Notes under the pieces: model-generated
Database searches by the model: none
Seen by the model: the letters and a program-made list of their open reading frames with translations, nothing else
Told to the model about the DNA's origin: nothing
Source of the DNA: Halobellus sp. LT62
GTDB taxonomy: Archaea; Halobacteriota; Halobacteria; Halobacteriales; Haloferacaceae
Direction: 5' to 3'
NCBI RefSeq assembly: GCF_037031285.1
Contig: NZ_JAYEZO010000001.1
Location: 868,001-932,000, forward strand
DNA length: 64,000 bases
Program-made: the position numbers and the translations under genes
Shown: positions 1 through 64,000 of the stretch, one piece after another
Layout: every line of letters begins with the position of its first letter
Position numbering within the stretch: the first letter of the stretch is position 1

Positions 1-82
1 TCGTTCCCGCGTCGCCGTGCCGAGCAACCGCGAAGCGGCGCGGGGCGTCTCTCAGCGCACGCGACTTCTGGTCCCGGTATCG

Positions 83-90
83 TATATAAA
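83..90 (+). promoter_or_regulatory. TATA-like box before the 156 gene
   Basis: An AT-only octamer (TATATAAA) stands alone in a GC-rich stretch. Transcription would start roughly 25 bases downstream, leaving a leader of about 40 bases before the ATG at 156. The rest of bases 1-155 shows no gene. Confidence 0.4.
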
Positions 91-155
91 CGCTCGGCAG
101 AGCGGGCTGCCCGCCGGGCCAACGCTTTTGCGAGCGCCGGGCCAAGATCTCTCCA

Positions 156-587
156 ATGGTCAGACTCCCGTGGCGTGGGCGCGGCGCTGAGACGAACGAC
201 GACGGGAGTCACTCCACCGAGGGAGGCGACGGCGACGAAGAGAGCGCGAATGAACGCGCGGAGCCGGACGAGCGCCATTCGGACGCCCGACTGGTCTGCG
301 AGTTTCAAGACGGCACGCTGTGCGTCTACGACGACCGCGTCGTCATCGAACGCGTGGCTCGCTCGCGGTTCGCCGACAAGACGATTCCCGCCGCCGAGAT
401 CAGCGGCGTCGACCTCTCGAAGGGGATCACGATCGGATACATACAGATCGAACAGGTGGGCGTCGCTGTCGACGAAGGCGGGCTACTCAGCGATCCGGTG
501 AACGAGAACACGCTGCACTTCGGGCGCGGGGGACGGGACTGTGCAGCGGACGCGCGAACGGAGATCCTGTCGATCGCGCGCGGGTGA
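156..587 (+). CDS. Hypothetical protein with a PH-like (DUF4429-type) domain
   Basis: A 143-residue protein. The first 45 residues are acidic and low in complexity. The remainder (about 45-140) alternates short beta-strand-like segments ending in a helix: a displayed ligand strand (LVCEFQDGTLCVYDD), a basic strand, a KTIPAAEISGVDL segment, a glycine-containing strand and a final helix. This order is typical of bacterial PH-like or DUF4429 domains. There is no signal peptide or membrane segment, so it should be cytoplasmic. It converges on cheF, whose stop lies 43 bases away, and there is no evidence that it belongs to chemotaxis. The start is the first ATG after a TATA-like box. Function is unknown. 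Confidence 0.6.
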   Translation: MVRLPWRGRGAETNDDGSHSTEGGDGDEESANERAEPDERHSDARLVCEFQDGTLCVYDDRVVIERVARSRFADKTIPAAEISGVDLSKGITIGYIQIEQVGVAVDEGGLLSDPVNENTLHFGRGGRDCAADARTEILSIARG

Positions 588-630
588 GTGATCGATCAGA
601 GGAGACGTCCATCGATCGGAGGAGATCGAC

Positions 631-1518
631 TCACATCTCCGCGCTCTGTTCGTCGATCGCGTCGGCGGCGATCGACCGGCCTCGCGCGTTCAACTCGACC
701 TCGTGGCGGATGCGGACCTCGTCTAAGACGTCGTGGTCGATGAGGCGGACGAACAGCTCTTCGACCTGCTCGACGTCGATGCCGAGAAACGCGGGGATGT
801 CGAACGGCGAGACGCCGGAGTACAGCGCCATCAACACCTGTTTGTCCTGCGTAGAGAGGTCTAACGACGTTTCGGTCTGCTCTTCGCCGATCCGAAGCAG
901 CGATCCTAGGATCACCACGTGTCGCTCGGGTCCCGACACGTACGTCTGCACGCTCGTCGAGTCGTCGGAGTGTTCGACCTCGATGACCTTCCGCTGCTCT
1001 TCTCTGACCGTCCGGTGTCCGATCTCGATGTCGCCGATGTCGTCCAGCGGGATCTCGACGAACCGACCCGTGACGGTCGCGATGCTGACCACCTCCGCGT
1101 TCTCCTCCACTTTGAGCCGCGCGCCGACCCACTCGGTGTTCTGGACGACGCCGCCCTCGACCGCCGGGTGACGGACGAGAAACTGCGTCGAGGAGAGCAA
1201 GGTATCGTAGATCTTCATCTTGAACTCCTCGAACTCCGCGGGCGCGACGAGGACCACGTCCTCACCGTCGTCGAACTGGAGAGCGATGTAGTCCGAAACC
1301 GTCGCGACGCGCTGGTTCACGTCGAATCGACCGCCGACTTGGTCGACGTCGCTCAGTAAAAAGGTGCGCTTGCCGCCGGTTCCGGCCAAGACGATCCGTC
1401 GATTCGAGAGCAGAATCCGGCCGTTCGTCCACGCCGCGTCGTTGCGCTCGCGACCGTTTCTGAGCGCCTGCAAGAAGCGACCGCGCGTGTCTTCGACCTT
1501 CGTCTCATCGGGTTCCAC
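631..1518 (-). CDS. cheF: Taxis protein CheF
   Basis: A 295-residue protein of the archaeal CheF family (DUF439). In haloarchaea, CheF proteins connect the Che signalling system, through CheY, to the archaellum motor. The N-terminal two thirds are beta-rich (RGRFLQALRNGRERNDAAW, then NRRIVLAGTGGKRTFLLSDVDQVGG), and the C-terminal third is a winged-helix-like region (LSTQDKQVLMALYSGV, then DIPAFLGIDVEQVEELFVRLI). It is the last gene of the cheB-cheA-cheR-cheF run and starts 7 bases after cheR. The start is a GTG preceded by a strong Shine-Dalgarno run (GGAGGTGA), which makes this choice secure. Confidence 0.9.
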   Translation of the reverse strand: MEPDETKVEDTRGRFLQALRNGRERNDAAWTNGRILLSNRRIVLAGTGGKRTFLLSDVDQVGGRFDVNQRVATVSDYIALQFDDGEDVVLVAPAEFEEFKMKIYDTLLSSTQFLVRHPAVEGGVVQNTEWVGARLKVEENAEVVSIATVTGRFVEIPLDDIGDIEIGHRTVREEQRKVIEVEHSDDSTSVQTYVSGPERHVVILGSLLRIGEEQTETSLDLSTQDKQVLMALYSGVSPFDIPAFLGIDVEQVEELFVRLIDHDVLDEVRIRHEVELNARGRSIAADAIDEQSAEM

Positions 1519-1524
1519 GTCTGC

Positions 1525-2391
1525 TCACCTCCGCAGTGCTGACGGCTGTTTCGCTCCCGTGTCGCGGTAGATTCTGAGCCGCTTTTCGACCGCCTCGAAG
1601 CGGTCGCGGCAGGACGACGGCACGGTCTCGGTCATCCCGATCGTCAGGTATCCACCGGATCTGACGGCGGAGCCGAGCGTCTCGAAGATTGCCTCCTTGG
1701 CCTCCTTGTTGATGTAAATAAACAGGTTCCGGCAGATGACGAGATCGAACGTGTCCGGCGGTTCCTCCTGCACCAGATCGTGGCGTCGGAACGAGACGAG
1801 GTCCCGCACCTCGTCGGTGACGCGGTACGTGTCGCCGTCGCGGTCGACGTACCGATCGCTGTGCGTCAGCGGTTCGAGCTGCTCTTCGAGATCGTTCGTC
1901 TCCGAGGCGTGATACTCGCCGCGGCGGGCCGCACGGAGAATCTCCGGTTTGATGTCCGTTCCGAGGATTTCGACGCGCCTGTGATCGATCCGATCGTCGT
2001 CGAGAGCGAGCATCGCCGCCGAGTACGCCTCGCGACCGTCCGAACAGGCGGCACTCCATATTCGGATCCGATCGCGACCGGAACCGGAGTCGCTGAGATC
2101 GGCCAGCAGTTCCCTGAGACCGTCCCAGACCTCGGGGTTGCGGAAGAAGCTCGTGACGTTGACGCTGAGCGCGTTCAAGAGCGCCTCCTGTTCGTCTTCG
2201 TCGTCCCGCAGGAGCACCAAGTAGGCGTCGTACTCGTCGACGTGCCGACGTCGCATCCGCGCGGAGACCCGCCTGTCCAAGTACGACCGGTTGTACGAAC
2301 TGGTTGCAAACGACAGCGAGGACTCGATGTACTCGAGTAGCTCCTCGAACGTCTCGGTGTCCGCGTCGCCGGTCTCCTCACCGAGGCCCAT
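1525..2391 (-). CDS. cheR: Chemotaxis protein methyltransferase CheR
   Basis: CheR transfers methyl groups from S-adenosylmethionine to glutamates of the chemoreceptor cytoplasmic domains, and so sets adaptation together with CheB. The 288-residue protein has the helical N-terminal CheR domain (SYNRSYLDRRVSARMRRR) followed by the SAM-binding domain (RIWSAACSDGREAYSAAML, ILGTDIKPEIL, DLVICRNLFIYI and GGYLTIGMTE). The motif usually written CSxGEE reads CSDGRE here. The ATG overlaps the cheA stop by one base (TGATG), indicating translational coupling. A much longer in-frame upstream extension exists, but it runs into cheA in a basic shadow frame and was discarded. Confidence 0.95.
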   Translation of the reverse strand: MGLGEETGDADTETFEELLEYIESSLSFATSSYNRSYLDRRVSARMRRRHVDEYDAYLVLLRDDEDEQEALLNALSVNVTSFFRNPEVWDGLRELLADLSDSGSGRDRIRIWSAACSDGREAYSAAMLALDDDRIDHRRVEILGTDIKPEILRAARRGEYHASETNDLEEQLEPLTHSDRYVDRDGDTYRVTDEVRDLVSFRRHDLVQEEPPDTFDLVICRNLFIYINKEAKEAIFETLGSAVRSGGYLTIGMTETVPSSCRDRFEAVEKRLRIYRDTGAKQPSALRR

Positions 2392-4919
2392 CAGTCGGCG
2401 GCCCCCTCGGCTTCGACGTTTTCGTCTTCCGGCGGGATCCACTGTCTCCGAGCCTGCTTTCCGCGTTCGGGGATGGAGAGAGAGTTGATATCGAGGATCG
2501 GCACGACGTTCCCGTCGCCGACGACGGCGGTTCCCGACAGCCCCTCGGTCCCCTTGAGCGGCCCCTGAAGCGGTGTGACGACGACTTCTTCCTGTCTGGC
2601 GACGCCGTCGCACCGGAGCGCCACCTGTCGATCCGCGGGGCGGACGCGGACGATCATTCCGCCGTCTTTCGATTCCGATTCGAGCGACAGCGCCTCGCGC
2701 AGGCGGATGAGCGGGAAGATGTGGTCTTCGTGGACGACGACCTCCGCGCCGTCGACGCGCTGGATCCGCTGCTGGCGGGAGATCTCGTCGATGTACTTGA
2801 TCGGCACGCCGAACTCCCGGTCGTCGATCCGGACGAAGAGCACCTTGATGATCGCGACCGTCACGGGGAGTCGAATCGAGATCGACGTGCCCTCTCCGAG
2901 CGTGCTGTCGACGTTCACGGAACCGTCGAGCGATTCGACGGTGGTCTTGACGACGTCCATTCCGACGCCGCGACCGCTGACGTCGGTGATTTCGTCGTTG
3001 GTCGAAAAGCCCGGATGGAAGACGAAGTCGTACACCTCCTCGTCCGGGAGTTCGGCCAACTCCTCGCGCGAGCGGATGCCGTTCTCGGCCGCTTTCTCCC
3101 TGATCGCGTCGGCGTCGATGCCGCCGCCGTCGTCCTCGACGGTGATGACGACGGTGTCGTGTTCGCGCTCGGCGCGCAACTCGATCGACCCCGTTCGGGA
3201 CTTCCCCGCCGCGACCCGTTCGTCCGGCGATTCGATCCCGTGATCGACCGCGTTTCGGAGCACGTGCATCAGCGGATCGGAGATCTCATCGAGGATCGTC
3301 CGGTCGAGTTCGATGTCCTGTCCCTCGACGGAGAAGCGGACTTTCTTGTCCTCCTCTCGCGCGAGGTCGCGAACGAGCCGCGGGAACTTATCGAAGACCT
3401 TCTTCAGCGGGATCAGCCGCATGTCCATCACCGTGTCTTGGAGATTCGAGGAGATCTTGTCCAACTCGTCGATGGTGTCTTTCCCGGCGGTTTCGTCCGT
3501 GTCCATCGCCTGCCGGAGCTTGATCCGGCTGGTGACGAGCTGCTCGACGAGGCTGTGGAGCTCGTCGAGCTGGTCGACGTCGACCCGGACCGACTTCACT
3601 TCCGAGATCGAGGGCGTCCCCTCGTCGCCCTCGTCTCGCCCTCCCGCTTCGGCGTCCGATCCCTCAGTTTCGCCCTCCGCTGTGTCCACTGAATTGCTTT
3701 CTCGGACGTCCTCGGGATCGCTTTCCGCTGTGCCTTCGGTGTCGTCGGCTCCGTTTCCGTGTTCGCCTGCAACGGCTTCGTCCGACTCGTTAGCGCCGAC
3801 AGCGGACTCGTCGGTGCGTACGTCCGCGACGGCTTCGCCTTCCGCGTCGTCGACACCGGAACCTGCTGCCGCGCCGTCATCCGCGTCGCCCGTCGACGTG
3901 TACGCCTCGACGACGGCGTCGACGGCCGCGGCGGCGGATACTTCGTCGACCTCTTCGCCGGCCGCGGCATCTCCGTGGCCCTCGTCACCGCCATCGTCCA
4001 CGGCGTCCCCGTGGCCCTCAACACCGCCACCGTCCCCGTGGCTCTCGATGGCCCCCGTACCCGCCGCGCCCGTGACGTCGTTGGCCTCGTCGAGGAACGC
4101 CCCGACGTCGGTCAGCGCGACCGAGTTCACCTTCCAGATGTCTTCGAGCGTCGATTCGAGCTCCGCGCGGGAGGCGTCGGCGACGAAGATGACGAAGTCA
4201 CCCTCGAAGTCGCCCTCGGCGATGCAGTTCAGGTTCGGCTCCGCGCCGACGACCGCGAGATCGTCGGGGAGGCCGCTGACGAACAGCCCGCCGTCGACCC
4301 CCTTCATATCCCCCGCGTCGAGTTCGATGCGGGCGTGATAGAGGTGGCTCGCGTTCGCGAGTGCGGGATCGTCGGCGTCGAGGACGTCAGTCGCCCGATC
4401 CAGCGCCTCGTGGTTGCTCGGCTCCGCCGACGTGGAGGCCGAACCCGTCGACGTGGAAGTCGAGTCGTCGCTGGCGGACGCGTCCGTCTCGGCCGACTCG
4501 GCCGAGCCGCCTCGTTCCGCTTCGACCGACCCCGTTGCGGTTTCAGGTTCTGCGGCCGCGCGAAGCGACTCGACGAGATCGCTCGGGTCGCGACGGGACT
4601 CGCCGTGGGATTCGATCTCGCGGAGGATGTCCAGAATCTCGTCCATCCCGTCGAAGACCAGATCCATCCGCTCGGTCGTGACCTCGATCTCGTCGTTCCG
4701 GACCGCATCGAGTAGGTCTTCGACGGCGTGCGCGACGGTCGCGGCGTTGTCGAACCCCATCGCGCCGAAGTTCCCCTTCAGGGTGTGTGCCTGTCGGAAG
4801 ATGTCGTCGATCGCCTCCGCGTCCTCGGGGTTCGCCTCCAGATCCAGAAGGGAGTTGTTCAACTGGGTGATGCTCTCTTCGGACTCGGTGATGAATTCCT
4901 GGTATAGTTCGTCGTCCAT
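2391..4919 (-). CDS. cheA: Chemotaxis histidine kinase CheA
   Basis: CheA is the histidine kinase of the receptor array; it phosphorylates CheY and CheB. The 842-residue protein has an N-terminal Hpt domain with the phosphorylated His near residue 45 (QAHTLKGNFGAMG), an acidic Ser/Thr-rich linker, a P2-like domain (about 160-260), a very long Gly/Asp/Glu linker (about 265-430), a helical dimerisation domain, the HATPase domain (N box LRNAVDHGIE, then DDGGGID and GRGVGMDVV) and a C-terminal CheW-like domain. The ATG three bases from the cheB stop starts directly at the Hpt domain; the upstream extension is a basic shadow reading. The extended acidic linker is the main size variable compared with other CheA proteins. 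Confidence 0.96.
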   Translation of the reverse strand: MDDELYQEFITESEESITQLNNSLLDLEANPEDAEAIDDIFRQAHTLKGNFGAMGFDNAATVAHAVEDLLDAVRNDEIEVTTERMDLVFDGMDEILDILREIESHGESRRDPSDLVESLRAAAEPETATGSVEAERGGSAESAETDASASDDSTSTSTGSASTSAEPSNHEALDRATDVLDADDPALANASHLYHARIELDAGDMKGVDGGLFVSGLPDDLAVVGAEPNLNCIAEGDFEGDFVIFVADASRAELESTLEDIWKVNSVALTDVGAFLDEANDVTGAAGTGAIESHGDGGGVEGHGDAVDDGGDEGHGDAAAGEEVDEVSAAAAVDAVVEAYTSTGDADDGAAAGSGVDDAEGEAVADVRTDESAVGANESDEAVAGEHGNGADDTEGTAESDPEDVRESNSVDTAEGETEGSDAEAGGRDEGDEGTPSISEVKSVRVDVDQLDELHSLVEQLVTSRIKLRQAMDTDETAGKDTIDELDKISSNLQDTVMDMRLIPLKKVFDKFPRLVRDLAREEDKKVRFSVEGQDIELDRTILDEISDPLMHVLRNAVDHGIESPDERVAAGKSRTGSIELRAEREHDTVVITVEDDGGGIDADAIREKAAENGIRSREELAELPDEEVYDFVFHPGFSTNDEITDVSGRGVGMDVVKTTVESLDGSVNVDSTLGEGTSISIRLPVTVAIIKVLFVRIDDREFGVPIKYIDEISRQQRIQRVDGAEVVVHEDHIFPLIRLREALSLESESKDGGMIVRVRPADRQVALRCDGVARQEEVVVTPLQGPLKGTEGLSGTAVVGDGNVVPILDINSLSIPERGKQARRQWIPPEDENVEAEGAAD

Positions 4920-4921
4920 AC

Positions 4922-6193
4922 TCACTCCTCCTCCGCGAAGAACTCCAGCGCGCTCGGTGCGACGTCTCCGGCGGCCGCGACGACGTCGACGCAGCCGGTC
5001 TCGATGGCTCGTCGCGGCATTCCGAAGATCGCCGAGGTCGTCTCGTCCTGTGCGACGGTGTACCCACCGCTGCGAGCGATCCGGCGCATTCCGTCGACGC
5101 CGTCGCGGCCCATCCCGGTGAGGAGGACGCCGCACAGCGGGCCGTCGACTGTCTCGACGGTCGACGCCATCGTCAGATCGATGGCGGGACGGACGCCGTG
5201 GATCTGCTCGGTCTCGGTCAGTTCGAGCTTGAGCCGCCCGTTCCTGTCACTCGTGGTGAGGAGGTGCTTGCCGCCCGGAGCGACGCGCGCCTCGCCGGCC
5301 TCGATCTGTTCACCGGATGCCGCCTCCCGGACGGCGTACGCCGACCGCTCGTCGAGTCTGGCCGCGAACCGCTCCGTGAACCCCTCGGGCATGTGCTGGA
5401 CGACGAGAACGCGGAGGTTCGCCGCTCTCGGCAGCTCGGAAACGACGCGTTCGACGACGTTCGGCCCGCCGGTCGACGCGCCGACGACGAGCGTCCCGAC
5501 GTCCGGATAGCACCGTTTCGAGTCGCGAGTGGAGGTCGGAGTCGGCTCTCGATCGGCCGCCGAAGCCGTTGTGGCTTCACGCGCGGTCGTCGATCCGTTC
5601 GTCGGAGGGGACCGCTCTGCGTCTCTCGTCGATCGCGCACCGGTCGATGACCGCGCCCCGGCGGACGACGCGCCGCCGGGTTCGGCGGTTCCGACCGATC
5701 CAGCGCGTGCGTCGGCCGACGCGGACGATCGATGGGGCGCGGCGGCGCGAGCGTCCGCAGAGAGGTCGACGCGGGCGGCGGATTCGACCTTCTCGACGAG
5801 TTCCTGCTTCACGCGGGGCATCGACGAGGTGACCTCGCCGCCGGGCTTGGTGACGAAGTCGACCGCGCCGCGGTCCAGCGCCTCGAAGGTCACGTCGGCG
5901 TCTTCCTCGGTGTGAGCCGACAGCATCAGAACGGGCGTCGGATGTTCGCGCATAATCGCGTCGACCGCTTCGAGGCCGTTCATCGACGGCATCTCGATGT
6001 CCATCGTGACGACGTCCGGGTCGCGTTCGCAGACCGCTTCGACCGCCTCGGACCCGTTTTTCGCCTCGCCGATGACGTCGACGCCGCCGTCTTCGAGGAG
6101 GTTCCGAATCAGCGTCCGCATAAACCGTGAGTCGTCGACGACGACCGCCCGCGTGGATCCGTCGCTCTCCCCGGACCCAGAGGCCGCGCTCAT
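4922..6193 (-). CDS. cheB: Chemotaxis protein-glutamate methylesterase CheB
   Basis: CheB removes methyl groups from receptors and deamidates glutamines; it is activated by phosphorylation from CheA. The 423-residue protein starts with a receiver domain (VVVDDSRFMR, phospho-acceptor Asp near residue 65 in TMDIEMPSMNG, then a KPGG region). A long Ser/Ala/Arg linker (about 150-235) follows, then the methylesterase domain with the catalytic triad regions GASTGGP (Ser), VQHMPEGFT (His) and GMGRDGVDG (Asp). It is the first gene of the che operon. A GTG at 6250 in frame would add 19 Arg-rich residues; the ATG at 6193 begins just before the receiver fold and is preferred. Confidence 0.95.
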   Translation of the reverse strand: MSAASGSGESDGSTRAVVVDDSRFMRTLIRNLLEDGGVDVIGEAKNGSEAVEAVCERDPDVVTMDIEMPSMNGLEAVDAIMREHPTPVLMLSAHTEEDADVTFEALDRGAVDFVTKPGGEVTSSMPRVKQELVEKVESAARVDLSADARAAAPHRSSASADARAGSVGTAEPGGASSAGARSSTGARSTRDAERSPPTNGSTTAREATTASAADREPTPTSTRDSKRCYPDVGTLVVGASTGGPNVVERVVSELPRAANLRVLVVQHMPEGFTERFAARLDERSAYAVREAASGEQIEAGEARVAPGGKHLLTTSDRNGRLKLELTETEQIHGVRPAIDLTMASTVETVDGPLCGVLLTGMGRDGVDGMRRIARSGGYTVAQDETTSAIFGMPRRAIETGCVDVVAAAGDVAPSALEFFAEEE

Positions 6194-6283
6194 CGCCCGT
6201 CGCCCCCGTCTTGGTCGCCGCGGTCCGCGTCCTCGGCGACGCATTCGCACCCACGCATCTCTATCCGACCATCCAGTCTAGGG

Positions 6284-6292
6284 GACTTAAGC
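6284..6292 (-). promoter_or_regulatory. Probable promoter of the cheBARF operon
   Basis: On the minus strand the sequence GCTTAAGTC lies about 95 bases before the cheB ATG, inside the divergent cheB/cheW intergenic region. It matches the haloarchaeal TATA style (TTAA core). The leader would be about 65 bases long. Confidence 0.4.
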
Positions 6293-6330
6293 GCTCGCCG
6301 GCGAAAATCAGCCGTGATAATAGCGTGAGT

Positions 6331-6338
6331 ACATTTAT
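6331..6338 (+). promoter_or_regulatory. Probable promoter of cheW
   Basis: The AT-rich octamer ACATTTAT lies about 65 bases before the cheW ATG in otherwise GC-rich DNA. Transcription would begin near 6360, giving a leader of about 40 bases. Confidence 0.35.
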
Positions 6339-6401
6339 TGTCGATCTGTCCGGCTGAACAGACAACACCGGCGGCCGCGGGAGGTCGCCGGCGACACCAC
6401 T

Positions 6402-6893
6402 ATGGCGCAGAATCAAACCGTGGCGGCGGGCCAATCCGACTCGGCCGCCACAGACGACGACGCCACCGCCCGCCAGATGCAGGTCCTCGAATTCGAGCTG
6501 GGAGAGGAAACGTACTGCGTCGACATCGACTACGTCTCCGAGATCGTCGACCGCGGGTCGCTCACGTCGGTTCCGAACGCACCCCCGTACGTCGAAGGCG
6601 TGATGGACCTCCGGGGGAGAACCACCTCGATCGTCAACCCGAAAACCCTGTTGAACGTCGATAATACCAGCGAGGCGAGCCGGATCGTCATCTTCGATGC
6701 GAAACAGTTCGCCGACGCGGCCGCGGTCGGTTGGCTCGTCGACGAGGTCGACCAAGTGATCCGCGTTTCGATGGACGATGTCGAGGAGCCGCCGATGGAA
6801 CACGGCGACTTCATCGAGGGGATCGTCCGCCGCGACGACGACCTCGTCGTGTGGATCTCACCGACGAAAACCGCGACCTCGGAAGGCGCGTAG
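6402..6893 (+). CDS. cheW: Chemotaxis coupling protein CheW
   Basis: CheW links the chemoreceptors to CheA. The 163-residue protein has a short Ala/Asp-rich N-terminal tail and then the double beta-barrel CheW fold: QVLEFELGEETYCVDIDYV, EIVDRGSLTSVPNAPPYVEGVMDLRG (the conserved NxPxYVxGxxxLRG region), a SIVNPKTLL segment and the C-terminal VGWLVDEVDQV and HGDFIEGIVRRDD strands. It is divergently transcribed from the cheBARF operon with a 208-base region between them, so both sides of the pathway probably share regulation. Confidence 0.95.
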   Translation: MAQNQTVAAGQSDSAATDDDATARQMQVLEFELGEETYCVDIDYVSEIVDRGSLTSVPNAPPYVEGVMDLRGRTTSIVNPKTLLNVDNTSEASRIVIFDAKQFADAAAVGWLVDEVDQVIRVSMDDVEEPPMEHGDFIEGIVRRDDDLVVWISPTKTATSEGA

Positions 6894-6979
6894 TCGACGG
6901 GGGACGGCGTCTCTCAGACAGTGAACGGCGTCTCGTCGACGGACCCGATTCTCTCACCACTGGACTGTTCTGCACGTCA

Positions 6980-8452
6980 TCACCGAGCCGTCCCGAGGAC
7001 GATCAACACTCCGACGACGACGCAGCCACCGGCAACGACGAATGCCGGGAGGTAGCCGAATCCGTCGGCGATCGCGCCGCCGACGACGCTGCCGATACCG
7101 CCGCCGAGGCTGCCGATCGCCGTGTACATCCCGAGCGCTTCCGCGCGGGCCGACGCGGGCGCGAGTCGGGAGACGAGCCCGGTGGCGGTGACTGCGATGA
7201 CCGCCCACGAGCCCCCGATCGCGAGAAAGAGCGCGACGACGACGAGCAGGCCCGCCGGCGGTGCGACGGCCGCACCGGTGACGGCGACGACCGGGAACGC
7301 GCCCGCGCGAAACAACAGCGCGCCGGCTTGGAGTCGGAACGGGTCGTAGGTCGTCGCCGCCGTCCCCGCGGCCGCGTACGTCGCCGCCGAGGCCGCCGCA
7401 CTCGCGATGAACAGCGCGAACACCTCGTCGGTCGCGTAGCCCGCGTCGACGAGATACGCCGGAAGCGGACCGAAGAACGCCGAAAACCCGGCGAAGAAGA
7501 CGGTCGCCGCGAGGAGATAGCGGAGCAGCGTTCCGGAGAACCTGTCTCGCAGGCGTGAAAGCACGCCCGCGGTCGGCTTCCGCTGGCCGGTTAGCCCGCG
7601 CGCGATCTCCCGGAGCGCCCAGTACATTCGTCCGGGACCGAACGGGACGGCCCACGTGGCGCGGGTCGCCATCCCGTTGGTAAAGGGGAACCGTCTGGCG
7701 AGTCGCCGAAACCGCTGCTCGGAGATCTGCGTCGGCTCGGGGTACCGGAGCAAGACGACCGCGACGCCGCCGAGTGTGACGACCGCACTGGCGACGAAAA
7801 ACAGGCGCTTCGACGCGAGCGCCGGGAGGGCGAATCGCGCTCCGACGACTGTCGACCACGCGCCACCGACGACGAGTCCGACCAGCCAGCCGTACCCCTG
7901 AAAGTGGTTCAAGCGACCGAACCGCCGCGGCCACGTCGACGGTTCGTAACCCTCCACGACGATGACGTTCAAGACGGGTGCGGCGGCGGCAACGACGAAC
8001 CACAGCGCCGCGTTGGCGACGAGTACCGTCCACGGCGACGAGAGGAACGGAAGCCCGAGAAAGACGGCCGCCGAGAGCCCGAGCGCGACGACGACGAACG
8101 GCCGCCGACGTCGCGCTCGCGTGACGAGTCGACCCCAGAGAATCGCGCCGGGGACGCCCGCGAACGCGGCCGTCGCGGCGATGAGACTGACGACGAGCGC
8201 GCCGGCCCCGAGATCGATCGCGTAGAGCGGCACCAGAAGCGACGCGGCACCGACGGCCGCGTAACCCATCGCCCACCCGTAGAGCCAGCCGTCCGTTCTG
8301 TGTGCGTCGCCATCGCTGCCACCGACATCGCCACCGCTGCCACCGACATCGCCATCGCCGTCACCGTTGCCGTCGATGCCTCCGTCAGCAGCCCCCGCCG
8401 GTGTCGGTTCCGCCGTGGTTGCGTCACCGGATTCAGCCCCGCGTTCGCTCAC
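6980..8452 (-). CDS. Major facilitator superfamily transporter
   Basis: A 490-residue membrane protein. After an acidic, glycine-rich cytoplasmic tail of about 55 residues come about twelve hydrophobic helices. The MFS loop signature between helices 2 and 3 is recognisable (GAILWGRLVTRARRRRP). A long basic cytoplasmic loop separates the two halves (about 265-315). A second conserved glycine-rich stretch, GSLGGGIGSVVGGAIAD, lies near the C-terminus. The substrate cannot be told from sequence; drug or metabolite efflux is a common role in this family. The start is a GTG. The gene is convergent with cheW, with about 85 bases between the two stops. Confidence 0.85.
   Translation of the reverse strand: MSERGAESGDATTAEPTPAGAADGGIDGNGDGDGDVGGSGGDVGGSDGDAHRTDGWLYGWAMGYAAVGAASLLVPLYAIDLGAGALVVSLIAATAAFAGVPGAILWGRLVTRARRRRPFVVVALGLSAAVFLGLPFLSSPWTVLVANAALWFVVAAAAPVLNVIVVEGYEPSTWPRRFGRLNHFQGYGWLVGLVVGGAWSTVVGARFALPALASKRLFFVASAVVTLGGVAVVLLRYPEPTQISEQRFRRLARRFPFTNGMATRATWAVPFGPGRMYWALREIARGLTGQRKPTAGVLSRLRDRFSGTLLRYLLAATVFFAGFSAFFGPLPAYLVDAGYATDEVFALFIASAAASAATYAAAGTAATTYDPFRLQAGALLFRAGAFPVVAVTGAAVAPPAGLLVVVALFLAIGGSWAVIAVTATGLVSRLAPASARAEALGMYTAIGSLGGGIGSVVGGAIADGFGYLPAFVVAGGCVVVGVLIVLGTAR
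8305..8365. repeat. Short tandem repeat inside the MFS gene
   Basis: Imperfect repeats of 15-21 bases built on CATCGCC and GCTGCCACCGA encode the Gly/Asp/Ser-rich tail (units of GGSGGDV type) of the MFS transporter. Copy number is likely to vary between strains. Confidence 0.6.
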
Positions 8453-8554
8453 GTCCGGCGGAAGGGCGGGCCGGCCTATAGTTGTTGTCGGTCGGCACCG
8501 ACCGACCCCGATCGCGTGGCGGTCGATCGGAGCGCGGAACCACTCCGAACACAG

Positions 8555-8875
8555 TCAGTACAATCGATCCGGGGTCGCTCCCCCCTCGTCGTCCCCGCCG
8601 CGGTCGAACAGGAGGTCGAAGGCGGGGTGTTTATCCAGCACCGCCCCACAGCGTCGGCAGCCCGTGAAGAGCGACCGTTCAGCGGTCCAGCGGTCCGCGC
8701 GCCTCACGACGGCGGTCTCGCCCGATTCGTAGCGCCCGCCGGACGTCGAGACGTGATCGAACGCGCGACCGCCGCACGCCGGGCAGGGGTCGCGCATATC
8801 CGTCCAATCCTCCCGTTCGACGTCGGTGATCGTGAACGACTGTCCGTCGGCCGTGACGCGGAACGCTCGCTCCAT
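8555..8875 (-). CDS. Small zinc-ribbon protein
   Basis: A 106-residue protein with two cysteine pairs, CPACGG near residue 31 and CRRCG near residue 76, which should bind one zinc ion. A beta-rich N-terminal part reads RAFRVTADGQSFTITDVE. The start was moved to the ATG at 8875 because a TATA-like box (minus strand, near 8899-8906) lies about 25 bases before it, as expected for a leaderless transcript. The in-frame upstream codons would extend back past that promoter. The function is unknown. It lies just after the 8926-10173 gene on the same strand but probably has its own promoter. Confidence 0.6.
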   Translation of the reverse strand: MERAFRVTADGQSFTITDVEREDWTDMRDPCPACGGRAFDHVSTSGGRYESGETAVVRRADRWTAERSLFTGCRRCGAVLDKHPAFDLLFDRGGDDEGGATPDRLY

Positions 8876-8925
8876 CGGCCCGTCTGGTAGCGCTCTCGAA
8901 TAAAAACGTTCGGAGGACCGGCGTG

Positions 8926-10173
8926 TCAGTTCTGCCGAACCCGCCTGTAGGCACCGGCGGGCTGTTCGAGCTTCCACGGGTCTTCGAGCGCGGCCGCTTT
9001 CTCGTCGGTTCCGCGTGATGTCAGGACCCCGACGTGGTAGAGCTGCGCCTTGTATTGGAAGTGAACGCCCGATTTGTACACCGTCGGATCATCGAGGGCG
9101 GTCGTATCCAGCGTCCCGTCGCTCCGCAGCACGGCGTCGCGTTCGCGCTCAGTGAAGAACACCTCGACGGCCAGCGGCCGGTTGATCGCACACGCGGCTT
9201 CGGCCACCTCCGGGAGTCTCGCCGGGCAGACACCGCCGTGGTGGAGGTTTTCGAGCGCGTCGACGACGAGCGTCGTCGGCTCGTACTGCATCGTCACGCC
9301 GCGGGCGAGTTGCGCCCAGCGCGGCGCGAGTTCCGTGAATCGCGTCTGCTTGCCCGTCCACTCGTCGAATCGCTCGAGGGCCGATTCGACGCTCCCGTAC
9401 TCCGAACGCGCGAAGCGGACGACCTCCCGCCCGAGGTGGGTGAGTCGCTCGACGCCGCGCGAGTCCACGAGGCCGAGGAGGATCGCCCCTCGGCGGCCGT
9501 CGTCGACGAGACGGATGACGTGGTCGGCGTACGTCTCGTCCGTGTCGGCGTCGGCAGCGAGCGCTAGGGCGTAGCCGAGGTAGTTCTTCGGGTGATTGAC
9601 CGGGAAGCTCCCGGCGTTCAGGCGGTGGGTGCGCGCCTGAAAGCGGATCGCCTCGACGCCCGTGGAGAACTCACCCGCACCGGTCACGCGCGGCGGTTCG
9701 AGCACCGACGCGGCGTCACCGCTCTCGACGCCGACGACCCCGACGTTCAAGTTTCGAGCGAGCGCTCGCGACGTCTCGGTGACGCTCTCGGACGGGACGG
9801 CCACGTAGCCGAGGTTCACCTCCGAGAGCCGCGAGTGGACCTGCTCGATGCCGCGGGCGACGTCGACGGTCCCGGCGTTCGCTCGATGTCCCTTCGCCTC
9901 GACGGCGACGACTGGGCTGCGGGCCGCCTCCCCGTCAAGCACCTCCCCGGACGGCAGTCCCACACCGAGGAGGTCCGGTTCGCCCGAGGCCAAGCGGATC
10001 GAGTTGAACGGCCGGAGCCGCTCGCGGATCTCGTCGGGAATCGACCACTCGCCCCACGAGTCGACCGTGAACTGCGACTCCGTAACGGCGTACTGGTCGG
10101 ACCGATCCGAGAGGTCGGGATAGAGCGCGTCCTTCGCGGCGGCGAGCACCACCGGTTCGGCGAGCGTCGTCAT
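8926..10173 (-). CDS. Conserved haloarchaeal protein with a PD-(D/E)XK nuclease-like pattern
   Basis: A 415-residue protein. Between about residues 75 and 95 it has GEPDLLGVG followed by PVVAVEAKGH. This is the D-...-E-x-K arrangement of the PD-(D/E)XK nuclease fold, placed on neighbouring strands as in that superfamily. The rest is mixed alpha/beta, with a C-terminal region (about 300-410) rich in charged helices. There is no signal peptide or membrane segment. It is transcribed away from thyA. The start at 10173 begins at MTTLAEPVVL; an upstream in-frame extension reads as unrelated sequence. The DNA-cleaving role is inferred from the motif only; a regulatory protein with a degenerate nuclease fold is also possible. 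Confidence 0.6.
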   Translation of the reverse strand: MTTLAEPVVLAAAKDALYPDLSDRSDQYAVTESQFTVDSWGEWSIPDEIRERLRPFNSIRLASGEPDLLGVGLPSGEVLDGEAARSPVVAVEAKGHRANAGTVDVARGIEQVHSRLSEVNLGYVAVPSESVTETSRALARNLNVGVVGVESGDAASVLEPPRVTGAGEFSTGVEAIRFQARTHRLNAGSFPVNHPKNYLGYALALAADADTDETYADHVIRLVDDGRRGAILLGLVDSRGVERLTHLGREVVRFARSEYGSVESALERFDEWTGKQTRFTELAPRWAQLARGVTMQYEPTTLVVDALENLHHGGVCPARLPEVAEAACAINRPLAVEVFFTERERDAVLRSDGTLDTTALDDPTVYKSGVHFQYKAQLYHVGVLTSRGTDEKAAALEDPWKLEQPAGAYRRVRQN

Positions 10174-10302
10174 CGACCGGGCGTTCACCACGGGGCGACT
10201 TAGCCGTTCGGACGCGGCGGCAGTCCGCACTAATCAGAGACGCGCGTACGGACCCGAACAATCAAGACTGCACGCGCAACAGAGTACAGCAACCCGACCA
10301 CT

Positions 10303-11301
10303 ATGCGCCAGTATCTCGATCTCGTCACCGACGTCCTCGAAGAGGGGGGGTACAAACCGAACCGAACGGGAGTCGACACGATTTCGGCGTTCAGCCGCCA
10401 CTACCGCGTGGACCTTTCTGCGGGCTTTCCGCTGCTCACGACGAAGGATCTCTCGGGAGCGCGCTGGAACTCGCTGATCCACGAGTTCGTCTGGTACCTC
10501 TCGGGCGAGGAACACATCCGGACGCTCCGCGAGGAGACGGGAATCTGGGATGCGTGGGCCGACGAGGAAGGCAATCTCGACACCGCCTACGGGCGCTTCT
10601 GGCGACGCTTTCCGGTCCCCGAGGAGGGGCTGCCCGGCGAGTCGTGGCCCGAGGACGACCACCGCTGGATGAACGACGAGGGGACGTTCGATCAGATCGC
10701 GTACGCGCTGGATATGCTCCGGGAGAACCCCAACTCCCGTCGAATCGTCATCAACGCGTGGCACCCCGCCAACGCCGCGGTCTCGACGCTCCCCCCGTGT
10801 CACTACACGTTCGTCTGCAACGTACAGGGCGACCGCCTGAACGTGCACCTGCATCAGCGCTCCGGGGACGTCGCGCTCGGCATCCCGTTCAACATCGCGG
10901 CGTACTCCCTCTTGGCGACCGCGCTCGCCCAGCGGACCGGATTCGAGCTCGGTGAGTTCGCCCACAGCGTCGTCGACGCCCACGTCTACTGCGGCGCGGG
11001 CGACCGCGGCGCGTGGTACGCCGACAATCTCGACGAACTGCAGTCGCGCCTCGCCGCCGTCGACGATCGGGCGGGGTACCGCGACGTCCGCGAGTGGCTC
11101 GTCGAGAGCGCGCCGCCGGAAGCCGACGGCGAGGAACGCTACGACCACGTCCCGGGACTGCTCGAACAGTGCGCTCGCGAGCCGCGCGACCGCCCGTCGA
11201 TCGACGTCGCCGACGTCCCGCTCGACGAACTCACCTACGACGACATCGAACTGTCCGGATACGACCCCGCGCCGGGGATCGACTTCGCGGTGGCCGAGTG
11301 A
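10303..11301 (+). CDS. thyA: Thymidylate synthase ThyA
   Basis: This enzyme makes dTMP from dUMP with methylene-tetrahydrofolate as methyl donor and reductant, releasing dihydrofolate. The 332-residue protein carries the expected family landmarks: the dUMP-phosphate-binding arginine region (KPNRTGVDT), the catalytic cysteine in LPPCHYTFVCNV, QRSGDVALGIPFNIA with the dUMP-contacting Asp and Asn, and HVYCG. It is slightly longer than bacterial ThyA because of an acidic insert and tail. Its stop overlaps the ATG of the dihydrofolate reductase gene. The two therefore form a two-step thymidylate cycle unit in which the second enzyme regenerates tetrahydrofolate. Confidence 0.96.
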   Translation: MRQYLDLVTDVLEEGGYKPNRTGVDTISAFSRHYRVDLSAGFPLLTTKDLSGARWNSLIHEFVWYLSGEEHIRTLREETGIWDAWADEEGNLDTAYGRFWRRFPVPEEGLPGESWPEDDHRWMNDEGTFDQIAYALDMLRENPNSRRIVINAWHPANAAVSTLPPCHYTFVCNVQGDRLNVHLHQRSGDVALGIPFNIAAYSLLATALAQRTGFELGEFAHSVVDAHVYCGAGDRGAWYADNLDELQSRLAAVDDRAGYRDVREWLVESAPPEADGEERYDHVPGLLEQCAREPRDRPSIDVADVPLDELTYDDIELSGYDPAPGIDFAVAE

Positions 11302-11855
11302 TGACCGAACGCGCTCCAAACCGGGGGGACCGCGGGAGTGGCACCGACACCGACCTTGAACTCGTACTGATCGCCGCAGTCGGCGAGAGCCGCGTCATCG
11401 GTCACGACGGCGGGATGCCGTGGCACTTCGGCGAGGACCTCAAACATTTCAAGCGGACGACGACGGGTCACCCGGTGATCGTCGGGCGCAAGACCTACGA
11501 GGCGGTCGTCGACGCGCTCGGCGAGCCGTTCCCGGACCGAACGAGTGTCGTGCTCACGTCGCAGTCGCTCGATCTCCCCCCGGGAGCGGTGCTCGCGAAC
11601 TCCGTCGAGGAGGCGATCGATCGGGCCGCCGCCGACGCCGCGGAACGGGGCGTCGAGACGGCCTACGTCGCCGGCGGCGGCCGCGTCTACGAGCAGTTTC
11701 TCCCACACGCGGATCGCCTGATCCTCACGGAGATCCACGGGACCTACGACGGCGACACCTACTTTCCGGACTGGGACGAGGACGAATGGGTCGAAACCGA
11801 GCGGGAACCGCACGCCGAGTTCGACTTCGTCACGTACGAACGGATCGACTGCTGA
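11301..11855 (+). CDS. folA: Dihydrofolate reductase
   Basis: A 184-residue NADPH-dependent dihydrofolate reductase that recycles the dihydrofolate produced by the thymidylate synthase encoded just before it. Landmarks are LVLIAAVGESRVIGHDGGMPW (substrate-binding loop), HFKRTTTGHPVIVGRKTYE (cofactor-binding turn), AYVAGGGRVYEQFLP (the conserved GG before the nicotinamide site) and a C-terminal acidic strand. The N-terminal 18 residues are a Gly/Asp/Arg tail before the core. The ATG shares one base with the thyA stop (TGATG), so the two are translationally coupled. In Haloferax this enzyme is known under hdr names. Confidence 0.95.
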   Translation: MTERAPNRGDRGSGTDTDLELVLIAAVGESRVIGHDGGMPWHFGEDLKHFKRTTTGHPVIVGRKTYEAVVDALGEPFPDRTSVVLTSQSLDLPPGAVLANSVEEAIDRAAADAAERGVETAYVAGGGRVYEQFLPHADRLILTEIHGTYDGDTYFPDWDEDEWVETEREPHAEFDFVTYERIDC

Positions 11856-12002
11856 CTTCGGAGCGACTGTTGTACGGGCTCGACTGCTGTGGACGGAGCC
11901 CACTGCTGCGATACACGGTGTTGCTTCCGAACGACTCCCGATCCCGCATCAGTGTCGAGTGGGGTACATATTTTTACAATATGCTAACAAACGTCTCTCC
12001 GT

Positions 12003-12188
12003 ATGAGTGCGACGTTCGAACTATTCGAGGACAGCGCAGGACAGTACCGTTGGCGACTCGTTCACTCGAACGGGAACATCATCGCCGACAGCGGCGAGGG
12101 GTACGCCACAAAACAAAAAGCGAAGCAGGGGGCCGAGAGCGTCAAACAGAACGCGTCGGAAGCAGACGTCGTCGAGGTGGATTCCTGA
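12003..12188 (+). CDS. DUF1508 family small protein
   Basis: A 61-residue protein of the DUF1508/YegP family, present as the haloarchaeal HVO_2922 type. The pattern FELFEDSAGQYRWRLVHSNGNIIADSGEGYATK forms one beta-beta-beta-alpha unit, and the family commonly works as dimers or tandem repeats. A TATA-like box (TATTTTTAC) lies about 30 bases before the ATG. Its physiological role is not established; related small haloarchaeal proteins have been linked to stress responses. Confidence 0.85.
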   Translation: MSATFELFEDSAGQYRWRLVHSNGNIIADSGEGYATKQKAKQGAESVKQNASEADVVEVDS

Positions 12189-12295
12189 GTGGTTGATCGG
12201 GTTAAGCGAGGTCTCGCGCGCCGGTGCATCGACAGAGCCGGTAAAATCCCGTGGCGGTGGTGACTTTATCCGTCCACGGCTCCGAGTGAGAGCAG

Positions 12296-13042
12296 ATGAA
12301 CCGAAACGACCAGCAGGCGTACGACCGGGGGACGTCGCTTTTCTCTCCGGACGGACGCATCTATCAGGTCGAGTACGCGCGCGAGGCGGTCAAACGCGGC
12401 GCGCCGAGTCTCGGGATCCGAACGACCGAGGGCGTCGTAATCGCCGCCCAGCGCCGAACGAGTTCCTCGCTGATGGAGGGCGAGAGCATCGAGAAACTAC
12501 ACAAGCTCGACGACTTCTTGGGAGCTGCGTCTGCCGGTCACGTCGCCGACGCCCGTCGATTGATCGACGACGCTCGGACGGCGGCCCAGCGCAACCGCCT
12601 GCGGTACGGCGAGCCCCTCGGCGTCGAGACGCTCACGAAGACCCTCTCCGATGAGATCCAAGAGACGACCCAGTACGGTGGCACACGGCCGTTCGGGGCG
12701 GCGCTTCTGATCGCCGGAATGGACGGCGAGGGCCTCGACGCGCGCCCGCGACTCTACCAGACTGACCCCTCCGGCGCGCCGCAGGAGTGGCGAGCCGTCG
12801 CAATCGGTTCCGGTCGTGACGACATTCAAGAGTTCCTCGAAGACACTTGGTCGGAGTCGCTCACGATCGACGAGGGCGTCGAAATCGCCGTTCGAGCGCT
12901 CCTGAGTGGCGATGACGAACTTGATGCGGGCAATGTGACGATCGCGACGATCACCGCCGACGGATATCGAACGGTCTCCGAGGACGAGATCCAATCGGTG
13001 CTCGACGAACACCAAGAACCGACCGACGAAGACGACGAATAG
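12296..13042 (+). CDS. psmA: Proteasome alpha subunit
   Basis: A 248-residue alpha-type subunit of the archaeal 20S proteasome. It has the alpha signature YDRGTSLFSPDGRIYQVEYAREA (read with the following KRG), which forms the H0 helix and gate of the outer ring. The non-catalytic core follows, including SLMEGESIEKLHKLDD and the GTRPFGAALLIAG strand. Unlike beta subunits it has no N-terminal threonine. The N-terminus (MNRNDQQAYDRG) and an acidic tail resemble the second haloarchaeal alpha paralogue (alpha2/PsmC) more than alpha1, judging from remembered sequences. It stands as a single gene just before tRNA-Glu. Confidence 0.9.
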   Translation: MNRNDQQAYDRGTSLFSPDGRIYQVEYAREAVKRGAPSLGIRTTEGVVIAAQRRTSSSLMEGESIEKLHKLDDFLGAASAGHVADARRLIDDARTAAQRNRLRYGEPLGVETLTKTLSDEIQETTQYGGTRPFGAALLIAGMDGEGLDARPRLYQTDPSGAPQEWRAVAIGSGRDDIQEFLEDTWSESLTIDEGVEIAVRALLSGDDELDAGNVTIATITADGYRTVSEDEIQSVLDEHQEPTDEDDE

Positions 13043-13114
13043 CGGCTGACGCTGTTCGATCACCGTCCCCGTCGCGTACGCCACACCACCGCACAGCGGG
13101 GGCAAAACGGAACC

Positions 13115-13122
13115 GTTTTACA
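13115..13122 (+). promoter_or_regulatory. Promoter of tRNA-Glu
   Basis: GTTTTACA is centred about 34 bases before the mature 5' end of the tRNA, the usual distance for an archaeal TATA box. Confidence 0.5.
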
Positions 13123-13152
13123 CATCCCGGCGATATCGAAAGGTGTCGCACC

Positions 13153-13227
13153 GCTCCGTTGGTGTAGTCCGGCCAATCATCTTGCCCTCTCACGGCAAGG
13201 ACCAGGGTTCGAATCCCTGACGGAGCA
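13153..13227 (+). tRNA. tRNA-Glu (CTC anticodon)
   Basis: The 75-base cloverleaf closes fully. The acceptor is GCTCCGT paired with ACGGAGC. The anticodon stem TTGCC/GGCAA carries the seven-base loop CTCTCAC with anticodon CTC. The T arm is CAGGG/CCCTG around TTCGAAT, and the discriminator base is A. The 3' half of this gene is the integration target of the neighbouring island: bases 13186-13228 are duplicated at 55259-55301. The element reconstitutes an intact tRNA at this end. Confidence 0.97.
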
Positions 13228-13228
13228 T
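13186..13228 (+). repeat. attL: attL core (43-bp direct repeat, tRNA side)
   Basis: Identical base for base to 55259-55301. It covers the anticodon loop, T arm and acceptor 3' strand of tRNA-Glu plus one following T. Just outside it, TTGC here corresponds to TTGT at the other copy. Confidence 0.93.
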
Positions 13229-13325
13229 CCTTTTCCCGCCGCTGTCCGGTGGTTTTGACCAGTGAATCAGGAGTATATTCACCAATGCCATTGGGCAATC
13301 CGACTCAAGAAGTGCATCGACCCCG

Positions 13326-13350
13326 CCGCCGTCTTGCGATTCCGCTGAAA
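13326..13350 (+). repeat. Imperfect repeat near the integrase, copy 1
   Basis: Built around GTCTTGCG, TTC and TGAAA, and resembling 13383-13405. It lies between attL and the integrase ATG, a usual place for arm-type recombinase sites or integrase autoregulation. Confidence 0.4.
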
Positions 13351-13382
13351 TCACGGGCATGTAATTTCAAGCGGGGAAATCG

Positions 13383-13405
13383 ACCGCTGTCTTGCGGTTC
13401 TGAAA
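13383..13405 (+). repeat. Imperfect repeat near the integrase, copy 2
   Basis: ACCGCTGTCTTGCGGTTCTG followed by A-rich sequence. It contains its own small inverted repeat (CCGCTGTCTTGCGG). A close relative is found 34 kb away at 47191-47213. Confidence 0.45.
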
Positions 13406-13448
13406 ATAGGGGGAGCAAGGAAGCGGGTATGATCCGAGGTGGCAGGCA

Positions 13449-14576
13449 ATGAAAGACTCGAAGAAGGCAACCAACCCCCTCGAAGGCATCGCTATCGTGC
13501 CTGAACCGTCGGAGAAACTTCTCAACGAGCGCCAACGAGTCGATTACCGGACTGAACGGGAACAGTGTCTCGAATGGTTACTGACCTTCGGCAAAGATCC
13601 CAGTCACGCCGACGGCTATGCGTACCTGACGGTCAAGAATCGCGCCAGCCGAATCGACCAGTTCTATCGGTTCGTCTGGGAACAAGAAGACCGATACACG
13701 TCCTCGATCACGACCGATCATGCGGATGCATATCTGAACTATCTCGCCCGCGAAGAGTACTCGAATGCCCACAAGTCCGCCTGTCGGAAGGCGATAATGA
13801 TGCTGTACAAGTGGCGTGCCCATCAGCGCGGTGGAGACGAGTGGTCGCCCAAGATCACGTTCACGCGGTCTAATCAATCGACCACCCCACGCGATTACCT
13901 GACCCAAGAAGAACGAACCAAGATCCGCGAGGCCGCGCTGGAACACGGGAGTGTACCCAATTTCGATGACGTGTACGGAGATGAACGGGAGCGGTGGAAG
14001 GCGTACCTTGCACAGCGGTTTGAGAAGCCGAAATCTAATATATCACGGGAAGATTGGGAGCGGGCGAACAGCTGGAAAATTCCGACGCTCGTCTGGACCA
14101 GTCTCGATGCAGGACTCCGGCCTATCGAAGTTGAACGTGCAACTGTGTCGTGGGTAGACGTGGAGAATAGCGTACTCCGGATCCCTCGTGAAGAAAGTTC
14201 AAAGAACGAGGAAAACTGGATCGTCGGTCTTCAGGATCGGACCGCGGAAATGCTTGAGTATTGGTTGTCACAGCGGCACGCGAACGACAAGTACGATGGC
14301 ACGGATGCGTTGTGGCTTACCCGCGAAGCGAATCCGTATGGGTCCAAAGCACTCCGTTATATCCTGCAGAAGCTATGCGATATTGCGGAGATTTCGACTG
14401 AAAATCGGACGATGAGCTGGTATACGATTCGTCACTCCACGGGCACGTATATGACTCGTGAAGAGGATCTCGCTGCAGCACAGACACAGTTACGACATCT
14501 CAGCCCGGAAACCACAATGAAGTACGATCAAACGCCGGTCGAGGACCGTCGAAACGCGTTAGACCGGATGGGTTGA
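13449..14576 (+). CDS. int: Tyrosine recombinase (site-specific integrase)
   Basis: A 375-residue tyrosine integrase, most likely the enzyme that placed the island in tRNA-Glu. An N-terminal SAM-like DNA-binding domain (about 35-115; AYLTVKNRASRIDQFYRFV, then AYLNYLAREEYSNAHKSACRK) is followed by the catalytic domain. Box I arginine is in DAGLRPIEVERA, box II in WYTIRHSTGTYM, and the catalytic tyrosine in QLRHLSPETTMKYDQ. It sits 220 bases from attL. A Shine-Dalgarno-like GAGGTGG precedes the ATG. Its stop codon directly abuts that of the second recombinase gene on the other strand. Confidence 0.9.
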   Translation: MKDSKKATNPLEGIAIVPEPSEKLLNERQRVDYRTEREQCLEWLLTFGKDPSHADGYAYLTVKNRASRIDQFYRFVWEQEDRYTSSITTDHADAYLNYLAREEYSNAHKSACRKAIMMLYKWRAHQRGGDEWSPKITFTRSNQSTTPRDYLTQEERTKIREAALEHGSVPNFDDVYGDERERWKAYLAQRFEKPKSNISREDWERANSWKIPTLVWTSLDAGLRPIEVERATVSWVDVENSVLRIPREESSKNEENWIVGLQDRTAEMLEYWLSQRHANDKYDGTDALWLTREANPYGSKALRYILQKLCDIAEISTENRTMSWYTIRHSTGTYMTREEDLAAAQTQLRHLSPETTMKYDQTPVEDRRNALDRMG

Positions 14577-15953
14577 TCAGGACGAACTCGACGACTCCTC
14601 ATCGGAGAGGAGTTGTCGACTCACCCGAACCCGGTTCTCTGTCGTGTTCTCGATGATAGCGTTGATGTGGATCGAACCGTCGTCCCTTGGAGTGATCGCA
14701 TCCTCGGGACCCGTCTCTTCGACCTTCCCGAACTCTGTCTGGAGATCAACGCCGCTGTACGGTTCGTAGTCCGGGTCGTTTGCCGCCCGTTTGGCCTTCG
14801 AGCGGCTCTTATTGAGTGTCTCGCATCGCTCTTCGACCGCCGAATTTCCGTACGTCGTTTGTGTCGTCTCCAGAGTGTCGTGCCGAAGTTGGTCGTTGGT
14901 CTGCACAAGTGAGCCGTCCGACTTCATTTGCCGGCCGACCGAGTGTCGAAGACTGTACCACCGTATCGGTCTGTTCTCGGATGTGATCCCAGCTTCCTCG
15001 CACAGCCTTCGGATGAGGTTACAGAGGCTGCTGGAACGATATGGATTGCCTACCTGATTGAGCCATAGGGAATTCGTTCCGTCATATTTTTCGAGATGCC
15101 GTCGTTCTCGGATCCACCTGCTCAGCGCTTCACAGGAGTCATCCGACAGAGAGACCTTCTCCTTTTCGCGCTGCTTAGAGGCCGCATCTGTCGGAATCAC
15201 CAACATCTGTTGATCCGGTTTGTACCAACTGACTTTCGCTCGCTGGATTTCTATTGGGGTGAGTCCAGCATCGTAGCCGACTGACACAAGGGACCAGATC
15301 TTTGAGCTGTGGTCCGCTTTTCGCCAGTCGTCCCGGTTTACGTTTTCTTTTGGTTTACTGAGTCGCTGGGCGACGAGACCATTAATTCGATCCCGTTCCT
15401 CAGGTGAGGTCTCGTAATATGAGGGGAGCTTTTTGTACGACTCCGCAACCTCGAATAGTCGCCCCATCTCTTCGTATGAGAATTCGGCTGCTGAGGTGTG
15501 ATTACCGTCGGAAAAGCGAATTCGTGATTTCCACTCGTATTCCAATCTGTCTGTGTGGTACTGCCACTCAAAGTACTTTTCTAACGTGTTAGAGAACTTC
15601 CGCTTTGACGACTTCGAAAACGCCTCGTCAGTTCGCTTTGTGATCGTGTTTTTAGCGAGAAGAAGCAGTAACTCTTCGCCTTGGTCCGGAGTGATTGTTG
15701 TAACGTCCGACGTCTCCAACAGCGAGATCGCCTCACGGTGTAGTTGGTCCAACCGTCGAAAGTATTTGTCTGCAGTCGAATCTGCCAAACCTTCGTACAT
15801 CAGGTGATCTTTGCCACGCTCCAGCATCCACTCGTAAAACGCTTGATACTCCTCTTGAACGGGGGCCTGTTGTTCCTCAAGCATCTCCGATAGTTGCTTG
15901 GAGATCTGCTTTTCTTCGATACTGTCGCCGTCTTCGCTGGTATTTCGTGTCAT
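14577..15953 (-). CDS. Second tyrosine recombinase-like protein, box I arginine replaced
   Basis: A 458-residue relative of the neighbouring integrase, with the same order of segments: DAGLTPIEIQRAKVSW, a lysine-rich hairpin, WYSLRHSVGRQMKS and QLRHDTLETTQTTYGNS. Where the first enzyme has Arg in box I (GLRP), this one has Thr (GLTP). Box II Arg, the His and the Tyr remain. It also has about 80 extra C-terminal residues that are acidic and serine-rich. It converges on the first integrase with no base between the two stops. It may be an inactive partner, an excision or specificity factor, or an enzyme using another arginine. Confidence 0.82.
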   Translation of the reverse strand: MTRNTSEDGDSIEEKQISKQLSEMLEEQQAPVQEEYQAFYEWMLERGKDHLMYEGLADSTADKYFRRLDQLHREAISLLETSDVTTITPDQGEELLLLLAKNTITKRTDEAFSKSSKRKFSNTLEKYFEWQYHTDRLEYEWKSRIRFSDGNHTSAAEFSYEEMGRLFEVAESYKKLPSYYETSPEERDRINGLVAQRLSKPKENVNRDDWRKADHSSKIWSLVSVGYDAGLTPIEIQRAKVSWYKPDQQMLVIPTDAASKQREKEKVSLSDDSCEALSRWIRERRHLEKYDGTNSLWLNQVGNPYRSSSLCNLIRRLCEEAGITSENRPIRWYSLRHSVGRQMKSDGSLVQTNDQLRHDTLETTQTTYGNSAVEERCETLNKSRSKAKRAANDPDYEPYSGVDLQTEFGKVEETGPEDAITPRDDGSIHINAIIENTTENRVRVSRQLLSDEESSSSS

Positions 15954-16181
15954 CTCCGCACCCCCGGTATTATCTACTGTATTTAAAGGGTTAGGTGTAT
16001 AGCCAATTCAAGCGGGAATAGGACCAAGAAATAACGAGAATGCAGGGGAAAATTCAAATACCATCTACTCAGAATCCGGATACCAGGTTGACAGCACGAC
16101 CATATCATCAGGAAAACCTGCCACAGCCTGTTTTCTTTAATGACGAAAATTTCGGAATCGTCACGCGCAGTTCGAATAGAG

Positions 16182-17324
16182 CTACGGCGAAATAACTCGC
16201 CGGATGTCGACCCACGTGATCTGGTCGTCTCCTCGGTCTAGACTCGACCGTGCAGCGTTATCCACGAGTTGCTCCAAGTCAGCTGCACTTCGCTCCGGGG
16301 TCCAACCAGCAACCTGCTCAAGATGGTCGGCCGACAGGCTGTTTGGTCGGTCAGCCAGTTGCGCGCGCAGGATGTCTTTTCGGCCTTGGTGATCCGGTAA
16401 TCCAATATGGATCTTCTTATCGAGCCGCCCCGACCGGGTACCTGCCTGATCAAGAGCGTTCAGTCGGTTTGTTGCCCCGATGAATACGATATTGTGTTCA
16501 GACGTGGTTTCCAAGTGGCGTAGAAACTCGTTTACAACCTTGCTATCTTCCTCGTGTGCGCTTCGGGTGTCTCGGCTCTTCAATACTGAATCCAACTCAT
16601 CGAGGAATATGACTGCACCCCCCTCGTCTGCAGCTATCTGCTTTGCCTCGTCGAATAGTCTCTGCACCTTCTGACCGGATGCATTAATCCATTTGCTCTG
16701 TACATCGGCCCCGCTAAGCTGGGTGAATCGGAATCCGAGCTCTGACGCAAGCGCCTGCGCGAGGTAGCTCTTACCAGTTCCGGGTGGACCGTGGAACACG
16801 ATATTCGACGCGGAGATACCCAGTTGCTCTGCTTGTTCTCGGTGGGTCGTCAGGGGCTTGATTACGTCCCGGCGGAGTTCCTGCTTGACATCGCCCATTC
16901 CGCCAACATCCTCGAAGGAGACGTCTATGTCGGTCTCCCATCGGTACTGTAGTTCAGATGAATCCAGTGACGTTGCATCTCGCGTTTGTGTCTGGTCTTG
17001 CTTAGAACCGTTACCGTCACTGGGCTGGTTCGGTTTCGACTGTACACGGGCCTGTTGAGCGAGATGTGGCTGTAATCGCTGTCGAGCTGATGAATCGAGA
17101 TCTTGGTCCGACCACTGGCTCGTCCTCTCGCGGACGAATTCTGGATCCATTGTGTTCTCTCCCTGTTCCGGGCTACCTGACGTGATCAGATGAAACCCCA
17201 ATGAGCAGATCGTAGCTAAGGCTCCCAACCCGATGAGATACGAATTAGCGAACACGATGCCGATTATCAGACTGCCGCCACCGACAAGTGCAGTGATCAC
17301 TATTGGGGCGTAATTTGGTTGCAT
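16182..17324 (-). CDS. Membrane-anchored AAA ATPase
   Basis: A 380-residue protein. Two hydrophobic segments near the N-terminus (about 5-45) anchor it in the membrane, and a polar linker of about 70 residues leads to a single AAA domain. Landmarks are DVGGMGDVKQELRRDVIKPL, Walker A GPPGTGKS, Walker B VIFLDELDS, sensor 1 GATNR, an arginine-finger region (GTRSGRLDKKIHI) and a C-terminal helical lid. The AAA type is that of FtsH and Cdc48 enzymes, but no protease domain is present. The start was set at the ATG at 17324 because AAAAGGAG lies 8 bases before it; a GTG 30 bases earlier overlaps the previous gene. It follows a nuclease-like gene by 11 bases and probably acts with it. Confidence 0.85.
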   Translation of the reverse strand: MQPNYAPIVITALVGGGSLIIGIVFANSYLIGLGALATICSLGFHLITSGSPEQGENTMDPEFVRERTSQWSDQDLDSSARQRLQPHLAQQARVQSKPNQPSDGNGSKQDQTQTRDATSLDSSELQYRWETDIDVSFEDVGGMGDVKQELRRDVIKPLTTHREQAEQLGISASNIVFHGPPGTGKSYLAQALASELGFRFTQLSGADVQSKWINASGQKVQRLFDEAKQIAADEGGAVIFLDELDSVLKSRDTRSAHEEDSKVVNEFLRHLETTSEHNIVFIGATNRLNALDQAGTRSGRLDKKIHIGLPDHQGRKDILRAQLADRPNSLSADHLEQVAGWTPERSAADLEQLVDNAARSSLDRGDDQITWVDIRRVISP

Positions 17325-17335
17325 CGAGACTCCTT

Positions 17336-17914
17336 TTAGTCCGTCCGGACCCACGGGGGGAGAGTCAGCTCGCTCGGTTCCACGACATAGTTTTTATCGA
17401 ATCCGGGGTGTCTACGCGGCTCACGGTCGGTTACTGTTTCTTCGTCTGTATATCCGTGTATCCGAACACGCACACTTTCAGCACCCCACTCGATGATGTG
17501 TGCTAGGAAATACAGATCAGCGCTGAGGTACTCATACGGCTTTACCAACAGCTCGGGCCGACGCATTGCGGTCGTAGCTGTTCCCTTCACATCTACAGTG
17601 GTATCCCATATATCGAGGTCAGTTCCATCGTCGCCAAATCGGTATGTCTGCATATCGACATCTGCAGAATAAGCCGATGCAACAGCCATCTCGCAGATAA
17701 TCCCAATTAGGTGACTCATCATCGAGTCCGAACTGTACACGTCACCACCGTCAATACGCGTGTAGGAGTGATTGCGCTCGTACGCGAGGGCGGCAGCTCT
17801 TCGAAGCTGATGGACGTTTAATTCGACGACTGGGAGCGATTCAACGGGTATGTTTGCAGGTGAAAGCGTGTTCGTGCCGTCAGAGATTTGACGGTGGGCT
17901 GGCGTAGTAGACAT
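17336..17914 (-). CDS. Putative PD-(D/E)XK nuclease, partner of the AAA ATPase
   Basis: A 192-residue protein not recognised as a named family. Residues about 93-113 read GDDGTDLDIW then TTVDVKGT, matching the D-...-D-x-K active-site pattern of restriction-type PD-(D/E)XK nucleases. A preceding helix (GIICEMAVASAYS) carries the glutamate often found in such folds. It is the first gene of a two-gene unit with the membrane AAA ATPase. Its 5' leader contains a compact predicted three-way RNA junction (17935-17992). A plausible reading is a DNA-targeting defence pair, but only the motif supports a nuclease. Confidence 0.55.
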   Translation of the reverse strand: MSTTPAHRQISDGTNTLSPANIPVESLPVVELNVHQLRRAAALAYERNHSYTRIDGGDVYSSDSMMSHLIGIICEMAVASAYSADVDMQTYRFGDDGTDLDIWDTTVDVKGTATTAMRRPELLVKPYEYLSADLYFLAHIIEWGAESVRVRIHGYTDEETVTDREPRRHPGFDKNYVVEPSELTLPPWVRTD

Positions 17915-17934
17915 TGCTGTTTCTTGGTTGGAAC

Positions 17935-17992
17935 AGCCCGGTCGCGTGTTCTAGCACGCGGCCCCTTTGGCGATGATCGCCGGGGACGGGCT
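17935..17992 (-). ncRNA. Predicted three-way-junction RNA in the leader
   Basis: A 58-base, GC-rich block in AT-rich surroundings folds into three perfect helices: P1 17935-17940 with 17987-17992 (6 bp), P2 17943-17948 with 17955-17960 (6 bp), and P3 17962-17965 with 17982-17985 stacked on 17969-17973 with 17977-17981. A TATA-like box at 18016-18025 places the transcript start at about 17993, exactly at the outer helix. The ATG of the nuclease-like gene follows 21 bases after P1. It could be a regulatory leader, a protein-binding element, or a separate small RNA. Confidence 0.6.
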
Positions 17993-18015
17993 CCATTTAA
18001 CTAGAGGGGATGTAC

Positions 18016-18025
18016 TTAAAAATAA
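18016..18025 (-). promoter_or_regulatory. TATA-like box before the structured leader
   Basis: The minus-strand TATTTTTAAG core lies about 25 bases before the 5' edge of the predicted RNA fold. From 18026 to 18512 I see no convincing gene, only short low-quality frames and the inverted repeat at 18195. Confidence 0.5.
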
Positions 18026-18194
18026 GCTTGGATTTCTATATTCACAGGCCTCTAGACGGCGCTATTCGGGCGAATAGCTTATTTGCGAAGATGACTAATT
18101 TGATCCGTTCTGGCCTTCGATTTATTCCCACAACGCGGCCGAGTCACTGTCTCTTATAGCCGTCCTGTCAACTCTGGCTGTCGAGGAGCGGTTT

Positions 18195-18210
18195 GCTCTG
18201 TTGAAATCCT
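18195..18210 (+). repeat. Left copy of a 16-bp inverted repeat
   Basis: GCTCTGTTGAAATCCT, perfectly inverted at 21319-21334. It resembles terminal repeats of haloarchaeal insertion sequences. The pair encloses the DUF2971 and HEPN-like genes, and there is no transposase between the copies. Confidence 0.65.
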
Positions 18211-18512
18211 ATTCTTCAGACGCATTATTGTCTGAAACAGCCGGTCGCTGCCGAGTGCGTAGATACCTCTATTGGTCCTGCCAGATTCGACAGATGTCCG
18301 TGGAGTTATGCAAGATACACAGCGCGTATCTTGAACGGAGTCTGGTGCAACTCTCAGGTAATTGGATCGCTCAATACAAACGCAGCACTTACCATCGTGA
18401 TTTGTAGTTCGACATCTTGTCTCTGGGCTTCTGCCCTGGGTTGCGTTGATTCCTCGCCGTTGCTGGATACACCACCGCAAAAGGTTAAAAGCTATGCGAA
18501 GTTGGGAGTCTT

Positions 18513-19937
18513 ATGACCATTATCTACAGGTTTCGCCCAATGAAATATTTGATTGACGACGACCGCGATAACGACTACCGCGAGCTTGAGAACCAGGAGA
18601 TGGCACTTTCCTCACCACGATACTTTAACGACCCACTTGAGGGATATCAAGATGTATTTTGGGAAGGAGACGAAGTCCTGTGGGAGAACCTGCTCCGACA
18701 TTATCTGTTGAATCTACATCAGGCGGCCATAACGTGTGCGCTTTCTGATGACGAGGAAACTCTCGATGAATATGCCATAGAACCCAAGCTCACCCGTGGC
18801 GATCTCTCCACAGATGAGCGTCGCCAACAATTCGATTCCATCTGTCAGTCGTTTTTCGAAGCGAAAGGATTCGAAAGAGTTGCTTCAAGTCTAGCTTCCC
18901 TGCCAGAGCCACTGAAGAGAAACAATCTCAAACATATCTTGTCGGTCATCCACCGCTCGGCACTCGAGTCTGTATTAGAGAGAATGAGGGCATCGGAAGT
19001 GATTCCGGAAGGGTGGCCTGAGGTTACGAATTCTGGTGGCTCTGAAACTGTTGAGGGACTGTTGGATGCTATTTCTGCCGCTATGGCTGATGAGGATGAA
19101 GAACTGTTAGAATCAGTAGCATCGCTAGTTGGACCCTTAGAATCACACATATACCTACAGCAGGCGGTGCCGGGGGTGGAGCAATTTGAACTGCAACATA
19201 AGAAATACAACCTCTTGTACCACTCATTTCCCGACCAGTATATAAGAGAAATAACCAACTCACTCATTCACACGAATTGGCACACGTTGTGTTTCGCAAA
19301 GGAATGCGCAAGTCCTCCGATGTGGGCTACGTATGCAGACGAACATAGAGGGGCCGCGTTGATGTTCCGCGCAGACCGCCAAACTGACGGGTCATGGGGC
19401 AAGATGAATGTCAACGAGAGCGCTGGTCCGAAAGATTCGGAATCTAATTCGGGGGAGATCACAGCACGATTGTATGCCGTTGACTATGAATCTCCACCGC
19501 CAGAAGTGGACTTCTTCCGGTTTTTAGGCACGCTCCCGCTCCCGAAACTTGAGTCAGCGTGGCATTCCACGCCGGATGGAAGAACTAGTCAGATGATCGG
19601 TGAAATCGTAGACGATCTGGATGCCTGGCGAGATAACCTTTGGAACCATTTCCGCAGTATGTCGACGAGAAAGCTGAGCAAATGGAAATATGAACAAGAA
19701 ATTCGTATGGTGCTTCCTGATCTGTTGGAATCAGAAGGGTCTCATCGTAAGGTCACATATGATATGTCCCAACTTGAAGGAATTGTATTTGGCCTTCGCA
19801 CTTCAGTTGAGGATCGTTTTGAGGTGATGAAGATCATCTCCGAAAACAACCAAGATGGTAATTCCTCTCCTGTTGAGTTTTATGAGATGGTTTACGATGG
19901 CAAGGACTTCAGAAAAGTGAAGCTAAATGTGGCCTAG
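18513..19937 (+). CDS. DUF2971 family protein
   Basis: A 474-residue protein with both halves of the DUF2971 signature. Near the N-terminus are IIYRFRPMKYL and MALSSPRYFNDPLEGY. Further on (about 255-290) are HTLCFAKECASPPMWATYADEHRGAALMF, and near residue 390 is KWKYEQEIRMVLPD. In this family an insert of variable length, here about 60-240, separates the halves. The biochemical activity is unknown; genes of this family are often found in defence islands. A TATA-like box (GGTTAAAAG) about 27 bases upstream fits a leaderless start. It is convergent with the HEPN-like gene. The two are enclosed by the 16-bp inverted repeat. Confidence 0.75.
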   Translation: MTIIYRFRPMKYLIDDDRDNDYRELENQEMALSSPRYFNDPLEGYQDVFWEGDEVLWENLLRHYLLNLHQAAITCALSDDEETLDEYAIEPKLTRGDLSTDERRQQFDSICQSFFEAKGFERVASSLASLPEPLKRNNLKHILSVIHRSALESVLERMRASEVIPEGWPEVTNSGGSETVEGLLDAISAAMADEDEELLESVASLVGPLESHIYLQQAVPGVEQFELQHKKYNLLYHSFPDQYIREITNSLIHTNWHTLCFAKECASPPMWATYADEHRGAALMFRADRQTDGSWGKMNVNESAGPKDSESNSGEITARLYAVDYESPPPEVDFFRFLGTLPLPKLESAWHSTPDGRTSQMIGEIVDDLDAWRDNLWNHFRSMSTRKLSKWKYEQEIRMVLPDLLESEGSHRKVTYDMSQLEGIVFGLRTSVEDRFEVMKIISENNQDGNSSPVEFYEMVYDGKDFRKVKLNVA

Positions 19938-20013
19938 TGTTCCTCAGGTACTATGTCTCTATGAGTGTGGAATCAAGTTAAACCCAACCCCTATATTCAG
20001 CAAGCATTTCCTG

Positions 20014-21048
20014 TCACCCGTTATGAGTTTCGACAGCGCCAGAAAACTCAAAGAGATCGTAGGCAGCTACCAGAACAGCAACTGTAGTGTTGAATAACTT
20101 GATAACGTCCGCTTCCTCTGGCTCCTCTAAATAAGGATCAGTCTCACAGTGGATGATAGAGTCTCGTTGTTGGACAACATCATCAAAATCGTCCCATAGC
20201 TGGGCGTACGGACCAGATGTAAGTCGAGTATTAGACACTTCTTCTAAACCGTGTTTAGCAATTGTATACCGGTTCAGATGTCCTTTCTCTAAGTCGTTTG
20301 CTTCGTCAATTGCGCTGTCAAGGTCGTGTCCCTCCCACCGATAATAGATGATCATCTGTCTGATCAGGCAATTATCGACTGCTGAGCGTAGCAGGGGTAT
20401 TGCAGCAAGCAGATTATCTTCTTGAATAGCGTGCTGTGCATCCACTAAGAGGTCAACCCATGTCGGGTTCGTCACTTCTCTGTGTGATACGGTAGCCCGG
20501 TATGAGACATCGACCTCGTCTCCGAAACTGAGTGGTCCCTGACCGTCTCGATCCTCACGGAGTGTTGAATTGATCGCCAGATTTGTAGGTCCAGTTCGAA
20601 CAACGGTAATCAGAAGGTTGTCTCCCAGCCGTGCTTGGTTCTGGGAGTCAGCGATCTCGAAGGGTAGCCAGTTTTCTTCGTTTATTCCTTTGCGGCTTGC
20701 TCCGGTAATGAATAGCGAAGTGTATTCACAACCCTCGTGTATTTTGTGCATCGGTACTGGGCGTGTCTCACCTACGTTTACTCCGTTAAAATCGTCAATC
20801 TGTCTTCCTCCAGGAGTGAGCGGGATATTAAAATAATTTCCTTCGACACTTCCTGTCCGATGTAGTGTCTGGAGTACTCCTGTATCCAAGGTAAAACCGC
20901 TCTGGCAGTAGGGGCAGATCACAAATTGATCTGGTTCCATTGAACTTGGCTGCAGATCCGGGAAGTCGAGAATGTCAATCATAGAATCGCAGTGACGGCA
21001 AGTAAAATTCACCCCTCCACCTGAGATCCCACTGGTTCTGGTATTCAT
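20014..21048 (-). CDS. Zinc-ribbon plus HEPN-like (DUF4145-type) protein
   Basis: A 344-residue protein not assigned to a named gene. Residues about 17-50 hold two Cys pairs (CRHC and CPYC) forming a zinc ribbon. The middle is beta-rich. The C-terminal third (about 200-335) is all helical and contains QRDSIIH, an R-D-x3-H match to the Rx4H active site of HEPN ribonucleases, followed by an acidic stretch and a hydrophobic final helix (TVAVLVAAYDLF). The architecture recalls DUF4145 proteins. A leaderless start is supported by a TATA-like box near 21077. It is the convergent neighbour of the DUF2971 gene inside the inverted-repeat unit. An RNA-cleaving defence effector is possible. Confidence 0.6.
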   Translation of the reverse strand: MNTRTSGISGGGVNFTCRHCDSMIDILDFPDLQPSSMEPDQFVICPYCQSGFTLDTGVLQTLHRTGSVEGNYFNIPLTPGGRQIDDFNGVNVGETRPVPMHKIHEGCEYTSLFITGASRKGINEENWLPFEIADSQNQARLGDNLLITVVRTGPTNLAINSTLREDRDGQGPLSFGDEVDVSYRATVSHREVTNPTWVDLLVDAQHAIQEDNLLAAIPLLRSAVDNCLIRQMIIYYRWEGHDLDSAIDEANDLEKGHLNRYTIAKHGLEEVSNTRLTSGPYAQLWDDFDDVVQQRDSIIHCETDPYLEEPEEADVIKLFNTTVAVLVAAYDLFEFSGAVETHNG

Positions 21049-21318
21049 AGCTGCTTGTTGTTCTCTCTCAGGTATAAACCACTCTTACACAGCGATGCGA
21101 ATGTTATCTACAGCAGTCAGAGACTTCCGTGGTCAATACGCAGGCGAATTCTTACAGCTGATTCAGGAGAGAAGGCTCAGAAATAAACGGACACCCTGTG
21201 AGGAAAACATCCTCTGTCTCTCGCACGCCGCTCCTACTCAGTAACCGATAGGTCCTCAACCGAAATGTTCCATCGCTCCCTGTATTGACCGCGACCGGAG
21301 TAATAGCCTCAGTTTCCA

Positions 21319-21334
21319 AGGATTTCAACAGAGC
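21319..21334 (-). repeat. Right copy of a 16-bp inverted repeat
   Basis: AGGATTTCAACAGAGC, the exact reverse complement of 18195-18210. It lies directly before the promoter of the McrB gene. Confidence 0.65.
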
Positions 21335-21340
21335 CAACGG

Positions 21341-21350
21341 TTTTTATATA
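21341..21350 (+). promoter_or_regulatory. Promoter of mcrBC
   Basis: The TTTTTATATA run is centred about 28 bases before the ATG at 21375, fixing that codon as the start of a nearly leaderless transcript. It rules out the longer frame that begins at 21285. Confidence 0.55.
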
Positions 21351-21374
21351 CCTCACACTACACCTCTATGTCAT

Positions 21375-22604
21375 ATGAGTGGGTCATCGGACGATTATTC
21401 GGTTGAAGAGGCGAAAGAGGATCTCGGGATTCTCCGTCGCGTTACCGATGACGTCGTCGAAGCAATCGAGAACGCAGAGAGCGAAGAAGTATTGGAGTAC
21501 CTCATCGAGGATGCCGAACTCGATCGAACCCACGATGGAGAGCGTGGCCTCGGGCGAGTTCGTCGCGCCGTTCTCGAATCTCCGTTAGCATCCGATCGAC
21601 TCAAGCGAATTGTGAGCCTTCGAGGCGACGAAACCCCCGAAGATATTCTCGTCCCGCGTGATGTCCAGCGGAACGCCAAAGTAGCGCTAGAGGCGGGCAA
21701 GCCGGTCGTCCTGTACGGACCGACGGGAACCGGGAAAACCACCTTCGCCAAACAACTCGCCAGAGAGACCAGCATCGGCTATAGCCTCAATACGGCGACG
21801 CCGTCGTGGACGCCGTCGGACATTATTGGTGGCGTCAGTCCGGACTATACTGGTGAATCGCTGAGCTACCGAACGAAACTCGGGTGTGTCTCCGAAGCGG
21901 TGGAGCGTGCACGCGCGTTCGACGTTGAGTACGGTGTGATCCTGGACGAGATCACACGGGCAGACATCTCGAAGATTTTCGGCCCGCTCTACACGGCTAT
22001 CGAAAACCCTCACCAGACGATCTTCGAGACCGACGAGGGAGCGACGATCGAGCTCGACGAGCGAGTGAACATCATCTGTACGATGAATATGTCGGACCGG
22101 ACGGTGAACGAGTTGGACAACGCGATCACGCGCCGATTTGCGATGATCGAACTCGACGAGTACGAGGACGACAAGCGTCAGCGGCTCTTCGACGACTGGA
22201 TCACTACCCACGTTACCACCGACACGGATCTGGACGAAAACGAGATCCTGCGGCTGTTCGAACGCGACTACGAAGGGATCAACCACGGGAATGAATCGAC
22301 ATCACAGGGCGCGATTATGCGGTTCGGGCCGATGCACTACCGGGACGTTGCCGTCTTCCTCGGGGTCGGCTGCCGTGAGGGTGGCGAATACGAGTATGAT
22401 CAGATGGATGCAGTCGGACAGGCGTTCCGAACCTACATCGTTCCCCGTCTACTGAACGCAGCCGCATTTCCACAGATCGAGCGTATCGCGGAACACTACC
22501 GAGCACTGAACGGTGAATTCGAGGAATTCGACCTGTCCCCGGCAGCGGAACTTGCCGAACGAGAACTCGAACAAGAGCGGCGGCAGATGGGCTCCTACGA
22601 GTAA
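21375..22604 (+). CDS. mcrB: McrB-type AAA+ GTPase/ATPase of a McrBC restriction system
   Basis: A 409-residue AAA+ protein, the motor subunit of a McrBC-like modification-dependent restriction system. The nucleotide site has Walker A GPTGTGKTT near residue 115, Walker B GVILDEITRADIS near 188, the conserved TMNMSDR (sensor, near 235) and AITRRFAMIELDEYED. The N-terminal 95 residues are short and charged, unlike the larger DNA-reading domains of E. coli McrB, so target recognition may lie elsewhere or differ. The stop overlaps the mcrC ATG by one base (TAATG). The gene is GC-richer than its neighbours, suggesting separate acquisition within the island. Confidence 0.9.
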   Translation: MSGSSDDYSVEEAKEDLGILRRVTDDVVEAIENAESEEVLEYLIEDAELDRTHDGERGLGRVRRAVLESPLASDRLKRIVSLRGDETPEDILVPRDVQRNAKVALEAGKPVVLYGPTGTGKTTFAKQLARETSIGYSLNTATPSWTPSDIIGGVSPDYTGESLSYRTKLGCVSEAVERARAFDVEYGVILDEITRADISKIFGPLYTAIENPHQTIFETDEGATIELDERVNIICTMNMSDRTVNELDNAITRRFAMIELDEYEDDKRQRLFDDWITTHVTTDTDLDENEILRLFERDYEGINHGNESTSQGAIMRFGPMHYRDVAVFLGVGCREGGEYEYDQMDAVGQAFRTYIVPRLLNAAAFPQIERIAEHYRALNGEFEEFDLSPAAELAERELEQERRQMGSYE

Positions 22605-24370
22605 TGAGCGCCGTCGACGAAGTCTACGAGTACGGGCAAGATACCTTCAACATCCCAGAGCGGGGTGAAATCCGCATAGAGGGGTGTCCGTCGTCCATCA
22701 CGGACCAGCTTCGTCGTGCGTCGTTCACACGCGAGAGTCCGGGTGTCTTTACGAAACGGCAAGAGGCACTCGACTCGGATCAAGAGTACGAGGTCGTGAC
22801 GGTCACAGTTGAGGGCGACGACAACGAGATACTCCACATCGAAGCGACGGACATTATTGGGGTCGTGAGCCTGACGCCCTCGTCGAAGGTGCAGGTCGAT
22901 CCGAAGATCGAGTGGGAGCACATCTTCGATATGCTGTTGGCCGTGTACGACCAGAATCGGTCGGTCGAATATCACGGCATCCCGCTACAGGATTTCCTCT
23001 CCGACGACATCCATCTCGACGACGTGTTCGTCGTTCTGGCGATCAACTATCTCGACGGACTAGAGACTATCCAGCGGCACGGCTACATTCGTGACCTCGT
23101 AATCCAACGGACGAATAGCCTCGATGGTCGTGGAAATATCGACGTCGGGGAGACATTGCTGAACCACGCTCGGGGAACGATCGAACCGCACTGGATCCAC
23201 AACGAGACCGAATACAACAACGCGGTGAACTCCCTGCTCCACTTCGCGGGGAAGACATTGCTTCGGCTCTTCCGTCAGAAATCCCCCGAGAACGACCACC
23301 CGGCGTACGATCGCATTTTCTCGGAAGTCCACCGCGAGGTGGAGCGGTTGGAGAGTATGGGTGTGAACAGCGGGCTCGACCGAATGGACGAGTATCGGGG
23401 AATCTCGCTGTACGACTTGCCGAAACAGCGTCAGTACTATCGCAAGGCGTTCGACGTTTCCAAGGCGGTGATGTCGTCGTCGCTCGGTCAACAGCTGCGT
23501 GACGGCCCACGAGAGCTGGTGGTGGACTACGTCCTGAATATGGAGTCGCTCTTCGAGCAGTACTCGCAAGTCGTCATCGAGCGCGAGCTCAACTATGTCA
23601 AGTCGTACGACCACCTCGGAGAGCTGGATGACGTTACCCCGGTTCGATCACCTTCGGTGAAGCCCTTCGAGGGAGAGGGCCAGATCTACCACGAGCCGGA
23701 CCACGCGCTCCAAGAAGGCGAAGAGACGATCGCCGTGTTGGACTCGAAGTACTACGCCGAAGGCCACGATCCGGTGAAAGAGTCTCCATCCCGTTCCCGG
23801 CTATTCAGTTACGCGTACTTGCTTTCCGCAGATCGACTCGCATTCCTATGTCCGTTACTTGAACCCCGTCGACGCCGGGTGGCACAAACGGGGGCCGAAT
23901 TACAGATAGTCTCGCCGGACGGAGAGTTCGGACTGAGCGCATACGACGAGGTCGTTCACGAGTATCTCCACGGCGTCCTCGGCGAGAAGTGCCCGGAACT
24001 CGAAGCGTTCTACGCTGTCGCAACGCCCGAAAACGAACTGTGCCTCGATGGCGTCGACGAAAGCGATCTGCACCGGGCTAAGGAGATGAGTGGCCCGTTC
24101 ACTTTCAAAGACGTTCGGGACTTCTCGCTCCGGGTGATCAAAGCCGCGGCTGACGAGTACTCTTACCAAGTCCGTAATCGGTACGATTTGGAGCAAGACG
24201 GCGACTGGACGCGGGAGCAGATCGAGATGCGGTGTGAACGTCGGTACGAGTATGCGACGACGTGCGTGCCCGTTTTCTGTCGTGACGGGAGTCAAGAGTG
24301 GATTGACCTCTACTTCCTAGAGAACGGGTCGGGAGAGGTGGAAAAAGAGGGACCGCTGAAACTTTTGTAA
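22604..24370 (+). CDS. mcrC: McrC-type nuclease subunit
   Basis: A 588-residue McrC-like protein. In McrBC systems this subunit binds the McrB ring and cuts DNA. Residues about 355-382 read PDHALQEGEETIAVLDSKYY, the D-...-D-x-K active site of the PD-(D/E)XK fold. The N-terminal half has the McrC pattern of beta-rich docking sequence followed by helices (DMLLAVYDQNRSVEY, then DDVFVVLAINYLDGL). The C-terminal 150 residues go beyond the catalytic core and end in a charged domain of unknown role. It is translationally coupled to mcrB. No gene for a modifying methylase is adjacent, consistent with a type IV system that attacks modified DNA. Confidence 0.9.
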   Translation: MSAVDEVYEYGQDTFNIPERGEIRIEGCPSSITDQLRRASFTRESPGVFTKRQEALDSDQEYEVVTVTVEGDDNEILHIEATDIIGVVSLTPSSKVQVDPKIEWEHIFDMLLAVYDQNRSVEYHGIPLQDFLSDDIHLDDVFVVLAINYLDGLETIQRHGYIRDLVIQRTNSLDGRGNIDVGETLLNHARGTIEPHWIHNETEYNNAVNSLLHFAGKTLLRLFRQKSPENDHPAYDRIFSEVHREVERLESMGVNSGLDRMDEYRGISLYDLPKQRQYYRKAFDVSKAVMSSSLGQQLRDGPRELVVDYVLNMESLFEQYSQVVIERELNYVKSYDHLGELDDVTPVRSPSVKPFEGEGQIYHEPDHALQEGEETIAVLDSKYYAEGHDPVKESPSRSRLFSYAYLLSADRLAFLCPLLEPRRRRVAQTGAELQIVSPDGEFGLSAYDEVVHEYLHGVLGEKCPELEAFYAVATPENELCLDGVDESDLHRAKEMSGPFTFKDVRDFSLRVIKAAADEYSYQVRNRYDLEQDGDWTREQIEMRCERRYEYATTCVPVFCRDGSQEWIDLYFLENGSGEVEKEGPLKLL

Positions 24371-24430
24371 GATAATCTTCCTCGTGGATATTTGGATCGT
24401 GAATTGAATCGTCTATTGGGTATTTTCGGC

Positions 24431-24449
24431 GCTAGTATTATTAACTAGC
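24431..24449. other. Hairpin after mcrC
   Basis: GCTAGT and ACTAGC pair perfectly around a seven-base AT loop. It lies 60 bases after the mcrC stop and 43 bases before the next gene. It could be a transcription-end signal or an operator. Confidence 0.4.
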
Positions 24450-24491
24450 AGCAGGACTTCAAGCTGTTACTGGTCAGCGTGGTGAACAATC

Positions 24492-25994
24492 TTGAATATA
24501 TTAATAGATACGAACGTGTTCATCACTCGTGAACAAAACCGTGTGATTCCTGAAGCGTTACAGGAATTAGAGAACTTGCTCAAGACAGCTGGGCACAATA
24601 TCTTGGTGCATCCACTCTCTGAAGGAGAAATACAGAATCATAAAAACGAACAGATTAGAGAGAAGTCTCAGTCAAAGATTGCGACATATGCGAAGCTGAC
24701 TTTTCCACCCTACCCATCTCCGGACGACGACCATTTTTACAACAAAGTCAACGGTTCAGCAGATAGTGACCGTGAGCAAGTCGATAACGCACTCTTATAT
24801 GCTGTATACGATGATCGGGTTGACTTACTCATCACCGAAGATCAACCGATGCACACGAAAGCCGATCTGCTTGGAATCACCGACAAAGTCCTAACAATCG
24901 AAGAAGGTGCAAAGCACTTCAGAGAGAAAGAAGATGAATTGAGATCACCAGTTTCAATTCAAAAAGTCACGGTCGGTGAGTTGGGAGTTGATGATCCGAT
25001 TTTTGATTCCCTGAAGGAAGAATATGGCAAATTCGAGAAGTGGTTCGCTGATCATCCCGATCGAGATGCGTGGGTTAACTGGAATAGGGACGGCACGCTT
25101 GGTGCTGTACTCATTCTGAAATACAATGAAGCTGAAGAACTTGGTGAGAACCCCACGTTAAGTCCGAAACCGCGGCTCAAGATTAACACTCTTAAGGTAT
25201 CCGAGAGAAAGCGGGGATCCAAAGCTGGAGAGTTATTGATTAGTCTTGCAGTCCGAGAATCGATTAATCGCGGATTGGAAGAGATTTACCTTACGCACTA
25301 CATCGATGAAGAGTCCGATTACTTGGTAAAATTGATTTCCAAATACGGATTCCAACACGCCTCGAACAAAGAGGACGATGAGGCAGTCTTCGTAAAACGG
25401 CTCACCCCGGGGCCTGGAGATGATCCTGATCCGCTTGAAACGGTAATCCGCTTCTACCCAAGTTTCCAGGACGGCCCACATATTGAAAAGTTCTTGATAC
25501 CCATCCAACCAAAATGGCACAACAAACTCTTCGCTACCTACGATAAACGACAACCGACGCTGCCAGAGGTGACTGGACAATTTATCCCCGAGTCAAATGC
25601 GATTAAAAAGGCATATCTCACTCACGCAAACATCCGACGTATAGAGCCAGCTGACATACTCATTTTCTACCGTTCCCACGATAACAAAGAAGTCACATCG
25701 TTAGGTGTGTGTGAACAGGTGAAATACGGTGTGGAAGACCCAGACGAACTTATGGAATTGGTTGGTCGCCGGTCTGTCTTCTCAATCAATGAAATAACAA
25801 AGGTTGCTCAGTCACCAACGACAGTTCTCCTTTTCAAATGGCATTTCGATTTCGCGGACCCAATACGGTATCAAGTGCTTCGAGATGAGGATATTCTTGC
25901 AGGCCCCCCACAGACTATTCAGCAGTTAGACGAATCGTCCTATGAACGACTTAAGAAGCTAGGTGACATCGATGAACGTTTTATTATCAATTAA
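24492..25994 (+). CDS. PIN domain - acetyltransferase - EVE/PUA-like fusion protein
   Basis: A 500-residue multidomain protein. Residues 1-130 form a PIN-type RNase domain (NILIDTNVFI, then DNALLYAVYDDRVDLLITED), with the expected acidic residues. Residues about 160-305 resemble a GNAT acetyltransferase: an INTLKVSERKRGSKAGELLI acetyl-CoA loop followed by KYGFQHAS. Residues about 330-490 are an EVE/PUA-like domain (PADILIFYRSHDN, LGVCEQVKYG, VLLFKWHF). The start is a TTG because the PIN core begins with its next codon. It overlaps the following ASCH gene by 23 bases. The gene is AT-rich. A toxin with a fused neutralising or sensing domain is a reasonable guess, since nucleic-acid-modification-binding folds occur in both genes. 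Confidence 0.7.
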   Translation: MNILIDTNVFITREQNRVIPEALQELENLLKTAGHNILVHPLSEGEIQNHKNEQIREKSQSKIATYAKLTFPPYPSPDDDHFYNKVNGSADSDREQVDNALLYAVYDDRVDLLITEDQPMHTKADLLGITDKVLTIEEGAKHFREKEDELRSPVSIQKVTVGELGVDDPIFDSLKEEYGKFEKWFADHPDRDAWVNWNRDGTLGAVLILKYNEAEELGENPTLSPKPRLKINTLKVSERKRGSKAGELLISLAVRESINRGLEEIYLTHYIDEESDYLVKLISKYGFQHASNKEDDEAVFVKRLTPGPGDDPDPLETVIRFYPSFQDGPHIEKFLIPIQPKWHNKLFATYDKRQPTLPEVTGQFIPESNAIKKAYLTHANIRRIEPADILIFYRSHDNKEVTSLGVCEQVKYGVEDPDELMELVGRRSVFSINEITKVAQSPTTVLLFKWHFDFADPIRYQVLRDEDILAGPPQTIQQLDESSYERLKKLGDIDERFIIN

Positions 25995-26409
25995 ACCAGA
26001 GTTCGCTGAAAAGATCTTGTCAAGCCAAAAGAAGTACGAGTTCAGAAAAACCCCAATTAGGAAGGCTGATTCCGTAGAAAATGTGATCTTGTATGCTTCT
26101 TCGCCGGTTCAACGAATCGTTGGTTCGTTTGAGATACAGCAGATCATCAACGAATCTCCTAGCGCGCTATGGGAACAGTATGGGGGTGACTCTGGAATAA
26201 CAGGGCGAGAGCGATTTATGGACTATTACAGTGGGAAGCAAGAAGGATACGCCATCGAAATCGGCAACCCCCAAAGGCTACTGACTGCGATCGATCCAAC
26301 AGAACACTTTGACGACTTCACTCCACCCGTGTCTTTCCAGTACGTAAATGGAGAATTTGAATCACTATTAGAGCAAGATGCCGAGGAACCGCCTGTAGCT
26401 AGTGACTGA
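25972..26409 (+). CDS. ASCH domain protein
   Basis: A 145-residue protein with an ASCH fold, a small RNA-binding beta-barrel related to PUA. The hallmark start is NVLLSIKPEFAEKILSSQKK, followed by YEFRK, VILYASSPVQRIVGSFEI and a GYAIEIGNPQ strand. The ATG at 25972 is preferred over the GTG 9 bases earlier because AGGTGA lies 5-9 bases before it. It overlaps the end of the PIN-GNAT-EVE gene and is surely co-translated. Proteins of this family are thought to bind modified nucleotides or RNA; here it may be a cofactor or antidote of the PIN protein. Confidence 0.8.
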   Translation: MNVLLSIKPEFAEKILSSQKKYEFRKTPIRKADSVENVILYASSPVQRIVGSFEIQQIINESPSALWEQYGGDSGITGRERFMDYYSGKQEGYAIEIGNPQRLLTAIDPTEHFDDFTPPVSFQYVNGEFESLLEQDAEEPPVASD

Positions 26410-26413
26410 AGGA

Positions 26414-26797
26414 TTAGAACGGCGACGTGATCCAATCTCCCTGTTCTCTTCGCTCCAGTTGCGGACCGAAGACTTCCTGAAGCGAATATAGTTCGTCCTC
26501 GTAGCGTAAATCGAACGTTTTCCCCTGTCGGTGGAATGAGCCCTCGACGACGAACTGGATCGTCGGACTCTGATATTCTAGATCATTTGCTCGACGATCC
26601 ATAGCGCGTGCGAGCTCAGTAGCTAGTTCGCCGTCCTCGAATGCTTCTCCGAGGCCAATAACGCTGACCTTGTCAGGTACATCATCGTCTTCGAGATGCC
26701 GAATAAACCCTTCAACGGGAATCTGGTGGTCGAACGTGTCGTATTTCCCCTCGATGACGAGATTGTATCGCCCTGGAATTTGACCTGGGCCTGCCAT
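26414..26797 (-). CDS. Hypothetical protein, last gene of the SMC-like operon
   Basis: A 127-residue acidic protein not recognised. It looks like an alpha/beta fold: NLVIEGKYDTF, KVSVIGLGEAF, a helix LATELARAMDRRANDL and strands TIQFVVEGSFH. There are no cysteines or membrane segments. It is transcribed in the same direction as the SMC-like gene and its wHTH-like partner, 43 bases downstream, so it probably belongs to the same system. It is convergent with the ASCH gene. Confidence 0.6.
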   Translation of the reverse strand: MAGPGQIPGRYNLVIEGKYDTFDHQIPVEGFIRHLEDDDVPDKVSVIGLGEAFEDGELATELARAMDRRANDLEYQSPTIQFVVEGSFHRQGKTFDLRYEDELYSLQEVFGPQLERREQGDWITSPF

Positions 26798-26840
26798 TCT
26801 TATTTTGGAAGTAGCCCTGCCACGTTAAGTAATTGTACTG

Positions 26841-27314
26841 TCAATCCTCTTCTTCTACTTCTTCCGACTCGGATTCAGTTGACAATGGCGTTCCAAGTGG
26901 GCGCTGTTTATCTTGTTGAACGTCTGGTTTTTGAACCAACTGGTTCATACTCATCTCCCCAAACTCAGAGACTATTTGTCGCATCCGATCTCGTGTGTCC
27001 TGAAATGAATCATCTAAGTACAGCTTCGTCCGTTCAAACCCACTCATATACCGTTCACCTTTCTGGGTCTCCTTTACGTCACGCGATTGTCCCTCATCGT
27101 CTGTTTCGAGCATCCCCAGATCGAGATGCCGCTTTACACTTGTTGACAAACCCTCATCGAACGGTCCACGCTCCTTGACGATATGTTCAACATCCGTTTC
27201 TTCGGCCTCACGTCGATACCGATCTAACAATTTTTGGTATTTCCCTCGCCCCTTGATTTCCCCACCGGATTCGTGTAGCAGGAGAAGTTCTGGATGATGA
27301 TCTTTATCGCTCAT
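26841..27314 (-). CDS. Winged-helix-like small protein, partner of the SMC-like ATPase
   Basis: A 157-residue charged protein. Residues about 20-75 suggest a winged helix (KYQKLLDRYRREAEET, then GPFDEGLSTSVKRHLDLGMLE, the latter resembling a recognition helix and wing). The C-terminal 30 residues are disordered and acidic. Its ATG overlaps the stop of the SMC-like gene by four bases (ATGA), so the two products are made together. Small coiled or winged partners are typical of SMC/kleisin-type complexes and of Lamassu-like defence systems, but no specific family is recognised. Confidence 0.6.
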   Translation of the reverse strand: MSDKDHHPELLLLHESGGEIKGRGKYQKLLDRYRREAEETDVEHIVKERGPFDEGLSTSVKRHLDLGMLETDDEGQSRDVKETQKGERYMSGFERTKLYLDDSFQDTRDRMRQIVSEFGEMSMNQLVQKPDVQQDKQRPLGTPLSTESESEEVEEED

Positions 27315-29026
27315 AGGAATTCCTCAAGAGTCGAGTCTTCGGTTCTAATTCTTTCTAGGGATACAATTTCAGACTCATCATCTCGGAAGTGCGACTGGAT
27401 TCTATCGAGTGGGGACGTCATAATGACCTGAACATCCGCTTCCCGGAGATAGCGTGCGGCAGCATCTTGGATGTCTGATTCCAAATTCGTCAGTGGCTCG
27501 TCAAGGACTAAAATCTCCCAATTATGAGCTCCCTCGTTTTCCTGGGCGAACTTCGCTAAGGTGAGACTGAAAGCCAAGTTCATCAGTCGCCGCTCACCGC
27601 TACTCAACCGGTCATATGAGCGCCTGCCTTCGGAACCAGTACCGGGGAATTCCAGTTCTCCTTCAGAGGTGATCCCAACGTTCGTTCCTAGATCAGGAGC
27701 AATGCTTTTGTAAACCTGAGAGAGCCGGTTAGTGAACTCTTCTCGAATTTCGTCAAACGCCTCTTGTTCGAGCCGATCTGCTGCTTCATTTGCCAGTTCT
27801 TCGGACTCTTCAAACGCCGATAGTAGTTCCCGTCGCTGCTTTAACTGCTGTTCGAGGTCTTTTTGTTTCGATTTGGACTCTTCGAGTTCACTCCGATGAC
27901 TCTCCAGTTCACGAGTAGTCCTCTCCTGAAGCTTATCCAGGTCATAATCGGCCTGTTTAAGCGCGGTTCTGACGAACTGGTTCAGTCCTTCTAGGCCTGG
28001 TTCGGATTCCTGAAGCTCTGCGATTTCCGCCTTTACTGACGCCAGTTCTTCGTCCAGCTCGCTGATTTCCTCTTTCAGATCTTGGATCTGTGTATCTGCA
28101 TTATCTACCTTCTCACGAAGTCGTTCACGAAGTTCAGATAGGTCCCGTGGTCGGCCGCACTGCGGACAGTTATTCGGCAACCGATTGCGCGCCACTCTCT
28201 CTTCGACCAAGCGACCACAGACCGGGCAGGTGAATTCCTCGATCGCATCGATGATTAGGTCATTCACCTCTTGTGTGTACCGAGAAGCGTCACCGAGCTC
28301 TCTTCGCTTTTGTTTGAGAGTATCCTCTAGTGTGCGGCGTTTGTCGTATAATTCACCGAGACGCTCGGCAACCTCGTCTTTCTTCTGCAGCCGGGCACTG
28401 ATGCTCTCGATCTCACCGGAATCGATGAGATTCTGGAGCTCCTCAATGTCCTCAATTCTGTTCTTGATTCTCGATGTTGGGAGCGCATTTAGGTCTCTCT
28501 CAAGCTGTTTGACACTCGGCCGATCTTCCCCTCGGCGACGAATTTCTTTTAGGTGCTCTAATTCAGCTCTGGCTCTTCGGTGTCGTTCGATCTCGGACTG
28601 ATGCTCAGTCTGCAATACACTTCGTATCCTGTCCAGCAACTCGTCTCCATTTAGCGTGCTTATTGGCTGATCTGCTGGATTTGAAGTGATAAACTGCAAC
28701 CTGACCGTTTCTTCAGGCCCGATGAACCGTTTTACTCCCTCGGTTGCATCAAGCGTCTTGCCATTGTGCTCGTACCGATGGTGTCGTTCGCGTAGCACTG
28801 CGTCTGAGTTATCGAAGTAGGCACTAACCTCGCTACGTTGTCCTGGTGTAACGCCGAAAGTACCGGAACGACCATACAACGCGTAGAGGAGTGCGTTGAA
28901 AATGAGCGTCTTCCCGGACCGATTCCCACCGTACAACAGCAAGTCCCGACCACCAACTGCTCTCTCATTGATAGTCGGACTTTCATCGATTGCGAAGTTC
29001 TCGACTTTGAGTCTACTGATTTTCAT
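27311..29026 (-). CDS. SMC/Rad50-like ATPase
   Basis: A 571-residue ABC-type ATPase of the Rad50/SMC-related class. Walker A is GGNRSGKT (33-40). Two long coiled-coil arms surround a central zinc motif, CPVC and CPQC about 17 residues apart near residue 270, which may act as a zinc hook or ribbon. The ABC signature LSSGERRLMNLA is near 478, Walker B is ILVLDEPLTNLE near 505, and a short C-terminus follows. It is shorter than Rad50 (850-1000 residues) and resembles archaea-specific SMC-related proteins. It overlaps an upstream gene for a four-helix membrane protein and a downstream winged-helix-like gene. Such an arrangement suits DNA-end or plasmid sensing with an effector. Confidence 0.88.
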   Translation of the reverse strand: MKISRLKVENFAIDESPTINERAVGGRDLLLYGGNRSGKTLIFNALLYALYGRSGTFGVTPGQRSEVSAYFDNSDAVLRERHHRYEHNGKTLDATEGVKRFIGPEETVRLQFITSNPADQPISTLNGDELLDRIRSVLQTEHQSEIERHRRARAELEHLKEIRRRGEDRPSVKQLERDLNALPTSRIKNRIEDIEELQNLIDSGEIESISARLQKKDEVAERLGELYDKRRTLEDTLKQKRRELGDASRYTQEVNDLIIDAIEEFTCPVCGRLVEERVARNRLPNNCPQCGRPRDLSELRERLREKVDNADTQIQDLKEEISELDEELASVKAEIAELQESEPGLEGLNQFVRTALKQADYDLDKLQERTTRELESHRSELEESKSKQKDLEQQLKQRRELLSAFEESEELANEAADRLEQEAFDEIREEFTNRLSQVYKSIAPDLGTNVGITSEGELEFPGTGSEGRRSYDRLSSGERRLMNLAFSLTLAKFAQENEGAHNWEILVLDEPLTNLESDIQDAAARYLREADVQVIMTSPLDRIQSHFRDDESEIVSLERIRTEDSTLEEFL

Positions 29027-29540
29027 AGTTTTCCTCGTATGGGATTGAGAGCTCTTTCGCCAGCTGGTTCAGCTCCCGATAAGACCGAACGCTTAGCCCT
29101 CTGAGCAAGATTATAGAGATTAGGAGACCGACCACGATCCCCTGCCATCCGATCACGAAATACCCCGTGATTGGGACAGTGATCGCATTGATGATGCCAG
29201 AGAGAATAGAGATATGGTGGCTATACGCCTTCTCGTCGAAGTCGTTAATCGTCTCCTGCGTTTCTTTCGAGGCTGAGTGCCAGAAATTGCGTTTCCCAGT
29301 TATCTGATCGATAATTTCCGTGGACCGCTTCAAGTGTCCGCCTGCCCAGTAATAGTTCAGCCAGTGGTTTAGAACGACAACTGCGAACATAACAATGGAT
29401 GCAGGCACTGCGGCGGCAACTATTGCTAGGCGGTCTGAGGTAACGAGTGGAACGTCCCAGTAAAGGAACACAAAGAGGGAATGAATGTAGAGGAAAAGTG
29501 CACCCCACCCACCATTCTTCACTTGTGATGTAATCCCCAT
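29013..29540 (-). CDS. Four-helix membrane protein of the SMC-like operon
   Basis: A 175-residue membrane protein with four hydrophobic segments (about residues 12-30, 38-62, 112-132 and 134-152) and a cytoplasmic loop of about 45 residues between the second and third (STEIIDQITGKRNFWHSASK). It ends in a charged tail that overlaps the SMC-like gene by 14 bases. It is the first gene of the operon; a TATA-like box near 29567 fits a leaderless start. If the operon is a defence system, this would be the membrane-damaging effector, but no known effector motif is seen. Confidence 0.65.
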   Translation of the reverse strand: MGITSQVKNGGWGALFLYIHSLFVFLYWDVPLVTSDRLAIVAAAVPASIVMFAVVVLNHWLNYYWAGGHLKRSTEIIDQITGKRNFWHSASKETQETINDFDEKAYSHHISILSGIINAITVPITGYFVIGWQGIVVGLLISIILLRGLSVRSYRELNQLAKELSIPYEENYENQ

Positions 29541-29706
29541 CTTGTAGACAGACCAACGACTATGCGTATCATAAACGTTCTGGACGTTAACACTTTCAGC
29601 ACCGATTCACAGATAGGCAAACTATGGTGGGTCCGACCTCTTCGACACTCCTACACGCCTGCCACCACCCCTGAAAATTAAGCTGGAGTCTCTTTGAGGA
29701 GTCGGT

Positions 29707-30009
29707 CTATACAGCCGCTCGCCATTTCACGCTCGCAACAGCGGCTCCTATTAACACGGCAAAGCCAATGCTGATCAGTACTTCCTCAAACCCCGATGCT
29801 GTGAGGAATTCATCCAGCGGGAACGGTGTGAGCTTAGCGATATAGTAATCTAGCGCAACAGACAGCGCTGCATCCACCGACTGCTTCACGGCAAACGCGT
29901 TAAGAAACTCCCAGCCCGTCAGGATTCCACTCCCGAAGACGTACATCGGGAACGTATTCAAAAGAACCACCCCGATGAAGTATTTCACCATCCCCGTGTT
30001 GTAACCCAT
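29707..30009 (-). CDS. Small membrane protein
   Basis: A 100-residue protein with two or three hydrophobic helices (VKYFIGVVLLNTFPMYVF, and a final VLISIGFAVLIGAAVASV). The start was chosen at 30009 because a TATA-like box (TTTAGATAA, minus strand, near 30033) lies about 25 bases before it; longer in-frame versions run into the end of the methylase gene. It is not recognised as a named family. It sits alone between the methylase and the SMC-like operon. Confidence 0.55.
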   Translation of the reverse strand: MGYNTGMVKYFIGVVLLNTFPMYVFGSGILTGWEFLNAFAVKQSVDAALSVALDYYIAKLTPFPLDEFLTASGFEEVLISIGFAVLIGAAVASVKWRAAV

Positions 30010-30100
30010 ACGTCTCAAAATGGTAGAATTATCTAAATGTTTTGTGGTGCCACAAGCCATTAGCGGCTCTGTTAGGCGAAACGAGAGATCTAAGAGCGGA

Positions 30101-32749
30101 TTAGTAACTCGTGATGTCTCGATCCCCAAGGACTCGGGTGTAGGTGTCGTCACCGGTCACGTCCGCCAGCCGCCCGGCGAGTTCCCGCAGGTCGTCGTCA
30201 ACACCCCACTTATCGACGTAGTTCTGTACGGCCTGTCCTTTCTCGTACCGGTACCGAAGGAACTGTAGCTTGTCGAGGTTTGAGAGGTGATCGCCGCTGT
30301 CGCCGTTGGTACGCTCCTGGATGTAGGCTTGCCGTTTCTCGTTGTCCCACGTGCCGAGCTCGAAGCCGTCGTCCTGGTTGTAGAGGCACATCTGTTTCAG
30401 CTCCTCGGGTGTCGCGTTCGTCCCCCGGCAGAGTTTGTTCACGTCGTCGAAGGACGGGTCGTTGCTGTCGAGGAGATCGATGAACACGTCCTCGACGCCG
30501 ATGTCGCTAGCCTCTTGGATGATCCCGTAAATCTCCTGGACGACTTCCTTGGCGGACATAATCTCGCCGTCGCGCTGGACCTTGCCGTGATGCTTGGAGT
30601 ATTCACGGAAACACGCGCCCATCTCCATCACGCCGATGTCGCCCCGTGAGAGGTTCCGGTTCTCTTCGAGTTGTTTTCGGGTGCGACGGGCTGTTCGGTA
30701 GATGTCGCGGCGTAGCGAGTTCCACGATGCGGGTTCTGTTTCATCAATTGGTCGGGCTACGACGATGATGTCGAAGGAAACAGCTTCGCCAGAAATGAAC
30801 TTATGAAGATCTGCTGAAACAGGGTAGGTCGCTGTAACTTCAAATCCAACATCACATAATGATTCGAGCAGTTCTCCCCAAGATTCGGAGTCACTGTGAT
30901 GATATGTGAAGCTCAGAACTCCCTTTTTCTTGAGAGTACGGTTGATTGCAGAGAAAGCCTCATGAAGTTCTGATTCAAATTCTTCCGAACCTTTTCCAAG
31001 GAATGGATTCGCAACGATACTTTCTTTTCGTGGTGTCTTTGAACTATCAAAGCCATCATAGTATTCTTTAAGAAGGATTTTCTGCCAAACATAGAAGAAA
31101 TCGGCCACCTCTGAGTAAATTATATTATCGTAGTAGGGGGGATCTGTTATGACGGCATCATACTCATTCTCATCATCAAGTAGTCGCATATCACCCTGTG
31201 TGACGGTGGCATTTTCTCCAATCGGTTGAGAAAATGGTTCAGTTTCCGTTGTCTCACCATTACTAATGTATCGCTCAGTTGGATTTTTGGCGTACTCAAC
31301 ACCAGTGATAACCATATCCCATATGGAGTTGAAAGTACCCATCCCGAACTTTGCTCCCCAGACGTTCCCTTCACATGGTTGATTCGGTGGGTCAAACGAA
31401 TTTGTTTTAAATATGTGATTTGATTTGTTTGCTGTGAATTGATATGAGGTCATCATCGTGTTTGTTCTCAGACAATCAGAGAAAGCGAGAAGAAGATACT
31501 CTCTCAAATTTCGTTTTTTGACCTTTGATATACTTTTGAGTAAAGTGGAAAGAGAGAGGAGTTGACGTTCATTGAACATATCTTCCCATTTCTCGTACCC
31601 GTGATCAAAAAGAGGATTCCGCTCGGAAGTCATATGTCCCGGTGGGATCTCTTCGCTGGGAACGTACTCACGTAAATCATCGTTGTTCTCCCACTCTTGT
31701 TTGGCTTCTTCATATAGCGATATATCGGCGTCTTCTGCTTGTTTGTAGCCCTTATACGCGCTCGTTTCTTCTCCCGCTTCATCACAGTGCTCGCAGTAAT
31801 ACTCAACTGAATGGAGACACAGATTGTATCCACCCTGCTCCTGAATTGCATCCGTAATCGCGTACTTCTGTCCACAGTCGGGACAATTGTACTTCCCACC
31901 ACGCGAGACGTTCCCTTCCTTCGGGACGAATCCGTGGCCACAGTCGTTGCATACGCTTTCCGACTGCCAGTCATCCACCAGCGTCACCGAGCCACAGTCT
32001 GGGCAGAGGACATTGTACTTGTCGTCGTTCTCGTAGCGACCCTTTGCCACACGGTAGTCCTTAAACAACGGAACCGTGTGCCCACAGGAGACGCAATCCA
32101 GTTCCTTCACCCAGAAGTTGTACATCACGTCCGCTTCGTGATCGCCGTTCGGACAGGGCGTCTTGTAGTACTGCGTAATCTCGTCAGCAACGTCTTCTTT
32201 GATCTGTTCGAAGGCCGCCTCTAGTTCTCCGACATCGGTCTGCCCAGCTTCGAGTTGCTTCTTCGTGACGAACCACGCGACGGGATTCAGGTCGTTTCCG
32301 ACGACCTCAGCACCGAACCGCGACGCCTCGACGAGTGACGTGCCGCCGCCCATAAACGGATCCAGAATTTTCTTATCTTCCACACGTACGTCCTTGGGAT
32401 ACAGCTCCCAGAGGCTCTCAGGGTCGCTCAGATCGACGCGATCGATAAGCGATGCGATGTCCGTCTGCGTCTCGTCGCCCCAATCAGCGAGCGTCTCGTT
32501 GTCCTGTCCGGGCTCGAAGACCTCGACCTTCTCCGGATCATCGAGGAGCGTGTAGAGCGAGATTGCCCGGAAGACACAGCCGAGTCTTCGGGCCCACCAC
32601 TTGTGCATCGTGTAGATCGGCCGGTAGTGCATCTTCGCCCGGCCTTCTTTCTCTGCGATTTCGTTCACGCGCTCGATAGGGAATCCCCGTTCGATGGGGA
32701 GCTCCGTCCGCTCGCGTTCGGTAGGTGGAGATCCGGATTGCTCAGACAT
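30101..32749 (-). CDS. DUF1156 family DNA adenine methylase
   Basis: An 882-residue DNA methyltransferase of the DUF1156 type, probably an N6-adenine enzyme. It starts with the family signature IERGFPIERVNEIAEKEGRAK and PIYTMHKWWARRLG. The SAM motif is DPFMGGGTSLVEA near residue 130 and the catalytic motif is TDPPYYDN near 533. Between them lie at least four zinc-ribbon cysteine pairs (about 200-330). Family members are found beside DUF499 ATPases and helicases in Hma-type or related restriction loci; here the ATPase is 6 kb upstream. The middle portion (about 30760-31640) is visibly AT-richer than either flank, suggesting domain exchange. A TATA-like box near 32782 precedes the ATG. Confidence 0.9.
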   Translation of the reverse strand: MSEQSGSPPTERERTELPIERGFPIERVNEIAEKEGRAKMHYRPIYTMHKWWARRLGCVFRAISLYTLLDDPEKVEVFEPGQDNETLADWGDETQTDIASLIDRVDLSDPESLWELYPKDVRVEDKKILDPFMGGGTSLVEASRFGAEVVGNDLNPVAWFVTKKQLEAGQTDVGELEAAFEQIKEDVADEITQYYKTPCPNGDHEADVMYNFWVKELDCVSCGHTVPLFKDYRVAKGRYENDDKYNVLCPDCGSVTLVDDWQSESVCNDCGHGFVPKEGNVSRGGKYNCPDCGQKYAITDAIQEQGGYNLCLHSVEYYCEHCDEAGEETSAYKGYKQAEDADISLYEEAKQEWENNDDLREYVPSEEIPPGHMTSERNPLFDHGYEKWEDMFNERQLLSLSTLLKSISKVKKRNLREYLLLAFSDCLRTNTMMTSYQFTANKSNHIFKTNSFDPPNQPCEGNVWGAKFGMGTFNSIWDMVITGVEYAKNPTERYISNGETTETEPFSQPIGENATVTQGDMRLLDDENEYDAVITDPPYYDNIIYSEVADFFYVWQKILLKEYYDGFDSSKTPRKESIVANPFLGKGSEEFESELHEAFSAINRTLKKKGVLSFTYHHSDSESWGELLESLCDVGFEVTATYPVSADLHKFISGEAVSFDIIVVARPIDETEPASWNSLRRDIYRTARRTRKQLEENRNLSRGDIGVMEMGACFREYSKHHGKVQRDGEIMSAKEVVQEIYGIIQEASDIGVEDVFIDLLDSNDPSFDDVNKLCRGTNATPEELKQMCLYNQDDGFELGTWDNEKRQAYIQERTNGDSGDHLSNLDKLQFLRYRYEKGQAVQNYVDKWGVDDDLRELAGRLADVTGDDTYTRVLGDRDITSY

Positions 32750-32934
32750 AATTCAGTATGTAGTGGAGATTACGGACGAGCCTTATAATTGTGCAGTCTC
32801 GGTAAGTTGTAGAATCGTTCTGAACGAGGAATTATGATGGGTATCCTATTGAGCAATGATGAACTGTTCTGACTTCCACGACCAAGAGAGGATTCTACAG
32901 AGGACGGCGGCGATCTTCACGGGTATCCCTGAGG

Positions 32935-33570
32935 TCAACCTGCTAACGAGAGTACGCCAGTGACTCCGTACATAAGCGCTCGTTGTGCCATCTGTGTCGC
33001 CACGTCTTCACTTATGTTCGCTGCCGCTCCCAAAAATCGCTGCAATCGAGTCTCATCCTGCTCACCTTGCAATTCTTCTTCGAACTCAGTCAGGAGTTCT
33101 TCGAGTTCTTGCTTTTGTTCAGGCGGACGCTGAATGTGTTGAATTGTTTCTTGAATGTGCTCAATCGTGATGTTTAGTTCGACTGTTTGCTCAGTAGTCA
33201 CGTCCGTTTCCTGTATGGCGTGTTGTTGAATCACGATAGGTCGCATTTCCGTTACGTCGTCAACGCGTTCGAAGTCTTGGACGTCGAGTTCGAACAAGTC
33301 TGCGATCTGCTCCGTTTTCAACTTAATTTCTCGAAGATCTTCGTTCGCTCGTTCAATTGTGTGGTGCCGGGTCAACGATGCATGCGTTCCTTCCACTTCA
33401 TCAATGCTGGCTAACCGATCGTTGTCAGAGTATCCATCTTGAAAATCGTTCAGAACCTCGTTGAAGCGTTCAGCGGTGGTTTGTGACGACGTGGGTTCGG
33501 TGACTTGCAAATCGTTTGCGGCTTGATCATGCACTCGTTTCAATGAGCGAACGAGGTACGGGTCTACCAT
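32935..33570 (-). CDS. Helical hypothetical protein
   Basis: A 211-residue, strongly charged, mostly helical protein. A polar N-terminal helical half is followed by VELNITIEHIQETIQHIQRP, a Q/E-rich coiled coil (PEQKQELEELLTEFEEEL), and a moderately hydrophobic C-terminal end (ATQMAQRALMYGVTGVLSLAG) that could touch a membrane. No family is recognised. It lies between the methylase and the DUF262 gene. The C-terminal organisation, coiled coil then hydrophobic tail, is reminiscent of effector regions in some small defence proteins, but this is only an impression. Confidence 0.6.
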   Translation of the reverse strand: MVDPYLVRSLKRVHDQAANDLQVTEPTSSQTTAERFNEVLNDFQDGYSDNDRLASIDEVEGTHASLTRHHTIERANEDLREIKLKTEQIADLFELDVQDFERVDDVTEMRPIVIQQHAIQETDVTTEQTVELNITIEHIQETIQHIQRPPEQKQELEELLTEFEEELQGEQDETRLQRFLGAAANISEDVATQMAQRALMYGVTGVLSLAG

Positions 33571-33703
33571 ATGGTCGGCTTAGTGTACGTGGGTCATCAA
33601 TCCATACGCTTGACTGGTGCAACTAACGAGAATTGTGTTCACAGCGAACAGAACTATAGTGACAGATCATCCTTGTCCTGCGCGCTATTTCTATTCATTT
33701 CTC

Positions 33704-33719
33704 AAGATTTCAACAAAGC
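33704..33719 (-). repeat. Inverted repeat left of the DUF262 gene
   Basis: AAGATTTCAACAAAGC, the inverted counterpart of 35600-35616 with one substitution and one extra base. It is related to the 16-bp repeat at 18195 and 21319 (shared core TTTCAACA). Confidence 0.5.
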
Positions 33720-33764
33720 TAGCGGGCCGTATTTATAGGGATAGAAAAGCCAGTAAGGGGCAAG

Positions 33765-35480
33765 ATGCAAATAGCGGAGCAAATCCGACCTAAAGAGATC
33801 GGAGATCTGTTCAACCAAAACGAGCGACTGCGTATACCATCCTACCAGCGGCGGTACTCGTGGGAAGATGAACACTTCGAGGATCTCTGGAACGATCTGA
33901 ACAGCATCGACCCAGAGGGGAGCCATTTCTTCGGAACGATCGTGTTTATGTCCGGGACACACGTCGCCGGGGGAACGAACGAGATCGACGTCGTGGACGG
34001 CCAACAGCGGATTACGACCATCTCGATTCTCCTCTGTGCGATCCGCGATCATCTCGAAGCCAACTATACCGAAAACGAGATCGGACAGCGGATGGAGTCG
34101 ATAGAAGGGAACCTCTGGATCGTCGATCGGGACGGAGAGAAACGAGGAATGCGCCTCACTCTCGGTAACCTCGATCACGACAGCTACGAGAGCCTCGTCA
34201 ATGGATACGTCGACGAGATCGATAACGGGAAAATCGAAGCTGCGTACCAGTACTTCCGCGACAAGCTCGATGCCGAATGTGAGACGCTTGATGCAGTCAA
34301 GTCACTACACGATCGGATCCTCGATCAGTTGATCTACGTGTCGATAACAGCGAAGGGACACTCCGAGGCGTACCATCTGTTCGAGACGATGAACAACCGC
34401 GGGCTGTCGCTCTCTCCGATTGACCTGATGAAGAACTATCTCCTGATGAAAGCTGCCAAACGAGGCGGAGTCGACGAGGACAGGGTCGAAGACCTGTGGG
34501 GGGAGATCATCAAAAACATCGATAGCCTCACCCATCTCAACGATTCTGGCCCGACGTTCTTCAGACAGTACTTCATGGCTTCGAGTCTTCTCGGCATCAA
34601 TCAGAAAATCACGAAGAGCAAACTGTACGAGCCGACGTTCACCGAAATCATCGACGAGATCGATGATATGGAGACGCTGCTGACCGACATTCGGGAGAAG
34701 TCGACGCTCTTTCGGAAATTGTTACAGCAGGACATCGATCACTTCTCCCGTAGTGAAAACGCCGAGATCAACCGACTGCTCCGCGATGCCGAGATCGTTT
34801 CCATCACCCCGTTTACCTTCTTTCTCCGCGCCTTTTCTGAATCAGACGACGTCGATTTACTGAAGGGGGTGATTCGAAAGTCGAACGCCCTGCTCATCCG
34901 GAGACAGATTTGTGACCGAAACACGGGCCCACACGACACGATTTTCAATCATCTGGCCCAGAACGCGTTCGATGCCGATGATCCGCTCCAATATATGGAC
35001 GACTATCTTCGGTCAGAGGGCCGATTCCCGACCGACGAACAGTTCGAACGACACTTCACCCAAGAGGATTTTTCGCGGTCAGATCGAACCAAGTACGTCC
35101 TCGGCAAGATCGAAGAGGATCATTACGGCCACGGCGGAAAAGAGGTCGTCGAGAGTCGCTACCAGGTCCATATCGAGCATATCCTGCCAGAACATCCCGG
35201 AAAGAATCTAACCAAACTCTGGCTCGAACCATTCGATATTAGCGACGACGAACACGCTGATTTCAAAAAGCGGATCGGGAATCTAACGCTCCTCGAAGAG
35301 GATCCGAATATCCGCGCCTCGAACAGGTCGCTGGAGAAAAAGCAACAGTACTACTCCGAAGACCGAACCGATTTCAAGATGACCCACGAGTTACAAGACC
35401 GAGATCGGTGGGGCGTTTCAGAAATCGAGGAACGAAGCACGCAGCTCGCTGAAATCGCTACCGAAGTCTGGAATCTCTAA
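33765..35480 (+). CDS. DUF262/DUF1524 (GmrSD-like) protein
   Basis: A 571-residue protein. The N-terminal DUF262 domain has the ParB/Srx-like motifs RIPSYQRRYSWEDEHFEDLW and VVDGQQRITT (near residue 75), then AYHLFETMNNRGLSLSPIDL. The C-terminal DUF1524 domain has an HNH-type nuclease motif: HIEHILPEH near residue 470, then a KKRIGNLTLLEEDPN segment. In GmrSD-type enzymes the first domain hydrolyses nucleotides and the second cuts modified DNA. A TATA-like box (GTATTTATAG) ends about 27 bases before the ATG. The gene stands alone and is flanked by imperfect inverted repeats, as if it moved as a single cassette. It is GC-richer than its left and right neighbours. Confidence 0.88.
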   Translation: MQIAEQIRPKEIGDLFNQNERLRIPSYQRRYSWEDEHFEDLWNDLNSIDPEGSHFFGTIVFMSGTHVAGGTNEIDVVDGQQRITTISILLCAIRDHLEANYTENEIGQRMESIEGNLWIVDRDGEKRGMRLTLGNLDHDSYESLVNGYVDEIDNGKIEAAYQYFRDKLDAECETLDAVKSLHDRILDQLIYVSITAKGHSEAYHLFETMNNRGLSLSPIDLMKNYLLMKAAKRGGVDEDRVEDLWGEIIKNIDSLTHLNDSGPTFFRQYFMASSLLGINQKITKSKLYEPTFTEIIDEIDDMETLLTDIREKSTLFRKLLQQDIDHFSRSENAEINRLLRDAEIVSITPFTFFLRAFSESDDVDLLKGVIRKSNALLIRRQICDRNTGPHDTIFNHLAQNAFDADDPLQYMDDYLRSEGRFPTDEQFERHFTQEDFSRSDRTKYVLGKIEEDHYGHGGKEVVESRYQVHIEHILPEHPGKNLTKLWLEPFDISDDEHADFKKRIGNLTLLEEDPNIRASNRSLEKKQQYYSEDRTDFKMTHELQDRDRWGVSEIEERSTQLAEIATEVWNL

Positions 35481-35949
35481 ATCGCCTCCAAACTGCATCA
35501 GAGTCACGTTGAAAACAACGAACGACAATCCAATTCCTGCCAATCGTACTGGGGCTGTCTAGCAAGCTGATGTGCTCTTTTCATTACTTAAAGCACACGG
35601 CTTTGTTGTAATCCTTAGCTAGTGATAGGTTCTGACGGGCTTGTTGAATACATAGGTTCGATGCAACAGAATGGTAGCGGTAGTTTGTCCAATTGTCGTT
35701 GAGGTAGTGTCTACGGTGCTGACTAGGTGGTTCTTGCCCTGTGCCTTCGCCTCGTCTTCGCTATCACCAACTACGAACCCAGAGACAATCCGGGAAGCAC
35801 GATCATCACGGTTTGATATGTTCTATGACACTCTCTTACTGCATCTTAGGTACTACGCCATAGAGCCTTGAGTTACGTCGGGAGAATGTACCTTATGACC
35901 ACCCATACTACTCGCCGAAGAAATAAAGTAGGAAGTTCCTATAATTTAG
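35481..35949. other. Gene-free stretch with inverted-repeat copy
   Basis: About 470 bases with no convincing gene. It contains the right repeat of the DUF262 cassette, a further partial copy of the same motif (TTGTTGAATA near 35641), and an open frame of 66 codons at 35671-35871 that lacks protein-like character. It looks like insertion-sequence debris. A TATA-like AATAAAG near 35924 probably serves the gene at 35950. Confidence 0.5.
35600..35616 (+). repeat. Inverted repeat right of the DUF262 gene
   Basis: GCTTTGTTGTAATCCTT; it pairs with 33704-33719. The enclosed unit is about 1.9 kb and contains only the DUF262 gene. Confidence 0.5.
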
Positions 35950-36780
35950 ATGATGACTGTAGACGAGATCTCCTCCGGAATCCCCAAGTCACATAAGACG
36001 ATGTTAGATGAATTCGAATGGAGTAATGAAGTAGGGCGTGTTGATATGGCTGGAAATGTCGTATATTTTGATTCGTTCTTGATAAGTGGATTAGGGAGTC
36101 GTAGTTCTCATTTCAGAGCTGTTCAAGATTTCCGAAAAAGAGGGGAGCATAAGTTAGAGTCCAAACTCTGTGACGAATTTCCCCTGATTCATATTGGTAC
36201 ATTTCCTCATAACGTTTCGCTGTACTATGTGTTATCGTCAGTTGACGAATTAATCAACGATAACCACCTCAAAGTAGATTTTCCGATGTTTGGTGGATAC
36301 GTGGCTTACGAAAGGGACCTTGGCGAAAATGCGGTTGAATCGTTATCCGATGATGTTCGAAATAGATTTGAAGAATTACTTAACAAAACTTTGGAATATC
36401 CTGTAAAGGTTCATTGGGGGTCCTTGCCGAACGTTGAACAGTCCCCTAATATGTTCTATTTCGCCACAGACGACGGTTTTCTCACTGGTAGCGATGTATA
36501 TCCCAATCAGCAGGCTCCTCACAGCATTTTCTTCAATTACAATGACATCATCAACACACCTATTTCGGAGAGAAAACCAAAGAGACTACTTCATTTTGCA
36601 TCCCCTGAGACAGGCGGTTCAGGTCCAACTACAACTCCGACTGTTGAGGAAGTTTCACTCAAATTTAATCCCGCAACGGGAGATCTAATAGACTCATCTA
36701 TCGAAATACCACTCCTTGAATTAGATTTAGAAATACGAGATTACCTTCAGATCCGTGTCGGCACAGAGGTGAGTTCCTGA
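35950..36780 (+). CDS. Unrecognised protein, first gene of an AT-rich two-gene cassette
   Basis: A 276-residue protein without a recognised family. It is a mixed alpha/beta soluble protein: VGRVDMAGNVVYFDSFLISGL, FPLIHIGTFPHNVSLYYVLSS and VKVHWGSLPN are strand-rich, and the C-terminus is acidic with alternating leucines (SIEIPLLELDLEIRDYL). There is no membrane segment or cysteine pair. The ATG is 25 bases from a TATA-like box, fitting a leaderless start. The stop TGA is directly followed by the ATG of the next gene. Codon use and AT content differ strongly from the surrounding defence genes, so it is likely a recent acquisition. Confidence 0.65.
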   Translation: MMTVDEISSGIPKSHKTMLDEFEWSNEVGRVDMAGNVVYFDSFLISGLGSRSSHFRAVQDFRKRGEHKLESKLCDEFPLIHIGTFPHNVSLYYVLSSVDELINDNHLKVDFPMFGGYVAYERDLGENAVESLSDDVRNRFEELLNKTLEYPVKVHWGSLPNVEQSPNMFYFATDDGFLTGSDVYPNQQAPHSIFFNYNDIINTPISERKPKRLLHFASPETGGSGPTTTPTVEEVSLKFNPATGDLIDSSIEIPLLELDLEIRDYLQIRVGTEVSS

Positions 36781-37659
36781 ATGTACGGTTTGGATGACGC
36801 ACTTGCTTTCTATCAGGCCTATAAAGCAACTGTTGACACTCTAAGTAAACTCAAATCAGTCTACGTGAGCAGAATAGTCTCAATCGACTCTCTACAACAA
36901 TCGATTCAGCAATCTGAAGTTGATTTTGGCGATGAAATCCGGGTAAGCGGTATCTTTTCAGATTTTGTGCCAATCACACGCGATCTTGCTTATGAGAGTT
37001 CCCTAAGGAATGCTCCTTTGCTACTTGGATCCCTACCATGTCGACCGTTTTCAATCGATGATCACTATTGCGCAGCAGTTCAATCTGAAGACGAGATACT
37101 TGCAGGAACTACTAATTCGATTCCAATATTTTACAAAGATGAAACACCCCGCCCGACCTATGAATATCTAAGCGGATACCGTGTCGTGGTTGACGGAAAG
37201 TTAATTAGCCTCTCCGAGGAGTGGAGTCAACTCCTTGATCTTGAAACACCTATCGGGATACAGGTGACGAATATCGAGATAGCTGGTGATCCGGTAGATG
37301 AACTCGGTCTCATCTTTTGGAAGGTGGTCAAAGATGAAGGTGAATCCGATGTTGACGTTGGACGAGCAACACTAATGATGATTCGTGAAGAAGCAGAACT
37401 TTGGATGAGCTGGATGCGCGTTGATCAGAACCGGCTTTTGGCTGTACATGGGTGGGGCTCCAACCACCGCCATGGATGTATCGATGAAGATGCTGAAGAG
37501 GTGGTCGAACTTCATGCAACAAACATTATGCATGATGACCTCTTCGATTCACAGAAAAATCATATGAATAATCGGCTTGATAAGTATCCACTTGAGCTTG
37601 GTTGGGATATGAGATCTAACCCGTCTAAATATAGTGATTGGATCCAACAGAAATTGTAG
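36781..37659 (+). CDS. Unrecognised protein, second gene of an AT-rich two-gene cassette
   Basis: A 292-residue protein without a recognised family. The N-terminal half carries a helix (ALAFYQAYKATVDTLSKLKSVY) and a segment with GDEIRVSGIFSDFVPI that resembles an OB-like strand pattern. The C-terminal part contains histidines in GWGSNHRHGC and a short acidic run. It is co-transcribed with the preceding gene (stop and start adjacent). The N-terminal helix followed by strands recalls proteins with a membrane-proximal or nucleic-acid-binding role, but nothing specific can be claimed. Confidence 0.65.
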   Translation: MYGLDDALAFYQAYKATVDTLSKLKSVYVSRIVSIDSLQQSIQQSEVDFGDEIRVSGIFSDFVPITRDLAYESSLRNAPLLLGSLPCRPFSIDDHYCAAVQSEDEILAGTTNSIPIFYKDETPRPTYEYLSGYRVVVDGKLISLSEEWSQLLDLETPIGIQVTNIEIAGDPVDELGLIFWKVVKDEGESDVDVGRATLMMIREEAELWMSWMRVDQNRLLAVHGWGSNHRHGCIDEDAEEVVELHATNIMHDDLFDSQKNHMNNRLDKYPLELGWDMRSNPSKYSDWIQQKL

Positions 37660-37707
37660 AAATACTGCTTCGTAGGATCGGGCCCGAGGCGAAGGTGGCT
37701 TCTCCGG

Positions 37708-38634
37708 TCATAGTTCGACTCCGTACGCATCGGCCAGCGTTTCGAACTCTTCCCATCGCGGCGTTGCTGCAGACGACTTTTCGCCTTTCGTTTCCAGAAA
37801 TTCCAACAGCGGTTCGACGATTTCCGTAATCCCATAGCCATCAGCAACCGTTAGCAGACGCTCCAGTGAGAGGTCCGTCTTCGCCTCAAGCAAGAGAGCG
37901 TACTTCCGGTGACGAGAATCGTTTTCGATAAGGAGCAGATGGCAGAACAGATCTTCAGGCGTGAGCGCTTCACGATCCTCTGAATAGAAGTAGTACTGAT
38001 CGGATGTCGTGAAAAACTGAAGTCCGTGCTCAGAAAAGGCATCGAGCCCTGTCCGATGGTAATCAGAATGTTCAACAGCAGTATCGGTGCGGACGAGAAA
38101 TTCATCGTGTGACTCCCAGACGATCGTTCCGCTTCCAACGTCGTGTTTGATCCGGACGAGGTGGGTGTGGTGCTGGAGTTCGTACGCAAAGACGTGGAGA
38201 TCATTGAACGCATCCGTGAGCCTGTATTGACTGTGTTGCTTGACGGCCATCGCTCGATTTGTGAGCGTCTGTAGTCCGCGGTAAATCGTTGCGCGTGCGT
38301 GGCCCGTTTGCTCTGCCAGTTCGGTTGCCGTCCACTCGTCGTCACTACTCAGATAATACAGGATATTCAGTATCGAAGGCGTGAGTAGATCCGGAAAGTC
38401 GACGTGAGGATTCGATTTCGTGAGTGACTGGAACACTTCAACGCAGCGGGCACTACCTGGCTTGGCGATGATTTTGTTGCCAACGCGTTCTTTGACGACG
38501 AGATCACGCCGGGCCAAGTCGTTGAGAGTATCCGAGACTGTGTCCTCTCGGTAATTTAGTTCATCAGCCAGCTCATGACGTCCCTTTGGGGTGCCAAGTG
38601 CCGAGAGGACTCGGAGTCCTCGTTCGCTTATCAT
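37708..38634 (-). CDS. Winged-helix transcriptional regulator
   Basis: A 308-residue protein with two winged-helix units. The first is at 1-60 (LRVLSALGTPKGRHELADEL, then EDTVSDTLNDLARRDLVVKE) and the second at 85-145 (PSILNILYYLSSDDEWTATE, then GHARATIYRGLQTLTNRAM). A C-terminal alpha/beta domain follows (about 155-300). Arrangement and size match haloarchaeal regulators found beside DUF499/DUF1156 loci. It is transcribed in the same direction as the DUF499 gene, 136 bases downstream, with its own TATA-like box (GCTTAAATAC, near 38660) giving a leaderless start. It probably controls this restriction locus. Confidence 0.75.
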   Translation of the reverse strand: MISERGLRVLSALGTPKGRHELADELNYREDTVSDTLNDLARRDLVVKERVGNKIIAKPGSARCVEVFQSLTKSNPHVDFPDLLTPSILNILYYLSSDDEWTATELAEQTGHARATIYRGLQTLTNRAMAVKQHSQYRLTDAFNDLHVFAYELQHHTHLVRIKHDVGSGTIVWESHDEFLVRTDTAVEHSDYHRTGLDAFSEHGLQFFTTSDQYYFYSEDREALTPEDLFCHLLLIENDSRHRKYALLLEAKTDLSLERLLTVADGYGITEIVEPLLEFLETKGEKSSAATPRWEEFETLADAYGVEL

Positions 38635-38770
38635 GTTGTCTCATAATTGCCCGTGTAGTATTTAAGCACCTTGGCGAATTTGGGACAAATGGTAGAATTA
38701 ATTATATTTTCCGAGTTACTCTAGTAGGGGCCGGCCGGCCCATCTCTTAGCAAATAGTCTATTTTGAGCG

Positions 38771-41700
38771 CTACTTCTGGAAACTGATCTCGATCCGCAA
38801 GCTCGTCGCTTCGTCCGGCATCCGTTCGAACATATCCTGCACCTTGGCGTAGTCCTGTCCGGATCGAAGCGTCAGGCTCACCTGCGTGCGGTCAACGTCG
38901 GCAGTCCCCTGTAGCGTTCCAGGAACGCCTTCCTTATCCGGTAGCATAAACGTGACATCGCCGTATTCGACCTCGCCAGTCTGATGCTCCTTTCGCCATT
39001 TCTTCCGCATCGCCGCGACGTCTTCGCCGTTGTACTCGAAGCGCCACGTGTCGGCTTCTGTGTCTGCCTTCCGGAACGGATAGCCGGGCACCCAGTCAGA
39101 CGCCTTGTCCGATCCGGTCGTGTTGACGACGTACTCGGGCTCTTCGTCCTTGCCGATGTTCTCCAGCAAGAACGTCCGAACCATATGTTCGGTGACGCTG
39201 CTGTCAAACCGGTCGGTCACCTTGTTCACGGTGAACTGGTCGCCAGGATCGAGCTCCTCGATATACTCTAAGATTTGCTCGCCCACTCGGTCTGAAACCG
39301 TCGGCACGATCTTGACAGTCGTGGGGTCACGGTCACCGAGTGACTCTAGGTACCGACCACCGGCTTCCAGAACGTATTGGTCCACAAGGAAGTCGTTGAC
39401 TGCCTCAAGTGCTACAGTCTCCGTTTCATCGGGTGGCAGGAACACGCTCTCATCGCTTCGAATTTCTCCGATTATCGTATCGAGGTTCGCGTACCCATCC
39501 TCGTCGATAGATTCTTCAATCTGTTCTGAGAGGTGAGATGCCCCGACCACGGTCGCACTCCCGACATCCCGCAGCGTCGCGTCCGACTGCGGTTTGTCGA
39601 GAATCTCGTTTCCACGGACGATGACGTATTGATCCTCGCGGTTGAGTCGACCGATGGCACGCATAATGATGTCGTGGCTGTCCCCATCGATCCAGATCTC
39701 TCCGTCCTGGACGAGTTCGAGTTCGAAGTCCCCGATGTCGAGCGCTGTCGTCCCGCTGCCGAACCGCTGTCGGAGCTCCTGTTCCACGTCGTCGACGCCC
39801 CATACCCCGACGGCATTCTTGTGGACGAGTACCGTGTCGAGCGAACTGCCGGAGAGGTCGTCGCGGAACCCACTCGAATCGCGGGCGAGAATCGGTTTCT
39901 CTTCCAGGGCTTTGACGGTAGCGTTCAGGACGTCGTTGGCGCTTCCGGGGATGGGGAGTTCGGGATCTCGCAGGAACTGTTCGTATATGTCTTCGATCGA
40001 AATCTCGCCACGCCGGTCGAGCAGATCTTCGACGATTGGCCAGACGTGGGTCTGTAGATCGAAGGGGTCGGCAGCAGCGGAGTCAGCGATATTTGACGCG
40101 CTCAGCTCAGCACCATCTAGGACGTACACATCGAGGTCCATCGGAGCTGCAAGGTCGAATTCGTTGAGTAGGTCGTCGCCGTCGAGAACCTCGCCATAGA
40201 GCAACTGGAGCTCCTCTTGGAGTTCGCTCACTTCCTGCTCTTTCATACTCTCGATGGACTCACGGATCTCTTCGTCGAGAGACTCGTCTGCGAGCACCTG
40301 TCGAGCCCCCTCGATGTACCGTGCCTTGTCGATGTACCGCGTTCCGGATTCGATGGCCTTGTCGCCAGCGGGCTGGACGAACACGAGCGTGTTGCGCCAC
40401 TCGCGTCCACGACCATCGTTCGTGATGGCCTTCTCGACTTCTTCCTGTGTCCACTGGTCGTCTTTCACCACGACCTTGATTTCACGAGAGTCGGGGATGT
40501 CCCGAATGTCGTTCGTGCGGAACCCGACAGGATACGCGTTCGAGCCGAAGATGTCCGTAATGAAGTCCGCAATCTCGGCTTTCGCTGCCGTTTCGGACAC
40601 GTCGGTTGCGGCGTTCCGGATGAGTGCGTTGGGGTTCTGCCGGTCGCGGATCGCGTACTTCCCGTTGAGTTTGTGCAGATGCCACGCCACCCCGTGTAAC
40701 CGTTCGAGATCAAGCACGACATCGGCTACGAGGTCACCCGTCTGATACGCGCCCATCACGATTTCCGAAACGTCGGCTCCTTCTCCCTCACTCGGTTTCA
40801 GAGAGTACAGGAGAATCGTGTTCAGAACCCGGCGACCGTGTGGAACGGCGTCTGTATCGACGCGGCTTTTGATGTCGCCTGTGGCGGCGTTCAGCCGCTC
40901 ATAATTGATCTTGGCCAGTTCGTCTTCGAACCCGATCGCATCTATATCGCCGTGCGTGATCAGATCCGTCTGGTCCTGCATTTCGAGGAGAACCTTCGAG
41001 AAGAGGTAGATCATCCCGCGTGTATTCTGGTTCCCCTCATCAGCGTAGTAGCGCGTTTCGAGTGCATCGAGCAGCACGGGATGGAAGGGATAGAGATCGT
41101 GCATCTCGGACAGTAGATCGTCCGGGAGAGAGACGTGGTCAGACTGGTCGTAGGCATCGAAGTACCCGTTGACGATGTCGCGGGCGGCACTCTCGTCGAT
41201 GTCGTCGATCAAGCGGTGGCGCAGGACTTCCCGCTTGTCCACCTGGTTGTTCATATTGACTTCGACCGCCTGTTCTCGGTTCAGGATGTCGTGGACCTCG
41301 GAATCCTCGCGGAGCACGGAGACGATCGTGTAGAGTTCGAGATCCGAGAGAGCGGTCGATTCGAGTAGGGACTGCAGAAACGCTTTGTTCGAGCTCTTGC
41401 GGTCGCCTTGGAGCGTGTCGAACCAATCTTCGAGCTCGTCGACGAAGAACGCGACAGTCTCGTCGCCGACGGCATCCTGAATGGTCTGCATATCGGGGTA
41501 GCCGCCGGACTCGAACGTTCCAGGATCGTAATCGAGTGCTTCGAAGAAGGGCTCCCAGAGGTACTCGTACTGCTCGTTCTGCATTGCGACCGTGATCGGG
41601 ATCGCAGAATCGGGGAGCGCTGACTCGAATCCCTCAACCGAGTCGCTAGCCCAATCTGCCGCAGCACCGGGATCATCGAAGCAGTGATAGAGCGCGACCA

Positions 41701-41977
41701 TCTGGTGGGACTTCCCACTGCCGTACGGGCCATAGAGAATGTGTGTTCCGCGTGGGTCGTCGCCGGTCAGAGAATCCCGCAGGATCGTGAGAGCTTCTCG
41801 AAGCCCCTGTGTCATCAGCGTCCGTTCGAAGAAGAGCTCGGCATCTGATTCGAACTCGTCGTCGTTCTCAACGTTGTAGAGTTTTACTTGTCCGTCTATT
41901 TGGCCATCGTCTCGAAGTTCACGGCTCAGGGTAACCGTGTCTTCAAGAGTTTTGGGCAAAGCCTCAGTTCCCGACAT
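38771..41977 (-). CDS. DUF499 family ATPase
   Basis: A 1068-residue P-loop ATPase of the DUF499 type. Walker A is GPYGSGKS (83-90) and Walker B is AFFVDELEDWF near residue 180. The conserved motor-to-sensor region includes DLYPFHPVLLDALETRYY and TRGMIYLFSKVLLEM. The long C-terminal half is built from winged-helix-like modules and ends in a beta-rich segment. In DUF499/DUF1156 loci (Hma-like, BREX-like) this protein is a DNA-associated ATPase working with the methylase. A minus-strand TATA-like box lies about 35 bases before the start. The gene is GC-rich, like the flanks of the methylase gene and unlike the cassettes placed between the two. Confidence 0.9.
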   Translation of the reverse strand: MSGTEALPKTLEDTVTLSRELRDDGQIDGQVKLYNVENDDEFESDAELFFERTLMTQGLREALTILRDSLTGDDPRGTHILYGPYGSGKSHQMVALYHCFDDPGAAADWASDSVEGFESALPDSAIPITVAMQNEQYEYLWEPFFEALDYDPGTFESGGYPDMQTIQDAVGDETVAFFVDELEDWFDTLQGDRKSSNKAFLQSLLESTALSDLELYTIVSVLREDSEVHDILNREQAVEVNMNNQVDKREVLRHRLIDDIDESAARDIVNGYFDAYDQSDHVSLPDDLLSEMHDLYPFHPVLLDALETRYYADEGNQNTRGMIYLFSKVLLEMQDQTDLITHGDIDAIGFEDELAKINYERLNAATGDIKSRVDTDAVPHGRRVLNTILLYSLKPSEGEGADVSEIVMGAYQTGDLVADVVLDLERLHGVAWHLHKLNGKYAIRDRQNPNALIRNAATDVSETAAKAEIADFITDIFGSNAYPVGFRTNDIRDIPDSREIKVVVKDDQWTQEEVEKAITNDGRGREWRNTLVFVQPAGDKAIESGTRYIDKARYIEGARQVLADESLDEEIRESIESMKEQEVSELQEELQLLYGEVLDGDDLLNEFDLAAPMDLDVYVLDGAELSASNIADSAAADPFDLQTHVWPIVEDLLDRRGEISIEDIYEQFLRDPELPIPGSANDVLNATVKALEEKPILARDSSGFRDDLSGSSLDTVLVHKNAVGVWGVDDVEQELRQRFGSGTTALDIGDFELELVQDGEIWIDGDSHDIIMRAIGRLNREDQYVIVRGNEILDKPQSDATLRDVGSATVVGASHLSEQIEESIDEDGYANLDTIIGEIRSDESVFLPPDETETVALEAVNDFLVDQYVLEAGGRYLESLGDRDPTTVKIVPTVSDRVGEQILEYIEELDPGDQFTVNKVTDRFDSSVTEHMVRTFLLENIGKDEEPEYVVNTTGSDKASDWVPGYPFRKADTEADTWRFEYNGEDVAAMRKKWRKEHQTGEVEYGDVTFMLPDKEGVPGTLQGTADVDRTQVSLTLRSGQDYAKVQDMFERMPDEATSLRIEISFQK

Positions 41978-42131
41978 CTTTTGATACTTAAGCAGTGTTC
42001 AGCAAGAGACAATAAACGCTCGGGTACTCCAGTTTCAGGCCTGAAAACGCACATACTGGTGTTGCTGTCTTGTGTAGTGGTTTCTGATTCTCCCGAGGTT
42101 TAAACCGTGAGTGGTAGCTATTTCCCAGCAA

Positions 42132-42629
42132 ATGAATCCAGCGGAGAAGTTTGTCCACTCGATGGCAGATAAATCACCAGTTCATCAGTACCTGGCGGAG
42201 CACGGTCAAGTGGTGGGATCCGCAACAGAGTGTGTAACGATAGCTGGATATGAGATTACGCTTTCTGAACGTATAACACAGGATGAAAAATCGCTAATCA
42301 GTGATGCCGTTCGTGCAACGCAATTGAGCGAGAAAGAGTGCTTTACTAATGCTCTCAGATTGTGGCAGTATGATCAGAGATTCAAATATGCCGAGGGATT
42401 CGCAGCCTTCTCAGACATTACTGACATAGCATTTGAACACGCGTGGTGTATACTTGACGGTGAAAAAATCGTAGATGTAACTTCCGAGTTTGACCATCAC
42501 TTTGGCACGATTATTTGCTCAGACAGTATTTTAGAACAGTATACTGGGGCGAATATGAGCCCGAACGGGATCATTGGTAATCGGTCGGATCAATACAAGT
42601 TCCTCAGAGAACGGGGCTACGTACAATAA
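42132..42629 (+). CDS. Possible cysteine-peptidase-like protein
   Basis: A 165-residue protein. Residues about 75-125 read KECFTNALRLWQYD, AEGFAAF and EHAWCILDGEKIVDVT. A Cys-x-Asn-Ala helix, a YxEG strand and a His-Ala-Trp strand followed by IVDVT resemble papain-like or transglutaminase-like folds (Cys, His, Asp). The start at 42132 is preferred because a TATA-like GTTTAAAC lies about 30 bases before it; an in-frame GTG is available at 42111. The family is not certain and the role unknown. It sits alone between the DUF499 and helical genes, divergent from the former. Confidence 0.55.
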   Translation: MNPAEKFVHSMADKSPVHQYLAEHGQVVGSATECVTIAGYEITLSERITQDEKSLISDAVRATQLSEKECFTNALRLWQYDQRFKYAEGFAAFSDITDIAFEHAWCILDGEKIVDVTSEFDHHFGTIICSDSILEQYTGANMSPNGIIGNRSDQYKFLRERGYVQ

Positions 42630-42794
42630 GGACAGGCTGCCATAGAACGATTCACACACTTGTAGTCACGATTGCTCAAAACGATCAGTACAGGTGAACT
42701 TTGTGCCGCATTGGAACGCCATCTACTCAGGATCTGTCACAAACGAGCTGCTGAATATAGCGCGCATATCCACAATTCGATTGTGTGACCACGG

Positions 42795-43784
42795 TTATCG
42801 CTTGTCGTACTCATCTTCGTAACGGGTGATGAGGAACGTGAGAAACGCGCCGACTTGGTGCAACAGCAAGACACAGTAGTGCTGATCAATCGTCGCGTGA
42901 TCTTTTCGATCACCACCACTCCGTTGGATACCAGTTTGGATTCCTCCCATTATCTGCTCCCATTCACCGACCATCGCGTCATTCGGTTCAAAGAGGCCGT
43001 TTTTACGGCACGAATTGAGATAGGAGCCAACTTGCTCATTTTCCGTATTCCAGCCCTGTTCTTCAACACAGATTCGTTCCAACACGGACTCTAGACTGTT
43101 ATAGAGCTTCTCTGGAATGATCCGAGAGAACTGTTGACCTTGATATAGTTCCCAAGCTTCATTATACGGCTCTAAAGCGCCACTCCATCGCTGACTTTTG
43201 GCAAGGGCACGGACCTGCTGATCGGACTCAATAATCGATTCGTGACTAAGCTGTTCAAATCGAAATGAGAACGGCCTTGAGGGTGGTGAATCTGCCCCCC
43301 TCTGTTGATCAACCGCTTTGATCACGTGATCTCGATTTTGGTATTCATACAGTTTTCCTGCATACTCCTCAACCTCTTTTTGATCAGGACGTAAACGCAG
43401 AAGGACTCCTTCTTCTACGAGTATCCTTCTTATGTCAATATCAAATTGATAAAGTGCTTCTGCAGAGTGGCGTTCAGAACTGTAGTCACTTGGAGTCCAG
43501 AGAATATCGATAATTATTTCTAGAAACGTCAAAGAATGATCCAAGCCTTCATTCTGAAGTAGTTTGCCGACGGCATCAATTGCAGGGCCGTAATTATTCA
43601 CCTCTAAATAATCGTGTTGCAGTCCGACTTCTGTCCTGTACCGTTTGTACGCATCATCTATTTCGCCGTAAGAAACGATATTATCGAGTGCGAACTTTAT
43701 CCGATTTGCTGCCTTCTCTGTGAGTTCTTTGTGTACCCGAGGCTCAATTTCTCTGTGACGATTGTACCACGGAACGTTGGGCAT
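42795..43784 (-). CDS. Helical protein resembling abortive-infection proteins
   Basis: A 329-residue helical protein that I cannot assign with certainty. The C-terminal region (GGDRKDHATIDQHYCVLLLHQVGAFLTFL) resembles the end of abortive-infection type C-terminal domains, in which a short histidine motif is followed by a hydrophobic helix. The N-terminal part starts RHREIEPRVHKELTEKAANR. The start was set at the ATG at 43784, nine codons after the first possible GTG-type start. AT-rich codon use suggests recent acquisition. There is no gene between 42630 and 42794. Confidence 0.55.
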   Translation of the reverse strand: MPNVPWYNRHREIEPRVHKELTEKAANRIKFALDNIVSYGEIDDAYKRYRTEVGLQHDYLEVNNYGPAIDAVGKLLQNEGLDHSLTFLEIIIDILWTPSDYSSERHSAEALYQFDIDIRRILVEEGVLLRLRPDQKEVEEYAGKLYEYQNRDHVIKAVDQQRGADSPPSRPFSFRFEQLSHESIIESDQQVRALAKSQRWSGALEPYNEAWELYQGQQFSRIIPEKLYNSLESVLERICVEEQGWNTENEQVGSYLNSCRKNGLFEPNDAMVGEWEQIMGGIQTGIQRSGGDRKDHATIDQHYCVLLLHQVGAFLTFLITRYEDEYDKR

Positions 43785-44055
43785 ACATCTGGTATTTGTA
43801 CGATAGCACAAATGTGTTCGTTATGACTGTTGAATTCACGCTCTGTACCTTGCACGGTTATCAGAACACCTCTCTGAGCTGGAAGAAGCCTCAACGGCCA
43901 ATTAGCAGTCTCTCGCTATCAGTTATTTCATTCCAAGCTATCTTTGAAGAATAGGATGTAAATAAAGGTAAAGCTGTCAATCGTGGGGATTGTAGGTGAT
44001 TGATTTCTCCTCTGGTCGCATAACGTATTTGGCTGTCACCTGATTCTACATTGAT

Positions 44056-45807
44056 ATGGCCGATTACGACCTCGTTGACACAGAGGTCACTCACGAATCT
44101 GCCGACGAACTTCTTGATTCAATAAATCGAGATTCTTCTGATGACCACGTGCAGACAATTCAAGCAGTTCGTCTACAGGCAGGGCAACCAGATTCTGAAC
44201 TTAGATCTCTAAAGCAGTTGGACGAGGAGTCGGTCAAGCTACTTGAGCATCAGGTCGATGCCGCATATCAGGCCCTTTTCGAGATGGACGGGAAAGCGCT
44301 CCTCGCTGATGAGGTCGGCTTGGGTAAGACGATTGAAGTTGGGATGATCCTCAAGGAGATGCATTTCCGCGAGACGGATGATTCCGTTCTTATTCTTACG
44401 CCAGCCCAACTCGCCAAACAGTGGCAGGCCGAACTCCTGGAGAAATTCGGGCTTGAGTACGTGTGTAACTACGACGAAGAGTTCCGTGGCTTCGATCGTC
44501 ACGACCATATCATAGCAAGCATCGATACCGCAAAGAGCGACCGGCATCGAGCGACGGTACTGAACCGGGATTGGGATGTGCTTATCCTCGACGAGGCACA
44601 CTACGTGAAAAATGAGGAGACGGACCGTTATGATCTGATTGACAATCTCCCATACCAGTACGCATTTTTCTTGACTGCCACACCGATTCAAAACGAGTTG
44701 ACTGACCTGTATAATGTCGTTTCCCTACTTCGGCCTGGATTGTTCGGGACGCGCGATGTATTCCATCACTATTTCGTAGACCGCAATCAGGAGACCCTCG
44801 TTAACCGGGACGAGTTGCAGGAGCGACTGAACAAGGTGATGATTCGGAACCGACGCGCAGATACGGATATAGACTTCACAAACCGGAGTATCGATACTCG
44901 AACCTTTGACCCATCCCCTGAAGAGCGAGAGCTCTGCCAAGCTGTCTCTGATTACGTCAGAAACGCGTATAGCGAAGATCAGGGGCAAAAGCTCGTTCTA
45001 ATGTTACTCCAGAAAGAGGTCGTCAGTAGTCCGGCTGCGTTGAAAGCAACTATCGAGAAATGGCTTGATGATCAGTCTGAGCTCACACATACCGAAGAGT
45101 TAGAAACGATTCTCGATCTGATTGAGGGTATTGAAACAGTCACGAAACAGGAGAAGTTACTCAGTATTGTAGAAGAAGCCCGTGGCCGGGTTGAGATGGG
45201 TCGAGTCATCGTCTTTACGCAATTTAGAGCGACACAACGGGAAATCCTTGATCGACTTACTGAGGAAGGATATACTATCCACTCTTTCCACGGGGGACAC
45301 TCTAGCCAAGAGAAAGAACAGATCGTGAAGAACTTCGAGGAAGACGGTGGCGTATTAGTCTCAACGGACGCTATGTCCGAGGGGAGAAACCTTCAATTTT
45401 GCAATATTATGGTGAATTACGACCTGCCTTGGAATCCGATGCGTGTTGAACAGCGTATCGGCCGTATTCATCGGATCGGCCAAAAGCGCGACGTATACGT
45501 CTTCAATATGGCTTTGAAGGACACGGTTGAGGAGTACGTCTTAGAACGGCTATACCACAAAATCGATCTATTCCAGCAGTCTGTGGGCCAATTAAGCTCT
45601 ATCCTCACACGTATGGAAGAATCCGGGACGACGTTCGAGGACGAAATCTTCGAGCGGTTGGTTAACGCCGACTCCGAGGTCGATCTTGAGAATGACTTCG
45701 ACGCGATGGCTGTTGACCTACAGGAGCAGCGCGAGCTTGCAGAGAAGCTTGAGGTGTTCAACAGCGGCGTTTTCGAGGGATTCGACTTGGGGGCACGTGA
45801 TGACTGA
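44056..45807 (+). CDS. SNF2-family helicase
   Basis: A 583-residue superfamily 2 ATPase of the SNF2/HepA type. Motif I is DEVGLGKTIE near residue 86, motif II is DEAH near 178, motif III is LTATPIQNEL, and the C-terminal motifs include VIVFTQFRATQREI, VLVSTDAMSEGRNLQF and QRIGRIHRIGQ near 465. A charged helical C-terminus follows. It lacks nuclease or methylase domains. In the island it may supply the helicase part of a helicase-methylase-ATPase system together with the DUF1156 and DUF499 genes. The next gene, for a zinc-ribbon coiled coil, overlaps it by eight bases. Confidence 0.92.
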   Translation: MADYDLVDTEVTHESADELLDSINRDSSDDHVQTIQAVRLQAGQPDSELRSLKQLDEESVKLLEHQVDAAYQALFEMDGKALLADEVGLGKTIEVGMILKEMHFRETDDSVLILTPAQLAKQWQAELLEKFGLEYVCNYDEEFRGFDRHDHIIASIDTAKSDRHRATVLNRDWDVLILDEAHYVKNEETDRYDLIDNLPYQYAFFLTATPIQNELTDLYNVVSLLRPGLFGTRDVFHHYFVDRNQETLVNRDELQERLNKVMIRNRRADTDIDFTNRSIDTRTFDPSPEERELCQAVSDYVRNAYSEDQGQKLVLMLLQKEVVSSPAALKATIEKWLDDQSELTHTEELETILDLIEGIETVTKQEKLLSIVEEARGRVEMGRVIVFTQFRATQREILDRLTEEGYTIHSFHGGHSSQEKEQIVKNFEEDGGVLVSTDAMSEGRNLQFCNIMVNYDLPWNPMRVEQRIGRIHRIGQKRDVYVFNMALKDTVEEYVLERLYHKIDLFQQSVGQLSSILTRMEESGTTFEDEIFERLVNADSEVDLENDFDAMAVDLQEQRELAEKLEVFNSGVFEGFDLGARDD

Positions 45808-46960
45808 CGCCGCTCTTCCGATCACCCAGTCTGCCGTCGAACAGTTTGCTGACCGGTATCTTCGTTCCCTTGGATCCACGATTGAAAAACACGGAGACAA
45901 ATGGGAAGTCACGATTCCAGAACAAGCAGATACGGAGATTTCATCTGGTCAGCTTGTCTTATTCTGTGGAGAGACCGCCACAGAGCTGGGTGAGAATGAG
46001 AGACAGCTTCATCCAGACAGCTCCTTCTTCCAGGAGATCGTTACTGAAGCGAGTACGAGACAGCCAACGGGTAAGATAATTCTCTCATCAGAGGATACCC
46101 AAGTGGAGATCCCATCGTGGCTTCAGGGGGATAACATCAACGTGAACGACGCAACGTTCACGCCATACTACGATCGGTCCGCCATAGCGATCCTCTATCG
46201 AATTAGTGTCGAGACGGTCAGTGAGTATCAAACACAGTTGCTCCGTACCACTGCGATGGATATTCGGTCAATGGAACGTCTTCCGAAGCTTGAAGAAACG
46301 TTTCTCGACTCTACATTGCCTACCGAATCACAGATTGAGAGCTCACTCGTAGATATAGAGAAATCCAACCTGGATGAATCGATTGCACGTACTCGTGAGG
46401 AAATTGCTGATCGTATTCAACCGAAGGTTGATCAGATTCATCAAGAGGCATCGAGGGCAGCAGAAGCCGAGATTGAGGAGTACCGACAGATGCAGGAACA
46501 ACGGATTGAGGAGTTAGAAGAGAGGAAAGTCCGACTCTCGAATCGAGTCGATGATCTAAGCAAATCAATCCAAAGTAGCGATGCAGAAGACCGTGTAGAA
46601 GCGCTCCAGAAACGGAAGGAACTCAAATTGAATTACGAAGACGTGGACACAGAACTTGAGGAACTCCGACATCGGCGTGACCAAGGCTATCCGGAGAAAC
46701 AGCGAGAAATTCGAGAGAGACACGCACTGGAAGTCGGAATAACCCCACTCACGATAACACAGATCGAATACGAACGAGGAGAGATCGAGTTTGAGTTAGA
46801 GGAAGGAACGGTCACCCGAGCACTGACACTTGGCTATGGTGATGGTATTGGGATTACTGAAGAACTGGACTGTGATTACTGTAAGCAGACCCTCGGGGAG
46901 TCCAACCCACTTCGAACTATCAAAGAAGGTTTGCAGTGCTCACGATGTTCTTCGAGCTAA
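45800..46960 (+). CDS. Coiled-coil zinc-ribbon partner of the helicase
   Basis: A 386-residue protein. The N-terminal 180 residues are mixed alpha/beta (SGQLVLFCGE, then PTGKIILSSEDTQVEIPSWL). Residues about 200-320 form a long charged coiled coil. A beta-rich segment follows, ending in a zinc ribbon (CDYC and CSRC about 20 residues apart) at the extreme C-terminus. The ATG overlaps the helicase stop, so the two are a coupled unit; such helicase plus coiled-coil zinc-ribbon pairs are common in archaea. The specific function is unknown. Confidence 0.75.
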   Translation: MTDAALPITQSAVEQFADRYLRSLGSTIEKHGDKWEVTIPEQADTEISSGQLVLFCGETATELGENERQLHPDSSFFQEIVTEASTRQPTGKIILSSEDTQVEIPSWLQGDNINVNDATFTPYYDRSAIAILYRISVETVSEYQTQLLRTTAMDIRSMERLPKLEETFLDSTLPTESQIESSLVDIEKSNLDESIARTREEIADRIQPKVDQIHQEASRAAEAEIEEYRQMQEQRIEELEERKVRLSNRVDDLSKSIQSSDAEDRVEALQKRKELKLNYEDVDTELEELRHRRDQGYPEKQREIRERHALEVGITPLTITQIEYERGEIEFELEEGTVTRALTLGYGDGIGITEELDCDYCKQTLGESNPLRTIKEGLQCSRCSSS

Positions 46961-47269
46961 TTGTCCCAGTGGGTTCGTAACAGCGCAGGTGGTGTAGGTG
47001 ATACAGGACAGCACTATGTGGGTGATTGCCAAGAGTGAGCATCTCAATGTAGTACGGAATCGTCGCGTGCGATTCCATAATCAACGCTGTTCCGATGTGG
47101 GTACATACATCTGCAACAGTTTTTCGTGACTCAGTCAGGAATGCTGTAGCCCCGGTATTTTGTTGTGAAAATCGGCTACTATTCACCGTGCCGCTGTATT
47201 GCGGTTTTGAGAACTCAAGTTTGAAAAAGCCAAGGTGATTTATTTACCCCCAAGATACCACCCGGTGCG
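46961..47269. other. Intergenic region with a doubtful minus-strand frame
   Basis: About 310 bases. A minus-strand frame (46920-47186, 88 codons from a GTG) overlaps the end of the helicase partner. It contains HIGTALIMESHA and NHPHSAVLYHLHHLRCYE, which look somewhat protein-like, but no family is known. Its upstream flank holds the repeat at 47191-47213 and a TATA-like GATTTATTTAC (47237-47247) that serves the next plus-strand gene. Confidence 0.3.
47191..47213 (+). repeat. Distant copy of the integrase-side repeat
   Basis: CCGCTGTATTGCGGTTTTGA followed by GAA. It matches 13383-13405 in most positions, including the inner inverted repeat CCGC...GCGG. Confidence 0.45.
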
Positions 47270-47581
47270 ATGCAACGAGTAATCAACCGGAAGCTCTACA
47301 ACACGGAGCACGCTGAACAGATCGCACTATACGCGCCGCTCACAGATCGTGGCGATTTCAACTACCTGATCGAGGCGTTGTACAAAACATCTAATGGAGA
47401 GTACTTTCTCCATGGCGATGGCGGGGCAGAGACCAAATGGGCTGAGAAGATCAGTAATCAACGCTTCCCTGGTGAGGAAATCCAACTATTAACTGCCGAA
47501 GAGGCGGTTGACTGGTGCGAAGAACGAGCGATCGATGGAGAGACCATCGTTGAGGAGTTCGGTGATTTGATCGAGCAATAG
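47270..47581 (+). CDS. Small conserved hypothetical protein
   Basis: A 103-residue acidic protein. The order NRKLYNTEHAEQIALYAP, FNYLIEALYKTSNGEYFLHGDGGAETKWAE and LLTAEEAVDWCEERAI fits a widespread small family: a beta hairpin, then EALYKTxxGEYFLxGxGG, then a helix with EAxxWxE. This family is known from bacteria and archaea, but its role is unknown. The ATG follows a TATA-like box by about 28 bases. No operon partner is evident. Confidence 0.65.
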   Translation: MQRVINRKLYNTEHAEQIALYAPLTDRGDFNYLIEALYKTSNGEYFLHGDGGAETKWAEKISNQRFPGEEIQLLTAEEAVDWCEERAIDGETIVEEFGDLIEQ

Positions 47582-47771
47582 GTGAACTGCCGTAGTTAAC
47601 TGTTTGAATTCTCTGATCCTCTAGTAGCAAGAGTATCTAGTTGGCACGCAGAGTGAGTGACGAAATCAGGGGGTTTCGGTCACACTCTCTATTAGAACCG
47701 CGATCTCGATATATTCGGTAAGTACCCCAGTTGAGAGTATTCTCGTTGCTTTGACTACGAGAAACACGAAT

Positions 47772-47780
47772 GTTTTTTAC
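47772..47780 (+). promoter_or_regulatory. TATA-like box before the 47.8-kb RNA
   Basis: GTTTTTTAC is centred about 24 bases before the first base of the predicted RNA fold (47799). From 47582 to here no gene is visible. Confidence 0.5.
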
Positions 47781-47796
47781 ATTCACCCACGTCGAC

Positions 47797-47978
47797 TCAG
47801 CCGCGCACGAAAGTGCGCAAGCGAGAGGGAGTGCAGGCCTGCAAGCAAGCTCTCCCTCTCTTGCGGCTCCCGTATGGGAGCAATTGGGGATAATCGATCC
47901 GTGGATTTAGTTGTGCCGACCGCCCGACTTGTCAGGGCCTATCGCCGGGCCAGGACATAGCTGACCCTGATTGCTCCT
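47797..47978 (+). ncRNA. Predicted structured RNA of about 180 nt
   Basis: A GC-rich block with many perfect complementary segments: 47799-47803 with 47864-47868; hairpin 47804-47808/47813-47817 closed by a GAAA tetraloop; 47823-47831 with 47852-47860 (9 bp), capped by the palindrome TGCAGGCCTGCA; hairpin GCTCCC-GTAT-GGGAGC (47866-47881, alternative to the first helix); and a long-range 8-bp helix 47877-47884 with 47970-47977. An inner TCAGGG/CCCTGA helix (47932-47937 with 47965-47970) is also possible. It starts at the expected distance from a TATA-like box and ends before the small zinc-ribbon gene at 48006. It could be an independent ncRNA or a long regulatory leader. Confidence 0.6.
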
Positions 47979-48005
47979 AGTGAACGAACCAAATTCCGAT
48001 CACAA

Positions 48006-48140
48006 ATGGAATTTACACTAGAATGCACCGAATGCAACGCCACAATCACAGGCAGCGACGACAAGAGCGAATTCAACCAGAAGATCGAGTGCCCGGAATG
48101 CCCGGGTATCTACGCAATCGCGGTGACTAAAATCAGATGA
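48006..48140 (+). CDS. 44-residue zinc-ribbon protein
   Basis: A very small protein with two CxxC pairs (CTEC and CPEC about 22 residues apart) in an otherwise acidic sequence ending IYAIAVTKIR, the shape of a single zinc ribbon. It lies 27 bases after the predicted RNA and its stop overlaps the ATG of the HalOD1 gene (ATGA), which supports real translation. Haloarchaea encode many such tiny zinc proteins, some of them regulators. Function unknown. Confidence 0.65.
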   Translation: MEFTLECTECNATITGSDDKSEFNQKIECPECPGIYAIAVTKIR

Positions 48141-48343
48141 CGGCCGATCTAACAACTACTATTGTGCGTAGAACGAGCGAGGTAGCTGGGACTGACCCAG
48201 GCGAGTTACCACCATTGTACGAATCCATCGATCCAGACGCTCTCGAAACAGTTGCGAGCAATTCTGAGAGTGTTGTGTTCACGTACGCAGGCTGTAATAT
48301 AGTCATCAAAGGTGGAGACGTATCCGTTGAACCCATCGAGTGA
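48137..48343 (+). CDS. HalOD1 output domain protein
   Basis: A 68-residue protein made of a single halobacterial output domain (HalOD1). The family pattern is clear: a helix, then ELPPLYESIDPDALETV, then SVVFTYAGCNIVIKGGDVSVE. HalOD1 domains are found alone or at the end of response regulators in haloarchaea and are believed to pass on regulatory signals, but the mechanism is not known. It is coupled by overlap to the zinc-ribbon gene before it, and the membrane protein gene starts one base after its stop. Confidence 0.85.
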   Translation: MTADLTTTIVRRTSEVAGTDPGELPPLYESIDPDALETVASNSESVVFTYAGCNIVIKGGDVSVEPIE

Positions 48344-48344
48344 T

Positions 48345-49268
48345 ATGATCGTGATAGAAATGTGTCAAAGCACGCGTCGATCCAGATTGCTGGTTGGTAT
48401 TGTTGTGATGTTGGTAATCGGGATCGCTGGGGTGCCGCTCACGGGACTTACTACCAATGACGGAATTGCTACAGCGCAGGAAGGGAACGACGAACCAGAG
48501 ATCGAGATGCTGTCTGACGTGGAGACGTCGACAGTGTACATACATACGAACTACGATGGATCGGTCTCATTCCTTCTCGGTTTTAATTATTACTTGGAGT
48601 CAGACGAAGAACGCGAGCAGTTCGAAGAATATACTGATGATTCCGATTTACAAGAGGAGATCGCGGACTCGTTTGCAGAAGATATGCGTGGAGTGGCTAC
48701 CGAAACTGACGGAGCTGACGCGGATGGTATTCACGAGCCCGGTGCGCGTATCCAGATGACCGAGAACGGTGAGGTCGGGTTTGTTGACGTGTGGGTTGAG
48801 TGGGATGGGTTGCTCTCTGTCGAGAACGGCGAACTCGTGATGACGGAGCCGTTTGCCAGCGGATTCGGCCCACAATCTGATGCGGTTCAGAGTGCTGGAT
48901 TACCCGATAATGAGGAAGCGGCGGTTGGGGTCGAGCCCACGCCTGTAGAAGACCTCGTCGTGTGGGTTCCACAGCGGGGCGCTGACCAGTTCTCATCGGC
49001 AACCCCCGAACCAGTCGAAACGGCCGATGAAGGACACGTTGTTGGGCTCGATATGTCCGAGGGCTTCAGCGATGACTTCGAGATCCGGATGGATCCGGCG
49101 GATGGCGCTGAGATTGGTCCAGATGCTGGGTCCGAAAACGGCGAAGATGGTTTTAGTCTAGATTCGCCTGGTCAAATGGGGACATATATTGCATGGACGG
49201 TTACAGCGCTTGCACTTATCGGGATAGTGGCTGGTGGAGTGTTCGTAGTGAGACGGTACCGTCGGTAA
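48345..49268 (+). CDS. Exported membrane-anchored protein (DUF7345-like)
   Basis: A 307-residue protein with a signal peptide-like N-terminus (basic RRSRLL, then VGIVVMLVIGIAGVPLTG), an acidic extracellular domain (about 45-260) and a C-terminal membrane helix (AWTVTALALIGIVAGGVFVV) followed by the basic tail RRYRR. The outer domain, with YDGSVSFLLGFNYYLESDEEREQFEEY, a helix, then VGFVDVWVEWDGLL and VVWVPQRG, resembles haloarchaeal DUF7345 proteins. It is the third gene after the structured RNA. An ATG at 48360 is an alternative start. Surface role unknown. Confidence 0.75.
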   Translation: MIVIEMCQSTRRSRLLVGIVVMLVIGIAGVPLTGLTTNDGIATAQEGNDEPEIEMLSDVETSTVYIHTNYDGSVSFLLGFNYYLESDEEREQFEEYTDDSDLQEEIADSFAEDMRGVATETDGADADGIHEPGARIQMTENGEVGFVDVWVEWDGLLSVENGELVMTEPFASGFGPQSDAVQSAGLPDNEEAAVGVEPTPVEDLVVWVPQRGADQFSSATPEPVETADEGHVVGLDMSEGFSDDFEIRMDPADGAEIGPDAGSENGEDGFSLDSPGQMGTYIAWTVTALALIGIVAGGVFVVRRYRR

Positions 49269-49778
49269 TCTTCACTGCTTCATCACCCTTTAGCAGTAGA
49301 TAGGGTGTTTGTGAATGAGTCACGTATGTCGGGCACAGACATAAATTATTCCTGGACTGACAGTAGGAGTTTGCCTGTGCGCGGGAATGTTTCTTGAAGA
49401 AAGTATAGATCCTCAGGTATCTATTGTTCTTCAGGTTCCTTTCGAACCTAAGGTAATTGAACTCCCAGATGTTCTTTTAGTGGCTTAGTTACTCAACCTC
49501 GGATCGGATCCTAAGGCACCTGTAGATCCTAAGTAGGACAATTCAGCCGATGTAAATATGAGGAGAAACACGTCTAAGTCGGATAATCATAAAATTCTAA
49601 TCATATTTCACCAAGCGAATTTCACTCAGCACTCAAAAATGTGCAAGAATATATATTTGATTTAATACAAGTAGTCGAGTGTCGAACAGGGAATTCATAT
49701 TCGAATTACAAGGACCGCTATGTATGCGAATAACCAGTTTTCCTGTTGCAATTCACAATATCGGATGACCGAGTAGCT

Positions 49779-49818
49779 ATCCCCGAAAAACGAGGAATTC
49801 ATTAGCAATATACAATGA
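49779..49818 (+). repeat. 40-bp direct repeat, copy 1
   Basis: ATCCCCGAA, then GGAATTCATT, then ACAATGA; the middle is slightly diverged (AAACGA for ATATCAC). Confidence 0.65.
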
Positions 49819-49918
49819 AGAATGAGACAGATTTCTACCATAAATCAAAAATTTCCTAAAAGATGTTAATAATTTATTGAGAACCAGCGATCTACCCCAT
49901 ACGCACTCAAAATATACC

Positions 49919-49958
49919 GTCCCCGAAATTCACGGAAAACATTTTCAAAATACAATGA
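49919..49958 (+). repeat. 40-bp direct repeat, copy 2
   Basis: CCCCGAA, then TCACGGAA, ACATTTTCAA and TACAATGA. It begins 140 bases after copy 1. Confidence 0.65.
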
Positions 49959-49973
49959 GTCGTGAAAAATTCC

Positions 49974-50013
49974 ATCCTCGAATATCACGGAATTCGTTTT
50001 CAATTTGCAACGT
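49974..50013 (+). repeat. 40-bp direct repeat, copy 3
   Basis: ATCCTCGAATATCACGGAAT, then TTTTCAATTTGCAA. It begins 55 bases after copy 2. Confidence 0.65.
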
Positions 50014-50089
50014 TATTAACTGCTCAGATTTCCTTGCCTGATCTAATTTGCCGAAGAATTCTATCAGGTGCCATTTTTTCGGCTCCGCT

Positions 50090-50129
50090 ATCCCCGAATA
50101 TCACGGAATTCATTTTCAATTTACAATGA
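50090..50129 (+). repeat. 40-bp direct repeat, copy 4
   Basis: ATCCCCGAATATCACGGAAT, then TCATTTTCAATTTACAATGA. This is the copy closest to the consensus, beginning 116 bases after copy 3. Confidence 0.7.
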
Positions 50130-50172
50130 AAATAGCGATAATCGCGGGTCTGGTGAAATAGCTGGAAAAATC

Positions 50173-50207
50173 TCTTGGTGTTTCTAAGCGGATATAAAAC
50201 ACCAAGA
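50173..50207. repeat. Long hairpin with an extra half-site
   Basis: Arms 50173-50183 (TCTTGGTGTTT) and 50197-50207 pair perfectly over 11 bp around a 13-base loop. A third copy of the left arm stands at 50234-50243. It is likely an operator or a terminator-like element. Confidence 0.55.
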
Positions 50208-50405
50208 AGCTCTTAAAATCCGTAACTCCGATCTCTTGGTGTTCTATAGGTCCCTAGAATTTCCTTAGGTACCCAGGGCTATAGGGATATGGAGAGGCAT
50301 TCAGCCTACGAGTAATTGGTTCGACTAACAAGGGTCAGCCCAATTTCAAACGCCAGATGGATCGGCTGCTGATTTCATTCGACTTTTTGACATAGTTTTC
50401 ACTCA

Positions 50406-50756
50406 CTACTTGTCTTCGAACATTTTCCGCTTGAGCAGATAACCAGCTCCACATAGTGTTGCTACCGTCTGCACAATACCAAAGCCAGGTTGCTCCGTAA
50501 CTGTATTCTCGTCTTGGTCTGGGCCGGAATTCGAGTCCCCCGTTCGTTCAGTCTCACTTGAGGTTGAATCATCAGTTTCCTCATCCTGAGTTGCGTCGCC
50601 CTCTACTACAGTCACGGTCGACTCTGCTTGGACTCCGTTGACGCTAGCCACGTATTCTCCCGGCTCGTCAAAGGTATAGTCTAATCTCACTGCCTCGGTG
50701 CTTTGGCCTGCAACGGACCGAAAATATGCCGGCGCAAGGTGGTGTGAAAAGGTCAC
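50406..50756 (-). pseudogene. C-terminal fragment of a surface protein
   Basis: A 116-residue frame that lacks the N-terminal part of its family. It begins inside a beta-sandwich module of the CARDB/surface-protein type (VRLDYTFDEPGEYVASVNG, then ESTVTVVEGD), passes through an acidic Ser/Thr-rich stalk (about 50-85) and ends in a hydrophobic segment (GIVQTVATLCGAGYLL) with a basic tail. There is no signal peptide and no sign of the missing upstream part, because the next gene ends 7 bases away. A remnant cut by insertion is most likely. Confidence 0.5.
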
Positions 50757-50762
50757 CTAATA

Positions 50763-51092
50763 CTACGTCGGTGGCACCCAGACATCCTGTAGAATTTCGT
50801 GAGCTTCCGCCATAACACGAGCACGGCGCTCGTTGTTCGCGTTTCGCGCCTCTCGAAGCATCTGCAACACGTGGTCGATTTGGTCTTGATTCTCTTGGGG
50901 CGCGGACTGGATCTCTTCGAGTTCTTCAATCGCCACGAGGAAGCACGAATCACGAAGCGTCATTCCGGGCCCTGCACTGTCCGGTTCATCGTATCCAGCA
51001 GATCCGGGTTGAGCGCTCCCCTCTCGCGTCATATCGATCGCCTCTGCCAGATGCTTATTGTTCGTAACGCCATCACCGTTGACGTAATCCAT
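50763..51092 (-). CDS. Hypothetical protein
   Basis: A 109-residue protein with a polar N-terminus and two charged helices at the C-terminal end (FLVAIEELEEIQSAPQENQ, then VLQMLREARNANNERRARVM). No family is recognised and there is no membrane segment. It is divergent from the small gene at 51328, with about 235 bases between the starts. Confidence 0.5.
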   Translation of the reverse strand: MDYVNGDGVTNNKHLAEAIDMTREGSAQPGSAGYDEPDSAGPGMTLRDSCFLVAIEELEEIQSAPQENQDQIDHVLQMLREARNANNERRARVMAEAHEILQDVWVPPT

Positions 51093-51327
51093 ATCTCATA
51101 GTTGCTATGCAGAGTAGTTAACGCTTGGTGAGAATAAACACAGAAGGACAACAAAGAATCTTGACCTGAAGTGACACCAAGATCGTATTTGTTATCGTGC
51201 TTGGTTCGTGGCCTCTGTGATAACATCGACTAGTACGGTATCGTCAACCTTCGGTCCTCAACATCAAACGTTTCACTTTCACCCAGCTCGCGGAACCATT
51301 AAAAACCGTGAATGAGATATGATTTCT

Positions 51328-51546
51328 ATGAGTGATGATTCGAACGACTCCAACGATGAAGGCCGGAAACTTTCCGAATCACGGGAAGCGCTCAGCGGAG
51401 AATTAACAGGGAACGCAGAACGAATCGAAAAATCTGAATCCCGCGACGGCGGAGACAAACCATCAATCGAAGAGGTAGGTTTCGGACACATTCCAACGAA
51501 AGTCCAAGAACAAGCCTCGAAAAAAAGCGACGCCAACGAAGACTAA
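51328..51546 (+). CDS. Small acidic protein, first of a pair
   Basis: A 72-residue, highly polar protein (Ser, Glu, Asp and Lys rich) without predicted fold. The ATG at 51328 is chosen over one three codons earlier because a TATA-like ATTAAAAA lies about 28 bases before it. It is followed after 14 bases by the membrane protein gene and was probably acquired together with it. Confidence 0.5.
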   Translation: MSDDSNDSNDEGRKLSESREALSGELTGNAERIEKSESRDGGDKPSIEEVGFGHIPTKVQEQASKKSDANED

Positions 51547-51560
51547 CCCGGGGCCTCTAA

Positions 51561-52277
51561 ATGGTGGTTTTCGATCCGGAATACCTTCTGCTCGCGCTCA
51601 TACTCATCGTTCCCGGGTTCATCGCAGCATTCATCGGAGTGACTCTCGGAGTCGTCGAGCAACGAATCTCGAATGCGAAATGGGTGATCGTAAGCCTCGT
51701 CTCCAGCTTAGTTATCCTCTCCGGATTTCTTAGAATCGCTCAGCTCCTCGGTGACTCGATCACATCCCCAGAGTCAGTCGTTTACGTGTTTTTCACACCA
51801 GAGTTCCAGATCACTCGAATTCTAATTCTTCTAGCGCTCTCGGTTACGCTGGGACTCATATACGCAGCAGTGCTTGCTCGGAACTTCCACGTGTGGTTGC
51901 GGGGATTGATTTGGATGGGGACGGATCGGAAGCGGAATCCGTGGCAGCCGTGGGAAGGGACAATGAAAGACGCTCACTTGGTGCAAGTCATTACACAGGA
52001 CGATGAGCTTGTAGCGGGGGAATTAGCTGAGTACAGTCGAGCTGGTAGAGATCGGCAGCTTGTACTTCGAGATGTTGCTTGGTTCAAGGATAATCAGGAT
52101 AACCCCCAGAATCCAGAATCTAAAGAAGTTAAAGAGGTGTTTTTTGATGATGAGATCAAGCAGGTGTCGATACTAATGACGGAAAATGGGGCTGAGAAAA
52201 TGGCAGCAGAAACGGATCAGAAAGAAGAGGACGATAACGGCGGTTCAGAGGCTGTTGAGCGTAGGAACGAGGAGTAA
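51561..52277 (+). CDS. Membrane protein, DUF6338-like
   Basis: A 238-residue protein. Three hydrophobic segments (about 8-30, 40-60 and 85-107) are followed by a soluble C-terminal domain (DAHLVQVITQDDELVAGELAEYSRAGRDRQLVLRD), a small beta barrel as in DUF6338 proteins, and an acidic tail. Location and order (N-terminal membrane part, LIWMGTDRKRNPW, beta part) fit that family. The role is unknown. Confidence 0.65.
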   Translation: MVVFDPEYLLLALILIVPGFIAAFIGVTLGVVEQRISNAKWVIVSLVSSLVILSGFLRIAQLLGDSITSPESVVYVFFTPEFQITRILILLALSVTLGLIYAAVLARNFHVWLRGLIWMGTDRKRNPWQPWEGTMKDAHLVQVITQDDELVAGELAEYSRAGRDRQLVLRDVAWFKDNQDNPQNPESKEVKEVFFDDEIKQVSILMTENGAEKMAAETDQKEEDDNGGSEAVERRNEE

Positions 52278-52606
52278 TCTCGGGACCAACGGCCCTGTTA
52301 TAACCGGGGGTATCACCTACGATGAGGTAGGCGTCACTGGAGCAATGATCCCTCATTGAATGGGAATGAGACTCCCGATGACGCGGATAGCGTCGTTGTG
52401 CAGCGTTAGAAGCCCGCCGCACCATCCCTTCTAGGTAAGCCGCAGTCCGAATGGACACGCACCCGGATAGATTCCGCGAGGATACGGGGATGGGGGGCCG
52501 AAACCCACACTGGCTATACGGTGTAGGAAAAATGGAAGCCCGCCGATGGCCACACGTAAGAACACGTCTCTGTAACGAAAAGAAGGTTCAAATCCTTCCA
52601 CCGCAC
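52278..52606. other. Gene-free stretch rich in small hairpins, possible transposon debris
   Basis: About 330 bases without a convincing gene. Perfect small hairpins occur at 52316-52329 (CCTAC/GTAGG), 52352-52370 (CTCATT/AATGAG), 52380-52394 (GACGC/GCGTC) and 52445-52456 (GTCC/GGAC). The plus-strand reading at 52353-52406 gives SLNGNETPDDADSVVVQR and a stop, recalling the tails of haloarchaeal IS1341-type TnpB proteins. A T-arm-like hairpin (GAAGG/CCTTC around TTCAAAT) lies at 52582-52598, but no full tRNA can be folded. Confidence 0.4.
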
Positions 52607-52614
52607 TATATAAG
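52607..52614 (+). promoter_or_regulatory. TATA-like box before the 52.6-kb RNA element
   Basis: TATATAAG is followed at the usual distance (about 52636) by a strongly base-paired segment. Confidence 0.5.
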
Positions 52615-52635
52615 ACTGACCCGAGCACACCGAGT

Positions 52636-52750
52636 TTGTCAACCAGCGTTCCCGGTTGCATCACGGATCCCTGTTTTCACGCGCGCTTCAACCCCCGGAA
52701 ACGCTGGTAAGCACGCGCGAGACTCCCTCAACTATCCGGTTGAGATGAGG
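52636..52750 (+). ncRNA. Second predicted structured RNA or leader
   Basis: Two helices are evident. The first pairs 52642-52650 with 52700-52708 (9 bp, perfect), continued inward past one mismatch by 52652-52655 with 52695-52698 (CCGG/CCGG). The second is a hairpin, 52727-52732 with 52739-52744 (CTCAAC/GTTGAG). The direct repeat CACGCGCG occurs in both the loop (52678) and the linker (52712). It is preceded by a TATA-like box at the right distance. It may be a small RNA or the leader of the 51-codon gene at 52860. Confidence 0.5.
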
Positions 52751-52859
52751 TATTAAACCAAACCAACAGCTACTTCGACATAACAGAAGTGCCCCGCCCG
52801 CGGTCCGGGCGGACGCGAGACGAACGACACACGACCAACAGAATCGACGAACGAAACCA

Positions 52860-53015
52860 ATGACAACAGAAACAATCAGCATCGAACTCAACCGCGACGA
52901 AGTCATAGAAAAATACCAAGATGAGGTGCTCTCCGCTTCCAAATACAAGGTCGAAACCCGGGGGAGCTACGCGAGTCGGGGAGTTCGATCCGGTGGCGAA
53001 GAAGCGCAGAACTGA
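52860..53015 (+). CDS. 51-residue hypothetical protein
   Basis: A short protein (TTETISIELNRDEVIEKYQD, then KYKVETRGSYASR and an acidic end) with a plausible strand-helix-strand pattern and acidic composition typical of haloarchaeal proteins. There is no cysteine or membrane segment. It is the only good reading frame between 52750 and 53250. Nothing is known of its role. A GC-rich hairpin (CGCCCG/CGGGCG) lies near 52794-52810, in its leader. Confidence 0.45.
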   Translation: MTTETISIELNRDEVIEKYQDEVLSASKYKVETRGSYASRGVRSGGEEAQN

Positions 53016-53250
53016 GGGAGACCAGGACTGACAGTACAATCTTTAGACTGAGGGTACGACTATTTTATTGAAGCAAATGGCTCAGTATAACTGAATACCT
53101 AGTGTATCAGCGCTGTCTGTAGAACTTAAGGTAGCTGATCAACCTGTTTTTCCTAAGCAATTTTACGTGAGCTAGCATCATATTCAACCAATCCCGGTTG
53201 ACTTACTCTCAAAATAACTACCCAGACTGCATCTGTTCTAACACAATCTC

Positions 53251-54837
53251 TCAGTACGCAACATCAAACTCATAGAACGTCTGTAGAATATCGAAAAGAA
53301 TCATAATGGACATTCCCCATTGGGAATTGCGATATGGGAGATGACCGTGAGAAATCTTGTTTCGTACATTCTGCCCCGATAAATCCGCGTACCAGTATTT
53401 CATATACGCTATCCAGTCTTCGTCGACATCGTCTTCAATCTGATAAAGCAAACCACTAAGCGATCTCCTCTTCAATTCGCCAGTCTCAGAATTGAGTTGG
53501 AGTATGCTTTTATTATTTCGAGACATTAATTTTCTTAGAACAGCTTCTAATTGTGGCATTCCGATGTGGGTTGCCGCAACTGGGTTATGGTCAAATAGAT
53601 GAATAATGAAGTCAGTCAGGTATGCGAGATTATCGCTAGATAACTCGTCCCGTCTGTTGAACAGAAGGAAGAAATCGCCTTCATAAATGAGCCCTCGGTT
53701 TTGCAACCGATAATATACTGACTGACGGAGATTCTGTGTCATCTGGACCATTCCGCCATAACTCTGTGGGCGGTCCCCACTTGCCTCATCCTGCGAGTAA
53801 GACCCACCCTCTCGTGTAATCGTTCGAGTTTGAATTATATTAGTGATACTTCCTGCAGAGATGTCTCTAGCAGTTTCGATACTTGGTTTGAAGACGTCGT
53901 GATTGATGAGCCAGAGTATCGCACCAACTGTGTTTGACTCGGATTTACGCTTTTGAAATCTGTCAATGATCTCTTCTATGGCTTCGTCAAGTTCAGATAT
54001 ATCTTCTTCAGATGGCTCGTAGGCGAGTTCAGCCATTTGATTAATATTCTTTTTGTTACCATCGAGATATTCATGTTCCCATTCTACCCGCTGCGGATCA
54101 TCAATCCATTCGATACACTCTATAATTGCTTCATGAGCGAATGTAGCACGCTGAGAATGTTGATCCCTCTCTTTGTGGAACTCGATTTGCTTCTCGTATG
54201 AGTCAATGATCGCTCCCCGTGCAGGTTTAACGTCTAGATCGTTTGTATCCCGTCGAATCTGAAGGTTTCGTCGCCATAGATGTCGGTAATCGTTATAGCC
54301 GTTTGCTCGGATTGCCTTGTCTGCTTGCGACTCTGTATATCGCAGGATGGTTTCTATGGTATCTCTTTCTTGGATTGAGTTGAGACTCTCAATTATTACG
54401 TCAAGAATTTCAAAGATTGGTCCTATCGGTATCGAATCTTCCTTCTCAGTGAGAAAGCCAGCCGCTTCACTAATCGCATCTTGTAATTCCTCAGTATGAT
54501 TGAGCTGATCCAATAGCCTAATTCGCTCTTCAATGACCTTTGGGGCGATTCTCTCCCAATTCTCGTCAAGTGCCAGTTCAACGCTTTCCCTAAGACTTAC
54601 TATGGCGAGTTCAGCTCCCCCTTCGTAATCCTCGATTTCTTCCCAGCGTGATAATCCATCAAGAAAATTAAGGAGTGGATGATCTCTCTCAAGTTCGTGA
54701 ATTTCGTCCCGAATTTTACGTGGTGACCGTCCCCATTCTCCGCGTAATTCTCTAAGAGTGCCGTTGAACACGGTACCGAATCTGGATTCAGTCGACCCGT
54801 GTTCTAGTAGTGATTCCAATTCATCTCCGAGGCGCAT
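53251..54837 (-). CDS. DUF4209-like protein with a HEPN-type motif
   Basis: A 528-residue, mainly helical protein. The C-terminal 110 residues match the DUF4209 style: a helical region with DFFLLFNRRDELSS and, near residue 492, GQNVRNKISHGHL. RNKISH is an R-N-x3-H motif as found in HEPN ribonucleases and in the RN-x3-HG signature of this family. The N-terminal 400 residues contain many amphipathic helices of helical-repeat type (LESLLEHG, then RLLDQLNHTEELQDAI). It is the last gene of the island before attR and is AT-rich. A defence effector that cuts RNA is an inference from the motif. Confidence 0.65.
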   Translation of the reverse strand: MRLGDELESLLEHGSTESRFGTVFNGTLRELRGEWGRSPRKIRDEIHELERDHPLLNFLDGLSRWEEIEDYEGGAELAIVSLRESVELALDENWERIAPKVIEERIRLLDQLNHTEELQDAISEAAGFLTEKEDSIPIGPIFEILDVIIESLNSIQERDTIETILRYTESQADKAIRANGYNDYRHLWRRNLQIRRDTNDLDVKPARGAIIDSYEKQIEFHKERDQHSQRATFAHEAIIECIEWIDDPQRVEWEHEYLDGNKKNINQMAELAYEPSEEDISELDEAIEEIIDRFQKRKSESNTVGAILWLINHDVFKPSIETARDISAGSITNIIQTRTITREGGSYSQDEASGDRPQSYGGMVQMTQNLRQSVYYRLQNRGLIYEGDFFLLFNRRDELSSDNLAYLTDFIIHLFDHNPVAATHIGMPQLEAVLRKLMSRNNKSILQLNSETGELKRRSLSGLLYQIEDDVDEDWIAYMKYWYADLSGQNVRNKISHGHLPYRNSQWGMSIMILFDILQTFYEFDVAY

Positions 54838-55258
54838 ACTTGTTGAGAAGATGAGCTAGTTACGGATAATTGTTCTAATGTTTGTGACCTTGTTAAAACC
54901 CTCTGAGAGTGAAGGGTTTTGATAGCCGTGCCGAAATCTACCTCTGTACTTACCGATGAAACAGAACTGGTGGTTGGTGTATGAGAACCACGGTATGATC
55001 ACTGCTGCTGTATATCCTATTCATTACAACTGAAATCCTGTGCTCGATACTCTGCAATCCATATGTTGCCTGGGCAAGCCAATTGGGTGTTTATCACCGG
55101 GAGACGAATTTCCGGTTGAATTGAACTTTCCTCAGGGGCAAGTAACTGGGTCTTTTTTGTATCTCGAACCCCTACGATCTCTCACACTGCTCAAAACGGC
55201 CGCTTCAGCCGTTTGGAAAACACGAGGATGCTCGGATTTTCCGTGAGGCGGATGTTGT
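54838..55258. other. Intergenic region at the right end of the island
   Basis: About 420 bases without a supported gene. A 68-codon frame at 55040-55246 has no protein-like character. No terminal repeat other than attR was found. Confidence 0.5.
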
Positions 55259-55301
55259 CCTCTCACGGCAAGGACCAGGGTTCGAATCCCTGACGGAGCA
55301 T
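55259..55301 (+). repeat. attR: attR core (43-bp copy of the tRNA-Glu 3' end)
   Basis: Identical to 13186-13228. The upstream tRNA half is missing, so this is not a functional tRNA gene but the duplicated target left by integration. The chromosome resumes after it. Confidence 0.93.
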
Positions 55302-55423
55302 ACGTCCGTTTTCAGACGCTTCGGATTGCTTCCTTGCTACTATATTCCACGCATCCCTACACACTATCGCTGGGTTACAACTTAGTCACAGCCGTCTCTT
55401 CCTTTCAGTGAGCGAGATCGAAA

Positions 55424-57292
55424 ATGAACAATAGCGACGGAGAGATACTACTCAGCGCTACTCTCGGAAGGAACGTTCCAGCCGAAAGTGAACACTTGTA
55501 CCTCGGTGAGACGCAGATCCGTTACCAAAGTGGAGAAGGAGAATCGAATTCGATCGAGATTCCGTATGGAGATATCTCCGCGGTTCAGGTCAACGAAATC
55601 GACGCTGAACAGGGGTTCGACCGGCTCGCCTCCGGGTTCTTATTGGGGGGCGTGATGTTGCTGTTTCTGTCGTACTTTTATTCGACAGTAGGCCAGAGTA
55701 TGATCTCCTCCTCGGTTCTCTCTGTCCTGTATATTAGCACCCTGCTCTCGTTCCCGGCTGCTGCAGCGATGTACTTCGTCCCGAGCACCGTCTCACGGGA
55801 ACTCGAGGTCGTCACTCAAACCGATCTGTTTCGTTTTTACGTTCGAGAACAGAGCGATGGGCTCGAAGAACTAGTGACGGAGTTACAGCGGGTTCGGCAC
55901 CGGGCTGAACCACCTCGTACCGATAGAGCGAGTGCGGGGGTAGCCAGCGGAGCAACGGTCGATACGAGACTCGAATCGCTTCGCGGAGATATCGAGACGG
56001 CGACCCGGCAGATGGAGAATGAGCGCTTCGAGGAAGCACTCGAGCAGTTATCGATTGTCGAAGACGCACTCTCGGAAATCGAATCGTCCGCGTCTCGTCA
56101 TCTCACTCCGGAACACAAAAAAGAACTATCGACAATGAAAGCGGAGACGAAGGGAATCATTCAACGAACGGAGCGGGAGAAACAAGAAGCGAGAGCGTGG
56201 CAGGCGGTTGATTCGGTGCAAGAGCAACTCGAAGCGGCACACGAGCGGATCGCAGCCGAAGAGGAGTTAGAACGGGTTCAACGCGATCTCAACGAACTCG
56301 AAGCACGCAGTTCCTCGATAGTGGAGACGGCCGAGCGGACCGATCACAAACAGTTACTGGAGGAGGCGACGGCTCTCGGTCGGACAGCCGAGAGAAAACG
56401 CGAGTCGGTGATAGAAACGCGGAAAACCCGAAACATCCCGCAGCACGTCCCGGCGTGTGTTGAGCGTTCGATCACGTACGGTGACATCACGGAGTACGAA
56501 CGAATCGGTGCGGGCGGCAACGCGGATGTCCACAGGGCGGCGTTCGCTGCAGATGGCGAGGAAACGAGTATCGCAGTCAAGAAGCCTCGAATACGTGGGA
56601 CACTACACACGGCTGCGGTCGAGCGTATAATGGACGAAGCGGAGACGTGGGAGCAGCTCGACGGTCACACTCATATCGTTACCCTCGTCTCCTACGGGAG
56701 CACTCCGATACCGTGGCTCGCAATGGAGTACCTCGACGGCGGCCACCTCGGAGAACGAGCACCGCAGATGGACTTCCCGCAATCGCTCTGGACCGCGATT
56801 GCCGTGACGAGTGCGGTCAGACACGCACATCGCAAGGGGGTCGCACATCTGGATCTGAAACCAGAGAACGTTCTCTTTCACTCCATCGACGACGCGTGGG
56901 ACGCTCCGAAAGTCGCAGACTGGGGACTCTCGAAACACCTCCTCACACACTCTAATACTGTCGAAGGTTTCTCCCCGACGTACGCCGCACCGGAGCAGTT
57001 TGACGATTCGTTCGGCTCAACTGACGATTTCACCGATATCTATCAGCTCGGTGCCGTCTTTTATGAACTATTCACCGGTCGGCCGCCGTTCGACGGAGAG
57101 CCGGCCGAGGTAATGAAGCACGTGCTAGACGACACACCCGAGCCACCGAGCAGTGTTGCTGCGGTCCCGACACAGGTAGATGATATCGTGCTCACGGCTC
57201 TACGAAAAGAGAAGGCAGAGCGGTACGACGATATCCTCTATCTCCGGGATGATCTTCAAGCAGTGTACGACGGCCATTTCCGACGTCAGTGA
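55424..57292 (+). CDS. Membrane-linked serine/threonine protein kinase
   Basis: A 622-residue protein. Residues 1-65 are beta-rich and PH-like. Two hydrophobic helices (about 70-115) anchor it. Residues about 180-340 are coiled-coil, and about 355-620 form a eukaryotic-type kinase domain. Key residues are present: the glycine loop GAGGNADV, the lysine in IAVKKP, the catalytic loop HLDLKPEN near residue 474 (HxD form), DWG in place of DFG near 499, and a YAAPEQFDD activation segment with the FTDIYQLGAVFYELFTGRPPF region. It is convergent with, and four bases from, a PP2C phosphatase gene that ends an operon with FHA-like, AAA and ESCRT-III-like genes. It probably phosphorylates members of that set. 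Confidence 0.92.
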   Translation: MNNSDGEILLSATLGRNVPAESEHLYLGETQIRYQSGEGESNSIEIPYGDISAVQVNEIDAEQGFDRLASGFLLGGVMLLFLSYFYSTVGQSMISSSVLSVLYISTLLSFPAAAAMYFVPSTVSRELEVVTQTDLFRFYVREQSDGLEELVTELQRVRHRAEPPRTDRASAGVASGATVDTRLESLRGDIETATRQMENERFEEALEQLSIVEDALSEIESSASRHLTPEHKKELSTMKAETKGIIQRTEREKQEARAWQAVDSVQEQLEAAHERIAAEEELERVQRDLNELEARSSSIVETAERTDHKQLLEEATALGRTAERKRESVIETRKTRNIPQHVPACVERSITYGDITEYERIGAGGNADVHRAAFAADGEETSIAVKKPRIRGTLHTAAVERIMDEAETWEQLDGHTHIVTLVSYGSTPIPWLAMEYLDGGHLGERAPQMDFPQSLWTAIAVTSAVRHAHRKGVAHLDLKPENVLFHSIDDAWDAPKVADWGLSKHLLTHSNTVEGFSPTYAAPEQFDDSFGSTDDFTDIYQLGAVFYELFTGRPPFDGEPAEVMKHVLDDTPEPPSSVAAVPTQVDDIVLTALRKEKAERYDDILYLRDDLQAVYDGHFRRQ

Positions 57293-57295
57293 GGA

Positions 57296-58096
57296 TTATC
57301 GCACGGCGACGACGACGCTGATGTTGTCACTTCCGCCGTTCTCGTTCGCGCGCTCGACGAGCCGCTCCGTGATCGTCGCGGGATCGTCGGCCGCGCCCAC
57401 GATCTCCTTGATCGCCCCATCCGAGAGTTCCTCGGTCAGCCCGTCACTGCAGAGTAACAGCGTCCCCCCGACGTCGACAGTGTCGGTGTCGGGATTGATT
57501 TCGCTGCCCGGGCCGAGTGACTGCGTGATCACGTTTCGCTGCGGATGGTCGCGCGCTTCCGCCGGAGTGAGGGTCCCGCTCTCCACGAGTTCTTGGACGA
57601 GTGAGTGATCGACGGTCAGCTGATCGACGTCATCGCTCGAAACGTGATAGGCCCGGCTATCGCCGATGTTCACGAGCGTAGCCGTCTGTCCTTCGAGGAG
57701 TGCGGCGACGAGCGTCGTTCCCATATTGTCGAGGCTCGAACCTGACGCCGCGGCCGCTTCGAGTTCCGCGTTGGCCTCCGCAGCGGCGTATCGAAGGAGC
57801 GTTTCGCGGTTGCAGTCGCTGTCAGCGGGAGTATCGGTGTCCCCGTCGAGTTCGTCTGTCGCGAGACCGGCTCTCAGCGCTGATTCGAACGACGACAGCG
57901 CCGTGGCGCTCGCTATCTCGCCGGACTGGTGCCCGCCCATCCCGTCCGCGACGGCGAGCAAGTCGCTATCGTCCGTCAACGACGTCGCGAGCACGGCGTC
58001 TTCGTTCGTCTCTCGCGTCTCGCCGACATCGCTTCGTGCGTGAATCTCTCCGCCCCGTGCGGTCTCCGTCGTGTGGTCGTTTCCGGTGGGGGTCAT
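57296..58096 (-). CDS. PP2C-family protein phosphatase
   Basis: A 266-residue Mn/Mg-dependent serine/threonine phosphatase. The metal-binding motifs are visible: RETNEDAVL, LLAVADGMGGHQSGE, NIGDSRAYHV, LLLCSDGLTEEL and GGSDNISVVVAVR. It is the last gene of the operon, 7 bases after the FHA-like gene, and faces the kinase gene tail to tail. It should reverse the action of that kinase. A kinase-PP2C-FHA set of this sort is known in bacteria as the control module of type VI secretion; here it is attached to a Vps4-like ATPase instead. Confidence 0.94.
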   Translation of the reverse strand: MTPTGNDHTTETARGGEIHARSDVGETRETNEDAVLATSLTDDSDLLAVADGMGGHQSGEIASATALSSFESALRAGLATDELDGDTDTPADSDCNRETLLRYAAAEANAELEAAAASGSSLDNMGTTLVAALLEGQTATLVNIGDSRAYHVSSDDVDQLTVDHSLVQELVESGTLTPAEARDHPQRNVITQSLGPGSEINPDTDTVDVGGTLLLCSDGLTEELSDGAIKEIVGAADDPATITERLVERANENGGSDNISVVVAVR

Positions 58097-58103
58097 ACGG
58101 TGA

Positions 58104-58838
58104 TTAAGACTGCGAGTACAGTCGCTCGGCGCGGTGAGCGATCAGGCCGAGCTCGTCGTTCCACTGATCGTCCAAGTCGGTCCCGCGGAGCGCGCTCTGT
58201 GAGACCTTCTGATCCAACCGGTCGACGATCGCGTTGAGGTCGTCTTTGAACGTGGCGTAGGCGTCGCTGTCGAGCGGATGTTCCGCGGTGAACGTCTGCA
58301 GTTCGCTCGCGTATTTCAGGCACTCGTTCGGCGACTCCTGCCGGGACTTCCGAAGGTTGTCGGCGACCGATTGAACGTACGACGCGGGCGAAACGCCCTC
58401 CATCAGCGACTCGGAGTTCTCGTTCGTCAGTCCTAGCTCTTCGAGTTCCGTCTTCGAGAGCGTCTTTCCGCTGTGCTCACGCTCGACGGTGACTCTGAAT
58501 GTCGTGTTGTACCCCACTTTGACCGTCGCGTCCTGCGTGAGTCGCTCGGACTCGCCCGTCTGGAGATCCCGCTTCAATACGCCAGTGTCGATACGCACGG
58601 CGTTCGAGTTATGCTGATTGGTGACTTCGATGGCGTCATCGTGCGGGACGAACGTGATCGGTGCCTTGCCGTTGGCGCGTCGGGAGACGGTCATATCGCG
58701 CACTCCGAGTTCGAAATCGCCGTTTGAGGTTGCTGCGAGAATGTCGCTTTCGGAGCGGAAGACGCCGACCGGTTCTTCCAACACGACCCGACGGACGGTG
58801 TCGCTATCGCCGTCGATCGGTGCCAAGTGACCCTGCAT
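58104..58838 (-). CDS. FHA-like domain protein
   Basis: A 244-residue protein. Residues about 20-105 read like an FHA phosphothreonine-binding domain: GVFRSESDILA, FELGVRDMTVSRRANG (the conserved SR), then EVTNQHNSNAVRI (the N-rich loop) and ESERLTQDATVKVGYNTTFRVTVE. Residues about 110-240 are helical. The start was set at the ATG two bases after the AAA gene's stop codon; upstream in-frame codons belong to a shadow of that gene. Its place between the ATPase and the phosphatase suggests that it reads a phosphorylated partner of the kinase. The FHA call rests on motif reading and would need a profile search. Confidence 0.6.
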   Translation of the reverse strand: MQGHLAPIDGDSDTVRRVVLEEPVGVFRSESDILAATSNGDFELGVRDMTVSRRANGKAPITFVPHDDAIEVTNQHNSNAVRIDTGVLKRDLQTGESERLTQDATVKVGYNTTFRVTVEREHSGKTLSKTELEELGLTNENSESLMEGVSPASYVQSVADNLRKSRQESPNECLKYASELQTFTAEHPLDSDAYATFKDDLNAIVDRLDQKVSQSALRGTDLDDQWNDELGLIAHRAERLYSQS

Positions 58839-58839
58839 C

Positions 58840-60018
58840 TCACCCGTTCCAGTTCTCCAAACTGGACGCCGTTTCGTCGATTGCGGATTCGAGGTGTTCC
58901 TGTGAAATCCGACGGATCTCGTCGACGTCCCGCGACTCTTTGAGCGCTTTCCGCGCTGCGTTCGCGGCGATGATCTCGAGATCGCTCGAGGAGTACCCCT
59001 CAGTGAGCGCTTTGATTTCATCCCAGTCGATAGACTCGGTGAGCACCGGGCGATTCCGGAGGTGAACGCGGAGGACCGCGGCGCGGGCCGTCGGGTCCGG
59101 CGGCGGGACTTCGATCCGCTCGTCGAACCGCCGCCACGCGGCCCCGTCGATGTCGTCGGGACGGTTCGTCGCAGCAACGACGACAACCTCCTCGCCCTTG
59201 ATCTCGGACATCTCCGTGAGGAACTGCGTGATCATCTGGCTCTCGCTCATCGTTTTTTGCGCACCGCCGCTGCGCTGGGCCGCGATGGCGTCGATCTCGT
59301 CGATGAACAGCAGGCACGGCTGGTTCGCCCGTGCGACCTCGAACAGTTCGGCCACGTTGCCGGCGGATTCCCCGACTAATGAACTCGTGAGATCGGCCGC
59401 GCGCGCCTCGATGAAATTGTAGCCGAGCCGCCCCGCAAGCGCCTGCGTGATGTACGTTTTTCCGGTCCCGGGCGGTCCGTAAAGCAGGACTCCGTTCACC
59501 ACGCCGAGGTCGTACTCTCGATACAGTTCCGGCCGGTTGAGCGGGTCGATCACCTTGTCCTTGAGCGACTCTTTCAGCTCGGTCATCCCCCCGACGTCGT
59601 CGAAATCCATCTCGGGGGGTGCCTGCAGGTACTCGTCGGGATCGGGGGCGTCGTCGTCGTCAGCATCCGACTCGGAAGCGCGATGGGATCCGCCTCCGGA
59701 CCCGCTTCGATCGTCCCCTCCAGAGCCCGTTTTGCTGGTGCTCGTCGCTTCCTCGTCCGATTCTACACTGTCGACGCTGCCGTGTTGGTCCAGTGCCGCG
59801 GCCGCCTGTTCGAGGTTGTCCGCGAGGTTCTCACGCTCCGTGCTGAGACGGTCGCTCGATTCGAGCGTCGCGATCTGTCGCAGGACGTCGGCACACTCGC
59901 GGTAGTATTTCGCGGCCTTCGACGGGTCGTCGTTCTCGCGGGCTTGGTCCGCGATCGCGCGATACTGCTCGTAGTCGTCTTCGAGGAGGTCCTTGTGGGC
60001 CCCGTCTTCGAGTGACAT
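58840..60018 (-). CDS. MIT-like plus AAA ATPase (Vps4/Cdc48-type)
   Basis: A 392-residue protein. Residues about 14-78 form a helical hairpin bundle with the MIT pattern (AIADQARENDDPSKAAKYYR, then ECADVLRQIA and ENLADNLEQAAAAL). After a low-complexity acidic linker comes one AAA domain: DVGGMTELKESLKDKVIDPL, Walker A GPPGTGKT (181-188), Walker B LLFIDEID (239-241), sensor 1 VAATNRPDDID and RRFDERIEVPPPD, close to the form found in Vps4/katanin/spastin. A C-terminal helical lid follows; no separate beta domain is obvious. It stands 18 bases after the ESCRT-III-like gene. The pair MIT-AAA plus basic/acidic helical filament protein is the core of ESCRT-III/Vps4 systems. Confidence 0.8.
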   Translation of the reverse strand: MSLEDGAHKDLLEDDYEQYRAIADQARENDDPSKAAKYYRECADVLRQIATLESSDRLSTERENLADNLEQAAAALDQHGSVDSVESDEEATSTSKTGSGGDDRSGSGGGSHRASESDADDDDAPDPDEYLQAPPEMDFDDVGGMTELKESLKDKVIDPLNRPELYREYDLGVVNGVLLYGPPGTGKTYITQALAGRLGYNFIEARAADLTSSLVGESAGNVAELFEVARANQPCLLFIDEIDAIAAQRSGGAQKTMSESQMITQFLTEMSEIKGEEVVVVAATNRPDDIDGAAWRRFDERIEVPPPDPTARAAVLRVHLRNRPVLTESIDWDEIKALTEGYSSSDLEIIAANAARKALKESRDVDEIRRISQEHLESAIDETASSLENWNG

Positions 60019-60036
60019 AAGCGAGTCCTCCAGCCG

Positions 60037-60720
60037 TTATAACCCGAGTTGATTCTCCGCCTCGTCGAGGTCGTCCATCTCTATGTCGGCTGACACCGCC
60101 TCCTCCTCTTCGACCTGTATCTCCGCGTCCAGATCGACCTGCTCTTCGGACATATTTCCGGCCGCCATCTCCTCCATCTTCTCCAACTCGGCGTCGCCAC
60201 CTTCGACGGACATATCGCTGGACATAATGTCGAGATCCAGACTCTGTTGGACCTCCTGCATCACGTCCATATCGAGCTCGAACTGGATCATCTGATCCAT
60301 CATTTCTTCTTGGACTTGGTCGGCGTTGATATCGTTGTTCTGGAGGATCCCCTCGATGTTCGACTGGTTCGCGCCGTCGTGCATCTCCATCAGCTCGCGA
60401 GCGCCTTCGACGGTGACTACCGTCCCGAGCACGAGGCTGTTCTTCTTGTACTGCTGCTTTTTGATCTTGTACTTCTTCTTGGCCATCTTGGCCTTCTGGG
60501 CGATCCGCTGGCGATCCAGTGAATCGGCCTCAGAGCCCTTTTGAAGCAGCTGTTTGTACTCCTGGGCGTAGTTATCCATCTCCTTTTGGATACCTTGGCG
60601 CTGGCGCTTCAGCCGAATTTTATCCTCTTTGAGGTCTTGGTTGCTGTACATGCTCTCATCGAGCAGCGATTCCGTGTCTGCGGTACCGAAGTAGTTCTGC
60701 AGTGGTTCGCGAAGTTGCAT
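60037..60720 (-). CDS. ESCRT-III/Snf7-like helical protein (candidate)
   Basis: A 227-residue helical protein with a strongly split charge. Residues about 28-95 are basic and form a long helical hairpin (EDKIRLKRQRQGIQKEMDNY, then QKAKMAKKKYKIKKQQYKK). From about 115 onward the protein is acidic, with many Met/Gln/Glu helices (ADQVQEEMMDQMIQFELDMD) and an acidic tail ending EMDDLDEAENQLGL. Basic N-terminal hairpin, acidic regulatory tail and partnership with an MIT-AAA protein are the hallmarks of ESCRT-III proteins. No family call is certain; a generic coiled-coil adaptor is the alternative. Confidence 0.6.
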   Translation of the reverse strand: MQLREPLQNYFGTADTESLLDESMYSNQDLKEDKIRLKRQRQGIQKEMDNYAQEYKQLLQKGSEADSLDRQRIAQKAKMAKKKYKIKKQQYKKNSLVLGTVVTVEGARELMEMHDGANQSNIEGILQNNDINADQVQEEMMDQMIQFELDMDVMQEVQQSLDLDIMSSDMSVEGGDAELEKMEEMAAGNMSEEQVDLDAEIQVEEEEAVSADIEMDDLDEAENQLGL

Positions 60721-60759
60721 TGTTGGTGAACGTAGTGGATGGTCGGCTAACGGTGCGCC

Positions 60760-61041
60760 TCAGAGTTCGGGCTCGATCGCCATTACGGTCGTGACGACGC
60801 CGAGAACAGCGCCCATCGCGGCCGCGAGGACGAGCAGCTTCATCCCTTGGACGGTGACTGTGAGCAGTTGCTCGCCGTATGTCGCTTGGGCGTAAATTAC
60901 GACCCCGCCGAGTCCGATGCCGCCGAACGCGCCGACGGCGAACTGCCGTTCCATCACGACGAAAACGGCGAGCACAAGCAGCGCTCCGAGGATCCCGTTC
61001 AGGATGAACACCCCACCGAGTTCTATTGCTCCAATTGACAT
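60760..61041 (-). CDS. Small membrane protein, first gene of the ESCRT-like operon
   Basis: A 93-residue protein with three hydrophobic segments (about 7-30, 35-50 and 63-90), rich in Gly, Ala and Val, and an acidic C-terminus. It starts the operon 39 bases before the ESCRT-III-like gene. A TATA-like box (61076-61083) lies about 40 bases before its ATG. It may anchor or recruit the filament protein to the membrane. No family is recognised. Confidence 0.65.
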   Translation of the reverse strand: MSIGAIELGGVFILNGILGALLVLAVFVVMERQFAVGAFGGIGLGGVVIYAQATYGEQLLTVTVQGMKLLVLAAAMGAVLGVVTTVMAIEPEL

Positions 61042-61075
61042 TATTCTCGCTAACTAGTAGCACCCAAGTAGACCT

Positions 61076-61083
61076 ACTTAAGC
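61076..61083 (-). promoter_or_regulatory. Promoter of the ESCRT-like operon
   Basis: The minus-strand GCTTAAGT octamer is about 38 bases from the first ATG, predicting a leader of about 10 bases. Confidence 0.45.
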
Positions 61084-61519
61084 TTTCCTTAATACATATA
61101 GATGCTGTCAGAACCGGCTCATCGATACTGGACAGTAGTAACGCCTGTTATCGATGTCTTCGGGGACTAATACGGCCCGACGGGCGGTGTCTCAGGCGTC
61201 ACCGGTCGGTAATCAGAACTTTCAGCTTTCTCGTCTTGATTCAACCTGCCCGTTCTGATAACTCTTGTCCGTTGTGAGTTACGTGTGTGCGTCGAGAGGG
61301 TACACGGACGCCCACTATGTCGGAAAAATTTAATTAGTATGCGGAAAACTCCTCCGTAGGGCGATGACTGCGGGTTCGACAGCCGTCGTTTCGCGAGCGC
61401 TTTCGAGCGGAAACGCCTGTCTGCCCACCACGGAACGGGATCCGTCTGAGATCCCCGCACGGACCACGCAACGTCGACTACCGACTCACCCGATCACACA
61501 ATGATCACACTCCACTACG
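61084..61519. other. Divergent intergenic region
   Basis: About 435 bases between the ESCRT-like operon and the coiled-coil gene. A TATA-like AAATTTAATTAG near 61326-61338 probably serves the plus strand. Between it and the ATG at 61520 lie a hairpin (CGTTTC/GAAACG with an inner pair, 61388-61416) and a 46-codon frame (61364-61504) that I do not regard as a gene. Confidence 0.4.
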
Positions 61520-63517
61520 ATGACTGACTGTACGGACTGGCTCAGCGATCTCACACACGCTGCGGAGATCGTTCTCGACGAGGACCTTGCGGCGTTGGAA
61601 AAGATGCCCGAGAGCTCACGTATCGACCGATACGAGGAGATCAAGGGCAACGAAGAGACGCTGCTGTGGGACTTCAGTAAGGAGTGTTCGGACTTCGTAA
61701 CTGACGCCGAACGGGAACACCTCCGCGGACAGCTTCGGCTGGCGCGCCTGCTCTTGGCGGCGAGTCTCTTCGACGACGGCGACTTGCCCGACGAACTCGC
61801 CGACGACTTCATCGAGGCCGAACTCCGAGCAGTGATCGAGTTCGACGAGTACAAGCAGTTCGACGTCCTCTCCGAGGAGCAGATCGAGGGACGCATCCGC
61901 CGGATGGAAGGTGAGGTGTACGAGCTCGTCACCGAGTACACCTCGACGCAGATCGCGAACATCGACGAGCTCGTCGACAATCCCGACGTCCAACAGGACG
62001 TCATCGAGAAGCTCGTCGACAGATACGACGAGCGTCGGGAGAAGATCAGACAGGGGTTCTTCGTCTACGTGGAGACCCACGGGCTCGAACATATGGTCGA
62101 TGCGATCGAGGACGCGGTCACCGCCGTATCGGCCGCCGCGACGGAACGCGAGACGGTCCGCGACGAACTCCGGACGGATCTCAGCGAGCTGTCGTCGGAG
62201 CTGGCGTCGTCGTACGATCAGCACAACAGACAGTTCCAGCGCGAGGCTCGGCAATTGGAGCAGCAGTTGGCGAGTCCGACGGCCGACGACGACTCCGTCG
62301 CGGCGCAGCTCGAACAGATCCGTGCCGAGCGTGCGGAGGTCTCTCAAGCCGAATCGAGAGCGCTCGAGCGTCTCGATGCGCAAATCGAGCGGACGAACGA
62401 ACTCGAGACGCGCCTCGAACAGCAGGTCTCCGAGCTCGAAGCCGTCAGAGAAGAGACCGCCAATGCGGACCGCGAGGCCGCTCGGAACGAAGCGACTGAA
62501 CTCGTCGAGTCCGAGATCGAGAACCTTCACGAGGAGCAGACGACGATCAGGACGGAACTCGAACGACTGGAGACGAAGCGGGGACAGATCGAGTTACACA
62601 GCGACCGCCTCGACGACCGCGAGGCGGAGTTCGCCGCACAAATCGAGTCGACGGACGCCCCCGTCGACACGGACGCCGGCGCTGGGGTGACGGGAGACGA
62701 GCTCGTCACCGCGACGATCGCCCGGCTCCTCGAACTCGATTACCTCGGGCGCTTCGATACGGCGATGCACGAACTGACGACGCTAAACACCGCCGACGGG
62801 CCGTTCGACGTCCCGGAGGGCTACTGGGACGGGCGCAGTCAACGGACCAGCGACCGCCCGAAGCTGAACGACCTCCTGCTGGCGGGCGAAGAGCCCAGCG
62901 ACTACCCGACGAATCAGACCGCCCGCTACGAGATCACCGATTCGAAGTACTTCGGCCTCGGCGCGGAGACCCGGATGGTGGTCGAGGCGATGGTCTTCGC
63001 GCACTTGGACGCGTACGCGACCAACGAGTTCGACACGCAACCGGCAGACCTCGACGACCTCCTGTCGCTGGTCAACGACGCGGTTTATGAGGCCGAAAAC
63101 GGCGATTACACCTACCTGCTCGCCATCGCGTCACCGACCGGATGGACGGATCGAGTTCGCCGGCAAATCGCGGCCGACGACCTCGCACGGACCCACTACA
63201 GCCGACAGGTGAGCGTCTGCCTCGTCGATCTCCAGTCGGGAGAGCTCATCTACGACGGCTCCGACCCGTTGGTGAGCGAAAACGCCGACATCTTCGAGCC
63301 CGCGATCGACGCCGAGCGGATCGACGCCTGCGAGCGCCTGATCCGCGAGAAGTACCTCGATGACGTGACGTGCGAGAGCGTTCTCCTCGAAGAACTGCTC
63401 GCAGATCACGGAATCGACTCTCACGTGGTCAAACGGGCGTTCAACAGGCTCGAAACCGAGGGCGAGGGCGAACAGCTCTACGTCGACGACGTCGGCCTCG
63501 CGCTCTATCTCGAGTAG
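61520..63517 (+). CDS. Large coiled-coil protein with C-terminal alpha/beta domain
   Basis: A 665-residue soluble protein. Residues 1-200 are helical and acidic. About 205-380 form a long coiled coil (QLEQIRAERAEVSQAESRAL, EQQVSELEAVREETANADRE). About 390-665 form a mixed domain with the segment ETRMVVEAMVFAHLDAYA and a final winged-helix-like module (ERLIREKYLDDVTCESVLLE, then VVKRAFNRLETEGEG). No catalytic motif or family was recognised. It is divergent from the ESCRT-like operon across a shared intergenic region and could belong to it as a scaffold, but no direct link can be shown. Confidence 0.65.
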   Translation: MTDCTDWLSDLTHAAEIVLDEDLAALEKMPESSRIDRYEEIKGNEETLLWDFSKECSDFVTDAEREHLRGQLRLARLLLAASLFDDGDLPDELADDFIEAELRAVIEFDEYKQFDVLSEEQIEGRIRRMEGEVYELVTEYTSTQIANIDELVDNPDVQQDVIEKLVDRYDERREKIRQGFFVYVETHGLEHMVDAIEDAVTAVSAAATERETVRDELRTDLSELSSELASSYDQHNRQFQREARQLEQQLASPTADDDSVAAQLEQIRAERAEVSQAESRALERLDAQIERTNELETRLEQQVSELEAVREETANADREAARNEATELVESEIENLHEEQTTIRTELERLETKRGQIELHSDRLDDREAEFAAQIESTDAPVDTDAGAGVTGDELVTATIARLLELDYLGRFDTAMHELTTLNTADGPFDVPEGYWDGRSQRTSDRPKLNDLLLAGEEPSDYPTNQTARYEITDSKYFGLGAETRMVVEAMVFAHLDAYATNEFDTQPADLDDLLSLVNDAVYEAENGDYTYLLAIASPTGWTDRVRRQIAADDLARTHYSRQVSVCLVDLQSGELIYDGSDPLVSENADIFEPAIDAERIDACERLIREKYLDDVTCESVLLEELLADHGIDSHVVKRAFNRLETEGEGEQLYVDDVGLALYLE

Positions 63518-63661
63518 GGAGAGGCTACTCGAGCGCAATCGGCAGATCGGCTCGTTCTGATCGCTTCGGCCGTCTCTCGTCCGTTCGATGAGAAACGGCG
63601 AGGCGTTCACCTTAGAATTCCGTAATTATAAGTGAATCCTATAGAGTAGTAAACAGTATCT

Positions 63662-64000
63662 ATGGGAACTGCCGAAGAGCAGGTTGGCGGCATCGGGCTT
63701 CGTCCGCCGGGTATCAGGCGGCACCACGTTTGGTTCGCGATTTCTTTCGGAGCCGGGGCGGCGATTCTGCCGCCGACCGGTGCACAGACTATCGCGGGAT
63801 GGGTCGGCGGCGTGGTCGGTTCGTTCGTCGCCGCAATTCTCATCCTCGTGGTGTCCCTCTTCGCCGTTCGCTCGCTCGACGAGTGGCGGCCACCGACTGA
63901 GTCGCGCGAAGGTGTCCCCGACACGCACGTCATCAAAGCCGTGTTCCTCCTGATCTGTGTGCAGTTGTTCGTGTTCGGCACGCAGATTTCGGTTGATTTG
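63662..64000 (+). CDS. Membrane protein, cut by the end of the window
   Basis: A 113-codon open frame running off the window end. It has a polar N-terminus (TAEEQVGGIGLRPPGIRR), two hydrophobic helices (AISFGAGAAILPPTG and GWVGGVVGSFVAAILILVVS), a charged cytoplasmic loop (SLDEWRPPTESREG) and the start of another helix (VFLLICVQLFVFG). A TATA-like GTAATTATAAG near 63630 lies about 30 bases before the ATG. No family can be told from the fragment. Confidence 0.6.
   Translation, partial: MGTAEEQVGGIGLRPPGIRRHHVWFAISFGAGAAILPPTGAQTIAGWVGGVVGSFVAAILILVVSLFAVRSLDEWRPPTESREGVPDTHVIKAVFLLICVQLFVFGTQISVDL

What the first reader, a model, noticed from the sequence alone, without database searches (positions are those of the whole stretch)
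47797..47978. Elaborate 180-nt structured RNA encoded in the island
At least five helices with perfect pairing, including a GAAA-capped hairpin, a 9-bp stem with a palindromic cap and an 8-bp long-range closing helix. They start 24 bases after a TATA-like box and end before a tiny zinc-ribbon gene. The GC content contrasts with AT-rich flanks. This could be a new ncRNA class or a regulatory leader of the zinc-ribbon/HalOD1/membrane-protein operon.
Basis: seen in the sequence. Interest (0 to 1): 0.7.

Follow-up and report, generated by a model that had tools for sequence, protein, structure and literature searches.

The report
Conserved haloarchaeal zinc-ribbon leader RNA
A folded stretch of RNA about 180 bases long, found in several families of salt-loving archaea and repeated up to nine times in one genome, sits just before a tiny zinc-binding protein gene and a signalling gene and probably controls them; its shape has been preserved by matching mutations.

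Summary
The structured RNA is real and conserved. The + strand folds better than all 200 shuffles (z -3.8), and no Rfam family reaches its threshold. Covariance models built here find it at E<=1e-4 in 36 of 391 Halobacteria-class genomes: 29 Natrialbaceae-type, 5 of the window's family, 2 of a third family. In nine genomes examined more fully, copies run from 2 to 9. The helices covary (19 of 36 pairs changed on both sides, shuffles 6.8), and the window's 9-bp stem exists in several other fully compensated versions. Of 89 copies, 86 are followed on the same strand by a small zinc ribbon, a stand-alone HalOD1 gene, or both. Of 80 strong zinc-ribbon hits, 79 follow the RNA, median gap 17 nt. A promoter-like box sits 28 nt before the first hairpin. 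Best reading: a new class of 5' leader RNA controlling a zinc-ribbon/HalOD1 operon; a co-encoded trans-acting RNA is the main rival. A switch mechanism is only a hypothesis: its alternative pairing does not covary clearly above shuffles. The membrane-protein gene is not part of the conserved unit.

The parts
47768..47784 (+). Inverted repeat GAATGT-TTTTT-ACATTC with the TATA-like box TTTTAC (47775-47780); probable promoter of the RNA
   Evidence: Sequence. Natrialbaceae copies have CCTAACG-TTCTTTA in its place, most often inside ATCCTAACGTTCTTTAGGAT, with the same 28-nt offset to P1
47803..47818 (+). P1: GCGCAC-GAAA-GTGCGC, GNRA-type capped hairpin at the predicted 5' end
   Evidence: compensated variants GCGCGC/GCGCGT, GCACT/AGTGC, GCACAC/GTGTGC in relatives; covariation
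47823..47860 (+). P2: 9-bp stem GAGAGGGAG/CTCCCTCTC with a 20-nt cap
   Evidence: Other compensated versions: GAGCCGGAG/CTCCGGCTC, GAGAAGGAG/CTCCTTCTC, ACGGGAGAG/CTCTCCCGT, CACGGAGGAAC/GTTCCTCCGTG, CAGCGCAGGGGAG/CTCCCCTGTGCTG
47866..47881 (+). P3: GCTCCC-GTAT-GGGAGC hairpin
   Evidence: covariation helix 3 (98.7% paired, 3 of 5 pairs changed on both sides)
47904..47920 (+). Conserved, mostly unpaired core GATTTAGTTGTGCCGAC (Natrialbaceae: GAAATAAAGANNTGCCGAC), in the P4 region
   Evidence: Alignments
47881..47973 (+). P5 closing helix CAATTGGGG (47881-47889) with CCCTGATTG (47965-47973); its extension GGAGC/GCTCC (to 47877 and 47977) competes with P3
   Evidence: homologous CAATCC/GGRTTG helix covaries (helix 4, 6 of 6 pairs changed on both sides)
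47799..47978 (+). The structured leader RNA as a whole
48006..48140 (+). 44-aa zinc ribbon (CxxC...CxxC...YAIAV) downstream of the RNA
   Evidence: no Pfam or NCBIfam cut-off reached; relatives under purifying selection
48137..48343 (+). 68-aa stand-alone HalOD1 protein, start overlaps the zinc-ribbon stop by 4 nt
   Evidence: PF18545 E 5e-17, 62.3 bits over cut-off 26.3

Best explanation
The element is the 5' leader of a short operon, and a member of a previously uncatalogued class of structured leader RNA of haloarchaea. Shown by sequence: a promoter-like box at fixed distance; then P1, P2, P3, a conserved core with the P4 region, and a closing helix P5; then, after a short gap, a tiny zinc-ribbon gene and a stand-alone HalOD1 signalling gene. 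Inferred: transcription starts at P1, so the mRNA of the zinc-ribbon/HalOD1 pair carries the fold in its 5'-UTR. The leader then sets how much of the two proteins is made, by binding something (the zinc ribbon itself, another protein, or a small ligand) at the conserved core and shifting between P3 and the extended P5, which lies next to the start codon. Multiple cassettes per genome would let a cell set several HalOD1 outputs through one RNA signal.
For: Same strand, directly upstream: 86 of 89 copies precede a zinc ribbon and/or HalOD1 (67 both, 12 zinc ribbon only, 7 HalOD1 only, 3 neither). 79 of 80 strong zinc-ribbon hits (E<=3.7e-11) follow the RNA: 77 by coordinates, gap median 17 nt, quartiles 15 and 18, and two more found on fetching. 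That gap leaves no room for a separate promoter outside the RNA. The RNA stays whichever of the two genes is lost. The promoter offset is constant. Fold: covariation beyond shuffles and slid controls, compensated P1-P3 in divergent members. Both ORFs evolve under purifying selection (median pN/pS 0.51 and 0.55). P3 is complementary to the tail before the start codon beyond shuffles in 45 of 76 copies (z<=-2) against 1 and 2 of 76 for P1 and P2 controls. In the window two states differing in P3 have equal predicted energy, -92.1 kcal/mol. HalOD1 proteins have signalling roles: DdfA of Haloferax volcanii is needed for disk shape (PMC10869688, passages).
Against: No transcript data. The alternative (switch) pairing covaries no better than shuffles on most measures (28, 156, 6, 169 and 50 of 500 shuffles reach the five observed values). 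For the window alone the P3-tail complementarity is not better than shuffled (z +1.0), and the predicted balance depends on the fragment: P3 probability 0.18 but 0.00. One copy with an intact fold and no unread bases has neither gene (L070). In genome G362 the RNA and HalOD1 persist while the cysteines of several zinc ribbons are lost (L117, L120-L122), which speaks against the zinc ribbon as the only partner. Copies are related, so counts are not independent.
Confidence: 0.55

Rival explanations
1. A trans-acting non-coding RNA: the leader is processed off or is itself the product, works elsewhere as an RNA or RNP, and the zinc ribbon (and HalOD1) are its protein partners made from the same transcript.
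For: Up to nine copies per genome with an almost invariant core; near-obligate pairing of this zinc ribbon with the RNA (79 of 80); one intact RNA copy without either gene (L070).
Against: The RNA also occurs with HalOD1 alone (7 of 89); the zinc ribbon starts 15-18 nt after the RNA in the middle half of the copies, typical of a leader; 86 of 89 RNA copies stand before these genes.
Confidence: 0.3
2. A DNA-level or selfish element: palindromes kept by recombination, template switching or cassette duplication rather than for an RNA function.
For: Multiple, sometimes tandem cassettes with 1.3-2.4 kb between RNA copies; the P2 cap occurs in both orientations (57 forward, 13 reversed, 18 unclear of 88), as inversion between palindromic arms would give; the window copy lies in a low-GC island beside a tRNA gene.
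Against: An unpaired core is conserved, not only palindromes; fixed promoter offset; purifying selection on the attached ORFs; cassettes sit among different chromosomal genes and none of the 15 listed neighbourhoods showed a mobile-element gene that travels with them, by eye.
Confidence: 0.1
3. A type III-like toxin-antitoxin pair, with the RNA as antitoxin.
For: Structured RNA directly before a small ORF, in cassettes; in the window in a defence-rich island.
Against: One RNA unit per cassette, no tandem RNA repeats; neither ORF resembles an endoribonuclease toxin; HalOD1 is a signalling domain family (PMC5847659, passages).
Confidence: 0.03

Closest known systems
Cis-regulatory leader RNAs (riboswitches and protein-binding autoregulatory leaders)
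   Same: Structured, covarying RNA in the 5' leader position of a defined set of genes, with a conserved core and a helix that can compete with a helix near the start codon
   Different: No match to any Rfam family; attached to zinc-ribbon and HalOD1 genes; haloarchaeal. A 2021 paper states that the only experimentally determined natural archaeal riboswitch is the fluoride one of Thermococcus kodakarensis (PMC8241225, passages)
Stand-alone HalOD1 proteins, including DdfA
   Same: The second gene is a HalOD1 protein; stand-alone HalOD1 genes are multicopy, 49 in Haloterrigena turkmenica (PMC5847659, passages)
   Different: Only a minority carry the RNA: 1 of 14 in the window's genome; no leader RNA is mentioned in the passages read. 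The window protein is below the DdfA cut-off (51.7 of 70 bits)
Haloarchaeal C(P)XCG zinc-finger micro-proteins, e.g. HVO_0758
   Same: Tiny two-knuckle zinc-binding-type protein; weak similarity to HVO_0758 (E 5.6e-4)
   Different: Far below the HVO_0758 cut-offs (20.1 of 27 and 18.7 of 70 bits). Papers on these proteins seen as search listing only

Membership tests
Any of the 4227 Rfam 15 families | Match at the family's gathering score | tested here: not met
   Only a tRNA in the whole window; permissive scan gives three chance microRNA matches, best E 0.94
A distinct conserved structured RNA class | Homologues with compensatory changes beyond controls | tested here: met
   Searches (81 sequences, model-fitted; 24 sequences, MAFFT alignment not fitted to the structure): 0 of 500 shuffles reach any of the five measures
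A distinct conserved structured RNA class | Transcribed as RNA | not testable with these tools
   No transcriptome data; only promoter-like sequence at constant offset
Cis-regulatory leader RNA | Same-strand position in the 5' leader of a consistent set of genes | tested here: met
   86 of 89; 79 of 80 zinc ribbons
Cis-regulatory leader RNA (riboswitch type) | Mutually exclusive structures linking core and expression platform | tested here: inconclusive
   Complementarity in 45 of 76, but alternative pairs do not covary clearly above shuffles
Riboswitch | Binds a small ligand and changes expression | not testable with these tools
   Needs in-line probing or reporters
HalOD1 (PF18545) | Score above Pfam cut-off | tested here: met
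   62.3 bits, cut-off 26.3
DdfA (NF053557) | Score above NCBIfam cut-off | tested here: not met
   51.7 bits, cut-off 70
HVO_0758 zinc micro-protein | Score above cut-off | tested here: not met
   20.1 of 27 bits, 18.7 of 70 bits
Type III toxin-antitoxin | Repeated RNA units before an endoribonuclease toxin gene | tested here: not met
   Single RNA unit per cassette; no toxin family in the downstream ORFs

The most novel reading that the evidence does not exclude
A natural switch-type leader RNA class of haloarchaea: one RNA sensor, copied up to nine times in a genome, that reads a single signal at a conserved core and, by strand exchange between P3 and the extended P5, sets translation of a whole paralogous set of zinc-ribbon/HalOD1 signalling pairs. 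It would be a genome-wide RNA-controlled signalling regulon in archaea.
Probability: 0.25. Interest if true: 0.85.

Novelty: new variant of a known kind. Interest (0 to 1): 0.68.

Why it matters
Few structured leader RNAs are known in archaea, and one 2021 source counts a single experimentally determined natural archaeal riboswitch (PMC8241225, passages). This class is conserved and multicopy in Natrialbaceae, some of which are cultured, and it gives a first genetic handle on HalOD1, a large haloarchaeal signalling family whose inputs and partners are unresolved (PMC5847659, passages; PMC10869688, passages). The helices are defined, so function can be tested directly by compensatory mutation.

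Tried and rejected
blastn alone: 55 of 391 genomes at E<=0.1, but many are short chance matches, so counts are taken from the covariance models. Weak R2 hits in G348, G291, G153, G099 and G381 (L164-L168) were read and show no P1-P2-P3 series or cassette; they look like coding sequence or chance and were not counted. The two other weak hits above E 1e-4 (G149, G021) were not followed.

Zinc ribbon as a marker of the RNA everywhere: a class-wide search found this zinc-ribbon type at E<=1e-4 in 142 of 391 genomes. Of 20 of the weaker hits fetched with their upstream DNA plus G312:C11 (21 loci), only L234 and L253 showed a low-energy leader recognised by eye as related, and one more RNA was found in L246 by model; one of the 20, G037 (E 1.0e-11), is the single RNA-less member of the 80 strong hits. 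So the RNA marks a subset of the zinc ribbons.

Viral or plasmid carriage: DNA searches found none beyond one chance match; HalOD1 tblastn against phages gave none. Outside the window's order: 13 of 387 genomes of a phylum sample match at E<=1e-4, all in the same order.

A helix AGCCGC/GCGGCT closing P1 and P2 in the window is not kept in Natrialbaceae copies (by eye), so it was dropped. The alternative long-range pairing was tested and is only weakly supported; and 87 copies with N, with no recognisable P3, or (79, 87) the near-duplicate L084 were dropped (80, 76 and 75 used of 89 copies), and automatic P3 finding was wrong for a few divergent ones.

Sequence counts: the 89 copies are the 81 model matches plus L086, L087, L162, L163 and L169-L172; L246, L257, L258, L234 and L253 came later or are partial and are not in that count.

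Full report
Observation. The stretch 47797-47978 (+) folds at -84.0 kcal/mol against -67.0 +/- 4.5 for shuffled sequences (z -3.80, 0 of 200). Nothing in Rfam fits. The TATA-like box starts 28 nt before P1. The surrounding low-GC region runs from about 14 to 56 kb and begins beside a tRNA gene at 13153-13227, so 'island' is fair.

Homologues. A blastn search of 391 Halobacteria-class genomes found clear matches (best E 1.2e-19) that share the hairpins. A covariance model from 14 of them (R1) scores the window at E 1.3e-13 although the window was not used to build it. A second model from 81 matches (R2, which includes the window) finds 43 of 391 genomes at E<=0.1 and, by my count of the listing, 36 at E<=1e-4: 29 in family f4, 5 in the window's family f1, 2 in f3. 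An exact search for the core names carriers as Natrinema, Halopiger, Natrialba and Natrarchaeobius (a few bacterial matches in that list are expected by chance), and contig lengths tie f4 handles to them; that these genera are Natrialbaceae is recalled. None of the other 12 sampled genomes of the window's genus has a match at E<=1e-4. In a phylum sample 13 of 387 genomes match, all in the same order.

Copy number. In nine f4 genomes searched with more candidates scored, I count full-length sense copies as 9 (G151, Halopiger djelfimassiliensis), 8 (G312), 7 (G308), 4, 4, 3, 3, 3 and 2.

Fold. On the 81-sequence alignment (fitted to the model) 94.2% of cells pair, 19 of 36 pairs have a change on both sides (shuffles 6.8) and no shuffle of 500 reaches any of the five measures; sliding partners by 1-3 columns lowers pairing to 33-44%. 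On 24 sequences aligned without structure, P1 and P2 give 96.7% paired and 8 of 15 pairs changed on both sides (shuffles 2.2), again 0 of 500. Divergent members show the same P1-P2-P3 series with different letters: P2 is GAGAGGGAG/CTCCCTCTC in the window, GAGCCGGAG/CTCCGGCTC in Natrialbaceae, GAGAAGGAG/CTCCTTCTC in L162, ACGGGAGAG/CTCTCCCGT in L234, and CACGGAGGAAC/GTTCCTCCGTG in L246. For L163 the script found P1 and P2 but no clear P3, and for L079 and L081 a P3 of only 4 bp. The closing helix P5 covaries at all six pairs. P4 is well supported in Natrialbaceae only; in the window the corresponding region keeps the unpaired core GATTTAGTTGTGCCGAC (Natrialbaceae GAAATAAAGANNTGCCGAC).

Context. 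Of 89 copies, 67 are followed by a zinc ribbon and HalOD1, 12 by the zinc ribbon only, 7 by HalOD1 only, 3 by neither (L070; L119, decayed; L171, unread bases). Conversely, 79 of the 80 best class-wide zinc-ribbon hits follow the RNA, with a median gap of 17 nt for the 77 matched by coordinates. HalOD1 alone is no marker: the window's genome has 14 HalOD1 matches and one RNA. Zinc-ribbon and HalOD1 reading frames overlap (by 4 nt in the window, about 47 nt in many Natrialbaceae copies). Both are under purifying selection (pN<pS in 756 of 768 and 697 of 700 pairs kept; 40 and 38 sequences that fitted the extraction patterns). Genes beyond HalOD1 vary (15 copies listed), so the window's membrane protein (48345-49268) is not part of the unit.

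Promoter. Upstream of almost all Natrialbaceae copies stands CCTAACGTTCTTTA or a near variant, most often within ATCCTAACGTTCTTTAGGAT; its TTTA begins 28 nt before P1, as does TTTTAC in the window; L083, L086 and L087 have comparable boxes. By the usual spacing of archaeal promoters (recalled) transcription would begin at P1.

Mechanism. The position, the tight gap and the shared promoter make a 5' leader the simplest reading. P3 competes with an extension of P5 that reaches toward the start codon: in the window GGAGC pairs either in P3 or with GCTCC at 47973-47977, and forcing P3 costs nothing in predicted energy (-92.1 in both). Over the family, P3 is complementary to the tail beyond shuffles in 45 of 76 copies against 1 and 2 of 76 for P1 and P2 used as controls. 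But the alternative pairs do not covary clearly beyond shuffles, the window alone is not significant (z +1.0), and predicted probabilities vary with the fragment. A switch is therefore an hypothesis. What is sensed is unknown; the zinc ribbon is an obvious candidate because of its near-obligate pairing with the RNA, but RNA plus HalOD1 persists where the zinc ribbon is gone or has lost cysteines.

Comparison with what is known. HalOD1 was defined as an output domain in haloarchaeal signalling, with over 2,000 proteins containing it (PMC5847659, passages). DdfA, a HalOD1 protein, is required for disk shape in Haloferax volcanii (PMC10869688, passages); the window's protein is related but below the DdfA cut-off. 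Tiny zinc-finger proteins of haloarchaea are being studied (search listing). Full-text searches for HalOD1, for haloarchaeal structured or small RNAs, riboswitches, leaders and zinc ribbons listed no paper, by title or opening of abstract, that describes this RNA; the library is open-access only, so this is weak evidence of absence.

Verdict. A real, new, covarying class of haloarchaeal leader RNA; its regulatory role is likely but not shown.

Noticed in passing
A3 / P2 cap in many loci, e.g. L073, L094, L097, L115, L118, L170, L172: The cap of P2 occurs in both orientations among copies: 57 forward, 13 reversed, 18 unclear of 88. It looks like inversion between the palindromic arms, perhaps template switching (recalled).
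   Followed up: partly
window 13153-56000: Low-GC genomic island (2-kb bins 0.45-0.58 between 14 and 56 kb, 0.60-0.70 before it) starting beside a tRNA gene, with defence-like genes: HmaC/DUF499-type 38774-41977, DrmD-like SNF2 helicase 44056-45804, PDC-S39-like 53254-54837.
   Followed up: partly
L068, L072, L076; L073, L089, L091-L093: Several Natrialbaceae cassettes sit beside amino-acid biosynthesis genes recognised by eye: leuCD/leuB-like in the first group (L072 by resemblance of a neighbouring gene only), trpG/trpE-like in the second. No regulatory link tested.
   Followed up: no
L246 (G213) about 1500-3276, minus strand: An RNA copy is separated from its zinc-ribbon gene by an insertion that begins with a palindrome in the P4 region; it resembles an IS605-type element by eye, not tested.
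   Followed up: partly
L234 (G312:C11) 1534-1697, minus strand: A very diverged member with a window-type zinc ribbon, z -4.1, found by model only with filters off (E 1.2e-4); further diverged members may be missed.
   Followed up: partly
L117, L118, L120-L122 (G362): Cassettes in one draft genome where the zinc ribbon is losing cysteines while the RNA and HalOD1 persist.
   Followed up: no
L069 between cassettes: An ORF made of a repeated motif resembling a CRISPR repeat lies between two tandem cassettes (resemblance recalled).
   Followed up: no
L232 (G180:C1) and many f1 genomes: The same zinc-ribbon type without the RNA; in L232 it stands before a gene resembling riboflavin synthase by eye.
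   Followed up: partly

Follow-up and report, generated by a model that had tools for sequence, protein, structure and literature searches.

The closest described systems are those of Makarova et al. (2024, mBio, PMC10936438), whose main text defines a Halo_FHA clade in which Vps4 and ESCRT-III occur with the FHA family arCOG13166, the C-terminus of which is weakly CdvA-like. Some Halo_FHA loci also hold arCOG09748, arCOG08177, a Ser/Thr kinase and a phosphatase, and the authors propose in that text that phosphorylated proteins are the cargo of such ESCRT systems; for complex ESCRT systems of archaea that also have FtsZ, they suggest vesicle formation and protein sorting (PMC10936438). In crenarchaea, CdvABC drives division. 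Triads of kinase, PP2C and FHA proteins switch type VI secretion. Our literature search on the arCOG names returned the work of Makarova et al. as the sole study found, and we found no experimental study on any protein of the locus treated here.

We analyzed a stretch of 64,000 nt from Halobellus sp. LT62 (NZ_JAYEZO010000001.1), referred to below as the window, and found a cluster of six ORFs at 55424-61041. An earlier note on this DNA, made from its sequence alone, had described six genes with their strands and spacing, and all six were confirmed as ORFs arranged in that way. The gaps between the minus-strand genes, running from the membrane protein gene to the PP2C gene, are 39, 18, 1 and 7 bases, and the kinase and PP2C genes converge with 3 bases between them. 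The kinase, PP2C and AAA assignments of the note were each backed by Pfam (Table 1), two hydrophobic segments near residues 68-116 together with the Pkinase domain upheld its call of a membrane-linked kinase, and the product that it took for a small membrane protein does have about three hydrophobic segments in its 93 residues. The six-gene composition therefore stood; the extent given to the cluster did not. A divergent core gene encoding a 665-aa protein had been overlooked, and the true unit exceeds 55424-61041 and includes this gene. Two propeller-bearing kinases come after it, immediately beyond the window end, and these beta-propeller kinases are probably part of the unit as well.

Table 1. 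Genes of the ESCRT-type locus, with positions counted from the first nucleotide of the window
Feature	Position	Strand	Product and evidence
Ser/Thr kinase, membrane-linked	55424..57292	+	622 aa; Pfam Pkinase 2.4e-29; TM and motif scan
PP2C-type phosphatase	57296..58096	-	266 aa; Pfam PP2C_2 1.2e-16
FHA protein	58104..58838	-	244 aa; FHA beta-sandwich ~1-120, four-helix bundle ~151-243; AF2, Foldseek, VIA
Vps4-like ATPase	58840..60018	-	392 aa; MIT-like ~10-77, acidic linker, single AAA domain; Pfam AAA 9.2e-39
Probable ESCRT-III subunit	60037..60720	-	227 aa; AF2, VIA, charge profile, conserved place upstream of the ATPase
Small membrane protein, candidate membrane anchor	60760..61041	-	93 aa; about three TM segments; alignment
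Coiled-coil protein, divergent gene	61520..63517	+	665 aa; 40-52% identity in all intact close loci

By its matching composition, the locus is very likely a member of the Halo_FHA clade, and the suggestion in the earlier note that no haloarchaeal system of such composition had been described was wrong, since this clade was published in 2024 (PMC10936438). Compared with the clade as presented in the main text of that paper, the window locus has in common a haloarchaeal host, Vps4, an FHA protein with a helical C-terminus, a kinase and a phosphatase, and probably also ESCRT-III and an arCOG09748-like protein. It differs in having no arCOG08177-like gene, which some Halo_FHA loci have, and in having a conserved 93-aa membrane protein, which the main text does not mention. 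The main archaeal ESCRT clade, again as described there (PMC10936438), resembles the window locus in Vps4, often in membrane kinases and a phosphatase, and probably in ESCRT-III and arCOG09748; its description is, however, without FHA and always with arCOG08177, whereas the window locus shows the reverse.

A profile search across 391 genomes of the class found the 227-aa family in 24; within Haloferacaceae, 15 of 148 genomes carry it. Among the matches listed are at least four named members (Haloglomus irregulare, Halonotius aquaticus, Haloquadratum walsbyi J07HQW2 and Halobaculum saliterrae), and a search of a plasmid collection gave no match. Neighborhoods of up to 20 kb per locus were then analyzed by calling and comparing genes, followed by six-frame profile scans. 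The distribution is patchy, and the gene order recurs across many haloarchaea at roughly 27-66% protein identity, which excludes chance as the cause of the cluster; this survey of gene order across Halobacteria, suggested in the earlier note, confirmed that the genes co-occur. In the close loci, one strand carries a divergent gene for a coiled-coil protein of 520-720 aa, often with a gene for a protein of 170-190 aa upstream. The opposite strand starts, in most loci, with the membrane protein gene, followed by those of the 227-aa protein and of its MIT-AAA ATPase neighbor; beyond these come the FHA gene in most loci and PP2C and kinase genes in many. A PP2C orthologue directly follows the FHA gene in four loci (L029, L032, L040 and L070) and lies nearby in L028, L038 and L071. 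One locus, L033, is broken by a run of N. Three loci (L035-L037) retain the membrane protein, ESCRT-III, ATPase and 665-aa protein; in the 20 kb compared for each we found neither FHA nor PP2C, and the single kinase gene among them lies outside the cluster, in L035. Phospho-signalling is thus not obligatory for the core. The window locus is apparently a compact, intact example of this archaeal ESCRT type, and it is a genuine, conserved and probably functional ESCRT-type locus with phospho-signalling genes.

Like crenarchaeal CdvABC, the locus combines a probable ESCRT-III with an MIT-AAA ATPase; unlike that division machinery, it is patchily distributed and has a host with FtsZ-family genes. 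Since the host genome encodes four tubulin/FtsZ-family proteins and its own PspA, and since so few genomes of the class have the 227-aa family, cell division is unlikely to be the main role of the locus. The signalling trio is like that of the type VI secretion switch, and we treat this likeness as an analogy only, having noticed no secretion genes next to the locus.

The N-terminal region of the ATPase is MIT-like, as the earlier note had proposed. Of 10 family members, 8 have a Pfam MIT match in this region (best E 1.5e-4), that of the window protein itself falling below the Pfam cut-off, and a profile of the region compared with the PDB gave the MIT domains of CdvC/Vps4 as best matches, CdvC at E 0.002; TPR models and chains were also matched, mostly more weakly. 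The AAA domain of the window protein has an intact Walker A motif (GPPGTGKT) and an intact Walker B motif, and across this domain the ATPases of close-type loci share 60-79% identity with it. In a tree restricted to the locus ATPases and host paralogues, without the sequences of the published Vps4 tree, the locus ATPases formed a group separate from the remaining AAA paralogues that the host genome encodes. Cdc48/p97 ranked first in the whole-chain comparison with the PDB because the scores of their two AAA domains sum, and we did not use this ranking for classification.

We consider the 227-aa protein likely to be an ESCRT-III subunit, on the basis of a predicted helix 1-2 hairpin, structural matches, the charge profile and the MIT-ATPase gene directly downstream. 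The AF2 model, which used a five-sequence alignment, has a short N-terminal helix, a hairpin formed by helices 27-64 and 67-114, and a number of short helices; the prediction is confident for the hairpin and of low confidence elsewhere (mean pLDDT 57.6). All Foldseek matches of the model had E values above 0.5. The Foldseek and VIA rows were enriched in Asgard ESCRT-IIIB, Snf7, CHMP1B, Vipp1 and PspA, with about 20 of 50 VIA rows being ESCRT-III, Vipp1 or PspA, at Z values near 8 that are common for helical hairpins and not decisive for long helices. ESCRT-III proteins have a basic first half and an acidic second half. The window protein contains 23 K+R and 18 D+E in residues 1-115, and 1 and 35, respectively, in its second half; among close members the first half is net basic in nearly all and the second half very acidic in all. 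Structure and charge agree with the earlier ESCRT-III call, but sequence profiles gave no link: the family profile matched nothing relevant in the PDB or Pfam, and profile-profile comparison with haloarchaeal PspA gave a probability of 3-7%, no better than that of a coiled-coil control.

Structural prediction likewise supported the FHA-like call for the 244-aa protein. Its AF2 model (pLDDT 79.9) ends in a four-helix bundle, the best 27 Foldseek rows were nearly all FHA domains, and the VIA matches spanned about 95 residues, with Z values as high as 11.3. Sequence profile searches gave no FHA match, the fold being visible from structure only. In the alignment, G25, R28, S52, R53, N74 and N79 are invariant or near-invariant, and we take these residues to occupy the phosphothreonine-binding positions expected of FHA domains. 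The likeness of the C-terminal bundle to the CheA phosphotransferase domain, seen in one VIA row (Z 10.4), may come from a common helix arrangement only. The protein is probably of the arCOG13166 type.

In the kinase, two hydrophobic segments (residues ~68-86 and ~98-116) and a helical middle precede a C-terminal Hanks-type domain whose VKK, HLDLKxxN, DWG and APE motifs are intact. Propeller-bearing kinases adjoin several loci, including that of the window. A histidine kinase adjoins L025, and kinase-UvrD fusions lie near L033, L034 and L040. FHA domains normally require phosphothreonine, and TxxD is the form preferred by some of them. Just before helix 1, many members of the ESCRT-III family have such a stretch, TLLD, and the window protein and that of L029 have SLLD. 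We rejected a tie between FHA absence and TLLD loss, which is confined to one clade, the window itself having SLLD.

The 93-aa family was found in 17 of 391 genomes of the class, mostly adjoining ESCRT-III, and 15 of these 17 are also among the 24 genomes with the 227-aa family (hypergeometric P ~4e-19, ignoring kinship). Even in the very divergent loci L077, L078, L081 and L089, its gene immediately precedes that of ESCRT-III; it holds this place in L088 too, where a 236-aa neighbor before the ATPase is unrecognized by the 227-aa profile. This protein, the least described piece of the locus, may be the membrane anchor of the system. The 665-aa protein, whose gene is present in every intact close locus, consists of a helical N-terminal region, a coiled coil (~190-390) and a conserved C-terminal region. 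A search with its family profile gave essentially coiled-coil matches, and Pfam gave a weak winged-helix match (GMT-wHTH, E 0.32); we regard it as a probable adaptor of the arCOG09748 type, which is ESCRT-II-like. In arCOG09748 proteins, a helical N-terminus and a coiled coil are followed by a globular domain and, at the C-terminus, by a winged helix. The 170-190 aa gene of relatives, presumably arCOG08177, with which we equate it by position and description and not by accession, was found neither in the window nor elsewhere in its genome by a profile that detects it in many relatives. A similarity of this neighbor to Cas2 was discarded, as no PDB match was obtained.

The best reading of the locus is ESCRT/Vps4 combined with phospho-signalling. 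We favor, with moderate confidence, a Halo_FHA-type accessory ESCRT system. As we infer its working, an amphipathic segment near the N-terminus of the ESCRT-III-like protein would let it polymerize along the inner membrane face, where the 93-aa membrane protein would hold or nucleate it. The Vps4-like hexamer would bind the acidic C-terminal tail of the ESCRT-III-like protein through its MIT domain, and the AAA ring would extract subunits, leading to remodelling or vesicle budding and possibly to membrane scission, and the 665-aa protein would be an ESCRT-II-like adaptor. Threonines of cargo or of a component of the system would be the targets of the membrane kinase and of the propeller kinases nearby, the FHA protein would read the mark and couple it to the filament, and PP2C would reset it. 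In a bolder version, to which we give little credence, the 93-aa protein would be an unreported core component that both anchors and nucleates ESCRT-III filaments on the haloarchaeal membrane, and the kinase/phosphatase/FHA set would gate the filament machine besides cargo.

The earlier note had argued by analogy that kinase, PP2C and FHA proteins switch the machine itself, so that phosphorylated ESCRT-III or Vps4 would set assembly or recruitment. In many loci, genes for the three are part of the cluster or adjoin it, and a TLLD stretch often precedes helix 1 of ESCRT-III; yet SLLD replaces it in the window and L029, both of which have FHA genes, and some loci have no triad, so that we see this switch as possible but somewhat doubtful. 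A PspA-like membrane-repair or envelope-stress module, sensing by membrane and beta-propeller kinases and without cargo sorting, would suit the propeller-bearing kinases that adjoin several loci and, here, lie immediately past the window end, the histidine kinase beside L025, and the placing of ESCRT-III and PspA in one superfamily (PMC8281802). We think such a module unlikely, because the genome already has PspA and because the 665-aa protein and the FHA adaptor are better explained by cargo or adaptor roles.

The 227-aa protein might instead be a coiled-coil protein, unrelated to ESCRT-III, that serves an MIT-AAA unfoldase as substrate or adaptor, given that sequence searches provided no ESCRT-III link and that many unrelated proteins give middling structural matches to helical hairpins. 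We judge this improbable in view of the over-representation of the ESCRT-III superfamily in the VIA rows, the fitting charge profile, the MIT partner directly downstream and, in the main text of Makarova et al., the ESCRT-III assignment made in loci with the same composition (PMC10936438). A conflict or antiviral role appears very unlikely. It would agree with the patchy distribution, the richness in kinases, the kinase-UvrD fusions, PADLOC matches to defence-system kinase models and IetA, and a PADLOC match to the candidate defence system PDC-S39 at 53251-54837, but the PADLOC matches of the cluster track generic kinase and AAA domains, and the cluster has no conserved nuclease, protease or toxin effector in the loci compared. 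A Pfam scan of the neighboring genes gave no subtilase, the IetS partner in IetAS defence.

Phosphorylation-controlled ESCRT exists in eukaryotes, and the accessory ESCRT locus described here offers a test of whether it has an archaeal form. The kind of system has been known since 2024, and the locus is a good new example of this predicted archaeal ESCRT type; it also draws attention to the small membrane protein that accompanies ESCRT-III across very divergent haloarchaeal loci.

Among the fetched neighbourhoods (L numbers; up to 20 kb each), a 402-aa relative of the 227-aa probable ESCRT-III subunit, bearing an additional C-terminal region, was found in L074 and L075; within the fetched 20 kb it was accompanied by neither an ATPase nor an FHA protein, the membrane protein or the 665-aa protein. 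A single ATPase gene is flanked by two ESCRT-III-like paralogues, one to each side, in two neighbourhoods (L076 and L039). Three others have two FHA-family genes per locus; one of the pair in L071 carries a zinc ribbon, and L071 also contains a Band 7/SPFH protein, reminiscent of the SPFH protein that Meth_adaptin systems are reported to have.

Large proteins fusing a UvrD-type helicase to a Ser/Thr kinase domain adjoin the ESCRT-type locus in three neighbourhoods, and in L085-L087 the small membrane protein gene, with no ESCRT-III gene immediately adjacent, is surrounded by clusters of several Ser/Thr kinases.

Coordinates of features in the neighbourhoods and the window
Feature	Location	Annotation
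Kinase-UvrD fusions	L033:2050-6276; L034:12883-17409; L040:8846-12814	
402-aa relative	L074:8923-10131; L075:8873-10081	
ATPase with flanking paralogues	L076:5558-10987; L039:9467-15610	
Paired FHA-family genes	L071:4225-7641; L072:4000-7307; L073:5178-14907	
Ser/Thr kinases	L090:14497-16878; L090:16875-19154	PQQ-type beta-propellers
528-aa protein	window 53251-54837	C-terminal DUF4209; PADLOC match PDC-S39 (candidate defence)

In L090, on the same contig as the window, two more Ser/Thr kinases are encoded just past the window end. Because these propeller kinases follow the 665-aa gene and a 265-aa gene, the signalling part of the locus probably extends beyond the window.
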